From positions 496,001-560,000 of the forward strand of contig NZ_AP018724.1 of the NCBI RefSeq assembly GCF_004001245.1: a stretch of 64,000 nt of DNA. Direction: 5' to 3'. The translations under genes were made by a program, and so were the position numbers. This DNA comes from Sulfurivermis fontis (GTDB lineage Bacteria; Pseudomonadota; Gammaproteobacteria; Thiohalomonadales; Thiohalomonadaceae). Shown here one piece after another: positions 1 through 64,000 of the stretch (positions are counted from its first letter, which is position 1; the number at the start of each line of letters is the position of its first letter). The notes beneath the pieces are model-generated. The model ran no database searches. It was not told where the DNA came from and saw only the letters and a list, made by a program, of their open reading frames with translations.

Positions 1-105
1 CGTCGGCAAAGGCCGCATGATACCCCATCCGTAGGTGCAGCACGCGAAAAGCCGTGAGGTCGCAACCTGCCTCGACCCGCTCCGGCCTACAGGGTGGGCG
101 CTAGC
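1..105. other. window edge, no gene supported
   Basis: No coding region can be supported here. An ATG on the minus strand at position 18 opens a frame that runs off the window edge, so the start of a leftward gene is possible, but only six codons are visible and they are not recognisable. No tRNA or terminator-like structure was seen. Confidence 0.3.
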
Positions 106-606
106 TCAGCCGAACAGCGATTGCCACAGCCGGCCGGCGATGGACTTCTTTTCTGTGGTGGCGACGGCGCCGCGGGAGAGGAAGAAGGGGCCGTAGTGCT
201 GGTCGTCTTCCATGATGTGTTTGGTGAGCCAGATGCGCAGGAAGTGCAGCAGTTCGAAGGTGACCGAGGCCTTGCCGCTGGCCAGCTTGTCCTGCAGCGC
301 GTGGATTTCGTCGATGAGGTGGTCGTGCTGCTGCTTGTGGTCGTCGTAGGCGGGGTAGCCGAGGATGCGCATCAGGCTCTCTTCCACGGCAAAGTGGATC
401 TTGGTGTAGTCCACCAGTTCACCGAGGATCGCTTCGGCGGCGGCCTTGCCCTGGCGCTGGTGGATGGCGCGGTGCAGCTTGTTGAGCAGTTCCACCAGGA
501 ACTGGTGCTGGTCGTCGATTTCCTGGATGCCGACGCTGAGTTCGTCGCTCCAATCGATGAGGTTGCCGCTCGAGGCGGGCCGCGGGGTCTCTGCGATCTG
601 GTTCAT
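106..606 (-). CDS. bacteriohemerythrin
   Basis: A 166-residue four-helix hemerythrin with a non-haem di-iron site that binds O2 reversibly; in bacteria it acts as an oxygen carrier, store or sensor in the cytoplasm. The expected iron ligands are present in order: His34 in DDQH, His71 and Glu75 in HFAVEE, His90 and His94 in HKQQH, then His130 and Asp135 in HIMEDD. It is slightly longer than the usual ~135 residues because of a short N-terminal lead and a C-terminal tail of about 25 residues. It is a single gene downstream of a bidirectional terminator, with an FNR-type site upstream, so oxygen-responsive expression is likely. A second hemerythrin-like protein lies at 34154-34684. Confidence 0.93.
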   Translation of the reverse strand: MNQIAETPRPASSGNLIDWSDELSVGIQEIDDQHQFLVELLNKLHRAIHQRQGKAAAEAILGELVDYTKIHFAVEESLMRILGYPAYDDHKQQHDHLIDEIHALQDKLASGKASVTFELLHFLRIWLTKHIMEDDQHYGPFFLSRGAVATTEKKSIAGRLWQSLFG

Positions 607-645
607 GGCGATGGGACTCTACGCGGTTCGATGGGAAATGCACTC

Positions 646-687
646 ATTGTCACAAATTAACGCAAGTGTAATATTGATTTTTGTCAA
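646..687 (-). promoter_or_regulatory. FNR/ANR-type site with -10 element upstream of bacteriohemerythrin
   Basis: TTGATTTTTGTCAA at 674-687 matches the FNR/CRP-family consensus TTGAT-N4-ATCAA with one mismatch. On the minus strand a -10-like GACAAT lies at 651-646, about 32 bp from the site centre, which is the geometry of a class II FNR-activated promoter (site near -41.5). This would place the start of transcription near 639, about 33 nt before the hemerythrin start codon. The sites are seen in the sequence; regulation is inferred. Confidence 0.6.
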
Positions 688-707
688 AGGCTGTACGATT
701 TTTCCGC

Positions 708-743
708 AAAAAAAAGCCGTTACCTGCTGGTAACGGCCTTTTT
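708..743. terminator. bidirectional rho-independent terminator
   Basis: A perfect 9-bp stem (gccgttacc at 716-724, ggtaacggc at 729-737) with a 4-nt loop, flanked by an A-run on the left and a T-run on the right. It ends the leftward accB-accC transcript just after accC and insulates the hemerythrin promoter. Confidence 0.9.
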
Positions 744-772
744 GCCGCTGATGGCCGCTGGTCTGTACGGAA

Positions 773-2113
773 TCAGAGTTTCAGCTTCTTTTCCAGGTAA
801 TGGATGTTGGTGCCGCCGGCCTGGAAGGCCGTGTCACGCAACAACTCCTGGTGCAGCGGGATGTTGGTTTTGATGCCGTCGATGAACATCTCGCTCAGGG
901 CCGTGCGCATGCGCGCCAAGGCCGCGTCGCGGTTTTCGCCCCAGGCGATGAGCTTGCCGATCATCGAGTCGTAGTAGGGCGGCACCTTGTAGCCATTGTA
1001 GATGTGGCTGTCGACGCGGATGCCGGGACCGCCGGCGAAGTGCACCTGGTTGATGGTGCCGGGGCAGGGCATGAAGGTGGCCGGATCCTCGGCGTTGATG
1101 CGGCATTCGATGGCATGGCCGCGCAGGGTGATGTCGCTCTGCTTGTAGGACAGCGGCAGCCCGGCGGCGATGCGGATCTGTTCCTTGACGATGTCCACGC
1201 CGGTGATCATCTCGGTGACCGGGTGTTCCACCTGCACGCGGGTGTTCATTTCGATGAAGTAGAACTCGCCGTTTTCGTACAGGAACTCGAAGGTACCGGC
1301 GCCGCGGTAGCCGATCTCCTGGCAGGCGCGTGCGCAACGCTCGCCAATCTTCTTGCGTTGCTCCTCGGTGATGCCGGGGGCCGGGGCCTCTTCGATCACC
1401 TTCTGGTGGCGGCGCTGCATGGAGCAGTCGCGTTCGCCCAGATAGATGGCGTTGCCGTGGGTGTCGGCCAATACCTGGATCTCCACATGGCGCGGATTCT
1501 CCAAGTACTTCTCCATGTACACCATGTCGTTGTTGAAGGCGGAACCGGCCTCGGCGCGGGTCAGCGAGATGGCGTTGAGCAGCGCGGCCTCGGAATGCAC
1601 CACGCGCATGCCGCGACCGCCGCCGCCGCCGGCGGCCTTGATGATTACCGGATAGCCCACCTCGCGGCCGATGCGGATGCATTCGTCCGGGTCGTCGGGC
1701 AGGGCGCCGCCGGAACCGGGCACGGTGGGCACGCCGGCCTTGATCATCGCGTTCTTGGCCGAAACCTTGTCGCCCATCAGGCGGATGGTGTCGGCGCGGG
1801 GACCGATGAAGACGAAGCCGCTCTGCTCCACGCGCTCGGAGAAATCGGCGTTCTCCGACAGGAAACCGTAGCCCGGATGGATGGCCTGGGCGTCCGTGAC
1901 TTCCGCCGCGCTGATCAGCGCCGGGATGTTGAGGTAGCTTTCCTTCGACGGTGGTGGGCCGATGCACACCGACTCGTCGGCCAGACGCACATGCTTGAGG
2001 TCGCGGTCGGCGGTGGAGTGCACCGCCACGGTCTTGATGCCCATTTCACGGCAGGCGCGCAGGATGCGCAGCGCGATTTCACCGCGGTTGGCAATGACGA
2101 TTTTGTCGAACAT
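773..2113 (-). CDS. accC: acetyl-CoA carboxylase, biotin carboxylase subunit
   Basis: ATP-dependent carboxylation of the biotin carried by AccB, the first half-reaction of malonyl-CoA synthesis for fatty acids; cytoplasmic. The 446 residues match the family (449 in E. coli). Visible features are the N-terminal carbamoyl-phosphate-synthase-like fold beginning [17 protein letters not shown], the [10 protein letters not shown] segment, the Gly-rich ATP-grasp loop GGGGRGMR, and the [14 protein letters not shown] segment that binds ATP/Mg. It lies 30 bp after accB, is the last gene of the leftward run and is followed directly by a strong terminator. Confidence 0.98.
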
Positions 2114-2143
2114 AGAAGATGGATGGCTCGTGTTCGGCTTGGA

Positions 2144-2593
2144 TTATTCGATGATGAACAGCGGCTGGCCGAATTCCACCGGCTGGCCGTTCTCGACCAG
2201 GATGGCCTTGATCACGCCGGCCTTGTCGGCCTCGATCTGGTTCATAATCTTCATGGCTTCGATGATGCACAGGGTGTCGCCGACATTGACGCGCGAGCCG
2301 ACTTCGACGAAGGCCTTGGCCTGCGGCGAGGGCGAACGGTAGAAGGCGCCGACGATGGGGGAGGTCACGACGTGACCGCTGACCTCTTCCTTCTTTTCCG
2401 CGGCGGGCGCCGCTGCGGCTACCGGCGCGGTGGCGGCCGGGGCCGCTGCCGGTGCAGCGATGGCCACGGCCGGTGCGGCGCTCTGACTGTAGCGGCTGAT
2501 GCGCACCGACTCTTCGCCTTCATGGATCTCGATCTCGGCGACGCCGGACTCTTCCAGCAGTTCGATGAGTTTCTTGACCTTGCGAATATCCAT
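2144..2593 (-). CDS. accB: acetyl-CoA carboxylase, biotin carboxyl carrier protein
   Basis: Carries the biotin that shuttles CO2 between AccC and the carboxyltransferase AccAD. It has 149 residues: an N-terminal segment starting [16 protein letters not shown], an Ala/Pro-rich flexible linker in the middle, and a C-terminal biotinyl domain whose modified lysine lies in EAMKIMN. This motif has Ile where many homologues have Met (EAMKMMN), a conservative change. It is 15 bp downstream of aroQ and co-transcribed with accC. Confidence 0.97.
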
Positions 2594-2608
2594 TGTGGTT
2601 AGTCCTGT

Positions 2609-3058
2609 TCAGTTGTTGTTCGCAGAAATTTGTTTGAGCGCAGCAAGAAGCGCCAGTTCATAAACCATCGGCCCCAGCCCGCTGATCACGCCGCGGGCGA
2701 GGTCGGAGAAATAGGAGTGCTTGCGGAACGGTTCGCGCGCATGCACGTTGGACAGATGCACCTCGATGAATGGAATGGCCACTGCCGCCAGGGCGTCGCG
2801 CAGGGCGACGCTGGTGTGGGTGAAAGCCGCCGGATTGATGATGATGAAGGCGATACCCTCGTCCCGCGCCCGATGCACGCGCTGCACCAGTTCGTGTTCG
2901 GCATTGCTCTGGAAACATTCGACGCTGTGACCGGCGGCCGTCCCCTGCTGCTGCAAACGGGCATCGATCTCCGCCAGGGTGGCATGGCCGTAGTGACCGG
3001 GCTCGCGCGTTCCCAGCAGGTTGAGATTGGGGCCGTTCATTACCAGCAGTTTTGCCAT
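2609..3058 (-). CDS. aroQ: 3-dehydroquinate dehydratase, type II
   Basis: Dehydrates 3-dehydroquinate to 3-dehydroshikimate in the shikimate pathway; forms dodecamers in the cytoplasm. It has 149 residues, the usual length. Diagnostic segments are [16 protein letters not shown] near the N-terminus, [11 protein letters not shown] in the middle and [14 protein letters not shown]. The frame is open a further 50 codons upstream, but family length and a GGGGAA ribosome-binding site favour the ATG at 3058. aroQ directly before accBC is a common gammaproteobacterial order. Confidence 0.96.
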
Positions 3059-3379
3059 GGGGCTTCCCCGGAGGATGGTCGGGTGTGGTTGGTTGTAATG
3101 ATTTTCCCGCACGTTGTTCGCGCGCCTCCCTGCGCCCCACCCCGTCCGGGGTTGAAGCGACGCATCGCTTCCGGCGAAGCGTTCCCGTCGAATTGCCGCA
3201 CATTCCACCTTGCGGCACCTTTTACCGCAGGCGCGGCACGGGATACGGCGTGAGATTGTGCACCAGCCGGAGGGGTTTGTCTACGAATCGGGAGTTACCG
3301 CCCGTTCAAAGCAGTTCCGCGCAAATTTCGGTCATATAAAGCTGTGACAGGGTGCTCATTTACAACAGCAGTCCCCTGT
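3059..3379. other. gap between tlpA-like gene and aroQ
   Basis: No convincing gene. A 50-codon open extension of aroQ runs into it but has no recognisable content. At its right edge the 11-mer tttacaacagc occurs twice, 19 bp apart, around the end of the tlpA-like gene. The aroQ-accBC promoter probably lies here, but no strong -35/-10 pair stands out. Confidence 0.4.
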
Positions 3380-3898
3380 TTACAACAGCGGCAATACGGC
3401 CTCCTCGGCCTGTTGCAGGGTGATTTCGCTGCGGTGGGTGTAGACGGCGCGGCCCTGACGGTCGAGTACCACGGTGTAGGGCAGGGCGCCCACCTTGTTG
3501 CCCAGAGTCTGCGCCAGCTCCAGGCCGCCTTCCTCGCCGATGAGGATGGGAAAGTCGATGCCGAGACTGTCGGCGAAGCTCTGTGCATTTTCCCGTGTGT
3601 CGATGGTGATACCGACCACGGTGAGGCCGCGGGCGGCATATTTTTCCTGCAATTCCATCAGGGCCGGCATTTCCTCGCGGCAGGGCGGGCACCAGGGCGC
3701 CCAGAAGTTGAGCAGGACCACCCGTCCCTGCCATTCATTCAGATGCCGCTGTTTTCCCTCCAGATCGGGGAAGTTGAACGCGATGGGGGTTGCGGCGGCG
3801 TGGCTGGCCGGTGCGGCCGGTACGGCGCTGGTTTCCGAGCCGCAGCCGGCGGTAAACAGGACGGCCCCCAGGGCCAGGACGGGCAACAGACGGTGCAT
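3380..3898 (-). CDS. TlpA-family thiol-disulfide oxidoreductase, predicted lipoprotein
   Basis: A periplasm-facing thioredoxin-fold protein of 172 residues. The N-terminus has a hydrophobic signal ending in TAGC, so Cys19 is a likely lipid-attachment site. The active site is WAPWCPPC (Cys70 and Cys73), typical of TlpA/ResA reductases that keep periplasmic or cytochrome c thiols reduced. A cis-Pro loop (GALPYTVVLD) follows. The start at 3898 is chosen because it puts the signal peptide at the N-terminus; a 16-codon upstream extension is open. It lies downstream of dsbD, which would supply its electrons. Confidence 0.88.
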   Translation of the reverse strand: MHRLLPVLALGAVLFTAGCGSETSAVPAAPASHAAATPIAFNFPDLEGKQRHLNEWQGRVVLLNFWAPWCPPCREEMPALMELQEKYAARGLTVVGITIDTRENAQSFADSLGIDFPILIGEEGGLELAQTLGNKVGALPYTVVLDRQGRAVYTHRSEITLQQAEEAVLPLL

Positions 3899-3926
3899 CG
3901 CAAAAACCTCAGCAAATAAATAGTCG

Positions 3927-3995
3927 GCGAATGAACGCCAATTCACGCAAATATGTTTCCAGTGATTTCATTTGCGTCTATTCGCGTTCATTCGC
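3927..3995. repeat. long intergenic palindrome between dsbD and tlpA-like gene
   Basis: Two 26-bp arms (3927-3952 and 3970-3995) are imperfect inverted repeats: gcgaatgaacgc on the left pairs exactly with gcgttcattcgc on the right, and cacgcaaat pairs with atttgcgtc apart from one base. The 17-bp spacer is AT-rich. It resembles the dispersed palindromic repeats often seen between proteobacterial genes. No second copy was seen in this window. In RNA it would form a large hairpin separating dsbD from tlpA. Confidence 0.75.
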
Positions 3996-4014
3996 GGATG
4001 AAGGATTTTCAGGT

Positions 4015-6225
4015 TCAACGCAGCGCCCGCTCCACATGGGCGCGGAACTCTTCCGGTCCCATGAAGCCCACCACGCGGAAGCCCTGGCGTTCCTGGCCGT
4101 CGGCGCCGAAGAACAGCAGGCTGGGCGGGCCGATGAGCTTGAAGTGGCGCAGCAGGGCCTGATCGTCGGCGTCGTTGGCGGTGACGTCGGCCTTGAGCAG
4201 CACGGCACCGGACAGGGCCTGGATCACGCCGGCATCGGAGAAGGTGTACTTGTCGAACTCCTTGCAGGAGACGCACCAGTCGGCGTAGAAGTCCAGCATC
4301 ACCGGCTTGCCCTGGGCGGCGGCGGCGGCCACCGCCTGTTCCATCTCGGCCACGGTCTTGACCTTGCGGAACTCCAGTTTGGCCGGTTGCATCATGCCGG
4401 CACCGCCGCCGAAGGCCACCCCACGCAGCGGCTGTAGCGGGTCGTTGCCGCCGGCGGCGGCGCCCACCAGCAGCAGGGCGCCGTGGATCAGCAGGGCCAG
4501 GCCGAGGCCCTTCCACAGCTTGCTCCAGCCGGAGGCCTGGTCCTTCAGCGGCTCCAGCGCGCCCATGTAAATGGCGGAGATGATGATCAGCAGGGCCCAG
4601 GCCAGCATGGTGACGAAGGCCGGCAGCACGCGCTCCAGCATCCACAGCGCCACCGCCAGCAGCATCACGCCGAACACCGCCTTGATGGCGTTCATCCAGC
4701 CGCCGGCGCGCGGCAGCAGCTTGCCTGCCGAGGTGCCGATGAGCAGCAGCGGTGCGCCCATGCCCATGGACAGGGCGAACAGGGCCAGGCCGCCCAGCAC
4801 CGCGTCGCCGGTCTGGCCGATGTAGATCAGGGCACCCATCAGCGGTGGTGCCACGCAGGGGCCGACGATCAGCGCCGACAGCAGGCCCATGATGGCCACG
4901 CCGATCAGGCTGCCGCCCTGCTGCTTGTTGGAGATTTCGCTCAGCTTGGTCTGCAGGGCCGAGGGCAGTTGCAGTTCGTAAAAGCCGAACATGGACAGGG
5001 CCAGCAGCACGAACACCAGGCTGAAGGCACCCAGTACCCACACGTTCTGGAACGCTGCTTGCAAATTGGCGCCGAACAGGCCGGCGAGCACGCCGGCCAC
5101 GGTGTAGGTCAGTGCCATGGCCAGCACGTAGACCAGAGACATGATGAAGGCCTTGCGCGTGGTCAGCCCTTGGCCCTGGCCGACGATAATGCTGGACAGG
5201 ATGGGGATCATCGGGAACACGCAGGGGGTGAAGGCCAGCAGCAGGCCGAGGCCGAGGAAGGTGAGGACGGTGAGCCAACGGTTGTCGCCGGCCAGGGCGG
5301 CGGCGAGGGAGTCCTGTTCCGACTGCGGCGCGGCGGCAGTCGCCGCGGCTGGCACGCTGGCGGTGCTGATGCCGGCGGCGGCCGGATTCAGGTTCACCTC
5401 CTTGCGGATCGGCGGGTAGCAGATGCCGGTGAGTTCGGCGCAGCCCTGATAGCTCACCAGCAGGGTGGCGTCGCCGCTGCGCTGCACCGGGATGCTCACC
5501 TCCACCGCATCGTGGAACACGAAGATGCGGCCGAAGAACTCGTCGTTCTTTTCCTCGCCGGCGGGCAGGGCGTACTGGCCCAGGATCGCCGCGCTGCCTT
5601 CCTTGAGCTGGAAGGCGAACTTGTCGCGGTACAGGTAATGGTGGGGCGCGATCTGCCAGCGCAGGGTCACGGTGTCGGCGTTGACGTCGGCAGCGAAGCG
5701 GAAGGCAACGTCGGGCTCCAGCACCTCGTCGTCTGCGGTGGCACCACTTAGGGACTGCTGCACCTGGCTCAGCGGTTTGGCCGCCACGGCCTTGGCCGGC
5801 AGGCTCACCTTGACGGTAGTGCGCTGCGGCGGATAGCACACGCCGATCTCGGCGCAGCCCTGGGTGCCGACAACCAATTCGAGGCTGTCCGGTGCTGCGG
5901 CGCCGCGGGTCAGCGGGATGTCGACGACAGTACGGCCGGCAAAGGTTTCCACTTTGCCGAAGAATTCGTCCTGCTTGACCTTGCCGGCGGGAAACCTGGC
6001 GGGTCCCAGGGTAATCCCGGGGGTGGTGGTGCTGAAGCTGAAGCGTTCCTTATATAAATAATAACCCTTGGCGATATCCCACTCGGCGCGCAGGGTATTG
6101 CCATCCACGGCGCTCACCTTGAGCGGGAAGGCCTGCTCTGGTGCCAGCAGTTCTTCTTCCTCGGCCATCGCCGGGACGGTCAGTAGCAGGGACAGGGTGA
6201 GCCAGAGCTTCAACAGGATTTTCAT
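4015..6225 (-). CDS. dsbD: thiol:disulfide interchange protein DsbD with duplicated N-terminal domain
   Basis: Transfers electrons from cytoplasmic thioredoxin across the inner membrane to periplasmic acceptors. It has 736 residues against about 565-600 normally. Order: signal peptide (1-21, cut after AMA), first alpha domain (about 26-145, Cys124-x5-Cys130 in QGCAEIGVCYPP), second alpha domain (about 168-280, Cys262-x6-Cys269 in QGCAELTGICYPP), linker, transmembrane beta domain (about 315-590, with FTPCVFPMIP and GPCVAPPLMG carrying its redox cysteines), and C-terminal thioredoxin-like gamma domain with DWCVSC. The extra length is the second alpha domain. It overlaps cutA by 4 nt and lies upstream of a TlpA-like protein. 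Confidence 0.95.
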   Translation of the reverse strand: MKILLKLWLTLSLLLTVPAMAEEEELLAPEQAFPLKVSAVDGNTLRAEWDIAKGYYLYKERFSFSTTTPGITLGPARFPAGKVKQDEFFGKVETFAGRTVVDIPLTRGAAAPDSLELVVGTQGCAEIGVCYPPQRTTVKVSLPAKAVAAKPLSQVQQSLSGATADDEVLEPDVAFRFAADVNADTVTLRWQIAPHHYLYRDKFAFQLKEGSAAILGQYALPAGEEKNDEFFGRIFVFHDAVEVSIPVQRSGDATLLVSYQGCAELTGICYPPIRKEVNLNPAAAGISTASVPAAATAAAPQSEQDSLAAALAGDNRWLTVLTFLGLGLLLAFTPCVFPMIPILSSIIVGQGQGLTTRKAFIMSLVYVLAMALTYTVAGVLAGLFGANLQAAFQNVWVLGAFSLVFVLLALSMFGFYELQLPSALQTKLSEISNKQQGGSLIGVAIMGLLSALIVGPCVAPPLMGALIYIGQTGDAVLGGLALFALSMGMGAPLLLIGTSAGKLLPRAGGWMNAIKAVFGVMLLAVALWMLERVLPAFVTMLAWALLIIISAIYMGALEPLKDQASGWSKLWKGLGLALLIHGALLLVGAAAGGNDPLQPLRGVAFGGGAGMMQPAKLEFRKVKTVAEMEQAVAAAAAQGKPVMLDFYADWCVSCKEFDKYTFSDAGVIQALSGAVLLKADVTANDADDQALLRHFKLIGPPSLLFFGADGQERQGFRVVGFMGPEEFRAHVERALR

Positions 6226-6545
6226 GCGTTGTTTTCCGTCTGTTGGTCGATCCAGTGGAGATAGGCCGGCAGGCCAGCGGTCAGTGTGACAGCGATGATC
6301 TCCGGCAGTTCATACGGGTGGTGGCGGCGCAGGGTTTCTTCCAGCGCGGCATAGCGCTCGCCGCGGGTCTTGATCAGCAGCTGACACTCGGTTTCCTGCT
6401 GCACCACGCCTTGCCATTCATAAATCGAGTGCACCTGGGGGACGATGTTGACGCAGGCGGCGAGGTGCTCGCGCACCAGCAGTTCGGCCAGGCCACGGGC
6501 GCATTCGAGATTAGGACAGGTGCAGAGAACGAGGTAGTGCGGCAT
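6222..6545 (-). CDS. cutA: divalent-cation tolerance protein CutA
   Basis: A small trimeric cytoplasmic protein of 107 residues associated with divalent metal tolerance; its biochemical role is still uncertain. Family features are VLCTCPNLECARGLAELLV, LAACVNIVPQVHSIYEWQG and the C-terminal HHPYELPEIIAV. The ATG at 6545 is preferred over the upstream ATG (6590) because it matches family length, although its ribosome-binding site is weak. Its stop overlaps the dsbD start (ATGA); cutA upstream of dsbD is a conserved proteobacterial pair. Confidence 0.94.
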   Translation of the reverse strand: MPHYLVLCTCPNLECARGLAELLVREHLAACVNIVPQVHSIYEWQGVVQQETECQLLIKTRGERYAALEETLRRHHPYELPEIIAVTLTAGLPAYLHWIDQQTENNA

Positions 6546-6627
6546 CGCTGCAAGATATCGGATTCGCCGTGCGGCTGCATCATCGGGCATAATCGTGGGG
6601 TCGATTTTCCCGCTGTTGAGAGTAGTG

Positions 6628-7074
6628 ATGTCCCTGCCGCGTCTTTTATTCCTGTTGTTGCTGTTGCTGCCCGTGCTCGAGATCTACCTGCTGATCCAGG
6701 TGGGCGGCGTGATCGGTGCCATTCCCACCATTGCCCTGGTGGTGTTCACCGCCGTGCTGGGTGCACTGTTGCTGCGCCATCAGGGGCTGGCGGTGTTGCA
6801 GCGGGTGCAGCAACTGACGCAGCAGGGCGAGGCGCCGACCGCAGCGATGCTGGAGGGGGTGGTGATCCTGCTGTCCGGGGCCATGTTGCTGCTGCCCGGT
6901 TTCCTCACCGATGCGCTGGGCCTGCTTGGCCTGGTGCCGCCGCTGCGCCAGGCCTTGGTGGCGGCCCTCCTGCGTCGTGGCCTGCCCCGCCGCCCGCCGC
7001 CGGGCGGACCCGCGGCGCGTCCGCGCCGCGGCCCCGCCACCCTCGAAGGCCAATACACCCGGGAAGACGACTGA
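6628..7074 (+). CDS. fxsA: FxsA family membrane protein
   Basis: A small inner-membrane protein of 148 residues; in E. coli overproduction of FxsA relieves exclusion of phage T7 by the F plasmid, but its normal role is unknown. The N-terminus is a run of leucines followed by EIYLLIQVGGVIGAIPT, typical of the family. Three to four hydrophobic helices are followed by a Pro/Arg-rich cytoplasmic tail of about 30 residues. The ATG at 6628 is chosen because the first transmembrane helix then begins at once. It lies upstream of groES, as in many gammaproteobacteria, and is divergent from cutA. Confidence 0.9.
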   Translation: MSLPRLLFLLLLLLPVLEIYLLIQVGGVIGAIPTIALVVFTAVLGALLLRHQGLAVLQRVQQLTQQGEAPTAAMLEGVVILLSGAMLLLPGFLTDALGLLGLVPPLRQALVAALLRRGLPRRPPPGGPAARPRRGPATLEGQYTREDD

Positions 7075-7100
7075 GCGCCGTTTTCCCTCCGCTCCGCCCC

Positions 7101-7128
7101 TTGACTCTCCCCGACTCGTCATTATTAT
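7101..7128 (+). promoter_or_regulatory. sigma-70 type promoter of groESL
   Basis: TTGACT at 7101-7106 and TATTAT at 7123-7128 with a 16-bp spacer. The -10 end touches the first base of the CIRCE operator, so HrcA binding would block RNA polymerase. No convincing sigma-32 element was seen. Confidence 0.65.
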
Positions 7129-7154
7129 TAGCACTCACCAGCGGCGAGTGCTAA
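7128..7154 (+). promoter_or_regulatory. CIRCE operator (HrcA binding site)
   Basis: A perfect CIRCE inverted repeat: TTAGCACTC at 7128-7136, a 9-bp spacer, GAGTGCTAA at 7146-7154. This is the exact consensus for the heat-shock repressor HrcA, so groESL is under HrcA control here rather than, or besides, sigma-32 as in E. coli. The hrcA gene is not in the window. Confidence 0.95.
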
Positions 7155-7240
7155 CAGTTCGGCCGCCGCGCGACTTCCGACCGCAGTCTGGCTGCGGTCG
7201 ATTTTATAGAAAAATCATCAGCTTAAGAGGGTAACTGAGC

Positions 7241-7531
7241 ATGAAAATTCGTCCCCTGCATGATCGCGTGATCGTTCGTCGCAAGGAAGAGGAGCGGATG
7301 TCCGCCGGCGGCATCGTTATCCCGGACAGCGCCACCGAGAAACCGATTCAGGGCGAAGTCATTGCCGTAGGCAAGGGCAAGATCCTGGAGAACGGCGAGG
7401 TGCGTGCCCTGGACGTGAAGGTGGGTGACAAGGTGCTGTTCGGCAAGTACGCCGGCACCGAGGTCAAGGTCGATGGCGAGACCCTGCTGGTCATGCGCGA
7501 AGAAGACCTGATGGGCGTGATCGAGGGCTGA
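7241..7531 (+). CDS. groS: co-chaperonin GroES
   Basis: Heptameric lid of the GroEL folding chamber; cytoplasmic. The 96 residues are the standard length, with [13 protein letters not shown] at the N-terminus, the mobile-loop region around [13 protein letters not shown], and [10 protein letters not shown] at the end. It follows a CIRCE operator with an 86-bp leader and precedes groEL by 58 bp, so the two form one operon. Confidence 0.98.
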
Positions 7532-7559
7532 GCCTCTCCTCCGTCGCACCTTCAGATAA

Positions 7560-9227
<1,668 letters not shown>

Positions 9228-9295
9228 GGCCCGGGCACGGGATGCGAGGAACGAGGTGCGAACCCCGTTCCCTTGACCCGGCTGTCCCCAAACAT

Positions 9296-9324
9296 AGCCC
9301 CCGCTGGCAACAGCGGGGGCTTTT
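9296..9324 (+). terminator. terminator of groESL
   Basis: A perfect 11-bp GC-rich stem (agcccccgctg / cagcgggggct) with a GCAA tetraloop followed by TTTT; placed about 70 bp after the groEL stop. Confidence 0.92.
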
Positions 9325-9351
9325 GTTTGGGCGCCATCCACACGGACCAGC

Positions 9352-9387
9352 AAAAAGCCCCGCACGGTGCTCACCGGCGGGGCGTTT
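9352..9387. terminator. second terminator-like hairpin before the IS element
   Basis: gccccgc (9357-9363) pairs with gcggggc (9377-9383), with an inner ggtg/cacc pairing, an A-run before and GTTTGTT after. It could act on both strands: as a backup for groESL and as a stop for leftward transcription out of the IS element. Confidence 0.65.
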
Positions 9388-9423
9388 GTTGTTGGCGGCT
9401 GAAGCCCGCTACGGTTTATCTAA

Positions 9424-10581
9424 GGATGCTCTGAACAAGTAATCCAATATGAGCAAATCGTCGATATCAGCGAGTCATCACGCGCCGAATCGCACCGGCA
9501 GCGCCGGTATTTGCTCATCCCGGCGGCCCGTGAGCCGCATTTGGCGTAGTGCATCGGCACTACGCCTGCAAAGTACGCAGCAGCTGCCTGCGCACCAGGT
9601 AGATGTTGGCCAGGGCACAGGTGACAAACAGGCGGTTGGCATTCTTCTCCAATCCCCGGTAGCGGGTCTTGGCAAAACCGAATATCCGTTTGATGACACC
9701 GATGCTGTGTTCGACCCGTGCCCGGATGGTGGACTTGAGGCGGTTCTTCGCCCGTTCGGCTTCGTCGACCCAGCCCTTGTAGCGGTAGCGTCGGTGGGTG
9801 AGGTCGCGGGCCCTGGGCGCATGCTGTTTGATGACCTCGGTCTGGCCCTGATAGGCCGAATCCCCCCAGACGCGGGTTTCATCGCCGTGCAGCAGGTCGG
9901 GCAGGCAGTGGGAGTCGTGGACGTTGGCGGCGGTGGCCACCACCGAGTGGATGAGCTTGGTGCGGTGGTCGACACCGACATGGGCCTTCATGCCGAAATA
10001 CCACTGGTTGCCCTTCTTGGTCTGGTGCATGTCCGGGTCGCGCTGCTGGTCCTTGTTCTTGGTCGAGGACGGGGCGCTGATGAGGGTGGCATCGACGATG
10101 GTGCCGGTGCCCAGCTTGAAGCCATGGCGTTGCAGGTACTGGTGCATCTGCTGGAACAGCTTGCGACCCAGGCCATGCTGCTCCAGCAGGTGGCGGAAGC
10201 GGCAGATCGTGGTTTCGTCCGGCACCGGATGCTCGCCCAGGTCGATGCCGGCGAAGGCGCGCATGCTGAGCGAGTCGTACAGGGCTTCCTCGGCCATCGG
10301 GTCCGAGAGATTGAACCACTGCTGGAGGAAGTGGATGCGCAGCATCATCTCCAGCTCCTTCGGCGGCCGGCCGTTACCGGCCTGCGGGTAGTGCGGCGCT
10401 ATCAGCGCGCACAGCTCCGCCCACGGCAGCAGGCGGTCCATGTCGGACAGAAACGCCTGGCGCTTGGTCGCCTTGGTGTATTTCTCGAACCCCGTGGTCA
10501 TGCTCAGTTGTTTCATTTTCCCCGTCCTCGGCTCCGGTCATGCGGTTGCAAGATCAGATCGGGGACTTTTGCAGAAGTTCC
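9424..10581 (-). mobile_element. IS5-family insertion sequence
   Basis: A 1158-bp element with a single transposase gene. The left end begins GGATGCTCTGAACAAGT; the right end read inwards begins GGAACTTCTGCAAAAGT, so the terminal repeats are imperfect but share the TCTG and AAGT blocks. It is flanked by CTAA at 9420-9423 and 10582-10585, a 4-bp target duplication of the YTAR type typical of IS5. The right-hand CTAA is shared with the adjacent MITE. It lies between groESL and the sigma/anti-sigma genes without breaking a visible gene. Confidence 0.88.
9560..10516 (-). CDS. IS5-family transposase
   Basis: A 318-residue DDE transposase that cuts and rejoins the ends of its IS element. The catalytic blocks of the IS5 group are visible: VDATLISAPSSTKN with the first Asp, WGDSAYQGQTEVI with the second Asp, and ARVEHSIGVIKRIFGFAKTR carrying the Glu and the downstream Arg/Lys. 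The N-terminal HTH-like region contains GNGRPPKELEMMLRIHFLQ. The reading frame is intact over the usual length, so the enzyme is probably active and could also mobilise the related MITEs in this window. Confidence 0.95.
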   Translation of the reverse strand: MKQLSMTTGFEKYTKATKRQAFLSDMDRLLPWAELCALIAPHYPQAGNGRPPKELEMMLRIHFLQQWFNLSDPMAEEALYDSLSMRAFAGIDLGEHPVPDETTICRFRHLLEQHGLGRKLFQQMHQYLQRHGFKLGTGTIVDATLISAPSSTKNKDQQRDPDMHQTKKGNQWYFGMKAHVGVDHRTKLIHSVVATAANVHDSHCLPDLLHGDETRVWGDSAYQGQTEVIKQHAPRARDLTHRRYRYKGWVDEAERAKNRLKSTIRARVEHSIGVIKRIFGFAKTRYRGLEKNANRLFVTCALANIYLVRRQLLRTLQA

Positions 10582-10585
10582 CTAA

Positions 10586-10738
10586 GGAAGGTCTGAATAA
10601 GTCCATCCTGGACTTCTCAGACCACGCCAATCGAAAAGTGTGATTTTCGATTGGCTTCGATTTTCAACGAGTTATCGTCGTTGAAAATTGGCGGCACATC
10701 ACTGTGCCGCGGAAGCTCTGAACTTATTCAGAGCTTCC
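10586..10738 (+). mobile_element. IS5-related MITE, copy 1 (153 bp)
   Basis: A non-coding element with ends GGAAGGTCTGAATAAGT (left) and, read inwards from the right, GGAAGCTCTGAATAAGT, the latter matching the left end of the neighbouring IS at 15 of 17 positions. Flanked by CTAA at 10582-10585 and 10739-10742. Inside are several hairpins, for example the one around ttcaacgagttatcgtcgttgaa. Relative to the 205-bp copies it lacks about 52 bp in the left half. Its right target duplication supplies the TAG stop of the anti-sigma gene read leftwards. Confidence 0.9.
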
Positions 10739-11479
10739 CTAAACCTTCACGTACAGCCAGCCTTCCTGCAAGCGATCCACCACCCGTTCCAGTCCGGACT
10801 TGGTGGTACCCACTTCGGGCAGCAGCCGGGTGTCGACGCCCTGCTCCTGCAGCCAACGCAGGGTGTTGGCGCAGGCCAGCACGGCGAGATTGTCGTACTT
10901 GCGGATCAGTTCCTGGGTACGCTGCGGGTAGGGCGAGACATCGGAGCGTAGCAGGGCCATGCCCTCGCCGTTGGCTACCACCTCCAGCTTGATGGGAATG
11001 CCGCGGGCACGATAGGAGCTGAGCAGCGTGTCCACCTCGTCCAAGGCATAGCCGAGCTTGGCCGGGTCGCTGGTGGTGATGTGCAGCACTACGTTCTGCT
11101 GCATGCCCTGGGCGGACAGCAGCTGCACGGTCTGGAAGGCGTCGAGGTCCTGGCGCTCGTAGGCGACCTGTTCCGGCAGCGCGACGGTGTTCCGCGCGCC
11201 GTTGGCGAACCAGCCGGCGGCGGCGCCCACCGCCAGCAGCACCGAGGCGGCGACGGCATCGCTCAGGCGCCAGCGGCGTGGCGGCGTCGCTGGCGCCGGG
11301 ACCAATGGCGGTTCGGCATAGGCATGGCGCACCATGTCCTGCAGGCGGCGGATTTCGCACACCTTACGGCTCAGGTCGTCATCCTGCTTGAGGGCAGCAA
11401 AGATCTGCTCCTGCTCTTCCGTTGTGAGCTGGCCGTCGACGAAGGCGTGCAGCTGCTCATCGGAGATGTGTCTGTTCAT
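10739..11479 (-). CDS. transmembrane anti-sigma factor with C-terminal DsrE-like domain
   Basis: A 246-residue protein made of three parts. Residues 1-58 (starting MNRHISDEQLHAFVDGQL) resemble the anti-sigma fold that binds ECF sigma factors, but with only one Cys (Cys41), so the usual zinc motif is absent. Residues 73-92 form one transmembrane helix. Residues 125-246 look like a DsrE/COG1416-type domain, with the conserved block VLACANTLRWLQEQGV (Cys203) and an ending SGLERVVDRLQEGWLYVKV. By the anti-sigma topology rule the DsrE-like part would be periplasmic. The start codon overlaps the sigma-factor stop by 1 nt (TAATG). DsrE proteins carry sulfane sulfur, so a sulfur or thiol signal is a reasonable guess but unproven. 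Confidence 0.82.
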   Translation of the reverse strand: MNRHISDEQLHAFVDGQLTTEEQEQIFAALKQDDDLSRKVCEIRRLQDMVRHAYAEPPLVPAPATPPRRWRLSDAVAASVLLAVGAAAGWFANGARNTVALPEQVAYERQDLDAFQTVQLLSAQGMQQNVVLHITTSDPAKLGYALDEVDTLLSSYRARGIPIKLEVVANGEGMALLRSDVSPYPQRTQELIRKYDNLAVLACANTLRWLQEQGVDTRLLPEVGTTKSGLERVVDRLQEGWLYVKV

Positions 11480-12042
11480 TATTTGATCCTCACCAGCCTT
11501 GGTTCCTGTTGCCGGCCATTCACGGCTGCGTCGATCAGTTTTTCCTTCAGTGCCTGGCGCGCGCGGCACAGGCGGCTCATCACGGTGCCGATGGGGATGG
11601 TCAGGATATCCGCCACCTCGGCATAACTGAATCCTTCCAGGTCCACCAGGGTCACCACCTCGCGTTGTCCCTGCGGCAGTTGCGCCACCGCCTCGCGTAC
11701 CTGGCGCACGGTCTGCATTTCCTGGTTGGCCTGTTCCGGGCTGGCGTCGCTCTGGAACGCGTTTTCATCGAACTCCTGCATGTCGCGCCGGCTGCGCAGA
11801 TGACCGCGCCAGCAGTTGGTCAGGATGCTGAACAGCCAGCTGTCCATCGCTTCGAAGGAGCGCAGGCTGGCGGCGCTCTTCATCGCCTGCAACATGGTTT
11901 CCTGCACCAGGTCGTCGGCCAGGTGGGTGTTGTGACACCAGGAGTACGCCACCCGGTACAAGCGCTTGCGGTTCTGCTCGAGGCGATTGTTGAAATCGTG
12001 CGAGCGGCAAAACAGCCCCAATATCCCCATGATCTCCTCCAC
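11479..12042 (-). CDS. ECF-type RNA polymerase sigma factor
   Basis: A 187-residue sigma-70-family protein with only regions 2 and 4, as in group 4 (ECF) factors. Region 2 covers about residues 20-90 (CHNTHLADDLVQETMLQA, then SWLFSILTNCWRGHLR); region 4 covers about residues 112-165 (LPQGQREVVTLVDLEGFSYAEVADILTIPIGTVMSRLCRARQAL, given here as the helix-turn-helix block). It would direct transcription of its own operon and unknown targets when released from the anti-sigma partner encoded directly downstream. The start could also be the ATG 12 nt inside (12030). Confidence 0.93.
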   Translation of the reverse strand: MEEIMGILGLFCRSHDFNNRLEQNRKRLYRVAYSWCHNTHLADDLVQETMLQAMKSAASLRSFEAMDSWLFSILTNCWRGHLRSRRDMQEFDENAFQSDASPEQANQEMQTVRQVREAVAQLPQGQREVVTLVDLEGFSYAEVADILTIPIGTVMSRLCRARQALKEKLIDAAVNGRQQEPRLVRIK

Positions 12043-12404
12043 TTCAGCTCTTCGGTTCAGTTCTTGTTGTTATGCGGCGTCTGTTGCGCCTTGCCGGTTA
12101 TAGATGCGGCGGCCACCCGGACTATTCCATTGGTCGCCGACGGAATAAATCATCCCTGGCAGCCATCTTAACCCCGCAGACAACCGACGCAAAGCCACTG
12201 TTATTTAATGCCTTTTTTGTGTGGTTTTGTGCCGGCCGGCTTGGGCGTGCGGCCCGTCCCCCATTTCGCGGGCCGCATGTATTTGTGGGGATCCTCCTTT
12301 CCCCCACCTTGGGCTGGGATTCGGCCGACATCAGCCCCGGCCGGGTCCCGGTTTCTTTTTGCCTTACGGTACAATCAGGCTTTCCCTTCCAGGCCGGATC
12401 GATT
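12043..12404. other. divergent control region between sigma factor and glnE
   Basis: No gene supported, although a frame stays open upstream of glnE. On the minus strand a GGAATA ... TCTATA pair with about 16-17 bp spacing lies near 12095-12130 and could be an ECF promoter for the sigma operon itself (weak). On the plus strand TACAAT at 12370-12375 could be a -10 for glnE, but no good -35 is seen. Confidence 0.35.
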
Positions 12405-15287
12405 GTGACCCCCGAACAGAGCATCAGCGACGCCCTGCGCGCCATTCCCCAGCCCCTGCAGGAGCGCGTGCAGCGGCAATGGCAGTCCCTGTCCGAATCT
12501 TCCCCGGAGCTGGCCCTGGCTCCGGAATTTCTCGCCGAGCTGGCCCGGGTATGGGCCTGCAGCGAGTTCGTGGCCGACGCCTGCGTGCGTTACCCCGACA
12601 TGCTGCAGGATCTGCTCGGCAGCGGCGATCTGCGGCGCAGCTATCCGCGCGGCCACTATCGTGCGCGGCTGAGCGCAGTGCTGGCTGATGTGGCCGACGA
12701 GATGCAACTCGGCGTGTTGCTGCGGCGCTTCCGCCGGCGCGAAATGGTGCGCATCGCCTGGCGCGACCTCGCCGGATACAGTGAGCTGAACGAGGTGGTG
12801 ACCGATCTGTCGGCCCTGGCCGATGCCTGCATCGATCTGGCGCTGGACCATTTGTATCGCTGGCATTGCCTGCAATGGGGCACGCCCTGCAATGCGGATG
12901 GCGTGCCACAACGGCTGGTGGTTTTGGGGATGGGCAAGCTGGGTGCGCAGGAGCTGAACTTCTCATCGGACGTGGACCTCATCTATGCCTATCCGGAGGA
13001 TGGCGAGACCCGCGACGGCCGTCGCAGCCTGAGCAACCAGGAATTCTTCATCCGCCTCGGCCAGCGCCTCGGCAATGTGCTGAGCAGCATCACCGCCGAG
13101 GGTTACGTGTTCCGCGTCGATACCCGCCTGCGTCCCTTCGGCGAGTCGTCCGCCCTGGCGTTGTCCTTCGATGCCATGGAGGACTACTACCAGGTGCACG
13201 GCCGCGAGTGGGAGCGCTACGCCATGATCAAGGCGCGGGTGGTGGCGGGGGATCAGGAGGCCGGCGCCGAGCTGATGGCCATGCTCAAGCCCTTCGTCTA
13301 TCGCCGCTACGTCGACTACGGCGCCTTCCAGTCGCTGCGCGAGATGAAGGCGATGATCGGTCGCGAGGTGCAGCGCAAGGGCATGGAGGACAACGTCAAG
13401 CTGGGCGCCGGCGGCATCCGCGAGGTGGAGTTCATCGGCCAGGCGTTTCAACTGATTCGCGGCGGACGCGAACCCACCTTGCAGGTACGTCGCATCCTGA
13501 CCGTATTGGAAGCGTTGCGCGGCTTCGGCTGGCTGCCCGATTTCGTGGTCGACGAACTGACCGAGTCCTACATCTTCCTGCGCAACACCGAACATCGCAT
13601 CCAGGAATACCAGGATCGCCAGACCCACGCCCTGCCCGAGGACGAGACCGGCCGCCTGCGTCTCGCCTGGAGCATGGGCTACGACAGCTGGGCCGCCTTC
13701 GAAACGGTGCTGCGCGATCACATGCGTCGCGTGCACGAGCATTTCGAGCAGGTGTTCGCCGCGCCGCAGACCGAGCATGCCGAGTCCGACAGCCTCGATC
13801 TCACCGGCGTATGGCAGGGCAACCTGGATCAGGAGCAGGCCTGCCAGGCCCTGGCCCAGGCCGGTTATGGCGACACCGCCGAGGTCTACCGCCTGGTGCA
13901 GCAGGTACGCCAGGGGCGTGCCTTCCTCAGTCTCAGTGCCCAGGGACGCACGCGCATGAATCAACTGATGCCGCTGCTGCTCGGTGCGGTGGGGCAGGGC
14001 GAACAGCCGGACATCACCCTGGGACGCCTGTTGCATCTGGTGGAGACCATCGCCCGGCGCAGTTCCTATCTGGCCCTGCTGGTGGAAAATCCCATGGCCC
14101 TGTCGCAGCTGGTGCGGCTGTGTGGCGCCTCGCCCTGGATCGCCTCGCAGCTGGCGCACTACCCGCTGTTGCTCGACGAACTGCTCGATCCCCGTACGTT
14201 GTACGTCCCGCCGCGGCGCAAGGAGCTGTCCAACGAGCTGCGCCAGCGCATGATGTATGTGGCGCCGGACGACCAGGAGGCGCAGATGGATGCCCTGCGC
14301 CACTTCAAGCAGGCCAATACCCTGCGCGTGGCCGCCGCCGACGTGATGGAGGCGGTGCCGCTGATGGTGGTGAGCGATCACCTCACCGAACTGGCTGAAG
14401 TGCTGCTGGACGAAACCCTCACCCTGGCCTGGCGCCATCTCGTCGCCCGCCATGGCCGCCCGGCCTGCGGCGAAGGGCGCGCCTGCGACACCGGATTCGC
14501 CATCATCGCCTACGGCAAGCTGGGCGGTATCGAACTGGGCTACGGTTCCGATCTGGACATCGTGTTCCTGCACAGCAACGAAAGCGAGGGCCGGCAGACT
14601 TTCGGCGACAAGCCGGTGGAAAACGCAGTGTTCTACGCCCGCCTGGCCCAGCGCATCATCCATATCCTCGGCACGCGCACCCCGGCTGGTGTGCTGTACG
14701 AGGTGGACACCCGGTTGCGTCCCAGCGGTGCCTCCGGTCTGCTGGTGTCGGGGCTGGCCGCCTTCGCCACCTATCAGGCGAGCGAGGCCTGGACCTGGGA
14801 GCATCAGGCCCTGGTGCGTGCCCGTGGCGTGGCCGGTGACCCGGCCGTTCTCGAGTCTTTCGAGGCGATCCGGCGCCAGATCCTCGGCCGGCCGCGCGAG
14901 CGGGAAAAATTGCGCCAGGAGGTGCGCGAGATGCGTGAGCGCATGCGTAGCCAGTTGGCCAAGGGTGGGGCGGATAAGTTTGATTTGAAACAGGATGCCG
15001 GTGGTATCGCCGACATAGAATTTATGGTGCAATATGGCGTTCTGGCGTGGGCCCATGAACATCCGGCCCTGCTCGATTTCACCGATAATATCCGCCTGCT
15101 CGAACGCCTGGCCCAGGCCGGACGGCTGCCACCGGCCGATGCCGCTTTGCTGGCCGATGCCTACCGCGCCTACCGTGCCCAGGTGCACCGGCTGACCCTG
15201 CTGGAACAGCCGACGCTGGTCGAAAGCGGTGAGTTTGATGCGCTGCGTGCGCAGGTGATACGCATCTGGCGCGAGCTGATGGAATGA
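12405..15287 (+). CDS. glnE: bifunctional glutamine synthetase adenylyltransferase/deadenylase
   Basis: Adds and removes AMP on glutamine synthetase in response to PII, setting nitrogen assimilation. The GTG start at 12405 gives 960 residues (946 in E. coli); the frame is open 111 codons further upstream but that part is unlike the family. Two nucleotidyltransferase domains are seen: the N-terminal deadenylase with GKLGAQELNFSSDVDLIYAY and the C-terminal adenylylase with GKLGGIELGYGSDLDIVFL, each with its metal-binding SDxDxx signature. Regulatory helical segments lie between. It ends 60 bp before ilvE. Confidence 0.97.
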   Translation: MTPEQSISDALRAIPQPLQERVQRQWQSLSESSPELALAPEFLAELARVWACSEFVADACVRYPDMLQDLLGSGDLRRSYPRGHYRARLSAVLADVADEMQLGVLLRRFRRREMVRIAWRDLAGYSELNEVVTDLSALADACIDLALDHLYRWHCLQWGTPCNADGVPQRLVVLGMGKLGAQELNFSSDVDLIYAYPEDGETRDGRRSLSNQEFFIRLGQRLGNVLSSITAEGYVFRVDTRLRPFGESSALALSFDAMEDYYQVHGREWERYAMIKARVVAGDQEAGAELMAMLKPFVYRRYVDYGAFQSLREMKAMIGREVQRKGMEDNVKLGAGGIREVEFIGQAFQLIRGGREPTLQVRRILTVLEALRGFGWLPDFVVDELTESYIFLRNTEHRIQEYQDRQTHALPEDETGRLRLAWSMGYDSWAAFETVLRDHMRRVHEHFEQVFAAPQTEHAESDSLDLTGVWQGNLDQEQACQALAQAGYGDTAEVYRLVQQVRQGRAFLSLSAQGRTRMNQLMPLLLGAVGQGEQPDITLGRLLHLVETIARRSSYLALLVENPMALSQLVRLCGASPWIASQLAHYPLLLDELLDPRTLYVPPRRKELSNELRQRMMYVAPDDQEAQMDALRHFKQANTLRVAAADVMEAVPLMVVSDHLTELAEVLLDETLTLAWRHLVARHGRPACGEGRACDTGFAIIAYGKLGGIELGYGSDLDIVFLHSNESEGRQTFGDKPVENAVFYARLAQRIIHILGTRTPAGVLYEVDTRLRPSGASGLLVSGLAAFATYQASEAWTWEHQALVRARGVAGDPAVLESFEAIRRQILGRPREREKLRQEVREMRERMRSQLAKGGADKFDLKQDAGGIADIEFMVQYGVLAWAHEHPALLDFTDNIRLLERLAQAGRLPPADAALLADAYRAYRAQVHRLTLLEQPTLVESGEFDALRAQVIRIWRELME

Positions 15288-15347
15288 TGATCACCGCCAT
15301 TGCCGGCGGTGCCACGATGGGCAATATTCGTTCGAGGAGAATATTTG

Positions 15348-16271
15348 ATGTCGATGTCTGACCGCGACGGCCTGATCTGGCTGGATGGCGAAATGGTGCC
15401 CTGGCGCGAGGCCAAGACCCATGTGCTCACCCATACCCTGCACTATGGCATGGGCGTGTTCGAGGGCGTGCGTGCCTACAAGACCGACAAGGGTACGGCG
15501 ATCTTTCGCCTCAAGGAGCACACCGATCGTCTGTTCCGTTCGGCGCACATCCTGATGATGCCGATGCCCTTCGACAAGAACACCCTCAACGAGGCGCAGC
15601 GCGCCGTGGTGCGGGAGAACAATCTGGAGTCGGCCTACATCCGTCCGATGTGCTTCTACGGTTCCGAGGGCATGGGCCTGCGTGCCGACAATCTCAAGGT
15701 GCATGTGATGGTGGCCGCCTGGACCTGGGGCGCCTATCTCGGCGCCGAGGGCATGGAGAAGGGCATCCGCGTGCGTACCTCGTCGTTCACGCGCCACCAC
15801 GTCAACATCACCATGTGCAAGGCCAAGGCCAACGGCAACTACATGAACTCCATGCTGGCCCTGCGTGAGGCGCTGTCCTGCGGTGTGGACGAGGCGATGC
15901 TGTTGGACAACGAGGGCTATGTGGCGGAAGGTTCCGGCGAGAACATTTTCATCGTGCGCGACGGCGTGATCTACACGCCGGACCTGACCTCGGCACTGGA
16001 CGGCATCACTCGTAACACCATCTTCCATCTGGCTGCAGAACTGGGTCTGAGCATCAAGGAAAAGCGCATCACCCGCGACGAGGTGTATATCGCCGACGAG
16101 GCCTTCTTCACCGGCACCGCGGCCGAAGTGACGCCGATCCGCGAGGTGGATGGTCGCGCCATCGGCAGCGGCAGCCGGGGTCCAATCACCGCACGGTTGC
16201 AGGCCCTGTATTTTGATCAGGTACATGGCCGTCGAGCCGAAAATGCAGACTGGTTGACCTACGTAAAATAA
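15348..16271 (+). CDS. ilvE: branched-chain amino acid aminotransferase
   Basis: PLP enzyme that catalyses the last step of Val, Leu and Ile synthesis. It has 307 residues (309 in E. coli). Features are LTHTLHYGMGVFEGVRAY near the N-terminus, the PLP-lysine block CKAKANGNYMNSMLALREA, and GSGENIFIVRDGVIYTP. The ATG at 15348 is chosen because of the GAGGAGA ribosome-binding site and family length. It heads a rightward run with a zinc-finger gene and hldE. Confidence 0.97.
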   Translation: MSMSDRDGLIWLDGEMVPWREAKTHVLTHTLHYGMGVFEGVRAYKTDKGTAIFRLKEHTDRLFRSAHILMMPMPFDKNTLNEAQRAVVRENNLESAYIRPMCFYGSEGMGLRADNLKVHVMVAAWTWGAYLGAEGMEKGIRVRTSSFTRHHVNITMCKAKANGNYMNSMLALREALSCGVDEAMLLDNEGYVAEGSGENIFIVRDGVIYTPDLTSALDGITRNTIFHLAAELGLSIKEKRITRDEVYIADEAFFTGTAAEVTPIREVDGRAIGSGSRGPITARLQALYFDQVHGRRAENADWLTYVK

Positions 16272-16341
16272 AGCACCGGGTATGTCGCGCCCCGGACGGA
16301 TGTCCGGAGTGCGGCGATCTGAAGGGCACAGGAGGCAATTC

Positions 16342-16548
16342 ATGAACGCAGCAGCACCGGCCAGGAATGGCACCACCCAGCGTTACTACGAAGTGACCGC
16401 GGCGGATCTGCCCGTGCACTGTCCTCTGGACAGCGGCAGCCTGTGGAGCATGCATCCGCGCGTTTACCTGCCCATCGCCGCAAAGGGCGAAGCAACCTGC
16501 CCCTATTGCGGGGCCCGCTATGTCCTCAAGGGCAAGGTTGGCCACTGA
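16342..16548 (+). CDS. small zinc-finger (zf-CHCC, NDUFS6-like) protein
   Basis: A 68-residue protein with ligands in the order His-Cys (PVHCPLD), His ([10 protein letters not shown]), Cys-x2-Cys ([11 protein letters not shown]), the zf-CHCC pattern related to the mitochondrial complex I subunit NDUFS6. In many proteobacteria the gene lies beside ilvE and LPS heptose genes; its role is not established. AGGAGG lies at the right distance before ATG 16342. Confidence 0.85.
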
Positions 16549-16586
16549 AGCTCCCTGTCCCCTCGCTATCCGGTTCCTGCCATTCG

Positions 16587-18023
16587 ATGAAACTGCGCAT
16601 CCCTGATTTTTCCACCAGCCGCGTCCTGGTTGTCGGCGATCTGATGCTGGATCGCTACTGGCATGGTGACACCTCGCGTATCTCACCCGAGGCGCCGGTG
16701 CCGGTGGTGCACGTGGGCGAGGCCGAGGAACGTCCGGGTGGTGCCGGCAATGTGGCCCTCAATATCGCGGCATTGGGTGGCCGTGTCGCCGTCATCGGCC
16801 TCACTGGCCAGGACGAGGCCGCCGATGTGCTGCGCCGCCGGCTGGAATCCGAAGGCGTCGAGTGCCATTTCGAACGGCTGGAGAATTACTCCACCATCAC
16901 CAAGCTGCGTGTCATCAGCCGCCATCAGCAATTGATCCGCTGCGACTTCGAGGATGGTTTCCAGGGACATGACCCACAGGGTCTGCTACAACGTTTCCAC
17001 GCGCAGCTCGCCGCAGCCGGTGTGGTGGTGCTGTCCGACTATGGCAAGGGCACGCTGCGCGCGGTGCGCGAACTGATCACGGCGGCACGGGCCGCCGGCA
17101 AGCCGGTGCTGATCGATCCCAAGGGCACCGATTTCGAGAAATACCGCGGCGCTACCCTGATCACGCCCAATCTGACCGAGTTCGAGGCAGTGGTGGGGCG
17201 TTGTCACGGTGAAGATGATCTGGTGGCCAAGGGCGAAAACCTGCGCCGTCATTTGGAACTCGAAGCACTGCTCATCACCCGCAGCGAGCGCGGCATGACC
17301 CTGTTGTGCGCCGAACATGCGCCGCTGCATCTGCCCACCCGCGCACGTGAGGTGTTCGATGTCACCGGCGCCGGTGATACGGTATTGTCGACGCTCGCCG
17401 CGGCCCTGGCCGCCGGTCAGGATCTGGCGGACGCCACTGCCCTGTCCAACGTCGCCGCCGGCGTGGTGGTTGGCAAACTGGGGACCGCCACGGTCAACGT
17501 GCAGGAACTGGGCAAGGCGCTGCGCGATCAGAACGAACTCGAGCGCGGTATGGTCGATGAGGATACGCTGCTCGCCCTCGTGCGTGAGGCCAAGGCCCAC
17601 GGCGAGACCGTGGTGATGACCAACGGCTGCTTCGATATCCTGCACGCCGGCCACGTCACCTATCTGCAACAGGCGCGCCGGCTTGGCGATCGCCTGATCG
17701 TCGCCGTCAACGACGACGCCTCGGTGAAGCGCCTGAAAGGCCCTGAGCGTCCGGTGAACACCCTGGAGCGGCGCATGTTCGTGCTCGCCGCACTGGGTTG
17801 CGTCGATTGGGTGGTGCCGTTCTACGAGGACACGCCGACGCGCCTGATCTGCAAGGTGCAGCCCGACATCCTGGTCAAGGGTGGCGACAACAACCCGGCC
17901 AATATCCCCGGCGGCGACTGCGTGCGCGAGGCCGGCGGCCAGGTACTGGTGATGGACTACGTGGACAACTGTTCCACCACCGGCCTCATCAAGGCCATTC
18001 GCGCCACGGCCAAGACCGATTGA
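16587..18023 (+). CDS. hldE: bifunctional heptose kinase/ADP-heptose synthase
   Basis: Makes ADP-L,D-heptose precursor for the LPS inner core: the N-terminal ribokinase-like domain (about 1-320) phosphorylates heptose 7-phosphate at C1, and the C-terminal domain (about 345-478) adds the nucleotide. Visible are [12 protein letters not shown] and [11 protein letters not shown] near the N-terminus, the ribokinase signature [14 protein letters not shown], and the nucleotidyltransferase HxGH motif in [14 protein letters not shown]. It has 478 residues (477 in E. coli). It begins the heptose/core operon; the next gene starts 4 bp after its stop. Confidence 0.97.
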
Positions 18024-18027
18024 CGGG

Positions 18028-19212
18028 ATGACAACCCCCGCCGATTGTCAGGCTGATGTGGTGATCTGCGGCGGCGGCGTCGCCGGCCTGTGGTTGCTGG
18101 CGCGTCTGCGCCAGCAGGGGTATCGCGCCCTGCTGATAGAAAACCAGGCACTCGGTGCCGGTCAGACCCGTTATGCTCAGGGCATCATTCACGGCGGCAC
18201 CAAGTACGCACTCACCGGTGCGGTGAGCGGATCGAGCGAGGCGATCGCCGCCATGCCGCCGCTATGGCGCGCCTGCCTTGCGGGGCGTGGCGAGATCGAC
18301 CTGCGAGCCGTGCGCCTGATGTCCGATCACCAGTACCTGTGGTCCACCGCCAGCATCACCTCGCGCATGGCGGGATTCTTCGCCAGCAAGATGATGCGCA
18401 GCCGCATCGCGCCGCTGGATGCGGCGGATTATCCCGCCGTGTTTCGTCACCGCAATTTCCGCGGCCAGGTCTATCGGTTGGAAGAGCCGGTGCTGGATAC
18501 CGCAGCGCTGGTGCACGCCCTCGCGCTGCCGCACGAGTCGGCCATCTGGCGCGGCCGGGTCGTGCAAGCGGATGGTGTGCGGTTGACCCTGGATGATGGA
18601 GGGCAGCAGATAACGTTCGCCGCGCGGCAGGTGGTGTTGACTGCAGGCAAGGGCAATGCGGCATTGCTGCAGCTCTTCGGTCGCGACACACCCCAGATGC
18701 AGACACGACCGCTCAAGATGGTAATGGTGCGCGGCGAGCTGCCACAGGGCGTCTATGCCCATTGCCTCGGTGCCTCTAGCAATCCGCGCATCACCATCAG
18801 CACCCACTACGATGCACAAGGGCGGACGGTATGGTATCTGGGCGGCGATCTGGCGGAGGTCGGCGTCAAGCGCAGCGATGCCGAACAACGGGCGGCGGCA
18901 CGGCAGGAACTGGCAGACCTGCTGCCGTGGATCGATTTCTCTGCCTGTGAATTTGCCACGCTGGATATCGAGCGCGCCGAGCCGCGCATGCCCGACGGCC
19001 GCCGCCCCGACGATGTTTATGTCGACGGGCGTGACGGTGTGATCACGGCATGGCCCACCAAGCTGGCCTTTGCGCCGCGGCTGGCTGCGCGAATCGCTGA
19101 CATGCTGAAACAGGAAAACATTATGCCGTCGGTGGCCATGGCGGGGTTCCCGGCATGGCCATTCCCCGGCTACGCCCTGTTGCCGTGGCAGGAGGAAGAA
19201 CGATGGAGTTGA
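18028..19212 (+). CDS. FAD-dependent oxidoreductase, DAO family
   Basis: A 394-residue flavoprotein with an N-terminal dinucleotide fold (VVICGGGVAGLWLLARL, residues ~11-27) and the DAO-type GAGQTRYAQGIIHGGTKYAL block, reminiscent of glycerol-3-phosphate dehydrogenase and L-2-hydroxyglutarate oxidase. The substrate cannot be told from sequence. No transmembrane helix is evident. It lies 4 bp after hldE and overlaps the following aldo/keto reductase by 10 nt, so the two are tightly coupled and embedded in the heptose operon; a role on a sugar or polyol linked to core synthesis is possible. Confidence 0.8.
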   Translation: MTTPADCQADVVICGGGVAGLWLLARLRQQGYRALLIENQALGAGQTRYAQGIIHGGTKYALTGAVSGSSEAIAAMPPLWRACLAGRGEIDLRAVRLMSDHQYLWSTASITSRMAGFFASKMMRSRIAPLDAADYPAVFRHRNFRGQVYRLEEPVLDTAALVHALALPHESAIWRGRVVQADGVRLTLDDGGQQITFAARQVVLTAGKGNAALLQLFGRDTPQMQTRPLKMVMVRGELPQGVYAHCLGASSNPRITISTHYDAQGRTVWYLGGDLAEVGVKRSDAEQRAAARQELADLLPWIDFSACEFATLDIERAEPRMPDGRRPDDVYVDGRDGVITAWPTKLAFAPRLAARIADMLKQENIMPSVAMAGFPAWPFPGYALLPWQEEERWS

Positions 19213-19973
19213 GGGTGCTGGGCTCTACCGGCATGCAGGTCAGCCCGCTGGGACTCGGCACGGTGAAGATAGGGCGCGACCAGCAGGTGAAGTATCCGAC
19301 CGGCTTCACCATCCCCGACGATGCCGCGGTGCGCGCGCTGTTCGATCTCGCCTGGGAACTGGGAATCAACACGCTGGATACGGCACCGGCCTATGGCAAC
19401 AGCGAGGAGCGTCTGGGTCAGTTGCTGCCGCATAAGGACGACTGGATCATCGTCGGCAAGGTGGGCGAGATCTTCGAGAACGGGCAGTCCTCATTCGACT
19501 TCTCAGCGGCATTCACCCGTCGCAGCGTCGAGCGGAGCCTCAAGCGCCTGCGGCGCGATTACCTCGATATAGTGCTGGTGCATTCCGACGGCGATGACAT
19601 GCGCATCATCCGCGAAGAAGCCGTGTGCGACACCCTGCAACAGCTCAAGCAGGAGGGTCTGATTCGCGCGATCGGCATGTCTACCAAAACGGTCGCGGGC
19701 GGTCTGTGGTGTGTGGAGAATATGGATGTGGTGATGGCCACCTACAATCTGGCCTATACCGATGAGTTGCCGGTATTGCAGCGAGCCGCGCAACTGCACA
19801 AGGGGGTGCTGATCAAGAAAGGCCTGCAAAGCGGGCATGCACAGAGCGTCGAGGAGGCGTTGCGCTATGTCTTTGCCCAGCCGGCCGTGCACAGCGTCAT
19901 CGTCGGCACGATCAACCCTGGACACCTGCGTGCCAACGTCGCCATTACCGAACGAATTCTGGCAGGCCGCTGA
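19203..19973 (+). CDS. aldo/keto reductase family protein
   Basis: A 256-residue NAD(P)H-dependent reductase of the TIM-barrel AKR superfamily. Visible are the N-terminal hairpin (MELRVLGSTGMQVSPLGLG), the catalytic Asp/Tyr block TLDTAPAYGNSEERLG, and VLVHSDG at the position of the catalytic His. It is shorter than the typical 300-330 residues. The ATG at 19203 gives a 10-nt overlap with the FAD enzyme; the stop overlaps the waaF start (TGATG). Substrate unknown. Confidence 0.85.
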   Translation: MELRVLGSTGMQVSPLGLGTVKIGRDQQVKYPTGFTIPDDAAVRALFDLAWELGINTLDTAPAYGNSEERLGQLLPHKDDWIIVGKVGEIFENGQSSFDFSAAFTRRSVERSLKRLRRDYLDIVLVHSDGDDMRIIREEAVCDTLQQLKQEGLIRAIGMSTKTVAGGLWCVENMDVVMATYNLAYTDELPVLQRAAQLHKGVLIKKGLQSGHAQSVEEALRYVFAQPAVHSVIVGTINPGHLRANVAITERILAGR

Positions 19974-21001
19974 TGGTTGCCAGATCACGCATTCTGGTGA
20001 TCGGTCCGGCCTGGGTCGGTGACATGGTGATGGCGCAGAGCCTGTTCATTGCCTTGCGCCGGGACGGGGCAGAGGTGGATGTGGTTGCGCCACAATGGTC
20101 GCTGCCTCTGCTGGCGCGCATGCCGGAAGTGCATCGTGCCATTGCACTGCCCGTGGGGCACGGTAACTTCGGCTTGCTGGAACGCTGGCGCATCGGCCGC
20201 AGCCTGCGCGCCTATCATTATGACCGTGCCATCGTAATGCCGCGTTCGTTCAAGTCCGCATTGATTCCCTTCTTCGCCGGCATACCGCGTCGCACCGGTT
20301 ATCGGGGTGAAATGCGCTACGGCCTGCTCAATGACATCCGCCCGCTGGACAAACAGTTGCTGCCCCGTGTCGTAGATCGCTATGTCGCCCTGGGTTTGCC
20401 GATGGATGCTCCGTTGCCGCCGCGGGATATCCCATTGCCGCGTCTGAACGTTGATGTGGAAAATCGCCAACGCCTGATTCGCCAGCTTGACCTCGACATG
20501 GCGCGTCCTGCCGTTGCCTTCATGCCGGGCGCGGAGTACGGGCCAGCCAAGCGCTGGCCGCTGCCGCACTATGCGGCACTGGCGCGCGAGCTTCTCGCCA
20601 GCGGGCGTCAGGTATGGATACTCGGTTCTGCCAAGGAGCAGGCCGATGGCGAGGCGATCGTTGCGGCGGCACCGAGTGTGCGAAACCTGTGCGGCATGAC
20701 CCGGCTAGAGGACACGGTGGACCTGCTTTCCCTGGCCAGTGCCGCCGTGAGCAACGACTCCGGGCTGATGCATGTGGCCGCTGCGACCGATGTGCCTCTG
20801 GTGGCTTTGTACGGCTCGTCTTCGCCAACCTACACCCCGCCGTTGTCGCACGAGGCGCGGGTGCTCTACCTTGGCCTGCCGTGCAGTCCCTGCTTCAAAC
20901 GCCACTGCCCGCTGGGTGATACTCCGTGCCTGAAGGACATGACACCACCGCAGGTGATGTCGGCATTGCAATCGATCTGGGAGTCGGAAGATCATGCCTA
21001 A
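19973..21001 (+). CDS. waaF: lipopolysaccharide heptosyltransferase II
   Basis: GT9 enzyme that adds the second L,D-heptose to the LPS inner core at the cytoplasmic face of the inner membrane. The 342 residues match the family. Typical segments are RILVIGPAWVGDMVMAQSLF, the PRSFKSALIPFFAGIPRRTGYRGE stretch (residues ~90-113), and the nucleotide-sugar block SNDSGLMHVAAATDVPLVALYGS. It is coupled to the gene before (1-nt overlap) and after (8-nt overlap). Confidence 0.93.
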   Translation: MVARSRILVIGPAWVGDMVMAQSLFIALRRDGAEVDVVAPQWSLPLLARMPEVHRAIALPVGHGNFGLLERWRIGRSLRAYHYDRAIVMPRSFKSALIPFFAGIPRRTGYRGEMRYGLLNDIRPLDKQLLPRVVDRYVALGLPMDAPLPPRDIPLPRLNVDVENRQRLIRQLDLDMARPAVAFMPGAEYGPAKRWPLPHYAALARELLASGRQVWILGSAKEQADGEAIVAAAPSVRNLCGMTRLEDTVDLLSLASAAVSNDSGLMHVAAATDVPLVALYGSSSPTYTPPLSHEARVLYLGLPCSPCFKRHCPLGDTPCLKDMTPPQVMSALQSIWESEDHA

Positions 21002-21764
21002 GATATCGGCGTGCATTATTTCCTTCAATGAAGAACAGAAGATCGAGGACTGCCTGCGCAGTCTCGAAGGTATCGCCGACGAAATCATCGTGGTTGATTC
21101 GCTGAGCACAGACCGCACGATCGAGATCGCTGGCCGCTATACCGATCGAATCTATCACCAGAAATTTCTTGGTTATGCAGAACAAAAGAATCTGGCGGTA
21201 AGCCATGCCAGTCACGACTGGATACTCAGCCTGGATTGTGACGAAAGACTCTCGCCACAGCTGCGGCAGGCCGTTCTGGAGGTGAAAGACGCGCTGGACG
21301 AGCGTTGTGCCTATCGGATGCCGCGAAAAACCTTTTATGTTTACCGCTGGCTTGAGCACTGCTGGTACCCGGATCGCAAGGTCCGCCTGTTCAACCGCAG
21401 GAATGCCCGTTGGGGCGGCACCAATCCCCATGACCGTGTGGTGCTGGATGCCGGAGTGAATGTGGTCGACCTGAAGGGCGATATTCTGCATTATTCTTTC
21501 AGCAGCATTTCCGAACATCTGCGTACCATCGACAGCTTCACCGAAATCGGAGCACGTGAGATCATCGCCAAGGGCAAGCCGGTGTCGCTGCTGTCGCCGC
21601 TCAGCCACGGTCTGTGGACCTTCATCCGCCTCTATATCCTCAAGCGGGGATTCCTGGACGGTTTCGCCGGGTTTGTCGTGGCGACATTGTCTTTTATGCA
21701 TGCGTTCATCAAGTATGCCAAGGTGCTCATGCACCAGCGCAATCCAGGGCGGAGCAGGCTGTGA
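20994..21764 (+). CDS. GT2 glycosyltransferase, WaaE/KdtX-like
   Basis: A 256-residue inverting transferase with a GT-A fold. ACIISFNEEQKIEDCLRSL at the N-terminus, VDSLSTDRT and the metal-binding LDCDERLS are as in WaaE-type beta-1,4-glucosyltransferases that decorate heptose I of the inner core. The C-terminal 50 residues include an amphipathic/hydrophobic helix that could bind the membrane. It overlaps waaF by 8 nt and the following GT4 gene by 4 nt. Confidence 0.87.
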   Translation: MPKISACIISFNEEQKIEDCLRSLEGIADEIIVVDSLSTDRTIEIAGRYTDRIYHQKFLGYAEQKNLAVSHASHDWILSLDCDERLSPQLRQAVLEVKDALDERCAYRMPRKTFYVYRWLEHCWYPDRKVRLFNRRNARWGGTNPHDRVVLDAGVNVVDLKGDILHYSFSSISEHLRTIDSFTEIGAREIIAKGKPVSLLSPLSHGLWTFIRLYILKRGFLDGFAGFVVATLSFMHAFIKYAKVLMHQRNPGRSRL

Positions 21765-22864
21765 AGATACTTGAACTGTGTACTTCAGATGGCGTGGGCG
21801 GGCTGGAGTTATATGCACTGCGCAGCACCGCCGCCCTGCAGCGTCTGGGACATGATGTAATGGCCGTGGTGCGGCCCGGCACCATGTTGCAGCAGCGTCT
21901 GCACGAACAGGGGCTGGCTCATTTTGTGTTGCCGCGGCGCAGCCGTGCGTTGCCGCTGCTGGCGGCATGGCGATTGGCGCGCCTCATCGACAAGGCCCAG
22001 GTTGATGTGATTCATATGCACTGGGGGCCGGATCTGTTTCTGGCCGCGCTTGCCAAGCGGTGGGCAAGTCGTCCCGTGCGCCTGGTATACACGCGGCAGA
22101 TGGCCCTGACACGCCCCAAGAACGATGCCTATCATCGTTTTCTCTATCGGCAGATCGATCTCTATCTGACCATTACCGACAAGCTGTTGCAGCAGGCACG
22201 GCAGCTGCTGCCATTGCCCGCCGAACGGATACAGAGGCTCTATTACGGTGTCCCGGCGCCGGCAGTGCTGCAGGATGCAGAGCGGCGTGCGCTGCGTCAC
22301 TCGTTACAGATCCCGGAGCGGGTATTTGCCATCGGACTGATTGGACGCATGGAGGAGCAGAAGGGACAGCATCTCCTGATTGAGGCAGTACAATACTTGC
22401 GTGCGGCGGGCATACCGGCACACGCGACGCTGATCGGCCCGGCGATGGATGCGGCATACCAACAGCGTCTGCAGCGGGAAATTGAAGAGCGTGGACTCCA
22501 GGATGCGGTGATCTTGCGCGGACCGCACAAGACACCGATGGACATCATGCCGGCATTCGATGTCATTGTGCTGACGACGCGGATGGAGACCTTTGGTCTG
22601 GTACTGGCCGAAGCGATGCGCTGCGGGGTGGCGGTGGTCGGAACGGACGCCGGCGGAGTGCCGGAAATCATCGAGGACGGACGCAGCGGCCTGCTGTTCA
22701 CTCCGGAAGATGCATCTCATCTGGCGCGGCAGCTGGAACACCTGGCTCGCAATGATGGCCTGCGCCGTCAACTCGCTGCTGCCGGCAAGGCGCGTGCGGA
22801 TGATCTCTTTGCCGAAGAAAACCACTATCGGCGGCTGGCCGATACCTTGCTGAATGTCACCTAA
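21761..22864 (+). CDS. GT4 glycosyltransferase
   Basis: A 367-residue retaining transferase with GT-B fold. The GTG start (21761) overlaps the preceding stop (GTGA) and gives the N-terminus VKILELCTSDGVGGLELYALR. The C-terminal donor-binding domain shows GLIGRMEEQKGQHLLIEAV and the EAMRCGVAVVGTDAGGVPEII block. The sugar it transfers cannot be read from sequence; position in the core operon suggests an LPS core residue. Its end overlaps the converging GT9 gene by 4 nt. Confidence 0.85.
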   Translation: MKILELCTSDGVGGLELYALRSTAALQRLGHDVMAVVRPGTMLQQRLHEQGLAHFVLPRRSRALPLLAAWRLARLIDKAQVDVIHMHWGPDLFLAALAKRWASRPVRLVYTRQMALTRPKNDAYHRFLYRQIDLYLTITDKLLQQARQLLPLPAERIQRLYYGVPAPAVLQDAERRALRHSLQIPERVFAIGLIGRMEEQKGQHLLIEAVQYLRAAGIPAHATLIGPAMDAAYQQRLQREIEERGLQDAVILRGPHKTPMDIMPAFDVIVLTTRMETFGLVLAEAMRCGVAVVGTDAGGVPEIIEDGRSGLLFTPEDASHLARQLEHLARNDGLRRQLAAAGKARADDLFAEENHYRRLADTLLNVT

Positions 22865-23877
22865 TCGGTCAGAAACTGGCGGCTGATAGCCTGTGCCGCC
22901 GCAACGACGTCGATACTGCCCATATCCGTTTCGCCGGCTTCATCCGGGGGCGTGAAAGCAAGACGACGTTCGGGAGAGTTGAGCGTCTGCCAGCGCAGTG
23001 GTGTGGCGGAGCGGCGACGCGGGTAGAACGCCGCTGTCGGTACATCGAGAGCACCGGCTATGTGCAATGGTCCGGTAGAGCCGCTGATGAACAGGTCGGC
23101 ACAGGCGATGTGGCGGGCATAGTCGGCAATCCCGGTGGTGCGCAGGATGGTGTGCTGCAGATCACCGAGGAGTGCAGCCAGGGCTTCAGCCTTGAAATCT
23201 TCGCCAGGCCCGCAGCCGATGACAAAATACAGTGGCTGCTGTGAGTGCAGTGCTGTGGCGAGGGCTGCATATTGTTCCACGGAGAGGTTGCTGGCTGAAC
23301 CGCCGCTGCCGGGATGAATAAATATCACACGAGCATAGGGCTGAAGCATATAGGCATCACAGAAGGCAGCGCGTCGTTCAGTTTGCGTGTCTGGCGCGAA
23401 ACGTAAAAATGGGGCTGTCGGTTTTGGTGCTGGCGTAATTTTGAAATCGGTAAGAAATTTCTCCACTAGATCAAGATTGTACTGATACTCGGGCTTTTCA
23501 GAGCGAGAGCGACGTTGCTTCAGTCGATGGTTGTACAGGAACTGTGCCACTTTGGTGGCAGGCGCAAGGCGGTAGGGAATGCCGGCGGCAGCGGTGGCGA
23601 GCGCCACCCGGCCGGTGGAGAAAAGAGTGATCACCGCATCGAAGTGTTCAGCACGTAATTGACGCGCCAGTCGTACCCAGTCAGTGCTGCTGGCGTTGCT
23701 TCTGTCGTCCACTAAAATACTGTCGATGCCAGGGCATATCGCCGCCATTGGCGCTGTGTACGGCGGCACAAGTGCAACGATTTGTGCTTCTGGCATACTG
23801 GCCTTTAGCCAGGCAAAGCTTGGCCAACTAAGCATGAAATCGCCGAGCTTGTCGTTGCGAATGACGAGGATGCGCAC
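22861..23877 (-). CDS. GT9 heptosyltransferase-like glycosyltransferase
   Basis: A 338-residue GT9 protein: MRILVIRNDKLGDFMLSWP at the N-terminus and the FISGSTGPLHIAGALDVPTAAFYP block in the donor domain, with HPGSGGSASNLS between. It is distinct from waaF and is probably a heptosyltransferase III-like or other core transferase. It is last in an eight-gene leftward run and converges on the GT4 gene. The DNA is slightly more AT-rich than the heptose operon. Confidence 0.85.
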   Translation of the reverse strand: MRILVIRNDKLGDFMLSWPSFAWLKASMPEAQIVALVPPYTAPMAAICPGIDSILVDDRSNASSTDWVRLARQLRAEHFDAVITLFSTGRVALATAAAGIPYRLAPATKVAQFLYNHRLKQRRSRSEKPEYQYNLDLVEKFLTDFKITPAPKPTAPFLRFAPDTQTERRAAFCDAYMLQPYARVIFIHPGSGGSASNLSVEQYAALATALHSQQPLYFVIGCGPGEDFKAEALAALLGDLQHTILRTTGIADYARHIACADLFISGSTGPLHIAGALDVPTAAFYPRRRSATPLRWQTLNSPERRLAFTPPDEAGETDMGSIDVVAAAQAISRQFLTD

Positions 23878-23894
23878 GAATACAGTCCCGTAAT

Positions 23895-24866
23895 TTAATA
23901 CCGTGACGGCACTGCACGCAAATAAAATACGGCCTGGTCGCCTCGGCCTTCGCTATTCAATCGATGTGCTTGTTCTGTAAAGGCTTGTATTTCTTGTTTT
24001 GAGAAAATGTTCCGCTCATTCTTGTCGGCAGTTAATGGGATGTCGCGGGCATACAGTTCACTTCCGATAAATTGGAATTTTGAAGAGTCGTAATCAACGT
24101 TATCGACTTCCAGCCCACTCTCCATTGCCAGCAGCCCGATGCTACGTCGGCTGTGTAAATAGAGATGGCGGGGTGCGTCCAATTGAACCCAATTTTCTCG
24201 GTAACGTTCCCATGCATAGGAGTCGACGAGCGGAATACGCAACAAGATAGTGCCCCCCGGGGCGAGTAATCGTGCTACAGCCTGTAGGGCGCCTAGGGGA
24301 TTCGGCATATGTTCGAAGGAGTGGTGCAGCATGATTAGATCGTACGAAAGTCCAGCCTCCGTATGCTCCTCGATTGTACGCTTGAAAATGCGTACACCGC
24401 TGCCGTACATGTGGTCGGCCGAAACGAAAGGATCTATGCCATGCAAATGGCGAAATCCGCCCAATGCCATACGCAACAATAGGCGCCCCTGACCACAGCC
24501 AATGTCCAGAATGCGTGCGTCTTTGTTGATGCCTGCACGTTGTATCCAAGGTGCGTATTCCAATGGCTTGCTGATAACGTTGAAGATGCGGCCGAGAAAG
24601 TCGCGTCCGGTCAGCAGGTAGTTGACCCGATGGAAATCGACCCAACGACGGATGGGCGCTCGCTCAAAGCGCGCCATGCTTTTGTATGAATAGTAGTCTG
24701 TAGGGTAATAGTCGCCCAAATGCTCAGGGATCGTTTCGATTTGCAGGCAGCCGCATTGGGGACACTGAAAATAGCGAAACGAATGACGTGTCCCCAACAT
24801 CATCTCGCGGACGTCGTAGAAGTCAAAATCGGTAGTGTTGCGACAAACGCGACAGATTGGCTGCAT
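23895..24866 (-). CDS. class I SAM-dependent methyltransferase with N-terminal zinc ribbon
   Basis: A 323-residue protein. Residues 1-40 hold two Cys pairs (CRVC and CPQCGC) likely to bind zinc. The SAM-binding motif ILDIGCGQGRLLLRM is near residue 117, followed by an acidic strand end and HHSFEHMPNPLGAL. The closest recognisable type is the sugar C-methyltransferase-like proteins found in surface polysaccharide clusters, but the substrate is unknown. The codon and base usage is more AT-rich than neighbours. Confidence 0.8.
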   Translation of the reverse strand: MQPICRVCRNTTDFDFYDVREMMLGTRHSFRYFQCPQCGCLQIETIPEHLGDYYPTDYYSYKSMARFERAPIRRWVDFHRVNYLLTGRDFLGRIFNVISKPLEYAPWIQRAGINKDARILDIGCGQGRLLLRMALGGFRHLHGIDPFVSADHMYGSGVRIFKRTIEEHTEAGLSYDLIMLHHSFEHMPNPLGALQAVARLLAPGGTILLRIPLVDSYAWERYRENWVQLDAPRHLYLHSRRSIGLLAMESGLEVDNVDYDSSKFQFIGSELYARDIPLTADKNERNIFSKQEIQAFTEQAHRLNSEGRGDQAVFYLRAVPSRY

Positions 24867-24884
24867 GGAGAGGTGCCTGCTTGT

Positions 24885-25814
24885 TCAGCTTGTCGGATAC
24901 CGGCGATTCACAGGGCGGTAAGTCAATTTACGCGTCAGGGCGCTGCCCAGCGCAAAGTAATACTTCCAGTCGAGAATCATCCAGCGAGTGAGTACCGATA
25001 GCATGGTGACGGCAAGATGGTCAGGCCAAAGCCTAGTGGGCAGGTGTCGCCAAGTGAACAGAAATTTGTTTCGCATCGATACCAGTCGGCGCTTGGTGTT
25101 GCTTCGATATGTGCCGATGGTAGAGCTTATCTGATGATATATGCGGCATTCCGGCTTATATATGAGCTGATACCCTGACTTCATGGCTCGCTGTGCGAGA
25201 TCGGCGTCTTCCCAGTAAAATGGAGAGTAGATTTCGTCGAAACCGCCGAGTCCTACTGCTTTCTCACGATCGCAGACGAAACAGCACCCCAACAAAACAA
25301 ATTGGTGGTTGATCTCCGGCAGGAAGTCGTTGGGGTTTGGCTCAATTTTCTGGTTGAATCGTAGAAAACCACGGCGGTAGTACAGAAGTGAAGTCCGCTC
25401 TGTGTTGATTATGGCGGAAAAATCGGATCGATAATTCAGAATATCACCCTTCAGCGCAAATACTGCGGGATATGAAAATTCAGGAATCGCTTGTGCAAAG
25501 TAGTTGTCAGTGAAGGTGACATCGGTGTTGGCTACACAGAGTAACTGCTTCTTCGCAGCGAAAATACCCTTATTACAGGTGGATGAGAATCCCTGATTAA
25601 TTGAATTTTGCAGTATGATGATGTCAGGGTATTGGCTGCGCAGGAAGTTCACGCTGTCATCACTGGAACAGTCATCGATAACAAGTATCTCGAAATCTTC
25701 AATCCCTGCAACGCGAAGTGATTGGTATATAGTCGGTAGATTCCTCTCAAGTAAGTGACGCCCATTGAAATTGGGCAATATTACGCTGACAGATTTGGGG
25801 AAAGTGGACATCAA
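24885..25814 (-). CDS. GT2 glycosyltransferase
   Basis: A 309-residue GT-A transferase: VSVILPNFNGRHLLERNLPT at the start, LVIDDCSSDDS, the metal-site segment VANTDVTF, and an FYWEDADLAQRAMKSGY block as in rhamnosyl- and related transferases. The C-terminal part is basic and may touch the membrane. It is part of the leftward surface-sugar run; acceptor and donor unknown. It sits 3 bp from the GT17-like gene stop/start junction. Confidence 0.85.
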   Translation of the reverse strand: MMSTFPKSVSVILPNFNGRHLLERNLPTIYQSLRVAGIEDFEILVIDDCSSDDSVNFLRSQYPDIIILQNSINQGFSSTCNKGIFAAKKQLLCVANTDVTFTDNYFAQAIPEFSYPAVFALKGDILNYRSDFSAIINTERTSLLYYRRGFLRFNQKIEPNPNDFLPEINHQFVLLGCCFVCDREKAVGLGGFDEIYSPFYWEDADLAQRAMKSGYQLIYKPECRIYHQISSTIGTYRSNTKRRLVSMRNKFLFTWRHLPTRLWPDHLAVTMLSVLTRWMILDWKYYFALGSALTRKLTYRPVNRRYPTS

Positions 25815-25817
25815 TAC

Positions 25818-26666
25818 TCAGCCTAGTTGGCGGAAAAGATGCTCAAATCGGGAACGATTCGCAAGGACGTAAGCGGGGAACCGTTCGTCTGGCTCGACAA
25901 AGGTGTACGTGTATTCACGTCCAAATAGATCCAGGCCGGCATTAATGGCCAGATCGAGATTGCCGGGAACAAGCAAGTGTGAAAAATCGTATTTTTGTTC
26001 CTTCGAATGAGCAAACGAACGGAGTTTGTCTAGGACCATGGACGTGCCGCCTAGATAGGTAAAATGCCACCCACCGTCGGCGATTTGTGTTACAGCAGCA
26101 CCTGGATTGTCACGGCGTTTGCGAAACTCCTTTGTATTGGAGAAATCACAGAATGGCGCCATGACGCTGCCACGCCAATAGTGGTAGCCGCCAACGTTAA
26201 GCTCACATGGTGTAACTGGCCCGGATGTGGCGACACAATTTATGAAGTAACTACAAAATAACTGCTGAAAGACCTTTGTTCCCGGGGTGTCGCGGTATTC
26301 GAGCACCTTGGAGGCACGGGGGATTTCATCAAGGTCGGAGTAGATGATGACATCACCCGGCTCAGCTCCAGCAAGCCCGCGGATGATCTGGTTCTTCTGG
26401 TGATTGTCGTAGTCCATCGGACGGGGTACACGGAACCGCCGGAAGAATCCCGGATAGTCGTCCACTACGATGTGAATGATTTTGTGCCAGAACGCCTTGA
26501 ACCGCTCTTTGTTTTCTGCGTAATAAAGCGGCTTTGGCTTCTTTTGAAAGGTGCGTGTGGCCTCGACGAGAACGAAGTGATCGACGACTGGATCGAGTTC
26601 ATGCAACCGAATCTCTAGGAGATCCAGTTCGTTGAAGAACGCGAAGCAGTCGTAGACCTTGGGCAT
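25818..26666 (-). CDS. GT17-like glycosyltransferase
   Basis: A 282-residue protein matching the GT17 family (related to animal beta-1,4-mannosyl-glycoprotein GlcNAc-transferase III). Features are VYDCFAFFNELDLLEIRLHEL at the N-terminus, FVLVEATRTFQKKPKPLYY, DVIIYSDLDEIPR with the acidic metal site, and GGWHFTYLGG. GT17 enzymes are uncommon in bacteria and usually lie in surface polysaccharide clusters, as here. Transfer of GlcNAc or another HexNAc is possible but unproven. Confidence 0.85.
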   Translation of the reverse strand: MPKVYDCFAFFNELDLLEIRLHELDPVVDHFVLVEATRTFQKKPKPLYYAENKERFKAFWHKIIHIVVDDYPGFFRRFRVPRPMDYDNHQKNQIIRGLAGAEPGDVIIYSDLDEIPRASKVLEYRDTPGTKVFQQLFCSYFINCVATSGPVTPCELNVGGYHYWRGSVMAPFCDFSNTKEFRKRRDNPGAAVTQIADGGWHFTYLGGTSMVLDKLRSFAHSKEQKYDFSHLLVPGNLDLAINAGLDLFGREYTYTFVEPDERFPAYVLANRSRFEHLFRQLG

Positions 26667-26670
26667 GGCG

Positions 26671-27630
26671 TCAGATCAATCCTTGCTCAATCAGCGATGC
26701 GAAATAGGAGATGGTGGGTTTGAGGCCCTCCTCCAGCTTGATCTTTGGTTCCCAGCCCAGCTTTTCTTTTGCCAGCTGGATGTCGGGTTGGCGCTGCCTT
26801 GGATCGTCGTGTGGCAGAGGTTTGTGGATGATTTTGGATTTGGAGCCGGTCATGGCGATAATCTTCTCTGCCAGTTCCATAATGGTGAATTCCACAGGGT
26901 TACCTGTGTTGACAGGACCAGTGAAGTCGTCTGGGGTGCCCATCAGTCGAACGAACGCCTCAATCAAGTCATCCACATAGCAAAAAGAACGGGTTTGCTG
27001 CCCCTCTCCGTAAACAGTGATGTCGTGGCCCTTCAGTGCCTGGACGATGAAATTCGATACCACCCGCCCATCATTGGGATGCATCTTGGGCCCATAGGTA
27101 TTGAAAATGCGTGCTACCTTGATGCGGAGTTTGTGCTGTCGGTGATAATCAAAGAACAGCGTTTCGGCACAGCGCTTGCCCTCGTCGTAGCAAGAGCGGA
27201 ACCCTATCGGGTTCACATGTCCCCAGTAGCTCTCCGGTTGCGGATGTACTTCTGGATCGCCGTATACCTCGCTGGTGGAGGCCTGCATGATCTTGGCCTT
27301 GCAGCGGCGGGCTAATCCAAGCATGTTTAGTGCGCCCAAGACGCTGGTTTTGGTCGTCTGGACCGGGTCGGCCTGGTAATGGGGAGGCGAGGCCGGGCAG
27401 GCGAGATTATAGATCTCATCGACTTCCGTGTAGAGCGGCTGCGTCACGTCGTGGCGCAGGATCTCGAAGTGGGGATTGTCCAGCAAGTGCAGGACGTTGT
27501 CACGGGTGCCGGTGAAGAAGTTGTCCAGGCAGATGACGTCGTGGCCGTCGTTGAGCAGCCGTTCGCACAGGTGTGAGCCGAGAAAGCCGGCGCCGCCGGT
27601 GACCAGGATGCGCTTGCGCAGTGCGTACAT
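26671..27630 (-). CDS. UDP-glucuronate decarboxylase (UDP-xylose synthase)
   Basis: A 319-residue extended SDR enzyme. [15 protein letters not shown] binds [12 protein letters not shown], the catalytic YDEGKR (YxxxK) and [22 protein letters not shown] are characteristic of UXS, which converts UDP-GlcA to UDP-xylose. The next gene upstream (ugd) makes UDP-GlcA, so the two would supply UDP-xylose for a transferase in this cluster. A simple 4-epimerase is less likely because of the [15 protein letters not shown] block. Confidence 0.9.
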
Positions 27631-27633
27631 GTC

Positions 27634-28992
27634 CTAGCCCCCAACCTTGCCGCGGCCGATGCCGAAGTATTCAAACCCTAGATCTTTCAGTTCCGATGGA
27701 TCGTACTGGTTACGGCCGTCGAAGATAATTGGGGCTGTTAGGGTCTTCTTGATGCGGTCGAAGTCCGGGTTGCGGAACGGCTTCCATTCGGTCACCAGAA
27801 CCATGGCATCGGCGCCGTCCAGCGCGTCGTACTGGTGTTCGAAGAAGCGGACGCGGCCATCGTCGAGCCAGCCCTGTTTCATTTCGCGGGTGGCGGTTTC
27901 GATGGCCACCGGGTCGTGGGCGCGGATGGTGGCGCCGGCGGTGATCAGCTGCTCGATCAGCACCAGCGATGGGGCCTCGCGCATGTCGTCGGTGTCGGGC
28001 TTGAAGGCCAGGCCCCACAGGGCGAAGGTCTTGCCACTGAGATCAGTGCCGAAGCGGGCAAAGATCTTTTCGGCCAGGCGGTGTTTCTGTCGGTCGTTGC
28101 GTCGCTCGACCGCATCCAGTACCCAGGCATCCAGCCCATTTTCCTGCGCCATGCGCAGCAGCGCCTTGACGTCCTTGGGGAAGCAGGAGCCGCCGTAGCC
28201 GCAGCCGGGATAGATGAAGTGGTAGCCGATGCGGCGGTCGGAGCCGATGCCGAGGCGCACCTGCTCCACGTCCACGTCGAGCCGCTCGCACAGGGCGGCG
28301 ATTTCGTTCATGAATGATATTTTGGTGGCCAGCATGGCATTGGCGGTGTACTTGGTCATCTCCGCCTCGCGCACGCCCATGGCGATGATCACCTCATGGT
28401 TGCGCATGAAGGGAGCGTACAGATCATGCATAATCTTGGCAGCTTTTTCACTGTCTGTGCCAATCACTACGCGATCAGGACGCATGAAGTCGTCGATGGC
28501 GGCACCTTCCTTGAGGAACTCTGGATTGCTGACAACATCGAACCTGATGTCATTTCCGCGCTTGTCGAGTTCGGCCTGAACGGTTGCCCGGACCTTATCT
28601 GCTGTACCAACCGGCACAGTGGATTTATCGACAACAATATTGTAACTACTGACCATCACCTTGCCGAGGTCGCGGGCGACGGCGAGGACATACTTGAGAT
28701 CGGCAGAACCATCTTCACCTGGAGGGGTGCCTACGGCGATGAAGAAAATATTGGCGTGTTGCGCCGCCTCGGCGAGCGATGTCGTGAAATGTAGGCGGCC
28801 TTCCTTGAAGTTCTTGTCCACCATGTCATCCAAGCCTGGCTCGTAGATGGGTAAAACGCCATGCTTGAGGCCTTCAATCTTGTCGGCATCAATATCGACG
28901 CAGGTAACGTTATGTCCCATTTCTGCAAAGCAAGTCCCAGTGACTAGACCAACATACCCGGTGCCGATGACGGCAATATTCATAGCTTTCAT
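27634..28992 (-). CDS. ugd: UDP-glucose 6-dehydrogenase
   Basis: Oxidises UDP-glucose to UDP-glucuronate with two NAD+. It has 452 residues: NAD-binding IAVIGTGYVGLVTGTCFAEMGH, the VDKSTVPVGTADKV segment, the catalytic cysteine in GYGGSCFPKD, and a C-terminal NAD-like domain. The start may be the ATG 9 nt inside (28983), which is closer to the family N-terminus. Only 3 bp separate it from the UXS gene. Confidence 0.94.
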   Translation of the reverse strand: MKAMNIAVIGTGYVGLVTGTCFAEMGHNVTCVDIDADKIEGLKHGVLPIYEPGLDDMVDKNFKEGRLHFTTSLAEAAQHANIFFIAVGTPPGEDGSADLKYVLAVARDLGKVMVSSYNIVVDKSTVPVGTADKVRATVQAELDKRGNDIRFDVVSNPEFLKEGAAIDDFMRPDRVVIGTDSEKAAKIMHDLYAPFMRNHEVIIAMGVREAEMTKYTANAMLATKISFMNEIAALCERLDVDVEQVRLGIGSDRRIGYHFIYPGCGYGGSCFPKDVKALLRMAQENGLDAWVLDAVERRNDRQKHRLAEKIFARFGTDLSGKTFALWGLAFKPDTDDMREAPSLVLIEQLITAGATIRAHDPVAIETATREMKQGWLDDGRVRFFEHQYDALDGADAMVLVTEWKPFRNPDFDRIKKTLTAPIIFDGRNQYDPSELKDLGFEYFGIGRGKVGG

Positions 28993-28998
28993 AGGTTC

Positions 28999-30024
28999 TT
29001 ACGTCACTTCGTTGACAAATGGAATCTGGTTCAGGGCGCTGCACATTGCAGCAAATACTTCGTCGACGGTCGGAGCGGTACCATCGGGATGGTATATGCA
29101 CTTGTGTATGCCGTAGCGCGGCTCATAGCCAAAGGTTGTTGTCGGAAACAGCAACGTGCCGACGGTCGGCGTATCAGTGGCAATGGCCAGGTTGCGGATG
29201 CCGGTGTCGTTGCTGACTACAAGATGAGCGTTGGTGATCAGTGCATTGGTCTTCTCACCGCCCTGCATGAACTGAAAATTCGGCCGTAGTCCAATACGGT
29301 CACGGATGATGTCGCATTTCTCCATTTCCCACTGAGCGATGCCGCCGAGCAAAATATGGGTAAACTCGCCGAGCGTGTTAGTGGCTCTGGCGATTAAATC
29401 GGCATAACGGTCTACCGGCCAGCATTTGTATTCTGCTGACGCAGTCGGAAAATAGACGATATATGGTGCGGCGACGACAGGCGGCAGGGAAGGGAACGAA
29501 AAGTCAAGTGGTGTGACAAAATCCATTCCTAACACGTGCAGTTGCTCGAGAAATGTTTCGGCTTCAAATCGATAATGCGAGCGGGGAATGGCTACGTCAT
29601 ATAGGTAGCGGTGCCAGAGACGATGTATGAAACCAATCTTCAGACCGGCAGGATTGAGTCGGCTAATCCAGAAAGAGCGAGTGGTAGCTGAGATATCAAA
29701 TAGAATATCTTGGTAACCAAGAGACTTGTAACTCTTCTTGATTTCACCAACAGACGTCTTGCGATCATTGCCAATTGCAACGTGTACCCGGTCGACCAAA
29801 TCTTCGGGGATACCTCGCATGTAGTTGGAAACCACGCTGACCGTTAGTTTCGCGTTAGGAAAGTAGTTGCGCAGGGTTGTAAACATGGGGCGGGTCAGCA
29901 CCATGTCCCCGAGGGCGCCATGCTTGATGACCGCAATGTTTTTAACGCTGTCGAAGTCGAGTTCTGCGGCCCGAGCTGCTGCCTGTTTTCCTACCCAGCT
30001 ATTGGGGGTGGTCCAGAGTTTCAT
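28999..30024 (-). CDS. GT9 heptosyltransferase-like glycosyltransferase
   Basis: A 341-residue GT9 protein with an N-terminal extension of about 27 residues before NIAVIKHGALGDMVLTRPMF. The donor block reads LVVSNDTGIRNLAIATDTPTVGTLLFP, altered from the usual SxDTGxxHxAA: His is replaced by Asn in GIRNLA. This may mean a different donor or acceptor, or a catalytic change. Its start overlaps the stop of the waaC-like gene by 4 nt. The DNA is AT-rich relative to the flanks. Confidence 0.82.
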   Translation of the reverse strand: MKLWTTPNSWVGKQAAARAAELDFDSVKNIAVIKHGALGDMVLTRPMFTTLRNYFPNAKLTVSVVSNYMRGIPEDLVDRVHVAIGNDRKTSVGEIKKSYKSLGYQDILFDISATTRSFWISRLNPAGLKIGFIHRLWHRYLYDVAIPRSHYRFEAETFLEQLHVLGMDFVTPLDFSFPSLPPVVAAPYIVYFPTASAEYKCWPVDRYADLIARATNTLGEFTHILLGGIAQWEMEKCDIIRDRIGLRPNFQFMQGGEKTNALITNAHLVVSNDTGIRNLAIATDTPTVGTLLFPTTTFGYEPRYGIHKCIYHPDGTAPTVDEVFAAMCSALNQIPFVNEVT

Positions 30025-31094
30025 TGCAGTTTGTTGCAGCCTATTGCTTGTTCAAGCTTGCCGATCACATCTTGTGGTTTGATTAGTGTCATGGCGTTGT
30101 CATTCCTGACTCGGGTACCCCAAGGCAGCTGGGCGGGAAGTTTACCATAGTGGGCCTGTACCGCCTCGTTGTACCGATTCACAGTCCATGCTGCGCTGAG
30201 GTAGGGGCGGGCGCGGTCCGGGTCGGTACAGGCGTAGAGACCGATGACCGGGGTGCCGACGGCGGTGGCCAGGTGGGCGGGGCCGGCGTCGGGAGAGAGC
30301 AGGACTGTGGCGCGGGACAGCAGCGCCAGCAGCTGTTTCAGGCTGGTTTGGCCGATGACGTTGATCGCTCGATAGTGCATGTGCCGCTCGATGGCTGTGC
30401 CGTAATCGCGCTCCAGGGCACTGGGACCACCGCTCAGCACGACGCGCATGCCGTGCTGCTCTACAGCGTAGTCTGCCACGGCGGCATAACCCTCCGCCGT
30501 CCAGTTGCGGTACGCCATGCTGGAGCAGGGGCTGATGATCAAGGTGGGTTGGTCACCGGGCAGCAACGCCTCGGCGTAGCTGCGTGCCGCCTCCGGGATC
30601 GGGATGTCCCAGCGCAACACCCGGTTTGTGGCACCCAGTGCATCGCTGAAGCCGTACAGGCTGTCCAGCACGTGTTCGCGCTCACGCGGGGCTATTTGGG
30701 CGTTGGTGAACAGCCATTGCCCGTCCTTGGCCCGGGCACGATCGAAGCCGAGCTTGATGGGGGCGTCTACCAGCAGGCTGATCAGGCTGGCGCGCAGGGC
30801 CATTTGCATGTGCAGCAGGACGTCGAAGCGGCGGCCACGCAGTTGGCGGCGGACGTCCAGGTAGGCGCGCCATCCCCGCTTTTTGTCAAAGATGATAAAG
30901 TCGATGCCCGGAATGTCGCCCACCAGGGCGTGTTCGGTCTTGCCGATGATCCAGGTGAGGCGCGTGTCGGGCCAGCGGGCCTGCAGGGTGCGTACCGTCG
31001 GCAGGGTATGGCTGATGTCGCCGATGGCGGACAGGCGCAGGATACAGAGGCTCTCCGGCGGCGATGTGAGCGGTAGAGAAGGCATGCGACCCAT
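30021..31094 (-). CDS. GT9 heptosyltransferase, WaaC-like
   Basis: A 357-residue GT9 protein. LCILRLSAIGDISHTLPTVRTL and the middle LHMQMALRASLISLLVDAPIKLGFDRARAKDG stretch (about residues 95-125) resemble heptosyltransferase I, which adds the first heptose to Kdo; the donor block is LLSPDAGPAHLATAVGTPVIGLYA. It is the first gene of the leftward run. The start is uncertain (31094 or the ATG at 31085); either way its 5' end overlaps the divergent Kdo kinase gene. Confidence 0.87.
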   Translation of the reverse strand: MGRMPSLPLTSPPESLCILRLSAIGDISHTLPTVRTLQARWPDTRLTWIIGKTEHALVGDIPGIDFIIFDKKRGWRAYLDVRRQLRGRRFDVLLHMQMALRASLISLLVDAPIKLGFDRARAKDGQWLFTNAQIAPREREHVLDSLYGFSDALGATNRVLRWDIPIPEAARSYAEALLPGDQPTLIISPCSSMAYRNWTAEGYAAVADYAVEQHGMRVVLSGGPSALERDYGTAIERHMHYRAINVIGQTSLKQLLALLSRATVLLSPDAGPAHLATAVGTPVIGLYACTDPDRARPYLSAAWTVNRYNEAVQAHYGKLPAQLPWGTRVRNDNAMTLIKPQDVIGKLEQAIGCNKLQ

Positions 31095-31794
31095 TCAGAC
31101 CCAAAGCGGAAAAAACCACATCCTATATGATGCGGAATTGCCGATCCATGCGGAGCCGGCGTTGTTCGAACCGGCGGCGTGGCGACGGCGCGGCCAGTTG
31201 TTGGGTACCGCGCGTGGTCGTGGCGAGACGGCCTTTGTGGGGGACGGCACCCATGAATACGTTTTGCGTCACTATCGTCGCGGCGGTTTGCCCGGCCGGC
31301 TGGTGCGCGACAGCTACCTGTGGACGGGACTGGAACGGACGCGTGCCTGGCGCGAGTGGTATCTGACGGCCGAATTGTACCAGCGTGGTCTGCCGGTGCC
31401 ACGACCGGTGGCGGCGCGGGTGGAGCGTGAGGGGTTGTTCTATCGTGCCGACCTCATGACCCTGCGCATTCCGCAGGCGCGTTCACTGGCTCAGGCCGTG
31501 GCTGCCGCGGCATTGCCGGCTGACCGCTGGCAGGCCATCGGCGCCTGTATCCGCCGTTTCCATGAGGTCGGCGTGCATCACGCGGATCTCAATGCCCACA
31601 ATATTCTGCTTGCCGGGGACGACATTTATCTCATCGATTTCGATCGCGGCCGCCTGCGTTCACCCGGGACCTGGGAACAGGGTAATCTGGCTCGGCTGTT
31701 GCGCTCGCTGCGCAAGCTGTATAACGAAAGTCTGGATATCGCCTTCAGCGACGCCGACTGGCAGGCGCTGTTGGCGGGGTATGGCGCAAGCTGA
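31084..31794 (+). CDS. kdkA: 3-deoxy-D-manno-octulosonic acid (Kdo) kinase
   Basis: Phosphorylates Kdo on lipid IVA at the cytoplasmic membrane. It has 236 residues, close to the Haemophilus enzyme. Family segments are GRGETAFV, LRHYRRGGLPGRLVRDSY, GLPVPRPVAARV, the kinase catalytic loop HHADLNAHNILL (Asp and Asn) and the DFD metal motif in IDFDRGR. A KdkA alongside WaaA suggests a core built on a single phosphorylated Kdo (inference). The ATG at 31084 lies inside the start region of the divergent waaC-like gene. Confidence 0.92.
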   Translation: MRPIQTQSGKNHILYDAELPIHAEPALFEPAAWRRRGQLLGTARGRGETAFVGDGTHEYVLRHYRRGGLPGRLVRDSYLWTGLERTRAWREWYLTAELYQRGLPVPRPVAARVEREGLFYRADLMTLRIPQARSLAQAVAAAALPADRWQAIGACIRRFHEVGVHHADLNAHNILLAGDDIYLIDFDRGRLRSPGTWEQGNLARLLRSLRKLYNESLDIAFSDADWQALLAGYGAS

Positions 31795-31847
31795 ACGTCC
31801 AACACCAAAAGCCTTCAACGCAGAGACGCGCAAAAACGCAAGAGCGC

Positions 31848-31897
31848 ATCGTATTCGCGATTCCGGCGTGGCGAGGCTCACCTGTTGCGAATACGAT
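31848..31897. repeat. inverted repeat between convergent kdkA and waaA
   Basis: atcgtattcgc (31848-31858) and gcgaatacgat (31887-31897) are exact 11-bp inverted repeats with a 28-bp loop; outer bases (agcgca / tgcgct) extend the pairing after a small bulge. It lies in the 148-bp gap between two converging genes, where a terminator is expected, but no T-run follows. The preceding caacgcagagacgcgcaaaaacgc is of the A/C/G-only type often seen in intergenic repeats. Confidence 0.6.
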
Positions 31898-31942
31898 ACG
31901 CCCCTGCGCTAGTCATGGCCGGGGTACGCGGTTAACGCCGGC

Positions 31943-33190
31943 TCAGGCCTCGCACCACTCCTCCAGCGCCACGGCATAGCGCTGCGCCATGTCGCGGCGC
32001 CGTTCCACCAATTGTTGCGCGGCGGCACCCAGTGCGGCACGGCGTTCCGGCTGTGCCAGCAGGGCGCTGAATACCTGTCCCAGCGCGTCTGCATCCTGCA
32101 CCTGCACGGCGCCGTCATGCTCCAGCAGCAGTCTGGCTTCATCGGCAAAATTCTCCATATGCGGCCCAAATACCAGGGCCTTGCCGAGGCGGGCTGCCTC
32201 CAGGACATTCTGCCCACCCCTGGGGACCAGTGAGCCCCCCATGAACACCAGTTCCGCTCCGGCCATGAAGCCGGTCAATTCACCAAAGGTGTCGGCGATG
32301 TAAACGCGGGTGGCGGGAAGAATGGTCTGAGCCCGGCTGCGGACGGCGATCTGTCCGGGGGGCAGAGCGAGGTCGCGCAGTATTTCCGGTAGCCGCTGCG
32401 GATGGCGCGGCACGATGACCAGTAAATGATTTTCCGGTGCGGCCTGTCGCCAGGCGCGCCATACCAAGGTCTCCTCGCCGTCCCGGGTTGAGGCGGCCAG
32501 CACATAGGGGCGTGGCAAGGGAATATTGGTAGCTGTTTTCTGCGTCTCGGCACTGAATTTGATATTGCCGATCACCCGCACCCGTTCTGCCGGTGCGCCG
32601 AGTGCGATGAAGCCTGCTTTGTCCGCTTCGGAACGGGCCAGGATTGCCGTGACACTGCCGAGGGCGCTGCGGTATAGCCGACACAGCCAGCGTGGCGCGT
32701 TGCGCGTGCGCAGTGACAGGCGGCCGTTGACGATGATCAAGGGCAGCCGACGTGCGGCGCAGGCGGCGAACAGATTGGGCCACAGTTCGGTTTCCATGAT
32801 CAGGGCGCAGCGCGGGCGGTAGTGGTCGAGGAAACGTCCCACCGCCCCGCTCCAGTCCAGCGGCAGAAAGGCATGTGACACACCGGCGGGCAGCAGGCGC
32901 ATAGCGAGTCGCGCGCTGCTGAGCGTCGTGGTGGTGATCAGGAGTGCTTGCTCGGGGTGGCGGTTGCGCAGGGCATCGATCAGGGGCAAGGCGGCATTCA
33001 GTTCACCCACCGAGGCGGCATGCAGCCATAGCGGTGATGCTTCCATCGGGTTGCCGCGGTAATGGCCACAGCGCTCGCGCAGATAACGCCAGGATCGTTC
33101 CCGCAACGCCTGCCACAGGGTATAGCCGAGCAACAGCGGCGTCAGCAGGTTGAACAACAGGCGGTAGCGGGTGAGGGCGGGGCTGGTCAT
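31943..33190 (-). CDS. waaA: 3-deoxy-D-manno-octulosonic acid transferase
   Basis: Transfers Kdo from CMP-Kdo to lipid IVA at the inner membrane. It has 415 residues (425 in E. coli). An N-terminal membrane-anchoring helix (RYRLLFNLLTPLLLGYTLW) is followed by LWLHAASVGELNAALPLI with the catalytic Glu, LPLDWSGAVGRFLDHYRP, and the C-terminal GGSLVPRGGQNVLEAARLGKAL block. It is followed on the same strand by nothing in register; upstream is the acyltransferase gene 5 bp away. Confidence 0.96.
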   Translation of the reverse strand: MTSPALTRYRLLFNLLTPLLLGYTLWQALRERSWRYLRERCGHYRGNPMEASPLWLHAASVGELNAALPLIDALRNRHPEQALLITTTTLSSARLAMRLLPAGVSHAFLPLDWSGAVGRFLDHYRPRCALIMETELWPNLFAACAARRLPLIIVNGRLSLRTRNAPRWLCRLYRSALGSVTAILARSEADKAGFIALGAPAERVRVIGNIKFSAETQKTATNIPLPRPYVLAASTRDGEETLVWRAWRQAAPENHLLVIVPRHPQRLPEILRDLALPPGQIAVRSRAQTILPATRVYIADTFGELTGFMAGAELVFMGGSLVPRGGQNVLEAARLGKALVFGPHMENFADEARLLLEHDGAVQVQDADALGQVFSALLAQPERRAALGAAAQQLVERRRDMAQRYAVALEEWCEA

Positions 33191-33195
33191 GGTGC

Positions 33196-34125
33196 TCAGT
33201 GGTACACGCTCTGTTCACCGCCCGGGCGGGTTTTGAAACGGCGGTGAATCCACAGATATTGTTCCGGCATGTCGCGTATCTGCTGTTCGAGCAGTGTATT
33301 GGTACGGCTGGCATCCTGTATGTCATCCCCGCTGGGGAATCCCTGCAAGGGCGGCAGCAGGGTGATGCGATAGCCACGCAGCCCAGGCAGTCGCTGCGAG
33401 ACAAAGGGAATGACAGGGGCGCCGGTAAGTCGCGCCAGGCGCGCGGTGGTGGTCAGTGTCGCGGTGGGCACACCGAAGAAGGGAGCGAACACCGAGCGCT
33501 CACGACCGAAGTCCTGGTCCGGGGCGTACCACACGGTCTTGCCGGACTTGACGTTGCGCACGATGGTGCGCATGTCGGTACTTTCCAGCAGGTCGTCGAA
33601 CAGTTTTTTGCGCATGCGCACCATCACCGCTTCATAGAGTGGATTGTGGGCACGCTTGTAGATGGGCTGCAGACCATCGACATGGCAGGCCAGAAAGCGT
33701 CCGCTGATCTCCAGGGTCGTGTAGTGACTGCCGAGCAGGATCACGCCATGTCCCGCGGCACGGGCGGCAAGCAGGTGCTCCAGTCCTTCCACCTGGTGCA
33801 GGCGGCGCATGCGTGCCGCGCTTCCCCACCAGGACAGGGCATTTTCGAACACCGCCATACCGGAGGAGCGGAAGGTGGCGCGCACGAGCTTTTCCCGGGC
33901 CCGTTCCTCCCGTTCCGGGAAACACAGGCGCAGATTGATGCGTGCGATGCGACGGCGGGAGGGAAGCAACAGGTACATCAGCAGGCCCAGGCCATGACCG
34001 AGCAACAGCAATGCCGGATAAGGCAGCAGTACGCTTATGCGCAACAGCCCCAGTCCAAGCCAGGTCGGCCAGTGGCGTGGGGCAAGGAAACGAGAGAGAG
34101 GGGGCGAGGCGTCGTTCATGGTCAC
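33196..34125 (-). CDS. lipid A biosynthesis late acyltransferase (LpxL/HtrB type)
   Basis: Adds a secondary acyl chain to Kdo-lipid A at the inner membrane. It has 309 residues: an N-terminal hydrophobic segment (LLRISVLLPYPALLLLGHGLGL), the catalytic HX4E motif in GSHYTTLEISGR, and YAPDQDFGRERSVFAPFFGVPTATL as in LpxL. It could serve either the lauroyl or myristoyl step; sequence alone does not decide. It overlaps nothing and sits 5 bp before waaA. Confidence 0.93.
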   Translation of the reverse strand: MTMNDASPPLSRFLAPRHWPTWLGLGLLRISVLLPYPALLLLGHGLGLLMYLLLPSRRRIARINLRLCFPEREERAREKLVRATFRSSGMAVFENALSWWGSAARMRRLHQVEGLEHLLAARAAGHGVILLGSHYTTLEISGRFLACHVDGLQPIYKRAHNPLYEAVMVRMRKKLFDDLLESTDMRTIVRNVKSGKTVWYAPDQDFGRERSVFAPFFGVPTATLTTTARLARLTGAPVIPFVSQRLPGLRGYRITLLPPLQGFPSGDDIQDASRTNTLLEQQIRDMPEQYLWIHRRFKTRPGGEQSVYH

Positions 34126-34153
34126 TGCCGGGATTATGCCACGGCAGGGTGTG

Positions 34154-34684
34154 TTACAGCGGTGCGGGCTGACCGCGGCGTTCGGCCATCTGCTTGCCCA
34201 GTTTTTTCAGTTCGTCGCTACTCAGGATATGACGTGCCAGCTCCAGCAGTTCCTCGTTTTCCCGTGCGACGTGGGTGCGGTGGAGGGATGCGAACTCATC
34301 CACCAGGGTGGCAAAGGCGTCGAGATCCGCGATGCGGGAAGGCGTCGCCAGCAACGGGCTCAATTGTTGCCACAGGTGGTCCATGCGTGCGTGATCCTGG
34401 CGCAGGCGATGCACCAGGTCGGCCAGCTTGAGTGACTGGCGTGCGAGGCGCGGAAACAGATCCTGTTCTTCATCTTGGTGGTGGTGGCGGCCGGCGGTGC
34501 TGAAATAGTGGTGGATCTTGCCGGCCGCGCTGCGGGCATCAGCATCCGCGCCGTGGTCACGCAGGTGTCCGACCAGCCGTTCCAGCGTGGCGCAGTGCTG
34601 CAGGATGCGTTCATGGCAGGCGCGCAGCAGCCCCAGCGGGTTGCTGAAATCCGGTGCGGCTTCGGGGAAAGGGGACGGGTTCAT
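34154..34684 (-). CDS. hemerythrin HHE-domain protein
   Basis: A 176-residue protein of the HHE cation-binding family. A His-rich region (KIHHYFSTAGRHHHQDEEQDLFPRL, about residues 55-80), RQDHARMDHLW and LHRTHVARENEELLELA provide the expected di-iron ligands on four helices. The ATG at 34684 is preferred because of its GGGGAA-type context and family length. Unlike the protein at 106-606 it lacks the bacteriohemerythrin D/QH start, so it belongs to the broader HHE group linked to iron, oxygen or nitrosative stress. Confidence 0.85.
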   Translation of the reverse strand: MNPSPFPEAAPDFSNPLGLLRACHERILQHCATLERLVGHLRDHGADADARSAAGKIHHYFSTAGRHHHQDEEQDLFPRLARQSLKLADLVHRLRQDHARMDHLWQQLSPLLATPSRIADLDAFATLVDEFASLHRTHVARENEELLELARHILSSDELKKLGKQMAERRGQPAPL

Positions 34685-34716
34685 GGTGTTGCGAATCTCA
34701 ACGCAGGATGTAGAAC

Positions 34717-34800
34717 AGTACAAGGGAATGAACGCGCTGCGCTCGTACTGATTTTGATTTCAAACTACCGTGCGCACGGTGCACATCTCGATCTTGTATC
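34717..34800. repeat. dispersed palindromic repeat, family B (copy)
   Basis: Left end ...GTACAAGGGAATGA, right end ...CTTGTATC (34793-34800), with gcgctgcgctcg and gtgcgcacggtgcac inside. It shares order and spacing of blocks with 49707-49800, 63111-63229 and 63803-63905. It fills the gap between the HHE gene and the isochorismatase gene. Confidence 0.65.
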
Positions 34801-34804
34801 TGGT

Positions 34805-35377
34805 TTATTTGATCAATGCGGTAATGGCCTTGAACTGCGGGTGCGCGGCGTCGCGCAGCCATTCGAACACCACCGATTCGGTGTTGGTGACGATGGCCCC
34901 GGCCTGGCGCAGGCGCGCCATGGCGTTCTGTCGGTTGGCTTCGTCGCGCGAACTGACGGCATCTTCCACCACGAACACCTGGTAACCACGGCCGAGCAGT
35001 TCCATGGCCGTCTGCAACACGCATACATGGGCCTCCATGCCGGCCAGGATCACCTGATGGCGGCCCCGATGGGCGTCGAGGGCGGCATTGAAGCCGGCGG
35101 CGCCGCTGGAGGCGAAGCAGGTCTTGCACACCACGTCGAGTTGCGCGGGGAAGTGCTGCGCGACATCGTCTTCGGTGTTGCCCAGGCCCTTGGGGTACTG
35201 CTCGGTGGCGATGACCGGCAGTTCGAGCAGGCGTGCCGCCTGCAGGAGGATAGCGGTGTTTTTCACCACGCGCTCGCGCACTTCCGGCGGCATGGCCGCC
35301 GCCAGGCGCACCTGTACGTCGATGACGACGAGCTGGCTGGTTTCCGCCGCGCAAAGCAGTGCCGTGGTCGTACCCAT
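34805..35377 (-). CDS. isochorismatase-family cysteine hydrolase
   Basis: A 190-residue cytoplasmic hydrolase. The likely triad is Asp in VVIDVQVRLA, Lys in VVCKTCFASS and Cys in MEAHVCVLQTAMELL. Family members cleave amides or vinyl ethers such as nicotinamide or isochorismate; the substrate is unknown. The ATG at 35377 overlaps the tolC stop by 1 nt (TGATG), so it is translated with the tolC operon, an unusual partner. Confidence 0.87.
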   Translation of the reverse strand: MGTTTALLCAAETSQLVVIDVQVRLAAAMPPEVRERVVKNTAILLQAARLLELPVIATEQYPKGLGNTEDDVAQHFPAQLDVVCKTCFASSGAAGFNAALDAHRGRHQVILAGMEAHVCVLQTAMELLGRGYQVFVVEDAVSSRDEANRQNAMARLRQAGAIVTNTESVVFEWLRDAAHPQFKAITALIK

Positions 35378-36687
35378 CACTGCAGCCAGCTGTTGATGTA
35401 TTCGAGGTCGGCGTCGCTGAGGATGCCGGCCGCCTGTTTCAGGCGCAGGGTGGACAGGGCGTAGTCGTAGCGGGCACGGGCGTAGTCGCGCTGGGCGCGG
35501 AACAGTTCGCGCTGCGAGTTGAGCACCTCCACGGCGGTGCGCGTGCCCACCTCGAAGCCGGCCTGTGTAGCCTGCAGGGCGGTCTTGGCGGAGGACAGCG
35601 CCTGGCGGCGGGCCTGCACGGTGCTGATGCCGGCGGTGACACCGAGATAGGCGTCGCGGGTCTGGCGCACAGTGGCGCGGCGGGTCTGTTCCAGCCCTTC
35701 CTGTGCCTGGGTATAGAGATGGGCCGCCTGGCGTGTGCTGGCGCTCACCCCGCCACCGGCGTACAGCGGCAGATTGAGCTGTAACCCGATGATGTTGCTG
35801 TTGTACTCGCTGCCGGACAGGTCGGACTCACTGGTGTCGGACCAGTTGTGGCTGGCCACGATATCCAGGGTCGGGTAGTGGCCGGCCTCGCGGCGCTTCA
35901 TTTCCTCGCGTGCCACATGGGTCGCCGCCTCGGCCGCCAGCAGTTGCAGGTTCTGCTGCAGGGCGGTTTCCTCCCACTTATCGATACTGGCCGGGTCCGG
36001 ACTCTGCAACGGGATTTCACCCGCCAGCGGCGCCAGCGCCGTGTGGTCGCGGCCGGTGATCTCGCGCAGCACTTCGCGGGCATTTTCCAGCTGGTTCTGC
36101 GCCACGATCTCCTGCGCCACGGCGGCATCGTAGCCGGCCTGCGCCTCATGCACGTCGGTGATGGCGGACAGACCGACCTCGAAGCGCTGCTGGGTCTGGC
36201 GCAACTGCTGGGCGATGGCGGTCTTTTCCGCCTGGGCAAAGCGCAGGTTGTCCTCGGCGGAGAGCAGATTGAAATAGGCTTCGGCGACGCGGACGATGAG
36301 GGCCTGCTTGGCCGCGCCGTACTGGGCGTCGGCCTGGGCAATGCCGGCATCCGCCTGACGCAATTGCACGTAGTACTCGTGGTGGTACAGCGCCTGGCGC
36401 AGGCTGAGCGAATAGCTGGAGGAGTTGTATTCGTTGTCGGGGTAGGCCGGCGTGTCGTACTCGAAGGCGTTGCGCTGGGTCTGCGCAGTGAAATTGATAC
36501 TGGGCAGCAGGGCGGCGCGGCTCAGCGGGCGGGCCTCCAGGGCGGCGCGGTGGCCGGCTTCGGCGGCACGCAACTGCGGATCACTTTCCTGGGCCAGGCG
36601 ATAGACATCGCGCAGGTCTTCACCCTGGGCGGCAGCGGCACCGGCCAGCAGGGCCAGGGCGAGCACTCTTGCTACGGAATTGGACAT
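35377..36687 (-). CDS. tolC: TolC-family outer membrane channel protein
   Basis: Trimeric outer-membrane tunnel for type I secretion and multidrug efflux. The ATG at 36687 gives 436 residues starting with a signal peptide (MSNSVARVLALALLAGAAAAQG). Two OEP repeats are seen; DLRDVYRLAQESDPQLRAAEAG and FNLLSAEDNLRFAQAEKTAIAQQLRQ are typical of TolC, as is AGILSDADLEYINSWL at the end. It lies downstream of pcm, a conserved pairing in proteobacteria. The upstream ATG (36699) is an alternative start. Confidence 0.93.
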   Translation of the reverse strand: MSNSVARVLALALLAGAAAAQGEDLRDVYRLAQESDPQLRAAEAGHRAALEARPLSRAALLPSINFTAQTQRNAFEYDTPAYPDNEYNSSSYSLSLRQALYHHEYYVQLRQADAGIAQADAQYGAAKQALIVRVAEAYFNLLSAEDNLRFAQAEKTAIAQQLRQTQQRFEVGLSAITDVHEAQAGYDAAVAQEIVAQNQLENAREVLREITGRDHTALAPLAGEIPLQSPDPASIDKWEETALQQNLQLLAAEAATHVAREEMKRREAGHYPTLDIVASHNWSDTSESDLSGSEYNSNIIGLQLNLPLYAGGGVSASTRQAAHLYTQAQEGLEQTRRATVRQTRDAYLGVTAGISTVQARRQALSSAKTALQATQAGFEVGTRTAVEVLNSQRELFRAQRDYARARYDYALSTLRLKQAAGILSDADLEYINSWLQ

Positions 36688-36753
36688 GGTATCCCTCATG
36701 ACGGGGTGTATAAGGAAACGCTAATAATGCGGTTGCGGCCGTACCGGATCAAG

Positions 36754-37416
36754 TCACAACACGAACCGCGGCGGTCGTGGTGCGTTCTGCAGCGGGGGCA
36801 GCTCGGTTTCGAACAGGCTTTCGCGGGTCCAATGATTTTCACCGACGCGGGTGATCAGCAGGGCCTCCATGGCCGGCGCCTCCCCTACCACCACAAACAG
36901 CCGGCCGCCGATATTCAGTTCCTGCTGCAGCGCCTGCGGCAGTTCCGGCAGCGAGCCGGTGACGGCAATGACATCATAGCTGCCGCGGCGCGGCCAGCCC
37001 GCCGCGGCGTCACCTTCGTCGACGGTGACGTTGGTCAGACCGCGTGCCGCAAGGCGTTGTTCCGCTGCCTGCTTCAGTTGCGGCACGATCTCCACGCTGT
37101 ACACATGGCGCGCCAGTTGTGCCAGCAGGGCGGTGACGTAGCCGCTGCCGGTGCCGATCTCCAGCACACTTTCATCCGGTTGTACCGCGAGGGCCTGCAG
37201 CAGGCGTGCCTCCAAACGCGGCGGCATCATCACTTGGCCGTGGCCGAGGGGCAGGGCGATGTCGGTGAAGGCCAGGTTGCGGTACGGCGGCGGCACGAAG
37301 TCCTCGCGCGGCGTGCGCATGATCAGGTCGAGCACCTGGTCATCCACCACCTCCCACGGACGGATCTGCTGTGCGATCATGTTGTGGCGGGCCTGTTCCA
37401 GATTCATGTCGACCAT
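36754..37416 (-). CDS. protein-L-isoaspartate O-methyltransferase family protein
   Basis: A 220-residue SAM-dependent methyltransferase of the PCMT family that in its classical form starts repair of isoaspartyl residues. It has ARHNMIAQQIRPWEVVDDQVLDLI at the N-terminus and VLEIGTGSGYVTALLAQLA as SAM motif I. It is of the divergent subgroup found beside tolC rather than the surE-pcm-nlpD type, so the true substrate may differ. The ATG at 37416 has a GAGGA site. First gene of the pcm-tolC-hydrolase operon. Confidence 0.9.
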   Translation of the reverse strand: MVDMNLEQARHNMIAQQIRPWEVVDDQVLDLIMRTPREDFVPPPYRNLAFTDIALPLGHGQVMMPPRLEARLLQALAVQPDESVLEIGTGSGYVTALLAQLARHVYSVEIVPQLKQAAEQRLAARGLTNVTVDEGDAAAGWPRRGSYDVIAVTGSLPELPQALQQELNIGGRLFVVVGEAPAMEALLITRVGENHWTRESLFETELPPLQNAPRPPRFVL

Positions 37417-37452
37417 GCTGATTCCTCGGGGTTTTTCTTGTGGGAGTAGCGA

Positions 37453-37468
37453 CTGACCGATTGGTCAG
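37453..37468. promoter_or_regulatory. TetR-type operator candidate
   Basis: CTGACCGATTGGTCAG is a near-perfect 16-bp palindrome 37-52 bp upstream of the pcm-tolC start codon, where a promoter would lie. Palindromes of the form TGACCnnnnGGTCA are typical TetR-family operators, often at efflux genes. No tetR gene is in the window. The site also lies about 150 bp upstream of the divergent thiC riboswitch. Confidence 0.5.
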
Positions 37469-37599
37469 CCGGAGGTTACGCCTTTCCTGTATCGTGAACA
37501 AGCGGCGCGGCATCAAGTAACATCACGTTTTATAGCGAATATTTCAAGCAAGGCAAAGACTTACCTTGCAACTCGGGCACCGATCCGATATGTTTGCAG

Positions 37600-39588
<1,989 letters not shown>

Positions 39589-39614
39589 GTCCGCCACTAC
39601 CTGCGATATCACTC

Positions 39615-39649
39615 AGCGCCCTTCCCATCCTGTGGACAGGGCGCTTTTG
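39615..39649 (+). terminator. terminator after thiC
   Basis: agcgccct (39615-39622) pairs with agggcgct (39638-39645), followed by TTTTGTTTT. The inner bases tcc/gga extend the stem. It lies 27 bp after the thiC stop. Confidence 0.85.
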
Positions 39650-39762
39650 TTTTGCGGAGTTCAGAGGCGGGATGCGTTGGCGCAGGGCAATGCGACGGCG
39701 GTGACTTCGGTACCGCTCGTGGTCACTCGACGTAACCACGACCGGGGAAATCGCAGAGCTAA

Positions 39763-39840
39763 GGAAGCTCTGAATAAGTTCAAAGCTTCCGCGGCTCAGG
39801 GATGTGGTTTTGTCCACGGATGGACTTATTCAGACCTTCC
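39763..39840 (-). mobile_element. IS5-related MITE, copy 2 (78 bp, internally deleted)
   Basis: In reverse orientation: left end GGAAGCTCTGAATAAGT, right end read inwards GGAAGGTCTGAATAAGT. Flanks are CTAA (39759-39762) and CTGA (39841-39844), so the target duplication has one mismatch. Most of the interior is missing; the junction follows the aagtccatcc repeat, which occurs twice in the long copies, suggesting deletion by recombination between the two. Confidence 0.85.
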
Positions 39841-39886
39841 CTGATGTGAGAAACATGCGCCACAGCAGGATGGCGCATGCGGTGAA

Positions 39887-40288
39887 TTATTCGTCGCCAC
39901 CCTCATCCTCGTCATCGTCGGCATCGTCGACGAAGATCTCTTCGTCGTAGTCGTCACCACCGAAATCGGTGGCCACGGCGGCGGTCTTGGCGGTGGCGGG
40001 GCGTCCCTTTTCAGGGATGTTGACAACCTTGGCGCCGCGCGGGGTGAAGCCGTTGCGGGCCTTGCGGTAGGCGTTCTTCAGCTCGGTTTCCAGTTCCTTT
40101 TCCGAGGCCTTCAGCTCGCGCAGCTTGGGTTCGACGATGGCACGCTTGTATTCGAGGATCTCGCCGCGCTGCAGGTTGAACACGTAGACGGTGGTGGGGT
40201 CGCCGGTGTTGAGGCGGCTATCCATGGCCACGGGGGAGCTGCGCTCGCCGGCCTCGAGGTAGCCGTACCACAGGGTGTTGTCGGACAT
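39887..40288 (-). CDS. conserved-looking hypothetical protein with acidic tail
   Basis: A 133-residue protein that I do not recognise. It starts MSDNTLWYGYLEAGERSSPV, then has VYVFNLQRGEILEYKRAIV, a predicted helical charged stretch (LRELKASEKELETELKNAYRKA, about residues 76-97) and an Asp/Glu-rich C-terminus of about 25 residues (DDYDEEIF...DDADDDEDEGGDE). It has no signal peptide and no cysteine. The acidic tail suggests interaction with a basic partner or nucleic-acid-binding protein. It is a single gene between MITE 2 and an MFS gene. Confidence 0.75.
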   Translation of the reverse strand: MSDNTLWYGYLEAGERSSPVAMDSRLNTGDPTTVYVFNLQRGEILEYKRAIVEPKLRELKASEKELETELKNAYRKARNGFTPRGAKVVNIPEKGRPATAKTAAVATDFGGDDYDEEIFVDDADDDEDEGGDE

Positions 40289-40351
40289 TTGATCTCTCGC
40301 GCTGGATTCGGAATGTGAATGTCGCGCATTTTCGGCAAAGCCGCAGCGCTG

Positions 40352-41524
40352 TCAATAGGGCCGGGAGGTCATTTTTCGTCCCTGCCGCAGGGCCAGGGGC
40401 AGGAACAGCAGGACGCAGAGGATTTCCAGGCCGCCGACGATGAGGAAGGCCGGCGGGTAGGCGCCGAACAGGCCCACCAGGGCGCCGCCGCTCAGGGGGC
40501 CGAGGACGAAGCCGAGGGAGCCGGCGAAGTTGAAGCCGCTCATGGCCAGGGCCTTGTGTTCCGGGCGCGACAGCTCGGTCACCAGCACCAGCGAGGGGGC
40601 GTACATCAGCGAGGCCGTGACACCGCCGGCGAACATCAGCCAGGGGATGTGGCTGCCGTCGACGTAGCCGATGGCGGCGAGGGTGAGGCCGTAGGCGGCG
40701 CTGCCGGCCAGCATCATCCACAGCGGGTTCCAGCGCCGCGACAGCAGCCCGGCAGGCCAGGTGAGCAGGGAGAAGGGCAGCAGGAACAGGGCCATCACCA
40801 GGCCGATGCGGCCGGCGTCCAGGCCGATGACCGTGGCCAGGTACAGCGACAGGGTGGAGACGATGAAGCCGACGGTGAGACGGTCGACGAAGGCGAAGGC
40901 GTAGGGCAGCAGCAGGCCGCGATTCTCCGGCAGGGCGCGCAACAGGGCGCGCAGGCCGCCGTGGTCATGCTGTGCGGCGTGTTCGCGCAGGGCGAGGGCG
41001 GCGAAAGGGGTGAGCAGGGCAAGCAGGACGAAGCCGTAGGTGAGCACTGCCTCACCACCGCCGTGGCGACCGATGAGTCCCCCCAGCGGCGCGCCGCTGG
41101 CGACGCCCAGGCTGATGGCCGCGCCGATCAGCCCCATCACGGCGCCGCTGTCGCGTTCGCGCACCTGATCCGCCGCCAGCGCCATCAGCAGGCTGAGGGC
41201 GGTGATGTGGGCGCAGCCCTCGAGGAAGCGCCACAGCAGGTACACGCCGTAGCTCCAGTCCTGCAGCAGCATCAGCAGGGAGAAGGCGTTCAGTGCCAGC
41301 GCGGCGACGATGATCACCTTGCGCCGCCGCCACAGGTCCGACAACAGCCCGGCCAGCGGCACGAACAGCAGGGCCCCCACCATGTTGGCGGACATGAACA
41401 GGTGTTGCTCGAAATCCGTGAGGTGCGGATAGCGCCCGCCGGTGAGCTCGCGCAGCACCGGCACCATGCCGGTGACCGGCAGCATCAGGAGGTAGAGGCA
41501 GAGGGCGATGGGGGCCAGGGACAT
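40352..41524 (-). CDS. MFS transporter
   Basis: A 390-residue major facilitator with about 12 transmembrane helices. The loop 2-3 motif is present in altered form (GLLSDLWRRRKVII) and its repeat in the second half is AGLLSRRWNPLWMML. The profile resembles drug/metabolite:H+ antiporters of the DHA1 kind, but the substrate is unknown. The ATG at 41524 is chosen so that the first helix begins within 5 residues; the upstream ATG (41563) adds 13 residues. Confidence 0.88.
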   Translation of the reverse strand: MSLAPIALCLYLLMLPVTGMVPVLRELTGGRYPHLTDFEQHLFMSANMVGALLFVPLAGLLSDLWRRRKVIIVAALALNAFSLLMLLQDWSYGVYLLWRFLEGCAHITALSLLMALAADQVRERDSGAVMGLIGAAISLGVASGAPLGGLIGRHGGGEAVLTYGFVLLALLTPFAALALREHAAQHDHGGLRALLRALPENRGLLLPYAFAFVDRLTVGFIVSTLSLYLATVIGLDAGRIGLVMALFLLPFSLLTWPAGLLSRRWNPLWMMLAGSAAYGLTLAAIGYVDGSHIPWLMFAGGVTASLMYAPSLVLVTELSRPEHKALAMSGFNFAGSLGFVLGPLSGGALVGLFGAYPPAFLIVGGLEILCVLLFLPLALRQGRKMTSRPY

Positions 41525-41601
41525 GACGGCAGTGGCGTGTATTGGGTGCCGCCACCATAGCACGTCCCTCGCGCCTTCCGGCTGATCCAGCTCAAGGCAC
41601 C

Positions 41602-41639
41602 CCCTATGTAGGTCGGACTCCAGTCCGACCTACATAGGG
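41602..41639. repeat. perfect 18-bp palindromic repeat
   Basis: CCCTATGTAGGTCGGACT and its exact reverse complement are separated by only 2 nt. The core GTAGGTCGGACT...AGTCCGACCTAC is of the kind widely dispersed as intergenic repeats in gammaproteobacteria (recalled, not searched). It sits between the oxidoreductase and MFS genes; no second copy seen here. It could act as a terminator-like hairpin though no T-run follows. Confidence 0.85.
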
Positions 41640-41642
41640 CGG

Positions 41643-42308
41643 TCATTTCTCGAAGATCAGCCCGTCCGGCACGGCACCCAGTTCGATGAGGGCGGCGTTG
41701 ACGGAGTTGACGAAGGGCGGTGGGCCGCAGACGTAGAAGCGCTGGCTGAAGTCGTCGATGGTGCTGCGCAGGAAGTCGAAGTCGATGCGGCCGCCGCGGC
41801 AGTTGCAGTCGGTGGCGCGGCTGCACAGCAACTGGCTTTGCTCGCCCAGGTAGCCGTGCAGTTCCTGGCCGCAGATGATGTCGGCGGGGCTCTTGTTGCT
41901 GAAGATGAGACGGTGGCCCGCCAGTTTTTCCTCGGCGGCGAGCTGGCGCAGGATGGCCATGAACGGGGTGATGCCGGCGCCGGCGGCGATGAAGGTGCCC
42001 GGCCCCTGGTAGCGGATGGCACCGAAGGGCTGGCTCATCAGCAGCCGGCTGCCGGGGCGCAGCCGGTGCAACTGTGCGGTGACGCCGTGATGCTCGGGGT
42101 AGCCCTTGATGGTGAACTCCAGCACGCCGTCGCCGGGCAGCGAGGTGGGGGTGAAGGGGCGGCCCTGATCGCGCCACTCCGGCGTGTCGATGGCCAGTTC
42201 CACACCCTGGCCGGGGACGAAGTCGAATCCCGTGGGGCGGCTGACGATGAGGCGCCGCACGTCGTGGGTGACGAATTCGTTGAGCAGCAGGTCGACCTGG
42301 TAGTCCAT
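41643..42308 (-). CDS. FAD/NAD(P)-binding ferredoxin-reductase-like protein
   Basis: A 221-residue flavin reductase of the FNR superfamily. The FAD-binding barrel includes GRPFTPTSLPGDGVLEFTIKGY (RPFT in place of RxYS) and the NAD(P) domain GTFIAAGAGITPFMAILRQL with an ending VCGPPPFVNSVNAALIELG. There is no attached 2Fe-2S domain, so it needs a separate acceptor. Downstream is a membrane protein gene transcribed first (42319-42828); both probably form one unit. Function otherwise unknown. Confidence 0.85.
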   Translation of the reverse strand: MDYQVDLLLNEFVTHDVRRLIVSRPTGFDFVPGQGVELAIDTPEWRDQGRPFTPTSLPGDGVLEFTIKGYPEHHGVTAQLHRLRPGSRLLMSQPFGAIRYQGPGTFIAAGAGITPFMAILRQLAAEEKLAGHRLIFSNKSPADIICGQELHGYLGEQSQLLCSRATDCNCRGGRIDFDFLRSTIDDFSQRFYVCGPPPFVNSVNAALIELGAVPDGLIFEK

Positions 42309-42318
42309 GACGTCCTCC

Positions 42319-42828
42319 CTACAGACCGAAGGCCTCCACGCTCCAGCTGGCGCCGCCGGGCACCGCCTCGGGGTAGTGATGGAGGATGTAGTCCTCCACC
42401 GCTTTCACCTTTTCCGCCGGCACGTCGATCATCAGCAGGATCTCGCCGTGGGCCAGGGCCGCGCGGAACTCGTTCAGGTGTACGTGGGGCACATAGGTGG
42501 TGAACAGGAAGCCGCCGAGGAAGGTCAGCGCCATCACCGCCAGGCTTGCAACCGCCCAGCCGGTGGCGCCTTCCACCAGGGCGGCGATGAACACCAGCAG
42601 GGCGAGGCCGAACAGCAGCAGATTGCCGTTCCACAGCCAGGACTCCAGGCGGCCGGCGAGGTCGGATTGCTGCTGCGCCGTCGGGCGGGGCAGGCGGGCG
42701 AGACGGCCGGCGCGCTGGGCGAGGGCGTGGATGTGGCGGGCATCCACCCCGGTGCCGTCGGCCAGGGTGTCCACCGCGTGGCGGGCGTGTACCGGATCGG
42801 GGAACAGGAAGTAGAGTCGGCGTTTCAT
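42319..42828 (-). CDS. membrane protein of unknown function (DUF1269-like)
   Basis: A 169-residue protein starting MKRRLYFLFPDPVHARHAVDTL, a soluble alpha/beta lead about 60 residues long, followed by two hydrophobic helices (NLLLFGLALLVFIAALVEGA and VASLAVMALTFLGGFLFTTYV) and a C-terminal soluble part with EILLMIDVPAEKVKAVEDYI. This layout is like DUF1269-type proteins, in which a glycine-rich membrane helical pair separates ferredoxin-like parts. The ATG at 42828 has a GGAGG site; a longer open frame upstream is not used. Confidence 0.7.
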   Translation of the reverse strand: MKRRLYFLFPDPVHARHAVDTLADGTGVDARHIHALAQRAGRLARLPRPTAQQQSDLAGRLESWLWNGNLLLFGLALLVFIAALVEGATGWAVASLAVMALTFLGGFLFTTYVPHVHLNEFRAALAHGEILLMIDVPAEKVKAVEDYILHHYPEAVPGGASWSVEAFGL

Positions 42829-42973
42829 GGGGGGCCTCCCGGCGTAGGGCGCCTGTTGGCGGTGTGTACCTAAAGCTATAGAAATGTTGAGCCGATTTAT
42901 CAAGTTTTGCCGGTGGTAGAATGCCGCCACTTTGGTCCGGGGGTGGAACAACGGCGTGAAAACAGAAGGCAGC

Positions 42974-43666
42974 ATGCGGCTGGACCGCTACGTCAGCCAG
43001 GCGGCCGGGGTGTCGCGGGCGGCGGTGCGCGCGCTGCTGCGGCGCGGTGCCGTGAGCGTGGACGGCAGGGTGGTCAAGGCGGCCGACCTGCAGGTGCCGG
43101 CCGGCAGCCGGGTCGAACTGGAGGGCCAGCCGCTGGCCCTGCCCGGTCCGCGCTATTTCATGCTCCACAAGCCGGCCGGGGTGGTGTGCTCCACCAGCGA
43201 CGGCGAGCATGCCACGGTGCTCAGTCTGCTGGCGGAGCCGCGCCGCGAACTGCTGCACCCGGTGGGGCGGCTGGACATCGATACCACCGGCCTGGTGCTG
43301 CTCACCGACGATGGCGCCTGGTCCCATGGCATCACCAGCCCGCGTCGCCACCGCGACAAGGTCTACCGCGCCACCCTGGCCGAGCCGCTGGCGGCGGATG
43401 CCGCGGCGCGCCTTGCCGCCGGCCTGCTGCTCAAGGGCGAGGAGAAACCCACCCTGCCGGCGCAACTGGACATCCTGTCCCCCACCGAGGCGCGCATCAC
43501 CCTGCACGAGGGGCGCTACCACCAGGTCAAGCGCATGTTCGCCGCCCTGGGCAATCGCGTGATCGCGCTGCACCGCGAGGCCATCGGCGCGGTGGTGCTC
43601 GACCCGTCCCTCGCGCCGGGGCAGTACCGCGCCTTGCGCGCCGACGAGGTGGCGGCCCTGCGATGA
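42974..43666 (+). CDS. rsuA: 16S rRNA pseudouridine(516) synthase
   Basis: Converts U516 of 16S rRNA to pseudouridine. It has 230 residues (231 in E. coli): an N-terminal S4 RNA-binding domain (LDRYVSQAAGVSRAAVRALL), then FMLHKPAGVVCST and the catalytic Asp in HPVGRLDIDTTGLVLLTDDG, ending with EGRYHQVKRMFAALGNRV. RluE/RluF are possible alternatives, but the ending and length fit RsuA. Overlaps the methyltransferase gene by 4 nt. Confidence 0.92.
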   Translation: MRLDRYVSQAAGVSRAAVRALLRRGAVSVDGRVVKAADLQVPAGSRVELEGQPLALPGPRYFMLHKPAGVVCSTSDGEHATVLSLLAEPRRELLHPVGRLDIDTTGLVLLTDDGAWSHGITSPRRHRDKVYRATLAEPLAADAAARLAAGLLLKGEEKPTLPAQLDILSPTEARITLHEGRYHQVKRMFAALGNRVIALHREAIGAVVLDPSLAPGQYRALRADEVAALR

Positions 43667-44688
43667 GTCACGACGGCGCCCTGGCCCTGCTGTTTCCATT
43701 TCTCCGCGCGCAAAGCGCGCCGGCACTGTGGGTGCTCGACGAGCACGGCGGCGGTCCCGGCATGCCGTCGCCCAACCGCGCGGTGACCGTGCTGTCCAAC
43801 CGCATCGACGTGACGGAGGAGATGCAGGCCGCCGGCTGGGTCGTGCAGTTTTCCGACTTCGATTTCGCCCCCTGGCCGGCGGGCAGCCTCGATGCGATCT
43901 TCTTTCGTGTCGCCAAGGAAAAGCCGGTGGTGCACCACGTCATCAACGCGGCGGCCGAGCGGCTTGCGCCGGGCGGCCGCCTGCTGCTCAGCGGCGGCAA
44001 GCAGCAGGGCATCAAGACCTATGCGCGGCACGCCGCGGAGCGTCTCGGCGGAGCGCTCGATTTCAGGAAGATGGGCAATGAATATCTGGCGGTGATCCGG
44101 TGTGGCGACCAGCGCGGTGCGGCCCTGGATGAGCGCGACTATGCGACGCTGCGTCCGGTGATCAGCGACGGTGCGCTGAGCTACCTCAGCAAGCCGGGCC
44201 TGTACGGTTGGGACAAGGTGGATGCCGGCAGCGCCCTGCTGGTGGCGCATCTGCCGGAGTGCGCGCCGCAGCAGGTGCTGGACCTGGGTTGCGGCTATGG
44301 CTATCTGTCGGTGCAGGCCTGGCACCGGCTGCAACCGCCGCGCATTGTCGCCACGGACAACAATGCCGCCGCGCTGCTCGCCTGCCGCGCCAACTTCGCG
44401 GCGCAGGGTATCGTTGGCGAGGTGATCGGCGCCGATTGCGGCGCGGGCGTCGACGGGCTGTTCGATCTGGTGCTGTGCAATCCGCCCTTCCATCAGGGCT
44501 TCGGCGTCGAGCGCGATCTCACCGAACGCTTTGTCGCCAGTGCGCGCCGCCATACTTCCGCGCAGGGGCAGGCACTGTTCGTCAGCAATGCCTTCCTGCC
44601 GCTGGAACAGGTGGCGCGGCGGCATTATGCGCAGGTCACCACCCTGGCCAACGACGGCCGCTTCCGGGTGACGCAGATGTTGCCGTAA
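43663..44688 (+). CDS. class I rRNA methyltransferase, RsmC/RlmG-like
   Basis: A 341-residue methyltransferase with a duplicated layout: a degenerate N-terminal half (about 1-165) and a catalytic C-terminal half with SAM motif VLDLGCGYGYLSV and the N2-guanine-methylating NPPF motif in LVLCNPPFHQGFG. This fits RsmC (16S G1207) or RlmG (23S G1835). It is coupled to rsuA, another 16S modifier, which favours RsmC. Confidence 0.88.
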   Translation: MSHDGALALLFPFLRAQSAPALWVLDEHGGGPGMPSPNRAVTVLSNRIDVTEEMQAAGWVVQFSDFDFAPWPAGSLDAIFFRVAKEKPVVHHVINAAAERLAPGGRLLLSGGKQQGIKTYARHAAERLGGALDFRKMGNEYLAVIRCGDQRGAALDERDYATLRPVISDGALSYLSKPGLYGWDKVDAGSALLVAHLPECAPQQVLDLGCGYGYLSVQAWHRLQPPRIVATDNNAAALLACRANFAAQGIVGEVIGADCGAGVDGLFDLVLCNPPFHQGFGVERDLTERFVASARRHTSAQGQALFVSNAFLPLEQVARRHYAQVTTLANDGRFRVTQMLP

Positions 44689-44717
44689 CAGCGGGCAGGC
44701 TTATCTTTCCCCTGAAA

Positions 44718-44748
44718 CGAAGAACCCCGCCAGGGGCGGGGTTCTTCG
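44718..44748. terminator. terminator between convergent rsmC-like and cold-shock genes
   Basis: A perfect 14-bp stem cgaagaaccccgcc / ggcggggttcttcg with a 3-nt loop. On the minus strand the sequence after it is TTTC, so it mainly ends the cold-shock transcript; it lacks a proper T-run on the plus strand. Confidence 0.85.
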
Positions 44749-44772
44749 GTCAGAACGTGAAACGGTTCTGGC

Positions 44773-44976
44773 TTACTGGGCGACGACGTTGCTCGCCTGC
44801 GGACCCTTGGGGCCGTTCTGCAGGTCGAAGGTCACCTTCTGGCCTTCGGCCAGGGTCTTGAAGCCGGAGCCCTGGATGGCGGAGAAGTGGACGAAAACGT
44901 CCGCACCGCCGTTGTCCTGGGTGATGAAGCCAAAACCCTTAGCCTCGTTGAACCATTTCACAGTACCGGTAGCCAT
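44773..44976 (-). CDS. cold-shock protein (CspA family)
   Basis: A 67-residue single-domain nucleic-acid chaperone. It carries RNP1 (KGFGFI) and RNP2 (VFVHF) in the five-strand OB barrel, starting [18 protein letters not shown]. Such proteins melt RNA structure in the cold and in growth transitions. It has a leader of about 118 nt from a promoter at 45101-45130, in keeping with the long, structured leaders of csp mRNAs that control their own translation. Confidence 0.96.
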
Positions 44977-45100
44977 TACTTAATACCTCAAAAACAATTA
45001 ATTAGGGTGGTGCGTGCAGTTCATGAGAGGGGGTGTTCGGGAGGTATCACGGAGGAGTGACGACCTAAACTACCACTGCCATCATCTGCAGCTGTCGGGC

Positions 45101-45130
45101 ACTATACCCCCTTCCTTCGCCGAACGCCAA
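45101..45130 (-). promoter_or_regulatory. promoter of the cold-shock gene
   Basis: On the minus strand TTGGCG (45130-45125) and TATAGT (45106-45101) are separated by 18 bp. Transcription would start near 45094, giving a 5' leader of about 118 nt before the start codon at 44976. Confidence 0.65.
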
Positions 45131-45211
45131 GGAATTCTTGAGGCAAGTTTAGGGAAACCGGCGGGCCGATGTGTTAGCCTGTCGCCACCGTTTGCGCGGC
45201 ACAATTTCAAG

Positions 45212-45416
45212 GGAAGGTCTGAATAAGTCCATCCTGGACTTCTCAGGTCGCTCCCGCCCCTCCCTGGGCTGCGCGACATAAGTCCATCCGTGGACAAAAC
45301 CACGCCAAGCGAAAAGTGTGATTTTCGCTTGGCTTCATTTTTCAACGACTTATCGTCGTTGAAAAATGGCGGCACATCCCTGTGCCGCGGAAGCTCTGAA
45401 CTTTTTCAGAGCTTCC
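45212..45416 (+). mobile_element. IS5-related MITE, copy 3 (205 bp)
   Basis: Full-length copy: GGAAGGTCTGAATAAGT at the left, inverted GGAAGCTCTGAAAAAGT at the right (one change from copy 4), flanked by CAAG at 45208-45211 and 45417-45420. The interior forms hairpins around gtccatcctggac, gtccatccgtggac, gccaagcgaaaa...ttttcgcttggc, ttcaacgacttatcgtcgttgaa and cggcacatccctgtgccg. Nearly identical over its whole length to copy 4. Confidence 0.92.
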
Positions 45417-45557
45417 CAAGGCGGTGCCCGTGTAGCCGTCCACCACCTGTCCGTGCCGGTCCTCGTCACCGCAGGTACCACCATCAACGACAAACCATTC
45501 GGGGATGCCGGTCTCTCCGGTAGGGCCCCGCCGCGACATTCCCCTGTCCCGGACTTG

Positions 45558-45583
45558 GCACAGCCGTGATGGCACGGTTGTGC
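45558..45583 (+). promoter_or_regulatory. leader hairpin before the RRM gene
   Basis: gcacagccgtg (45558-45568) pairs with cacggttgtgc (45573-45583) apart from one G-U pair, around an ATGG loop. It ends 17 nt before the GGAGG ribosome-binding site of the RNA-binding protein gene, a position suited to translational self-control (inference). Confidence 0.5.
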
Positions 45584-45609
45584 GCACCACTATCAAGCTG
45601 GAGGTTTTC

Positions 45610-45873
45610 ATGAAAACGATGTTTGTCGGCAATCTGGCCCCGGAAACGCGCGAAGATGACGTGCGCGAGCTGTTTGCGCAGTTCGGCACCGTGCGCGGCG
45701 TGAAGATCGCCATGGACGTGTTCAGCGGCAATTGCCGCGGTCATGCCCTGGTGGACATGGAGGGGCACGAGACCCGTGCCGCCATCGCCGCTCTCAATGG
45801 CACCCAGTACAAGGGCAAGGCGCTCAAGGTGGTCGAGGAGCAGCCGCGCAAGGGTCGCGGCGGCCGCCGTTAA
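45610..45873 (+). CDS. RRM-domain RNA-binding protein
   Basis: An 87-residue protein consisting of a single RRM. RNP2 is MFVGNLA, RNP1 is CRGHALVDM (the usual K/R-G-F/Y-G/A-F/Y pattern altered at the aromatic positions), and the C-terminus is basic (RKGRGGRR). Bacterial RRM proteins of this size are often cold-induced. The ATG at 45610 has a GGAGG site. It follows a cold-shock gene and a MITE. Confidence 0.9.
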   Translation: MKTMFVGNLAPETREDDVRELFAQFGTVRGVKIAMDVFSGNCRGHALVDMEGHETRAAIAALNGTQYKGKALKVVEEQPRKGRGGRR

Positions 45874-45879
45874 AGTACG

Positions 45880-46263
45880 CTAACCGGCGTTTCCCTCCGG
45901 AGGCGCCGTTTCCTCCTCCTTCCCGCCCAATGCCGCCAGCACCCGGTGGCGTGCCTGGGCCAGTGCCGTGCGGGCCTGGCGCAGTTTTTCCTCCGAGCCA
46001 TCCTGCCGCTCCAGCCAGTGCAGGCTGCTGCGGTGGTAATCCTCGAACACACGCCGCGCCGCCGCGAGATCGGGCGGCGGGGGCTCGGCCGCGACCGGCG
46101 CGACCTCGCCTTCCAGCCGTGTCACGAGGGTGGAGCGTGGCACCATGCGCTGTGCCCCGTTGTCCAGGCTGCGCGCCAGCAGCGGGTTGATCTTCTCGTA
46201 GGTCGAGCCCTGCCAGAGAAAGCGCTGGCCGGGGCGAAGCTGGTGAAATTTGGCTTCCATCAT
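45880..46263 (-). CDS. hypothetical protein
   Basis: A 127-residue protein that I do not recognise. It begins MMEAKFHQLRPGQRFLWQGSTYEKINPLLA, of which FxxLxPGxxFxWxGxxYxKxxP looks like a small beta-barrel fold, followed by MVPRSTLVTRL and a helical C-terminus (residues ~75-115). The frame is open further upstream, but that part is antisense to the membrane protein gene. It converges with the RRM gene with a 6-bp gap, and diverges from the next gene with 39 bp between starts. Confidence 0.65.
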   Translation of the reverse strand: MMEAKFHQLRPGQRFLWQGSTYEKINPLLARSLDNGAQRMVPRSTLVTRLEGEVAPVAAEPPPPDLAAARRVFEDYHRSSLHWLERQDGSEEKLRQARTALAQARHRVLAALGGKEEETAPPEGNAG

Positions 46264-46302
46264 GGGTGCCTGGAGTATCCTGTCGCGGTGGAGGATGCCG
46301 TC

Positions 46303-47199
46303 ATGGAGAAAACAGCAGTCAAGCTCATGCTCACCCTGGCCGTCGGCGCCCTGCTGGCGTTGGCGGCCAGCGGCGCGCTCGACCGTGCCGGATTCGAGTA
46401 TACCGAGCGCAGCTTCAAGCGGGCACTGGTGACCTTTGCCGTGGCGCGTGGGCTCAACGCGGTGATTTCGGTGGCGCAGGGTACGGAGATCGCGGTGGAG
46501 CCGGCCGGGGTCGGCGTGAACTTCGCGCCGGGCCAGGTGCTCGATCCGGTCAACGACCTGGTCGAGCAGTTCTCCTGGGTGATGCTGGCCAGCGCCACCG
46601 CCCTCGGCCTGCAGCGCCTGTTGCTGGAACTGTTTGCCACGACGGGCTTCACCGGGCTGCTGGTGATGGCGTGGGCGCTGGCCTTGCTGCTGTTGTGGTT
46701 GCCGCGCCTGGCCCCGCGGGCGCGGGTCTGGCTGCTGCGCCTCGGCCTCCTGCTGCTCGCGCTGCGTTTCGTCGTGCCCCTGCTGGCGCTGACCGGCGAG
46801 CTGTTTTACAGCGGCTTCCTGCACGAGCGCTACGCCGCCTCGACCGAGCGCATCGAGCAGGTGACGGGCACCATCCGCGAGATCAACGAAGGTGCCGAGC
46901 GGGAGGCCGCGGCGGCGGAGGTGGACCCGTCCCTGCTGGATCGGATGCGGCGGGCCTACCAGTCGGCCATGTCCGCATTGGATGTGGGCAGTTATCTGGA
47001 TCGCTACGAGCAGGCGGCGGCGGATGTGAGCGAGCAGGTGGTCAATCTGATCGTGGTGTTTCTGGTGCAGACCGTGCTGCTGCCCTTGCTGTTTCTGTGG
47101 GGGTTGCTGCGCGGCATCGGCTGGCTCTGGCGTCTGCCCCTGCCGGTAGCGGACGGGCGTGCTTTACGCGCCGATGCAGGCGGTGCATCGGGACAATGA
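46303..47199 (+). CDS. membrane protein of unknown function
   Basis: A 298-residue protein with an N-terminal hydrophobic segment (LMLTLAVGALLALAASGAL), at least three further transmembrane helices (about 85-105, 110-130, 140-165) and one near the C-terminus (VVNLIVVFLVQTVLLPLLFL). Residues ~175-245 form a charged, probably coiled-coil stretch between membrane helices. No family is recognised. A GTG start 15 nt upstream is possible. The C-terminus is followed by a 390-bp non-coding stretch. Confidence 0.7.
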   Translation: MEKTAVKLMLTLAVGALLALAASGALDRAGFEYTERSFKRALVTFAVARGLNAVISVAQGTEIAVEPAGVGVNFAPGQVLDPVNDLVEQFSWVMLASATALGLQRLLLELFATTGFTGLLVMAWALALLLLWLPRLAPRARVWLLRLGLLLLALRFVVPLLALTGELFYSGFLHERYAASTERIEQVTGTIREINEGAEREAAAAEVDPSLLDRMRRAYQSAMSALDVGSYLDRYEQAAADVSEQVVNLIVVFLVQTVLLPLLFLWGLLRGIGWLWRLPLPVADGRALRADAGGASGQ

Positions 47200-47381
47200 A
47201 CTGCCAATTTTGGCGCAATGTGGCGGCTCGTCCGCCAAAAATGGCATAAATTGGGGTGCCCCAGTGAGTCGTCTCATGGGCATGTCGTGAGTAATTCTCT
47301 TTGTGTGGCAACGGCTTGGAACGCTGCGTCGGTCCCGGGACGGAGTTGGTACGGTGTGTGCAATAAATAACATCGTAATGA

Positions 47382-47478
47382 CTCCTCCAGGGGATGACAG
47401 GCGTGTGGTGGGACCTCCTGTGGTTTTAAGTTTTGTCATCCCCTCTTTCCAAGCCCAGGGCCACCTGGGCTTTTTTTT
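47382..47478 (+). ncRNA. candidate small RNA or structured leader with anti-SD motifs
   Basis: GGGGATGACA (47390-47399) pairs exactly with TGTCATCCCC (47434-47443); the loop between carries ACCTCCT (47413-47419), the same sequence as the ribosomal anti-Shine-Dalgarno. Just before the hairpin is CTCCTCC (47382-47388). A strong terminator follows at 47451-47478 (9-bp stem aagcccagg / cctgggctt, T8). This layout is that of a small regulatory RNA, but it may be only the 3' end of the membrane-protein mRNA or a recQ leader. Confidence 0.45.
47451..47478 (+). terminator. strong rho-independent terminator
   Basis: aagcccagg (47451-47459), loop gcca, cctgggctt (47464-47472), then a run of T to 47478. 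It ends a rightward transcript 115 bp before recQ. Confidence 0.93.
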
Positions 47479-47592
47479 GCCCGGCGAACAGTCGGCTTGA
47501 GCTCCGACGGCCTGCGGCCTGGGGCGTTGTTCCGGTGGTAAACTTCGCCCCTTCCATGATTTCCCGTCCGTAACCCTGTGAGAGGCATGGCC

Positions 47593-49706
<2,114 letters not shown>

Positions 49707-49728
<22 letters not shown>

Positions 49729-49800
49729 GTGCGCCACGCGCACGGCTGTTTGTACTTCAAACTCGCGCAGCGAGTTCACCTCCTTGTATCTTTATATCTG
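49707..49800. repeat. dispersed palindromic repeat, family B (copy)
   Basis: GATACAAG at 49707-49714 and CTTGTATC at 49793-49800 form the ends. Inside are gggaatgagtgcgcc, acgcgcacg and tttgtacttcaaac. The copy overlaps the last seven codons of recQ and provides its TGA stop (49726-49728). Confidence 0.75.
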
Positions 49801-49802
49801 CC

Positions 49803-50222
49803 TTATCCTTCATGCAGCCCGCCCATGACGCTTTCGTCCACGGCGAAGCAGGCCTCCTGGCGCGGGTTGGCCGGGTCGCGCAGATGTTCGGCCAGGCAGA
49901 GGAACTCATGGCCCTGGCTGTCGCGCAGCGCGACATAGGGGCTGTGTTCCAGGGTTTCGTAGCGCGAGCTGTCGGCGAAGATGAAGTCGTAGTCGCCGTT
50001 GATGCTGACGGCGAAGTCGCCGCCGTGGGCCTCGCCGTAATCCTGCCAGCGGCTCTGCACGTCGGCCCCTTCGATGACCGGCGACATGCGTCCTTCCGGG
50101 GCGTCGTGCCAGGCGACCAGGGTGGGTTCGGTTTCCAGTTGCAGCGCCACGGCGCGGGCGATGGCGTTGGCCATCTGATAGTCCAGCGGCAGGCCGCGGA
50201 GGGTAAGTTCGATGTGTTTCAT
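49803..50222 (-). CDS. AF1514-like (DUF5619) family protein
   Basis: A 139-residue soluble protein of unknown function. MKHIELTLRGLPLDYQMANAIARAV, LVAWHDAPEGRMSPVIEG and GGDFAVSINGDYDFIFADS resemble, from memory, the AF1514-like family of small proteins. The neighbouring divergent gene encodes a paralogue. No cysteine-rich or membrane features. The C-terminal 45 residues are an extra part missing from the paralogue. GGAGG lies before the start. Confidence 0.65.
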   Translation of the reverse strand: MKHIELTLRGLPLDYQMANAIARAVALQLETEPTLVAWHDAPEGRMSPVIEGADVQSRWQDYGEAHGGDFAVSINGDYDFIFADSSRYETLEHSPYVALRDSQGHEFLCLAEHLRDPANPRQEACFAVDESVMGGLHEG

Positions 50223-50326
50223 GATGGCGTCCTCCGTTGCAGAGGTCGGGGTGAGTATTATTGAGCGAAATGCTCAGGATGATCCAAGCATAGTCCGCCA
50301 TGGCGGTCTGTCAAAGCGAGGGGGAT

Positions 50327-50611
50327 ATGGAACGGGTGATGATCGAGGCGGATGGCGCGGCGCTGGATTTCAACCATGCCAAACGTATGGCCGATGCGCT
50401 GGCGGCGGAACGGGTGGAAGAGCCGCTCCTGCTGTCGTGGTATGACCGGGCGCGCGACCTGGAGTCGCCGGCGGGGGTGAACGAGTGTCATCGCCACTGC
50501 GCCACGCCGGGTTATGTGGCCTATGCCGAGAACCGTGGCGGCACCTTGCTGGTGGATGTGGCGCGCGGCGCCTATGTGTTCTGCTATCGTCCCCTGGGTG
50601 AGTTCGCCTGA
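50327..50611 (+). CDS. AF1514-like (DUF5619) family protein, paralogue
   Basis: A 94-residue protein with VMIEADGAALDFNHAKRMADAL, PLLLSWYDRARDLESPAGV and GGTLLVDVARGAYVFCY, which align block by block with the protein at 49803-50222. It contains three closely spaced Cys/His residues (ECHRHCATPG), absent from the paralogue, possibly metal-binding. The ATG at 50327 follows GCGAGGGGG. The two genes share a 104-bp divergent control region. Confidence 0.7.
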   Translation: MERVMIEADGAALDFNHAKRMADALAAERVEEPLLLSWYDRARDLESPAGVNECHRHCATPGYVAYAENRGGTLLVDVARGAYVFCYRPLGEFA

Positions 50612-50618
50612 GGCGTAT

Positions 50619-51308
50619 ATGCAAAGCCTATCCCGTCATTGCCTGTGGTTGTGCTGGCTGCTGGCCGCGCTGGCGTGCGGTCCCTTACCGGCCGAGGAGA
50701 ACGTGGCGCCCGGCATCAACCGACACTATGAAAACCCCGATTTCGCGCAATGGCGCGCTACCTTCGAGCAGCCGGGGCGCGAGGTGTATGCGCGGCGTAT
50801 GGACATCCTCGCCGCCACTGCGGTGCGGCCCGGCATGACCGTGGCCGATATCGGCGCCGGCAGCGGGCTGTTCACCCTGCTGTTCGCGCGCGAGGTGGGG
50901 ACGCAGGGACGGGTGTACGCGGTGGATATCGCACCGGAATTCGTCGCCGGTATCGCGGCGCGCGCCCGGGAGGAGGGATACGGCAACGTGGTCGGCGTGG
51001 TGAGCGAACAGCGCAGCACGCGCCTGGCGTCCGACGCCATCGATCTGGCCTTTGTCTGCGACACCTACCATCACTTCGAGTATCCGCAGGCCATGCTGGC
51101 GTCCATCCATCAGGCGCTGCGTCCCGGCGGCCGCCTGATCATCATCGACTTTCGCCGCGAGGCCGGTTTCAGCTCGCCCTGGGTGATGGGCCACGTGCGC
51201 GCCGGCGAGGCGCAGGTGATCGCGGAGGTCACGGCCGCCGGTTTCACCTTGACCGCGCAGCCGGATCTGCTGCGCAGCAACTATTTCCTGATCTTCACCA
51301 AGCAGTGA
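50619..51308 (+). CDS. exported class I SAM-dependent methyltransferase
   Basis: A 229-residue methyltransferase with an N-terminal signal (LSRHCLWLCWLLAALACGPL, residues ~4-23) ending in either a cleavage site after LPA or a lipid-modified Cys. The mature part has the SAM motif TVADIGAGSGLFTLLFAREV, AVDIAPEFV and YHHFEYPQAMLASI as in UbiE/ArsM-like enzymes. Export is odd because SAM is cytoplasmic; such periplasmic-looking methyltransferases exist in proteobacteria but are poorly understood. It starts 7 bp after the AF1514-like gene. Confidence 0.82.
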   Translation: MQSLSRHCLWLCWLLAALACGPLPAEENVAPGINRHYENPDFAQWRATFEQPGREVYARRMDILAATAVRPGMTVADIGAGSGLFTLLFAREVGTQGRVYAVDIAPEFVAGIAARAREEGYGNVVGVVSEQRSTRLASDAIDLAFVCDTYHHFEYPQAMLASIHQALRPGGRLIIIDFRREAGFSSPWVMGHVRAGEAQVIAEVTAAGFTLTAQPDLLRSNYFLIFTKQ

Positions 51309-51313
51309 TATCC

Positions 51314-53095
<1,782 letters not shown>

Positions 53096-53099
53096 TGCG

Positions 53100-53279
53100 A
53101 TGAGTGGTTGGGGGTGTCCGCACGACAGCAATGGCGAATGCCTCAAGGTGCCGGGGCGCGCCTGCGACCCGGGCATGAAGGGCTGCGTGCTGTTCGGCCG
53201 TTTCGCCTTCAGCAAGGAAGAGAAGAACCGGCCGGAGGAAGCGCGGCAGCGGCGCCGCGAGCGCGAGGGCCGCGGTTGA
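53100..53279 (+). CDS. small four-cysteine protein following the GspE gene
   Basis: A 59-residue ORF starting 2 bp after the ATPase stop: GWGCPHDSNGECLKVPGRAC, then DPGMKGCVLFGRFAF and a charged Arg/Glu-rich tail. Cysteines at 6, 14, 22 and 29 have the even spacing of a metal or iron-sulfur site. Similar small proteins follow orphan GspE genes in other gammaproteobacteria, as far as I recall. Function unknown. Confidence 0.7.
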   Translation: MSGWGCPHDSNGECLKVPGRACDPGMKGCVLFGRFAFSKEEKNRPEEARQRRREREGRG

Positions 53280-53284
53280 GCCGG

Positions 53285-54070
53285 TCATGACGTTGCCGGC
53301 CGTTCTCCCCAGGCATTGAAAAACTGTCGGGCGGTGCGCCCGCTGCGTGTGCCGCCCTTGCTCTGGGCGAACTGCAAGGCGGCATGGTGCAGTTCGCTGC
53401 GATCACCGCGGTAATCGGTGAAGTAGCTGTCCACCATCGCCAGATATTCATCCTGGGTCGCCGGATAGAACGACAGCCACAGGCCGAAGCGATCGGACAG
53501 CGATATCTTTTCCTCGATGGCATCGGCGTAGTGCAGTTCGCCCTCCACCAGCCCCGAGGCCAGGTTGTCCTGCATCGACTCGGGCATCAGATGGCGGCGG
53601 TTGGAGGTGGCGTAGACCAGCACGTTGTCCGGCGGCAGCTCGATGGACCCCTCCAGGACCGACTTCAGTGCCTTGTAGCTGCGCTCGCCGGCCTCGAAGG
53701 ACAGGTCGTCGCAGAACACGATGAACCGCTGCGGCAGCTCACGGATGTCGTCGACGATCTCCGGCAGGTAGAGCAGGTCGTCCTTGTCCACCTCGATGAG
53801 GCGCAGGCCGCGTGGCGCGTAGGCGTTGAGCAGTGCCTTGATAAGCGAGGATTTGCCGGTGCCGCGCGCGCCCCACAGCAGGGCGTTGTTGGCGGGTAGG
53901 CCGGCGAGGAAGCGCTCGGTGTTGTGCACCAGGGCCTGTTTCTGCCGTTCGATGCCCAGTAACTGCTCCAGCCGGATCGGGTCGAGGTGGCGCGCAGCAC
54001 GCAGCGCCTGGCGGTGGTGACGCCAGAGCGCGGCCCAGGTCCGCTGCCAGTCGATGCGCTCATCGTCCAT
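53285..54070 (-). CDS. DUF815-family AAA ATPase
   Basis: A 261-residue ATPase with Walker A GARGTGKSSLIKALLNAY, Walker B-like RFIVFCDDLSFE, and VLVYATSNRRHLMPESMQD with sensor-1 Asn, as in DUF815 (PF05673) proteins. These may help load or activate partner proteins; the role is unknown. It converges with the small Cys gene (5 bp apart) and lies 3 bp after the glutaredoxin gene. Confidence 0.9.
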   Translation of the reverse strand: MDDERIDWQRTWAALWRHHRQALRAARHLDPIRLEQLLGIERQKQALVHNTERFLAGLPANNALLWGARGTGKSSLIKALLNAYAPRGLRLIEVDKDDLLYLPEIVDDIRELPQRFIVFCDDLSFEAGERSYKALKSVLEGSIELPPDNVLVYATSNRRHLMPESMQDNLASGLVEGELHYADAIEEKISLSDRFGLWLSFYPATQDEYLAMVDSYFTDYRGDRSELHHAALQFAQSKGGTRSGRTARQFFNAWGERPATS

Positions 54071-54073
54071 CGT

Positions 54074-54331
54074 CTATTCCGCCATCAGCTCGTCCAGCTC
54101 GCCTTCCATGTGCATCTCGGTCAATTCGTTGAAGCCGCCGATCCAGCGCCCGTCGATGGTGATCTGCGGTACGGTACGCGCGCCATTGGTGATGTGGGAA
54201 AACTCCTGCAGCAGGCTGCGGTCGAGGTCGATACGCGCCTCCTCGTAAGCGATGCCCCACTTGTTGAGCAGGGTCTTGGTCTTGTCACAGATGGGGCAGG
54301 TGCCCGTGCTGTATATCTTGACGCGTGCCAT
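54074..54331 (-). CDS. grxC: glutaredoxin 3 family protein
   Basis: An 85-residue monothiol/dithiol oxidoreductase with active site TGTCPICDKTKTLL (CPIC in place of CPYC), cis-Pro TVPQITIDG and the GGFNELTEM ending. It reduces disulfides with glutathione in the cytoplasm. The ATG at 54331 is used; a GTG two codons upstream is alternative. It is between the DUF1622 gene (2 bp) and the DUF815 gene. Confidence 0.92.
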   Translation of the reverse strand: MARVKIYSTGTCPICDKTKTLLNKWGIAYEEARIDLDRSLLQEFSHITNGARTVPQITIDGRWIGGFNELTEMHMEGELDELMAE

Positions 54332-54333
54332 GG

Positions 54334-54768
54334 TCACTCCAATTTATTGTTGGCGGGGGTGTCGTTGCCGGGCAGGTACAGCTCATGCTGCTCCGCGCGC
54401 ATTTCATGTTGCAGGAAGAAGTTGAGTGCGGTACGGATCACGGCGATGGCGCCCAGCTTGCCGATCTGGTCCCAACTCGGAGCAATCGCCGTGGACAGGA
54501 TATCGGCACCGAGCTGGAACTCCAGCGCCAGGCTCAGATAGCGCGCGAAGGTCAGGCGCACGGCGGTGAAGTCCGCCTCGCGGCTGGAGTGCAATGCCCG
54601 CACGAAACCCTGCACGGCAAAGACGATGCCGAGGGCGATGATCAGGGCGCCGGTGGTTTCCACAATCAGGCGCAGCCATTCCACGCCGTTGATGATGCTC
54701 GCCTCCAGCGCGCCGGGATGGGGACCGGGCAGCCAGGCCTGTGCGGTATGAGGTTCCGTCATCGTCAT
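54334..54768 (-). CDS. DUF1622 family membrane protein
   Basis: A 144-residue protein with two or three transmembrane helices (ETTGALIIALGIVFAVQGFV; LEFQLGADILSTAIAP) typical of DUF1622. The family often occurs beside ion channels or transporters; function unknown. It is divergent from the MscS-type channel gene with an 80-bp gap that probably holds both promoters, and is followed on the same strand by the glutaredoxin gene. Confidence 0.82.
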   Translation of the reverse strand: MTMTEPHTAQAWLPGPHPGALEASIINGVEWLRLIVETTGALIIALGIVFAVQGFVRALHSSREADFTAVRLTFARYLSLALEFQLGADILSTAIAPSWDQIGKLGAIAVIRTALNFFLQHEMRAEQHELYLPGNDTPANNKLE

Positions 54769-54848
54769 CCTGCTCCAGTGGGGGTATGCCTATCCTAGCA
54801 GTCGCCGGCTGGGTTATAACAGTACGAGGTGAAAGGGAGGCTGGAGTC

Positions 54849-56405
54849 ATGACAGAAACGGCGTGGGACTGGGATGTGCTGGTGCAATATGCCGGCCATC
54901 AGGGGCTAGGCTGGTTGCTGCTCGCCGTGGTGTTGCTGTCGCTGATTTTGCTGCGTGCCGCACCGGCGGCACGGCCGACATTGTTCAATACGCTGTTGTT
55001 GTTTGCCGTCAGTCTGGCCGGCCTGCTGTTCAGTGCCTTGCTGTTTGCCTCCGGGCTGGATGCGGCGGCTGCGGCTCTGCGCGAGTTGTTCCTGCTCATC
55101 GAGGGCATGGCGGCGATTCGCCTTGCCGGTCTGGCCTTGTTCCGCTGGCTGTTGCCGCTGCTGCGCCTGGCGCCGCCGCGCATACTGGAGGACATGGCGG
55201 TGATCGCCGCCTATCTGGTGTGGGCCATGGTGCGCCTGCGCTATGCCGGATTGGATTTGTCCGGCATCGTCGCCACCTCGGCGGTGATCACTGCGGTACT
55301 GGCGTTTTCCATGCAGGACACCCTGGGCAACATCCTCGGCGGCATCGCGTTGCAACTGGATGACTCCCTGCAGGTGGGTGATTGGATCAAGGTGGATGAC
55401 GTGACCGGCAAGGTGGTCGACATCCGCTGGCGCTCCACCTCGGTGGAGACGCGCAATTGGGAAACCGTGGTGATCCCCAACAGCCAGCTGATGAAGAGCA
55501 AGTTCGTGGTGCTGGGGCGGCGCCAGGGGCAGCCGGAGCAGTGGCGGCGCTGGGTGTGGTTCAATATTTCCTACGGCATACCGCCGGCACGGGTGATCGA
55601 CGTGGTGGAGCGCGCCCTGCGCAATACCGCCATTCCCAATGTGGCGCGCCAGCCGTTGCCCAATTGCGTGATGATGGATTTTTCCGACAGCGCGGCGCGC
55701 TATGCGGTGCGTTACTGGCTTACCGATCTTGCCGTGGACGACCCGACGGATTCGGCGGTGCGCCAGCATATCTATGCCGCCTTGCAGCGGGCGGGCATTG
55801 AACCGTGCATCCCGGAGCAATACGTGCATGTCGAAAAGGAGAGCGCCAAGCACGAGGAGTTGCGCCATGCCCGTGAGATGCAACAGCGCCTCGCCTTCCT
55901 GCGTCAGGTGGAACTGTTCCGCGCCCTCACCGAGGACGAACTGCGCCTGGTGGCGGAACGGCTCAAATACACCCCCTTCGTGCGCGGTGACGTGATCACC
56001 CAGCAGGGGGCGGTGGCGCACTGGCTCTATATCCTGACCGAAGGCGAAGCGGAGGTGGTGCTGGAGGCGGGCGGTGGACAGCGTCCGCTGGGGGTGATCG
56101 ATGCGACACAGGGACCGGGCTTTTTCGGTGAGATGGGGCTGATGACCGGTGAGCCGCGCACGGCGACGGTGATCGCACGCAGTGATGTCGTGTGCTACCG
56201 TCTGGACAAGGCTTCGTTCGAGAGCATCATCCAGTCGCGCCCTGCCCTGGCCGAAGAAATTTCCCACGTCATGGCCAGCCGCCGCGGTGGTCTGGACAGC
56301 GCGCGCCAGGCGTTGGATACGCAGGCACAGACGATGCATACGGCACAGCGCGAGTCGGAGATGCTGCGCAAAATCCGCCGCTTCTTTCATTTGGATCAGG
56401 CGTGA
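54849..56405 (+). CDS. mechanosensitive (MscS-type) channel with C-terminal cyclic-nucleotide-binding domain
   Basis: A 518-residue inner-membrane protein. Three or four transmembrane helices lie in residues 17-145, then the MscS pore and beta domain (TSAVITAVLAFSMQDTLGNILGGIALQLDD, residues ~142-171, and DWIKVDDVTGKVVDIRWRST), and a C-terminal cNMP-binding domain (about 360-480: RGDVITQQGAVAHWLYILTEGEAEV and FGEMGLMTGEPRTATVIA, the phosphate-binding cassette with Glu and Arg). So a second messenger is expected to gate or modulate the channel. It is preceded by a GGAGG site. Confidence 0.9.
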   Translation: MTETAWDWDVLVQYAGHQGLGWLLLAVVLLSLILLRAAPAARPTLFNTLLLFAVSLAGLLFSALLFASGLDAAAAALRELFLLIEGMAAIRLAGLALFRWLLPLLRLAPPRILEDMAVIAAYLVWAMVRLRYAGLDLSGIVATSAVITAVLAFSMQDTLGNILGGIALQLDDSLQVGDWIKVDDVTGKVVDIRWRSTSVETRNWETVVIPNSQLMKSKFVVLGRRQGQPEQWRRWVWFNISYGIPPARVIDVVERALRNTAIPNVARQPLPNCVMMDFSDSAARYAVRYWLTDLAVDDPTDSAVRQHIYAALQRAGIEPCIPEQYVHVEKESAKHEELRHAREMQQRLAFLRQVELFRALTEDELRLVAERLKYTPFVRGDVITQQGAVAHWLYILTEGEAEVVLEAGGGQRPLGVIDATQGPGFFGEMGLMTGEPRTATVIARSDVVCYRLDKASFESIIQSRPALAEEISHVMASRRGGLDSARQALDTQAQTMHTAQRESEMLRKIRRFFHLDQA

Positions 56406-56453
56406 TGACAGCCCGTATTGCATTCAGATGATACACGCGTTCCGGGGAGCGCC

Positions 56454-56780
56454 ATGAAGATCGGTAATCTGTTCCGTAACCTGCCCGCCAGTCTGCCGGA
56501 GGAGTTGTTCGAGACCCTGGTGCAGGCGCGCGCCACCCGGCTGGAGCGCATCGTCTCCCACGGCCAGGCGTCACCGCCGGATTTCTGGTACGACCAGCCC
56601 GATCACGAGTGGGTGGTTCTGCTGGCCGGTAATGCCGGTTTGCGCTTCGAAGGCGATGGCGACGTCGTGGTGCTGCGGCCGGGCGACTATCTCAACATCC
56701 CCGCCGGGACCCGTCATCGGGTCGAATGGACCAGCACGCAGCAGCCCACGGTGTGGCTGGCACTGCACTATCAGGATTGA
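56454..56780 (+). CDS. cupin-domain protein
   Basis: A 108-residue single cupin barrel. Motif 1-like DHEWVVLLAGNAGLRFEG has His replaced by E/W context; motif 2 is DYLNIPAGTRHRVEWT with the usual PxGxxH. The remaining metal ligands suggest a mononuclear site, possibly incomplete. No partner is evident; it is between the channel gene and the NYN gene on the same strand and starts 48 bp after the former. Confidence 0.85.
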   Translation: MKIGNLFRNLPASLPEELFETLVQARATRLERIVSHGQASPPDFWYDQPDHEWVVLLAGNAGLRFEGDGDVVVLRPGDYLNIPAGTRHRVEWTSTQQPTVWLALHYQD

Positions 56781-56790
56781 GGAGATTGTC

Positions 56791-57609
56791 ATGGCCACTA
56801 TCGGCGCCACGCAGAGCATGGCCCTGTTCTGCGACTTCGAGAACGTCGCCCTCGGCGTGCGCGATGCCAAATACGACAAGTTCGACATCGGCAAGGTGCT
56901 GGAGAAGTTGCTGCTCAAGGGCAGCATCGTGGTGAAGAAGGCCTATTGCGACTGGGAGCGTTACAAGGAATTCAAGGCGCCCATGCACGAGGCCTCCTTT
57001 GAACTCATCGAGATTCCCCATGTGCGCCAGTCGGGCAAGAATTCCGCCGATATCCGCATGGTGGTGGATGCCCTCGACCTCTGTTACACCAAGTCCCACG
57101 TCGATACCTTCGTCATAATCTCCGGTGATTCGGACTTCTCGCCGCTGGTGTCCAAGCTGCGCGAGAACAACAAGCTGGTGATTGGCGTCGGCGTAAAGAA
57201 GTCCACTTCGGACCTGCTCATCGCCAACTGCGACGAGTTCATCTTCTACGACGATCTGGTGCGCGAGCAGGAAAAGAAAAAGACCCGCAGCCGCAAGAAG
57301 GCGGCGAAGAAGAGCGCGGAAAGCAAGGAGGTGCCGCGCGACGAGGAAGACAAGGTGCAGGAGGCCTTCGACCTGGTGACCGAGACGGTGGAGGCGCTGT
57401 TCGCCGAACGCGGCGAGGAAGAAACCATCTGGGCCTCGATGGTCAAGCAGGCCCTGAAGCGGCGCAAGCCCGGCTTCAACGAGTCTTATTACGGTTTCCG
57501 CTCCTTCAGCAAATTGCTGGAGGAAATGGCGGCGCGTCACCTACTGCAGATGGTGCGGGACGACAAGTCCGGCAATATCCTTATCCGCAGCGTGGCCCAC
57601 GAGGAGTAG
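56791..57609 (+). CDS. NYN-domain protein with C-terminal LOTUS/OST-HTH domain
   Basis: A 272-residue protein. The NYN (PIN-like) nuclease domain covers about 1-160, with acidic residues in ALFCDFENVALG, SADIRMVVDALD and IISGDSDFSPL. A Lys/Arg-rich linker (EKKKTRSRKKAAKK) follows, then an OST-HTH/LOTUS domain (about 200-268, with TIWASMVKQALKRRKPGFNES). This LabA/MARF1-like pair binds and cuts RNA in characterised relatives. It begins 10 bp after the cupin gene. Confidence 0.9.
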   Translation: MATIGATQSMALFCDFENVALGVRDAKYDKFDIGKVLEKLLLKGSIVVKKAYCDWERYKEFKAPMHEASFELIEIPHVRQSGKNSADIRMVVDALDLCYTKSHVDTFVIISGDSDFSPLVSKLRENNKLVIGVGVKKSTSDLLIANCDEFIFYDDLVREQEKKKTRSRKKAAKKSAESKEVPRDEEDKVQEAFDLVTETVEALFAERGEEETIWASMVKQALKRRKPGFNESYYGFRSFSKLLEEMAARHLLQMVRDDKSGNILIRSVAHEE

Positions 57610-57800
57610 GGTAACGCCCCTGTATCTTGCAGACCTATTGCCATCGCCAGGCCAATGCGCTAGGGCCTGGTCGCCCGGGAACAATCTCGGGATGGACTCA
57701 TACCGTGGCGCGGCTACAATAGGCGCCGCCGCCGGCAGTGGATGCACCGCGGCATTTCCCGACGGCAGGGACCGGCCTACCGACTCTTGTGGTGTTTGCT

Positions 57801-58460
57801 ATGGCGACGATGGTGCTGAAAACCCATGATGGCAACGAGGCCGAGGCTTATGTCACCGGCCCGGATACGGCACGCCATGCCGTGCTGATTATCCATGACT
57901 GGTGGGGTGTGCTGAAGTACAACCAGCAGTGGGCCGACCGTATCGCCGCGCTGGGCTACAAGGCGATGGTCCTCGACCTGTACGACGGTGAGAAGGCCAG
58001 TAATGCCGAACAGGCCGGCGAGCTGATGCGCAACCTGGACCAGGATATCGCCGACAACAAACTGCTGGTGGCGCTGGAGTACCTCAAGCAGGGGGGGCGT
58101 ACCGTCACCACCCTGGGCTGGTCGCTGGGTGGGCGTCAGGCGCTGCTGGCGGCGCTGCTCGATCCGGACACCGTGACCTCCGCCATCCTGTTCTACTGCC
58201 GCATGGTCACTGATGTGGCGGCATTGCGCGAGCTGGGTGGCCCGGTGCTGGCGATCTATGCCCAGCAGGAGCGCACCTGGCCGGACAAGATGGAAAGCTT
58301 CAACAAGGCCATGGCCGCCGCCGGCAAGACCGTGGAAACCCACACCTTCGATGCCGGTCACGGCTTCGTCAACCCCGGTAGCGAGCGTTACAACGAGGCC
58401 ATCGCCAACCGTTCCTGGGAGCTGGTGAAGGAATTTCTGCAGCGCGTCGCCCCAGTGTGA
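57801..58460 (+). CDS. dienelactone-hydrolase-family alpha/beta hydrolase
   Basis: A 219-residue alpha/beta hydrolase: HDWWGVLKYNQQWADRIA near the N-terminus, the nucleophile elbow GWSLGGRQ and the late His in TFDAGHGFVNPG. The nucleophile is Ser rather than the Cys of true dienelactone hydrolases, so it is probably an esterase of unknown substrate. A GTG start upstream was not chosen. The 190 bp before it contain a half of the family B repeat (cttgtatct-like). Confidence 0.87.
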   Translation: MATMVLKTHDGNEAEAYVTGPDTARHAVLIIHDWWGVLKYNQQWADRIAALGYKAMVLDLYDGEKASNAEQAGELMRNLDQDIADNKLLVALEYLKQGGRTVTTLGWSLGGRQALLAALLDPDTVTSAILFYCRMVTDVAALRELGGPVLAIYAQQERTWPDKMESFNKAMAAAGKTVETHTFDAGHGFVNPGSERYNEAIANRSWELVKEFLQRVAPV

Positions 58461-58525
58461 GATAGTGCCTCCTCTTTTTGCGCCTGGCCGCATGCCAGGC
58501 TGTTGCACGATAACCCGTTGGAACC

Positions 58526-58897
58526 ATGCAGGAACGACGCGCCAGTCCCCGTGTAAAAATCCGCTTCAAGGTTGGTGTCATGCTGTCCGGCGGCGGGGTG
58601 CACTACGTCTGGACCTACGACATCTCTCTCGGCGGTATGCAGCTGCTCAGCGAATACAGCGCCGATGTCGGTGATGTGCTGCGCATCTTCTTCAGCGCCC
58701 TGGATACCGAGACCGACGAGTATGTCCGCGTCATGGCACGCGTGCGCGTGGTGCGTTCGGTGTATGACGGCAGCGAGCAGTGCTTCCGTATCGGCGTGGA
58801 GTTTGTCGATTTCGACGGCGACGGCCGCACCGTCTACAACCGCTACCTCGATTCCCGTCTCTATTCCCGCTACGGTCAACGCCTCGGCGTGGGCTGA
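58526..58897 (+). CDS. PilZ-domain protein
   Basis: A 123-residue c-di-GMP receptor consisting of a single PilZ domain. The N-terminal RxxxR block is ERRASPRVKIRF and the second block is YDISLGGMQLLS (D/NxSxxG), both needed for c-di-GMP binding. It has no output domain. It converges on mutH with 4 bp between the stops. May connect with motility or pilus functions, like the GspE-type ATPase upstream, but no direct link is shown. Confidence 0.92.
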   Translation: MQERRASPRVKIRFKVGVMLSGGGVHYVWTYDISLGGMQLLSEYSADVGDVLRIFFSALDTETDEYVRVMARVRVVRSVYDGSEQCFRIGVEFVDFDGDGRTVYNRYLDSRLYSRYGQRLGVG

Positions 58898-58901
58898 GTG
58901 C

Positions 58902-59579
58902 TCATCCCGGCAGCACGAAGTGCTGCCGCAGGATGGCGGCAGTGAAGGCGGCACGCAGGTAGTAGCCGCGCGGGTTGGTGAGTACGCGCTCGCCATCGAG
59001 CCCCACGGTGTGGCGCAGGGCGCGGCTGTTGGCGGCCTTGGGGCGGATCTGCAGCACCTCGCCGTGGCGTGCGCTGATCTGTTCCAGTTCGCCGAGCAGG
59101 ATGCGTTCGTTCAGTTCCTCCCAGTCGCGGCGCAGCAGCGCCTCCTCTGCCGCTGACGGACTCCATAGCAGGGCGCTGCCGACGTGCCGTTCGGCCAGTG
59201 GGATATTCTTGTCCGCCTGTACCGGCAGCCACAGCACGCGTGCCAGTTTGCGCCGCAGCCAGCTGTGTTCCCAGTCTTCCCCCGCCGTTTCCAGCGGTAC
59301 GGTACAGACATAGGTGGATTCGCGCGGCAGGCCGCGGCCGTCTACCGGCAGGGTCTTGAGTTCCACACCGATGGCCTCAAAGTCAGGGGCGGCGAGCGAG
59401 CCGGCGCTGGCGCCGAGGGCCTGTTCGAGGAGCTGTCCCACCCAGCCCTTGTGGCGGCGCAGATCGGCCGGTACCGTTACCCCCAGTCCGGCAGCGATAT
59501 CGCCCAGCGTGCGGCCGGCAAGGCGGTGCGCGCGGGCGAGCAATTCTGTTTCGTCGCGGGGAGGGGGTATGTGGGGCAT
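58902..59579 (-). CDS. mutH: DNA mismatch repair endonuclease MutH
   Basis: Nicks the unmethylated strand at hemimethylated GATC in methyl-directed mismatch repair. It has 225 residues (229 in E. coli). The catalytic DX6-EXK is in [34 protein letters not shown] and [10 protein letters not shown] are typical. Its presence implies Dam methylation and the MutS/MutL system elsewhere in the genome, and places the organism in the gammaproteobacterial group that uses it. Confidence 0.95.
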
Positions 59580-59671
59580 GGCGTGAGTATGCTCAGCCGC
59601 CCCGTTCGTGTCGAGCCGTCAAGCCCGATACACTGTCATCCGACGCATCCGTCCGCAAAGGAGAACCCGCA

Positions 59672-60262
59672 ATGAATGAACCTCTGAACGATACGGCCCT
59701 GGACACCCTGTTCCGCGCGGCCCGCAGCTTCAGTCACTGGCAGGACCGCTCGGTGAGCGAGGCGCAGCTGCGTGCGCTGTACGACCTGATGAAGTGGGGG
59801 CCGACCGCCGCCAACAGTTGTCCGGCGCGCATCGTGTTCGTGCAGAGCGCGGCGGCCAAGGCGCGGCTCAAGCCCTGCCTGGCGGAGGGCAATGTGGACA
59901 AGTCCATGTCCGCCCCGGTGGTGGCGATCATCGGCATGGACCTGGAGTTCTACGAGAAACTGCCGTGGCTGTTCCCGCACACCGATGCCCGTTCCTGGTA
60001 TGCCGGCAAGCCGGACAAGATCGCCGCCAGCGCCACCCTCAATACCGCGTTGCAAGGCGGCTATTTCATCCTCGCCGCGCGCAGCCTGGGGCTGGATTGC
60101 GGCCCGATGTCCGGTTTCGACAACGCAAAATTGGATGCGGAGTTCTTCCCCGACGGCAAGGTGAAGTCGCTGTTCATCTGCGCCCTGGGCTATGGCGTGC
60201 GCGAGAAGCTGTATCCGCGCGGGCCGCGCCTGGCCTTTGAGGAGGCGTGCCGCATCGAATGA
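59672..60262 (+). CDS. malonic semialdehyde reductase / nitroreductase family (RutE-like)
   Basis: A 196-residue FMN-dependent oxidoreductase of the NfsA/RutE type. [23 protein letters not shown] and [23 protein letters not shown] are as in RutE/HadB, which reduce malonic semialdehyde or related aldehydes. No other rut gene is nearby, so the pyrimidine pathway role is not supported by context. It is divergent from mutH. Confidence 0.88.
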
Positions 60263-60499
60263 CAGGCACGCGATGCGGGGTGCGAGCTACGCGCCGGCTC
60301 ATCCCCCGCGCCTGGCATCTTGTGCCTCGTGTAAGGCCCCGGCGGCAAAGGAAAGGTGGCGGTTTCCGGTTGCAGGGTGACGTGGTCGAGGGCAAAGCGC
60401 TCGTGCAGCAGGCTCCCAAGCGGCGAGACGGGCGGGCACGATTGCATGCGGCCAGCGTGGTCGTGGCGGCAGGCAGCGAGTAGCTGTGGCCGGGACGGG

Positions 60500-60844
60500 T
60501 CAGCCGATCACCTGGCCACGATAGATGCGGCGCACGTCGGCGGATTTTCCTTCCGGCGCCTGCGCAGCGGCTGTCACCGGGGCGCCACGGTAGCGCGGTG
60601 CCGCCGGCGCGGCGGGTTCGGGAACCGCTTCCGTCGCCGTCAGGCTCTCCAGTTCGCGTCCCATCTGCCGCAGCAGGGTGTTGCGGGCGCGGGCGGCAAA
60701 GGCGATCAGTTCTTCCGTGGCATCCGTCTCGCTCAGCAGCACGGTCACACCGAACTCTTCGCGCACCATGCGCCGCATCATCAGCATCAGGCGGATGCGT
60801 TCGCGGGACAGTTCGTTGCCTGGGGTCGGGCGTGGGGTCTGCAT
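60500..60844 (-). CDS. hypothetical protein
   Basis: A 114-residue protein with no family recognised. It has an N-terminal helical Met/Arg-rich stretch (ERIRLMLMMRRMVREEFGV), ATEELIAFAARARNTLLRQ and a Pro/Ala-rich tail ending YRGQVIG. No signal peptide or membrane helix. Coding is supported by the even codon pattern and the GGAGAG before the start; function unknown. Confidence 0.6.
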   Translation of the reverse strand: MQTPRPTPGNELSRERIRLMLMMRRMVREEFGVTVLLSETDATEELIAFAARARNTLLRQMGRELESLTATEAVPEPAAPAAPRYRGAPVTAAAQAPEGKSADVRRIYRGQVIG

Positions 60845-61012
60845 CGTTCACTCTCCTTGGGGGCAATACCGATGACAGAGCAAAAGACGGGCCAGCGCGC
60901 CGACGCGCACCGGCGCGGCAATTCCGCTGCCGGGTGAACGATATCGGGGCAGCGGCGCCGCGCTGTGCCCTGGGGTAGTGCAGCGGCACGTCAGCTGCGC
61001 CGCTTGGCGCCG

Positions 61013-61192
61013 TTACGGTTTGGGCTTGAGCATCACCAGATACATGCCGAGGCCGGCCACCGCGGCCCACAGCACCATGGCGAGGGGGCCGAAGGTTTCC
61101 CACATCGAACCCATGAACAGCAGCATGACGAGGGCGAGGCCAAGGACGGCGTTGCCGAGCCAGAAGTTGGGGCCGAATTCGTTGTCGTTCAT
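61013..61192 (-). CDS. small membrane protein of unknown function
   Basis: A 59-residue ORF (MNDNEFGPNFWLGNAVLGLA then two hydrophobic helices at about 12-28 and 36-55, ending MLKPKP). It lies 12 bp downstream of... rather, upstream in direction of transcription it follows moaC by 12 bp and so is probably co-transcribed with it. It is too short for a family call. The strong hydrophobic pattern and Asn-Glu-rich start support a real gene. Confidence 0.65.
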   Translation of the reverse strand: MNDNEFGPNFWLGNAVLGLALVMLLFMGSMWETFGPLAMVLWAAVAGLGMYLVMLKPKP

Positions 61193-61204
61193 CGTGGCGC
61201 AGTT

Positions 61205-61693
61205 TCAGGCAGTGGGTTCTTCGCGCTGCCAGTGGCCGGACTTGCCGCCCTTCTTTTCCAGCAGACGCACGTTGTCGATGGTCATGCCGCGGTCGACGGC
61301 CTTGCACATGTCGTACACGGTGAGCAGGGCGACCTGCACGGCGGTGAGCGCCTCCATCTCCACGCCGGTCTGGCCGGCGGTTTCGCAGGTGGCGCGGCAG
61401 TGCACGGCATTGTTGCTCTCATCCAGTTCGAATTCGATGTCGACGTGGGTGAGGGCGATGGGATGGCACAGCGGGATCAGTTCGGCGGTCTTCTTGGCGC
61501 CCATGATACCGGCGATACGCGCCACGCCGAGCACGTCGCCCTTCTTCGCCGTCCCCTGCTGCACCAGCGCCAGGGTCGCCGGCAGCATGGTGATGCGCCC
61601 GGCGGCGACGGCGGTGCGCGCGGTGATTGCCTTGGCGCCGACGTCGACCATGTGGGCCGCGCCGGCAGGGTTGAAATGGGTCAATTCGCTCAT
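61205..61693 (-). CDS. moaC: cyclic pyranopterin monophosphate synthase
   Basis: Makes cyclic pyranopterin monophosphate, the first pterin of molybdenum cofactor synthesis, together with MoaA. It has 162 residues (161 in E. coli). Signatures are [40 protein letters not shown] and [24 protein letters not shown]. It is divergent from moaDE with a 75-bp gap. MoaA is not in the window. Confidence 0.95.
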
Positions 61694-61768
61694 GATCGTC
61701 GCCAAGTGGTTCGCTTCGGTCAACCATGATAGGCTCTCGGCAGTTTGGGGCGCAATTGAGCGGAGGCC

Positions 61769-62008
61769 ATGACCATGACTGTCGCGGTGAAATTTTTTGC
61801 CAGCCTGAAGGAACAATTGGGCTGCGACGGCGCCACGGTGGAGATCGGCGAGGTGGCGACGGCGGCCGATGTCTGGCTGCAGGCCGCGGGTGGCAAGGCC
61901 ATGCCAGGCAACGTGCTGGTGGCCATCAACATGGAGTATGCCGATCAGAATGCCACCGTGCACGACGGTGACGAGGTGGCCTTCTTCCCGCCGGTGACCG
62001 GAGGCTGA
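61769..62008 (+). CDS. moaD: molybdopterin synthase, small subunit
   Basis: Ubiquitin-like sulfur carrier of 79 residues that ends in the conserved Gly-Gly (PPVTGG), which receives the sulfur as a thiocarboxylate and donates it to precursor Z. The start may be the second ATG (61775). It is followed 1 bp later by moaE. Confidence 0.93.
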
Positions 62009-62009
62009 G

Positions 62010-62453
62010 ATGAAGATCGAGGTGCGTGCCGCACCGCTGGAGCCCTGGCGCGAGGTGGCGGACTACGAGCAGGCGCAGAGCGCGCTGCACGGTGCCGCCG
62101 GGGCGGCGGCGGTGTTTGTCGGCACCATGCGCGACATCAACGAAGGCGCCCCAGTGACGGCGATGACCCTGGAACATTATCCGGGGATGACCGAGCGGCA
62201 CCTGGAGAAGATCTGCCGCACGGCCGCCGAACGCTGGACACTGCTCGATACCCTGGTGGTCCATCGCGTCGGCGAACTGCACCCGGCCGATCCCATCGTC
62301 CTGGTCGCGGTATGGTCGGCGCACCGCAAGGACGCCTTCGAGGCCTGCCGCTACATCATGGAAGACCTCAAGTCCAATGCCCCGTTCTGGAAGAAGGAAC
62401 GGCTGCCGGAGGGTGGCCACCGCTGGGTGGAAAAGAACACCGCCGGATATTGA
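62010..62453 (+). CDS. moaE: molybdopterin synthase, large subunit
   Basis: Catalytic subunit of molybdopterin synthase that inserts two sulfurs from MoaD. It has 147 residues: [28 protein letters not shown] and [23 protein letters not shown], with the active-site Lys in [10 protein letters not shown]. Coupled to moaD. Confidence 0.95.
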
Positions 62454-62501
62454 CCCCGAACTCTGCCATTCACCGGGAGTGCCCGGTGCATAGGAATCAT
62501 C

Positions 62502-62897
62502 ATGACGCGTCTGAGCGACGAACAACTGAATACTTTGCAACATCTGCTCACAGCGGAGCGCGCGCGCCTGCGCGGTGAAATTCGTGATCATCTGCTCGCC
62601 ACCGACCGCGAGCAGTATGGCGATCTGGCGGGCCAGGTGCACGATGCCGGCGAAGAATCGGTCGCCGATCTGCTCGCCGACGTGAATGTGGCCGTGCTGG
62701 GACGGTTGATCATCGAACTGCGCGAGGTGGAGGCGGCGCTGGAGCGTATTGCCACCGGTGGTTACGGCCTGTGCGAGGATTGCGGCATCGATATTCCCTA
62801 CGCCCGCCTGCAGGCCTATCCGGCGGCGCGGCGCTGCGTCGAGCACCAGGCCTTGCACGAAAAGCAGTATGCCGAAGAAGGCAAGCCGACGCTCTAA
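62502..62897 (+). CDS. DksA/TraR-family zinc-finger protein
   Basis: A 131-residue protein of the DksA/TraR type: an N-terminal coiled coil (about 1-75, with DVNVAVLGRLIIELREVEAAL) and a C-terminal zinc finger (YGLCEDCGIDIPYARLQAYP then RRCVEHQ). The last ligand is His rather than Cys (CX2C...CX2H). DksA proteins bind in the RNA polymerase secondary channel; whether this one does is unknown. The stop codon TAA (62895-62897) is part of the CTAA target duplication of MITE 4. Confidence 0.88.
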   Translation: MTRLSDEQLNTLQHLLTAERARLRGEIRDHLLATDREQYGDLAGQVHDAGEESVADLLADVNVAVLGRLIIELREVEAALERIATGGYGLCEDCGIDIPYARLQAYPAARRCVEHQALHEKQYAEEGKPTL

Positions 62898-63102
62898 GGA
62901 AGGTCTGAATAAGTCCATCCTGGACTTTTCAGGTCGCTCCCGCCCCTCCCTGGGCTGCGCGACATAAGTCCATCCGTGGACAAAACCACGCCAAGCGCAA
63001 AGTGTGATTTTCGCTTGGCTTCATTTTTCAACGACTTATCGTCGTTGAAAAATGGCGGCACATCCCTGTGCCGCGGAAGCTCTGAACTTATTCAGAGCTT
63101 CC
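62898..63102 (+). mobile_element. IS5-related MITE, copy 4 (205 bp)
   Basis: Full-length copy with ends GGAAGGTCTGAATAAGT and inverted GGAAGCTCTGAATAAGT. Flanked by CTAA at 62894-62897 and 63103-63106. Differs from copy 3 at only a few positions (for example ttttcagg for ttctcagg). The left duplication contains the stop codon of the DksA-like gene, so the element forms its 3' UTR and could affect mRNA ending by its hairpins. Confidence 0.93.
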
Positions 63103-63110
63103 CTAAACAA

Positions 63111-63229
63111 AGGTACGAGATACAAGGGGCGAGGGGATGAACTCGCTATGCTCGTGTTGTTTTTGAACTCAAACAACGGTGCACGCCGCGCACGCCGTCC
63201 TCGTCCCTCGTATCTTGTCCCGCGTACCT
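63111..63229. repeat. dispersed palindromic repeat, family B (copy)
   Basis: aggtacgagatacaaggggcgagg at the left and cctcgtccctcgtatcttgtcc...cgtacct at the right (each given in part) form inverted ends of about 25 bp; the middle carries atgaactcgctatgctcg, tttgaactcaaac and gtgcacgccgcgcac. It starts 4 bp after the target duplication of MITE 4 and fills the gap up to the phosphodiesterase gene. Confidence 0.7.
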
Positions 63230-63230
63230 T

Positions 63231-63752
63231 TTATTTTTTCCATCCCGGCACGTCGCGGATCTCGAACTCCATCGTTTCCAGATCGCCGAAGATGTAGCTG
63301 GCGCGCGGGCCGACGCCGGCGACGGTGCCGGGATTGAGCAGCAGGGTGGTGCCGCCCTTGACGTTGGCGATGGTCTTGATGGCCGGCCGGTGATCATGGC
63401 CGCAGCAGACGATGTCCCAGTCGCCGGTGAGGGCGAGGGCCTGGGCGTAGTGCGGGTAGTGCACCAGGAAGATGCGCTTGCCGCCCTGCTCGAGACCGGC
63501 GTCCTGGCCGTGATAGAAGATTACGCTGTTGGGTTCCTGCGCCAGCATGAACATGGCATAGGTGTCGCCCATGTTGTTGCCGTGGATGACATGCACCGGC
63601 AGGCCGAACTGCTGCAGCGGCCGCAGCGCGGTGGGCGCCACCACGTCGCCGCAGTGCCAGACCACCTGGGCCCCCAACTCCCTGGCTTCAGCCACGGCGG
63701 CGGTGAGCAGGGAGCGGTTGTCGTGACTGTCGGATACGAGGCAGATCTTCAT
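63231..63752 (-). CDS. YfcE-type metallophosphoesterase
   Basis: A 173-residue phosphodiesterase of the MJ0936/YfcE family. Metal ligands are CLVSDSHDNRSL (Asp, His), WHCGDVV (Asp), HVIHGNNMGD (GNxD/E-type Asn), and FYHGQ / CCGHDHRP (His). It cleaves phosphodiester model substrates in characterised members; its natural substrate is not known. A single gene at the window end, preceded by a family B repeat. Confidence 0.9.
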   Translation of the reverse strand: MKICLVSDSHDNRSLLTAAVAEARELGAQVVWHCGDVVAPTALRPLQQFGLPVHVIHGNNMGDTYAMFMLAQEPNSVIFYHGQDAGLEQGGKRIFLVHYPHYAQALALTGDWDIVCCGHDHRPAIKTIANVKGGTTLLLNPGTVAGVGPRASYIFGDLETMEFEIRDVPGWKK

Positions 63753-63802
63753 GATTAGGGGGCATTGTCAGGCGATTGTGCGCTTAGGATACTCCAAACG
63801 GT

Positions 63803-63905
63803 AGGCACGGGGGACGAGGTCAAAGAAACGAGGGATTGAGTGCGCTGCGCGCGCAGTTTGAACAGCACTGCCTTCCTCGCATCTCGTATCTTGTCCCTCG
63901 TCCCT
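63803..63905. repeat. dispersed palindromic repeat, family B (copy)
   Basis: Left ggcacgggggacgagg, right ctcgtatcttgtccctcgtccct (in part), with gagtgcgctgcgcgcgc and agtttgaaca inside. It shares the order of blocks with the other three copies but its left end is degraded. Confidence 0.65.
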
Positions 63906-63922
63906 GGCGCCCGCAGGGCGCC

Positions 63923-64000
63923 CTACGGGCGGCGCTGACTCAGTCGTTCCAGCCACAACTCGATAAATCCCCAGAAACGTTCCTGCAGACGCCGGCGCCA
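63923..64000 (-). CDS. 3' end of a gene running out of the window
   Basis: The last 25 codons and TAG stop of a leftward gene: RRRLQERFWGFIELWLERLS then QRRP. The rest is outside. No family can be named from this fragment; it ends in an Arg-rich helix. A GC-rich hairpin (gcccg...cgggc) overlaps the stop. Confidence 0.65.
   Translation of the reverse strand, partial: WRRRLQERFWGFIELWLERLSQRRP

Follow-up and report, generated by a model that had tools for sequence, protein, structure and literature searches.

Among the closest described systems are the ECF26 sigma factors RpoE1 and RpoE4 from Sinorhizobium meliloti and SigE from Starkeya novella. These belong to ECF sigma/anti-sigma pairs encoded beside genes of sulfur-oxidizing enzymes, use promoters with a -35 GGAAT and a -10 CGTC element, and respond to sulfur compounds (PMC3511301, PMC6527743); the locus described here is similar in the gene pairing and in the predicted promoter. 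Compared by published descriptions, the ECF26 factors control sulfite oxidation (sorT/sorAB), whereas the targets predicted here are sox, transport and thiol genes. The way in which ECF26 anti-sigma factors sense sulfite was left open (PMC3511301, PMC6527743). The ECF sigma-2 of Arcobacter butzleri also activates sox genes (PMC3445524); however, its regulon is broadly respiratory and no DsrE sensor was reported for it. In Hyphomicrobium denitrificans, the regulators SoxR and sHdrR, with SoxT, are likewise connected to the switching on of sox genes, a sulfane-sulfur response and a YeeE-like partner (PMC11582611, PMC10451225). SoxR and sHdrR are cytoplasmic ArsR-type repressors fed through a transporter, whereas the candidate regulator here is a transmembrane anti-sigma factor. 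The sensing of reduced sulfur outside the cell by bacteria has been described as poorly understood (PMC11582611).

The class-I anti-sigma factors RseA, RsiW, RslA, ChrR and RskA have a three-helix, sigma-binding N-terminal domain, are mostly transmembrane, and are encoded directly behind their sigma factors. The protein studied here has the same gene order and a predicted three-helix N-domain, but differs in its DsrE-like, putative sensor domain and in lacking a ZAS motif. The DsrE fold, an aligned cysteine and a C-terminal GW-Y block are shared with MTH1491 and ST0148, and the fold with DsrEFH and TusBCD; unlike in these proteins, the DsrE domain of the fusion is membrane-anchored, predicted to lie outside, and joined to an anti-sigma domain. 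Both transmembrane anti-sigma factors and DsrE proteins have been described before, and there are earlier examples of ECF factors that control sulfite or sox genes (PMC3511301, PMC6527743, PMC3445524). Searches of open full-text papers gave no description of an anti-sigma factor with a DsrE sensor or of a matching regulon.

The pair is located in a window of 64,000 nucleotides from Sulfurivermis fontis (contig NZ_AP018724.1, positions 496,001 to 560,000), which is the whole stretch analysed; groEL and glnE are neighbours of the pair. The ECF sigma factor gene (11479..12030, minus strand) encodes 183 amino acids; its start is best set at the ATG at 12030, which has a GGAGGAG ribosome-binding site in front. 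The small product matches Pfam Sigma70_r2 (2.1e-14) and r4_2 (7.4e-18), both over the Pfam cut-offs, so it has the regions 2 and 4 and the size of an ECF factor; both regions had been recognized in an earlier note on this DNA. Its TAA (11479-11481) shares one nucleotide with the ATG (11479-11477) of the next gene in a TAATG, the overlap seen in that note. The second gene (10739..11479, minus strand) encodes the transmembrane anti-sigma factor with a DsrE domain, which has the 246 residues first given for it. We consider it likely that the two genes form an ECF system which senses periplasmic sulfur through the DsrE residue Cys203 and turns on genes for sulfur oxidation and for the handling of thiols; bacteria that carry the pair probably use it to detect extracellular sulfur. 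The architecture, the family, the promoter and the predicted regulon rest on comparative computation.

An AlphaFold2 model of the fusion was built on 69 aligned relatives (pLDDT 88.7). It contains three N-terminal helices (7-14, 20-32 and 34-55), then a hydrophobic one (72-94), one in the linker (104-122) and, from 129 to 246, an alpha/beta domain. The three helices correspond to the anti-sigma domain (residues 1-60; 11300..11479, minus strand). When this N-domain was folded alone, the top Foldseek matches were almost all class-I anti-sigma domains (ChrR, RsiW, RslA and RskA), with weak E-values of about 1-5; the VIA Z-scores against anti-sigma domains were 6-7, and there were weak profile matches to other anti-sigma genes. 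Because these E-values are weak and the Z-scores only 6-7, the class-I anti-sigma fold is likely but not proven, and the anti-sigma-like N-terminus read from the sequence is supported at that strength. In all 80 loci of the named set the fusion gene lies directly downstream of its sigma gene, as for class-I anti-sigma factors; binding and inhibition of the sigma factor by the N-domain are putative. The zinc motif H-x3-C-x2-C was found in none of the 69 relatives, in agreement with its reported absence from this protein. Separately, Cys41 in the cytoplasmic anti-sigma domain (window 11357-11359) is conserved in 65 of 69 relatives despite the lack of a zinc motif.

A single transmembrane helix had been placed at residues 73-92; the single helix stands, whereas AlphaFold2 extends its limits to 72-94 (11198..11266, minus strand). 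Lysine and arginine average 3.5 before this helix vs 1.1 after it, and an N-in orientation was obtained for 64 of 69 relatives. The positive N-terminal side therefore places the DsrE domain outside the membrane.

The periplasmic DsrE/COG1416-type domain comprises residues 128-246 (10742..11098, minus strand), on the basis of phmmer, profile, Foldseek and VIA-align comparisons; residues 125-246 had been put forward for structure prediction, and the domain starts near residue 128. Against 1l1s, the E-values were 8e-7 (phmmer), 2e-17 (profile) and 2.4e-9 (Foldseek). The best VIA-align match was MTH1491 (1l1s; Z 18.3), followed by ST0148 (17.5), DsrEFH (12.5) and TusBCD (12.5). The earlier note had suggested a comparison of the predicted structure with DsrE and TusD, and a profile search that could speak against the assignment; the AlphaFold2 domain matches DsrEFH and TusBCD at the Z of 12.5 just given, and the profile result confirms that the C-terminal half is DsrE-like. 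In the profile alignment, Cys203 (codon 10871..10873, minus strand) aligns with the cysteine of 1l1s and 2pd2, at the end of the third strand as in DsrE proteins. The C-terminal EGWLYVKV block is also present. Thus the fold, the cysteine and this block of the proposed DsrE/COG1416 assignment hold, but the Pfam DsrE model PF02635 itself gives no match to the fusion above its gathering score; a stand-alone DsrE neighbour scores 40.6 with this model (cut-off 22.7). No family of Pfam, NCBIfam or PADLOC was above cut-off for the fusion.

All of 94 fusions retain Cys203 and Trp241, and exactly one cysteine was found in the outer domain of each of 69 relatives. Since Cys203 is alone in the DsrE domain, an internal disulfide is ruled out. 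The single cysteine fits persulfide, S-thiosulfonate or mixed-disulfide chemistry. Its invariance also bears on whether the domain could act without sulfur chemistry, as a docking domain for a secreted DsrE protein that itself brings the signal, in the way that RseB serves RseA. We regard such docking as rather unlikely. DsrE-family proteins do form trimers or hexamers, as seen in the known structures of the oligomeric DsrEFH and TusBCD; however, a pure docking domain would not need a cysteine that is invariant in the fusion itself. In the tree, the fusion DsrE domains are separated from the stand-alone ones by one supported branch (99/92), which is consistent with one fusion event.

The sigma/fusion pair is found in hundreds of bacteria, mostly sulfur-oxidizing, and the fusion family is widespread within the Gammaproteobacteria as defined by GTDB. 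Dozens of full-length fusions were present among 369 gammaproteobacterial genomes, and one scan of species genomes gave 205 fusion relatives, 80 of which were kept as the named-loci set for neighbour counts. The kept loci are from Thiobacillus, Thiohalobacter, Sulfuricella, Sulfuritalea, Sulfurimicrobium and Thiogranum, as well as Pandoraea terrae, one strain of Cupriavidus and many Proteobacteria without further classification. The hosts include sulfur oxidizers that can be cultured, among them Thiobacillus denitrificans and Thiohalobacter. Outside the GTDB Gammaproteobacteria, no full-length fusion was found in 398 Pseudomonadota genomes at E <= 1e-20. SoxX was present in 65 of 67 fusion genomes vs 96 of 302 others (p ~4e-25, kinship ignored). 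The nearest sigma factors without a fusion share at most 43% identity (299 genomes).

A search for the fusion beside ECF sigma genes, also suggested earlier, was positive throughout: in the 80 named loci (kinship ignored), the fusion had the sigma gene beside it in every case, while a stand-alone DsrE gene adjoined it in 58 loci, a porin gene in 30 and sox genes in 10. For example, locus L327 has the order sigma, fusion, soxX, soxY, soxZ, soxA, soxB, yeeE. Most of the stand-alone DsrE proteins inspected in the discovery set start with a signal peptide or a lipoprotein signal. The frequent adjacency of DsrE genes would agree with docking, as would the promoter motif described below, carried by 29 of 68 stand-alone DsrE genes; whereas the lineage of the window retains the fusion with no DsrE gene adjoining it, though its genome has others elsewhere. 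A porin-like family starting with WLMLQGTE...QPxY was also observed (L034 3182-4591, L037 10744-12126, L041 10591-12036), often beside a secreted DsrE gene; neither Pfam nor NCBIfam gave a family above cut-off for it, and it showed weak similarity to the porin ExtI.

Promoter elements were sought by paired-word counting upstream of the sigma genes, with no prior motif supplied. The motif GGAAT-N17-CGTC was recovered upstream of 44 of 94 sigma genes (background 0.3), and also upstream of stand-alone DsrE genes. The form GGAATA-N16-C(G/A)TCT, with at most one mismatch, occurs in 75 of 83 sigma upstream regions of named loci, which overlap in part with the discovery-set genomes, vs 0.35 in shuffles. 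At sigma genes, it was found in three of three with a fusion and in none of the 27 closest ECF sigma genes without one. The motif agrees with the published consensus of the sulfite-responsive ECF26 factors (-35 GGAAT, -10 CGTC; PMC6527743), which is an independent agreement with the de novo result.

This shared consensus (GGAAT and CGTC) raises sulfite as a possible signal, as for the ECF26 factors RpoE4 and SigE of S. meliloti and S. novella. Sulfite arises from thiosulfate, and a DsrE cysteine could form an S-sulfonate with it. No sulfite dehydrogenase was seen among the predicted targets, however, and the failure to find a DsrE fusion outside the Gammaproteobacteria in the set of 398 Pseudomonadota genomes also argues against sulfite, which we consider improbable as the signal.

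The predicted targets were examined across genomes. Genome-wide motif sites numbered 39 in the genus of the window, compared with 3 for the reversed control; for 20 distant fusion genomes, the corresponding numbers were 37 and 6. The conserved sites in the genus precede the sigma operon, cutA-dsbD, secreted DsrE genes and the gene of a secreted HbpS-like protein; conserved intergenic sites were also found upstream of a gene of a secreted (periplasmic) thioredoxin-like protein beside hemC (four species) and of a YeeE/YedE transporter gene (three species). Outside the fusion loci, sites in the distant genomes precede soxX-Y-Z-A in three genomes (SoxY uncalled in one) and soxB and YeeE in two each; others lie before cutA-dsbD-tlpA-like genes, secreted DsrE genes and a row of cytochrome and porin genes. 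The names SoxX, SoxY, SoxA, SoxB and DsbD come from NCBIfam models scoring above cut-off, and that of YeeE from the Pfam model Sulf_transp. At every sox-adjacent locus examined, one or more sites point to the sigma operon; at most of these loci a further, divergent site points away from that operon, and in several cases it faces the sox genes. Some exact motif matches (for example in L213, L216 and L217) were rejected as targets, as they lie inside coding sequence. The secreted HbpS-like (PF03928) protein has its upstream site in two species of the genus (L222 678-1193 and L223 2529-3092).

Of 18 fusion genomes examined, 6 have a site upstream of soxX, as does 1 of 12 without a fusion; because such sites separate the genomes this weakly, sox is ranked as a lineage-specific predicted target. 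The corresponding counts for cutA were 4 of 22 distant fusion genomes vs 1 of 22 without a fusion, and cutA sites are present in most genomes with the groEL-glnE layout. The predicted targets are sulfur-oxidation, sulfur-transport and periplasmic thiol genes, so the sulfur or thiol signal once suggested for this locus gains support at the level of prediction.

Two other signals can be weighed against this regulon. One is periplasmic thiol/disulfide stress, in which Cys203 would form mixed disulfides and reductant would be supplied via DsbD and a periplasmic thioredoxin. The conserved prediction of cutA-dsbD and the thioredoxin-like protein as targets in the genus points this way; however, the domain has one cysteine and hence no internal disulfide, and the sox, YeeE and secreted DsrE targets point towards sulfur compounds. 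Moreover, the Sox system itself involves a supply of reductant in the periplasm (SoxV/SoxW). We therefore find thiol stress unlikely to be the main signal, though the regulon could reflect a thiol or sulfite response rather than one to sulfane sulfur. The other is general envelope stress, with the sulfur links stemming from life in sulfur oxidizers. The porin genes adjoining 30 of 80 loci and the glnE and groEL neighbours in the window would suit it, but in unrelated families the predicted targets form a narrow set centred on sulfur, and neither protease nor chaperone genes were observed behind the motif; general envelope stress is thus very unlikely.

The preferred reading is a response to periplasmic sulfur, and for it a sequence of steps may be proposed, in which we infer the ligand, the cysteine chemistry, the release step and the direction of the response. 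The N-domain would hold the sigma factor in the cytoplasm. The periplasmic DsrE domain, itself presumably the sensor, would take up or react with reduced sulfur species through Cys203; the candidates are thiosulfate or sulfane sulfur, possibly passed on by a secreted DsrE protein or SoxYZ. The modified fusion would then free the sigma factor, probably via regulated proteolysis, which is the presumed route, or a conformational change. The freed sigma factor would transcribe GGAATA-N16-C(G/A)TCT promoters at its own operon, secreted DsrE genes and porin genes and, depending on the lineage, at soxXYZA/soxB, YeeE/TsuA-like sulfur transporter, periplasmic thioredoxin and cutA-dsbD genes. A more far-reaching version, tentative and a little short of evenly balanced in our judgement, is a transmembrane anti-sigma factor gated by sulfane sulfur or thiosulfate, in which Sox intermediates or secreted DsrE intermediates load the periplasmic DsrE cysteine directly; it would be a major switch of thiosulfate oxidation in the Gammaproteobacteria, in which a sulfur carrier has turned into a transcriptional sensor. 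The overall picture drawn in the earlier note, an anti-sigma factor whose input domain would be a DsrE domain in the periplasm, is supported by fold, topology and family conservation. The fusion system is a concrete, conserved candidate in which an outside sulfur-carrier domain is tied to a sigma factor for which promoter and targets are predicted.

In the window, the predicted ECF promoter of the sigma/anti-sigma operon is GGAATA-N16-CATCT at 12102..12128 (minus strand), a match to the class-wide motif. The predicted promoter of cutA-dsbD(-tlpA-like) is GGAATA-N16-CATCA at 6626..6652 (minus strand), with one mismatch, and is conserved in the genus and beyond. The predicted target operon (4015..6590, minus strand) consists of cutA (6222-6545 or 6590) and dsbD (4015-6225), whose product is above cut-off for DsbD. 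The site overlaps the start of the divergent fxsA, so coding constraint adds to its conservation; the spacer varies freely in distant genomes. A motif scan also revealed a second exact site at 12142..12168 (plus strand), divergent and facing glnE (glutamine synthetase adenylyltransferase), which is also present in related species. It probably marks the position that genes for secreted DsrE and porin occupy in other lineages (compare the layouts of L139 and L313), and may be left over from a DsrE-porin promoter or may truly control glnE.

For the window genome, the motif predicts as targets the sigma operon, cutA-dsbD, the thioredoxin-like gene and the YeeE gene, and perhaps also a DsrE lipoprotein gene with a one-mismatch site and glnE. 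No motif was found within 1 kb of the best-scoring of its two soxX copies. No DsrE gene lies beside the fusion, and four stand-alone DsrE-type genes are located away from the sigma pair. The DsrE-family lipoprotein mentioned above contains a cysteine (L230 2248-2709; window genome 183250-183672).

Mobile elements were also observed near the pair. An element of about 155 bp (window 10583-10742), with inverted ends GGAAGGTCTGAATAAG/CTTATTCAGAGCTTCC and CTAA flanks, lies directly against the stop codon of the anti-sigma gene; the window genome has about 40 copies with 94-96% identity, which make up a MITE-like family. An IS5-like transposase gene (window 9560-10516) sits between groEL and the anti-sigma gene. 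It was not called at that place in the related species G001, G002 and G004, and the related species G003 has a second sigma/fusion/DsrE/porin set there (L034).
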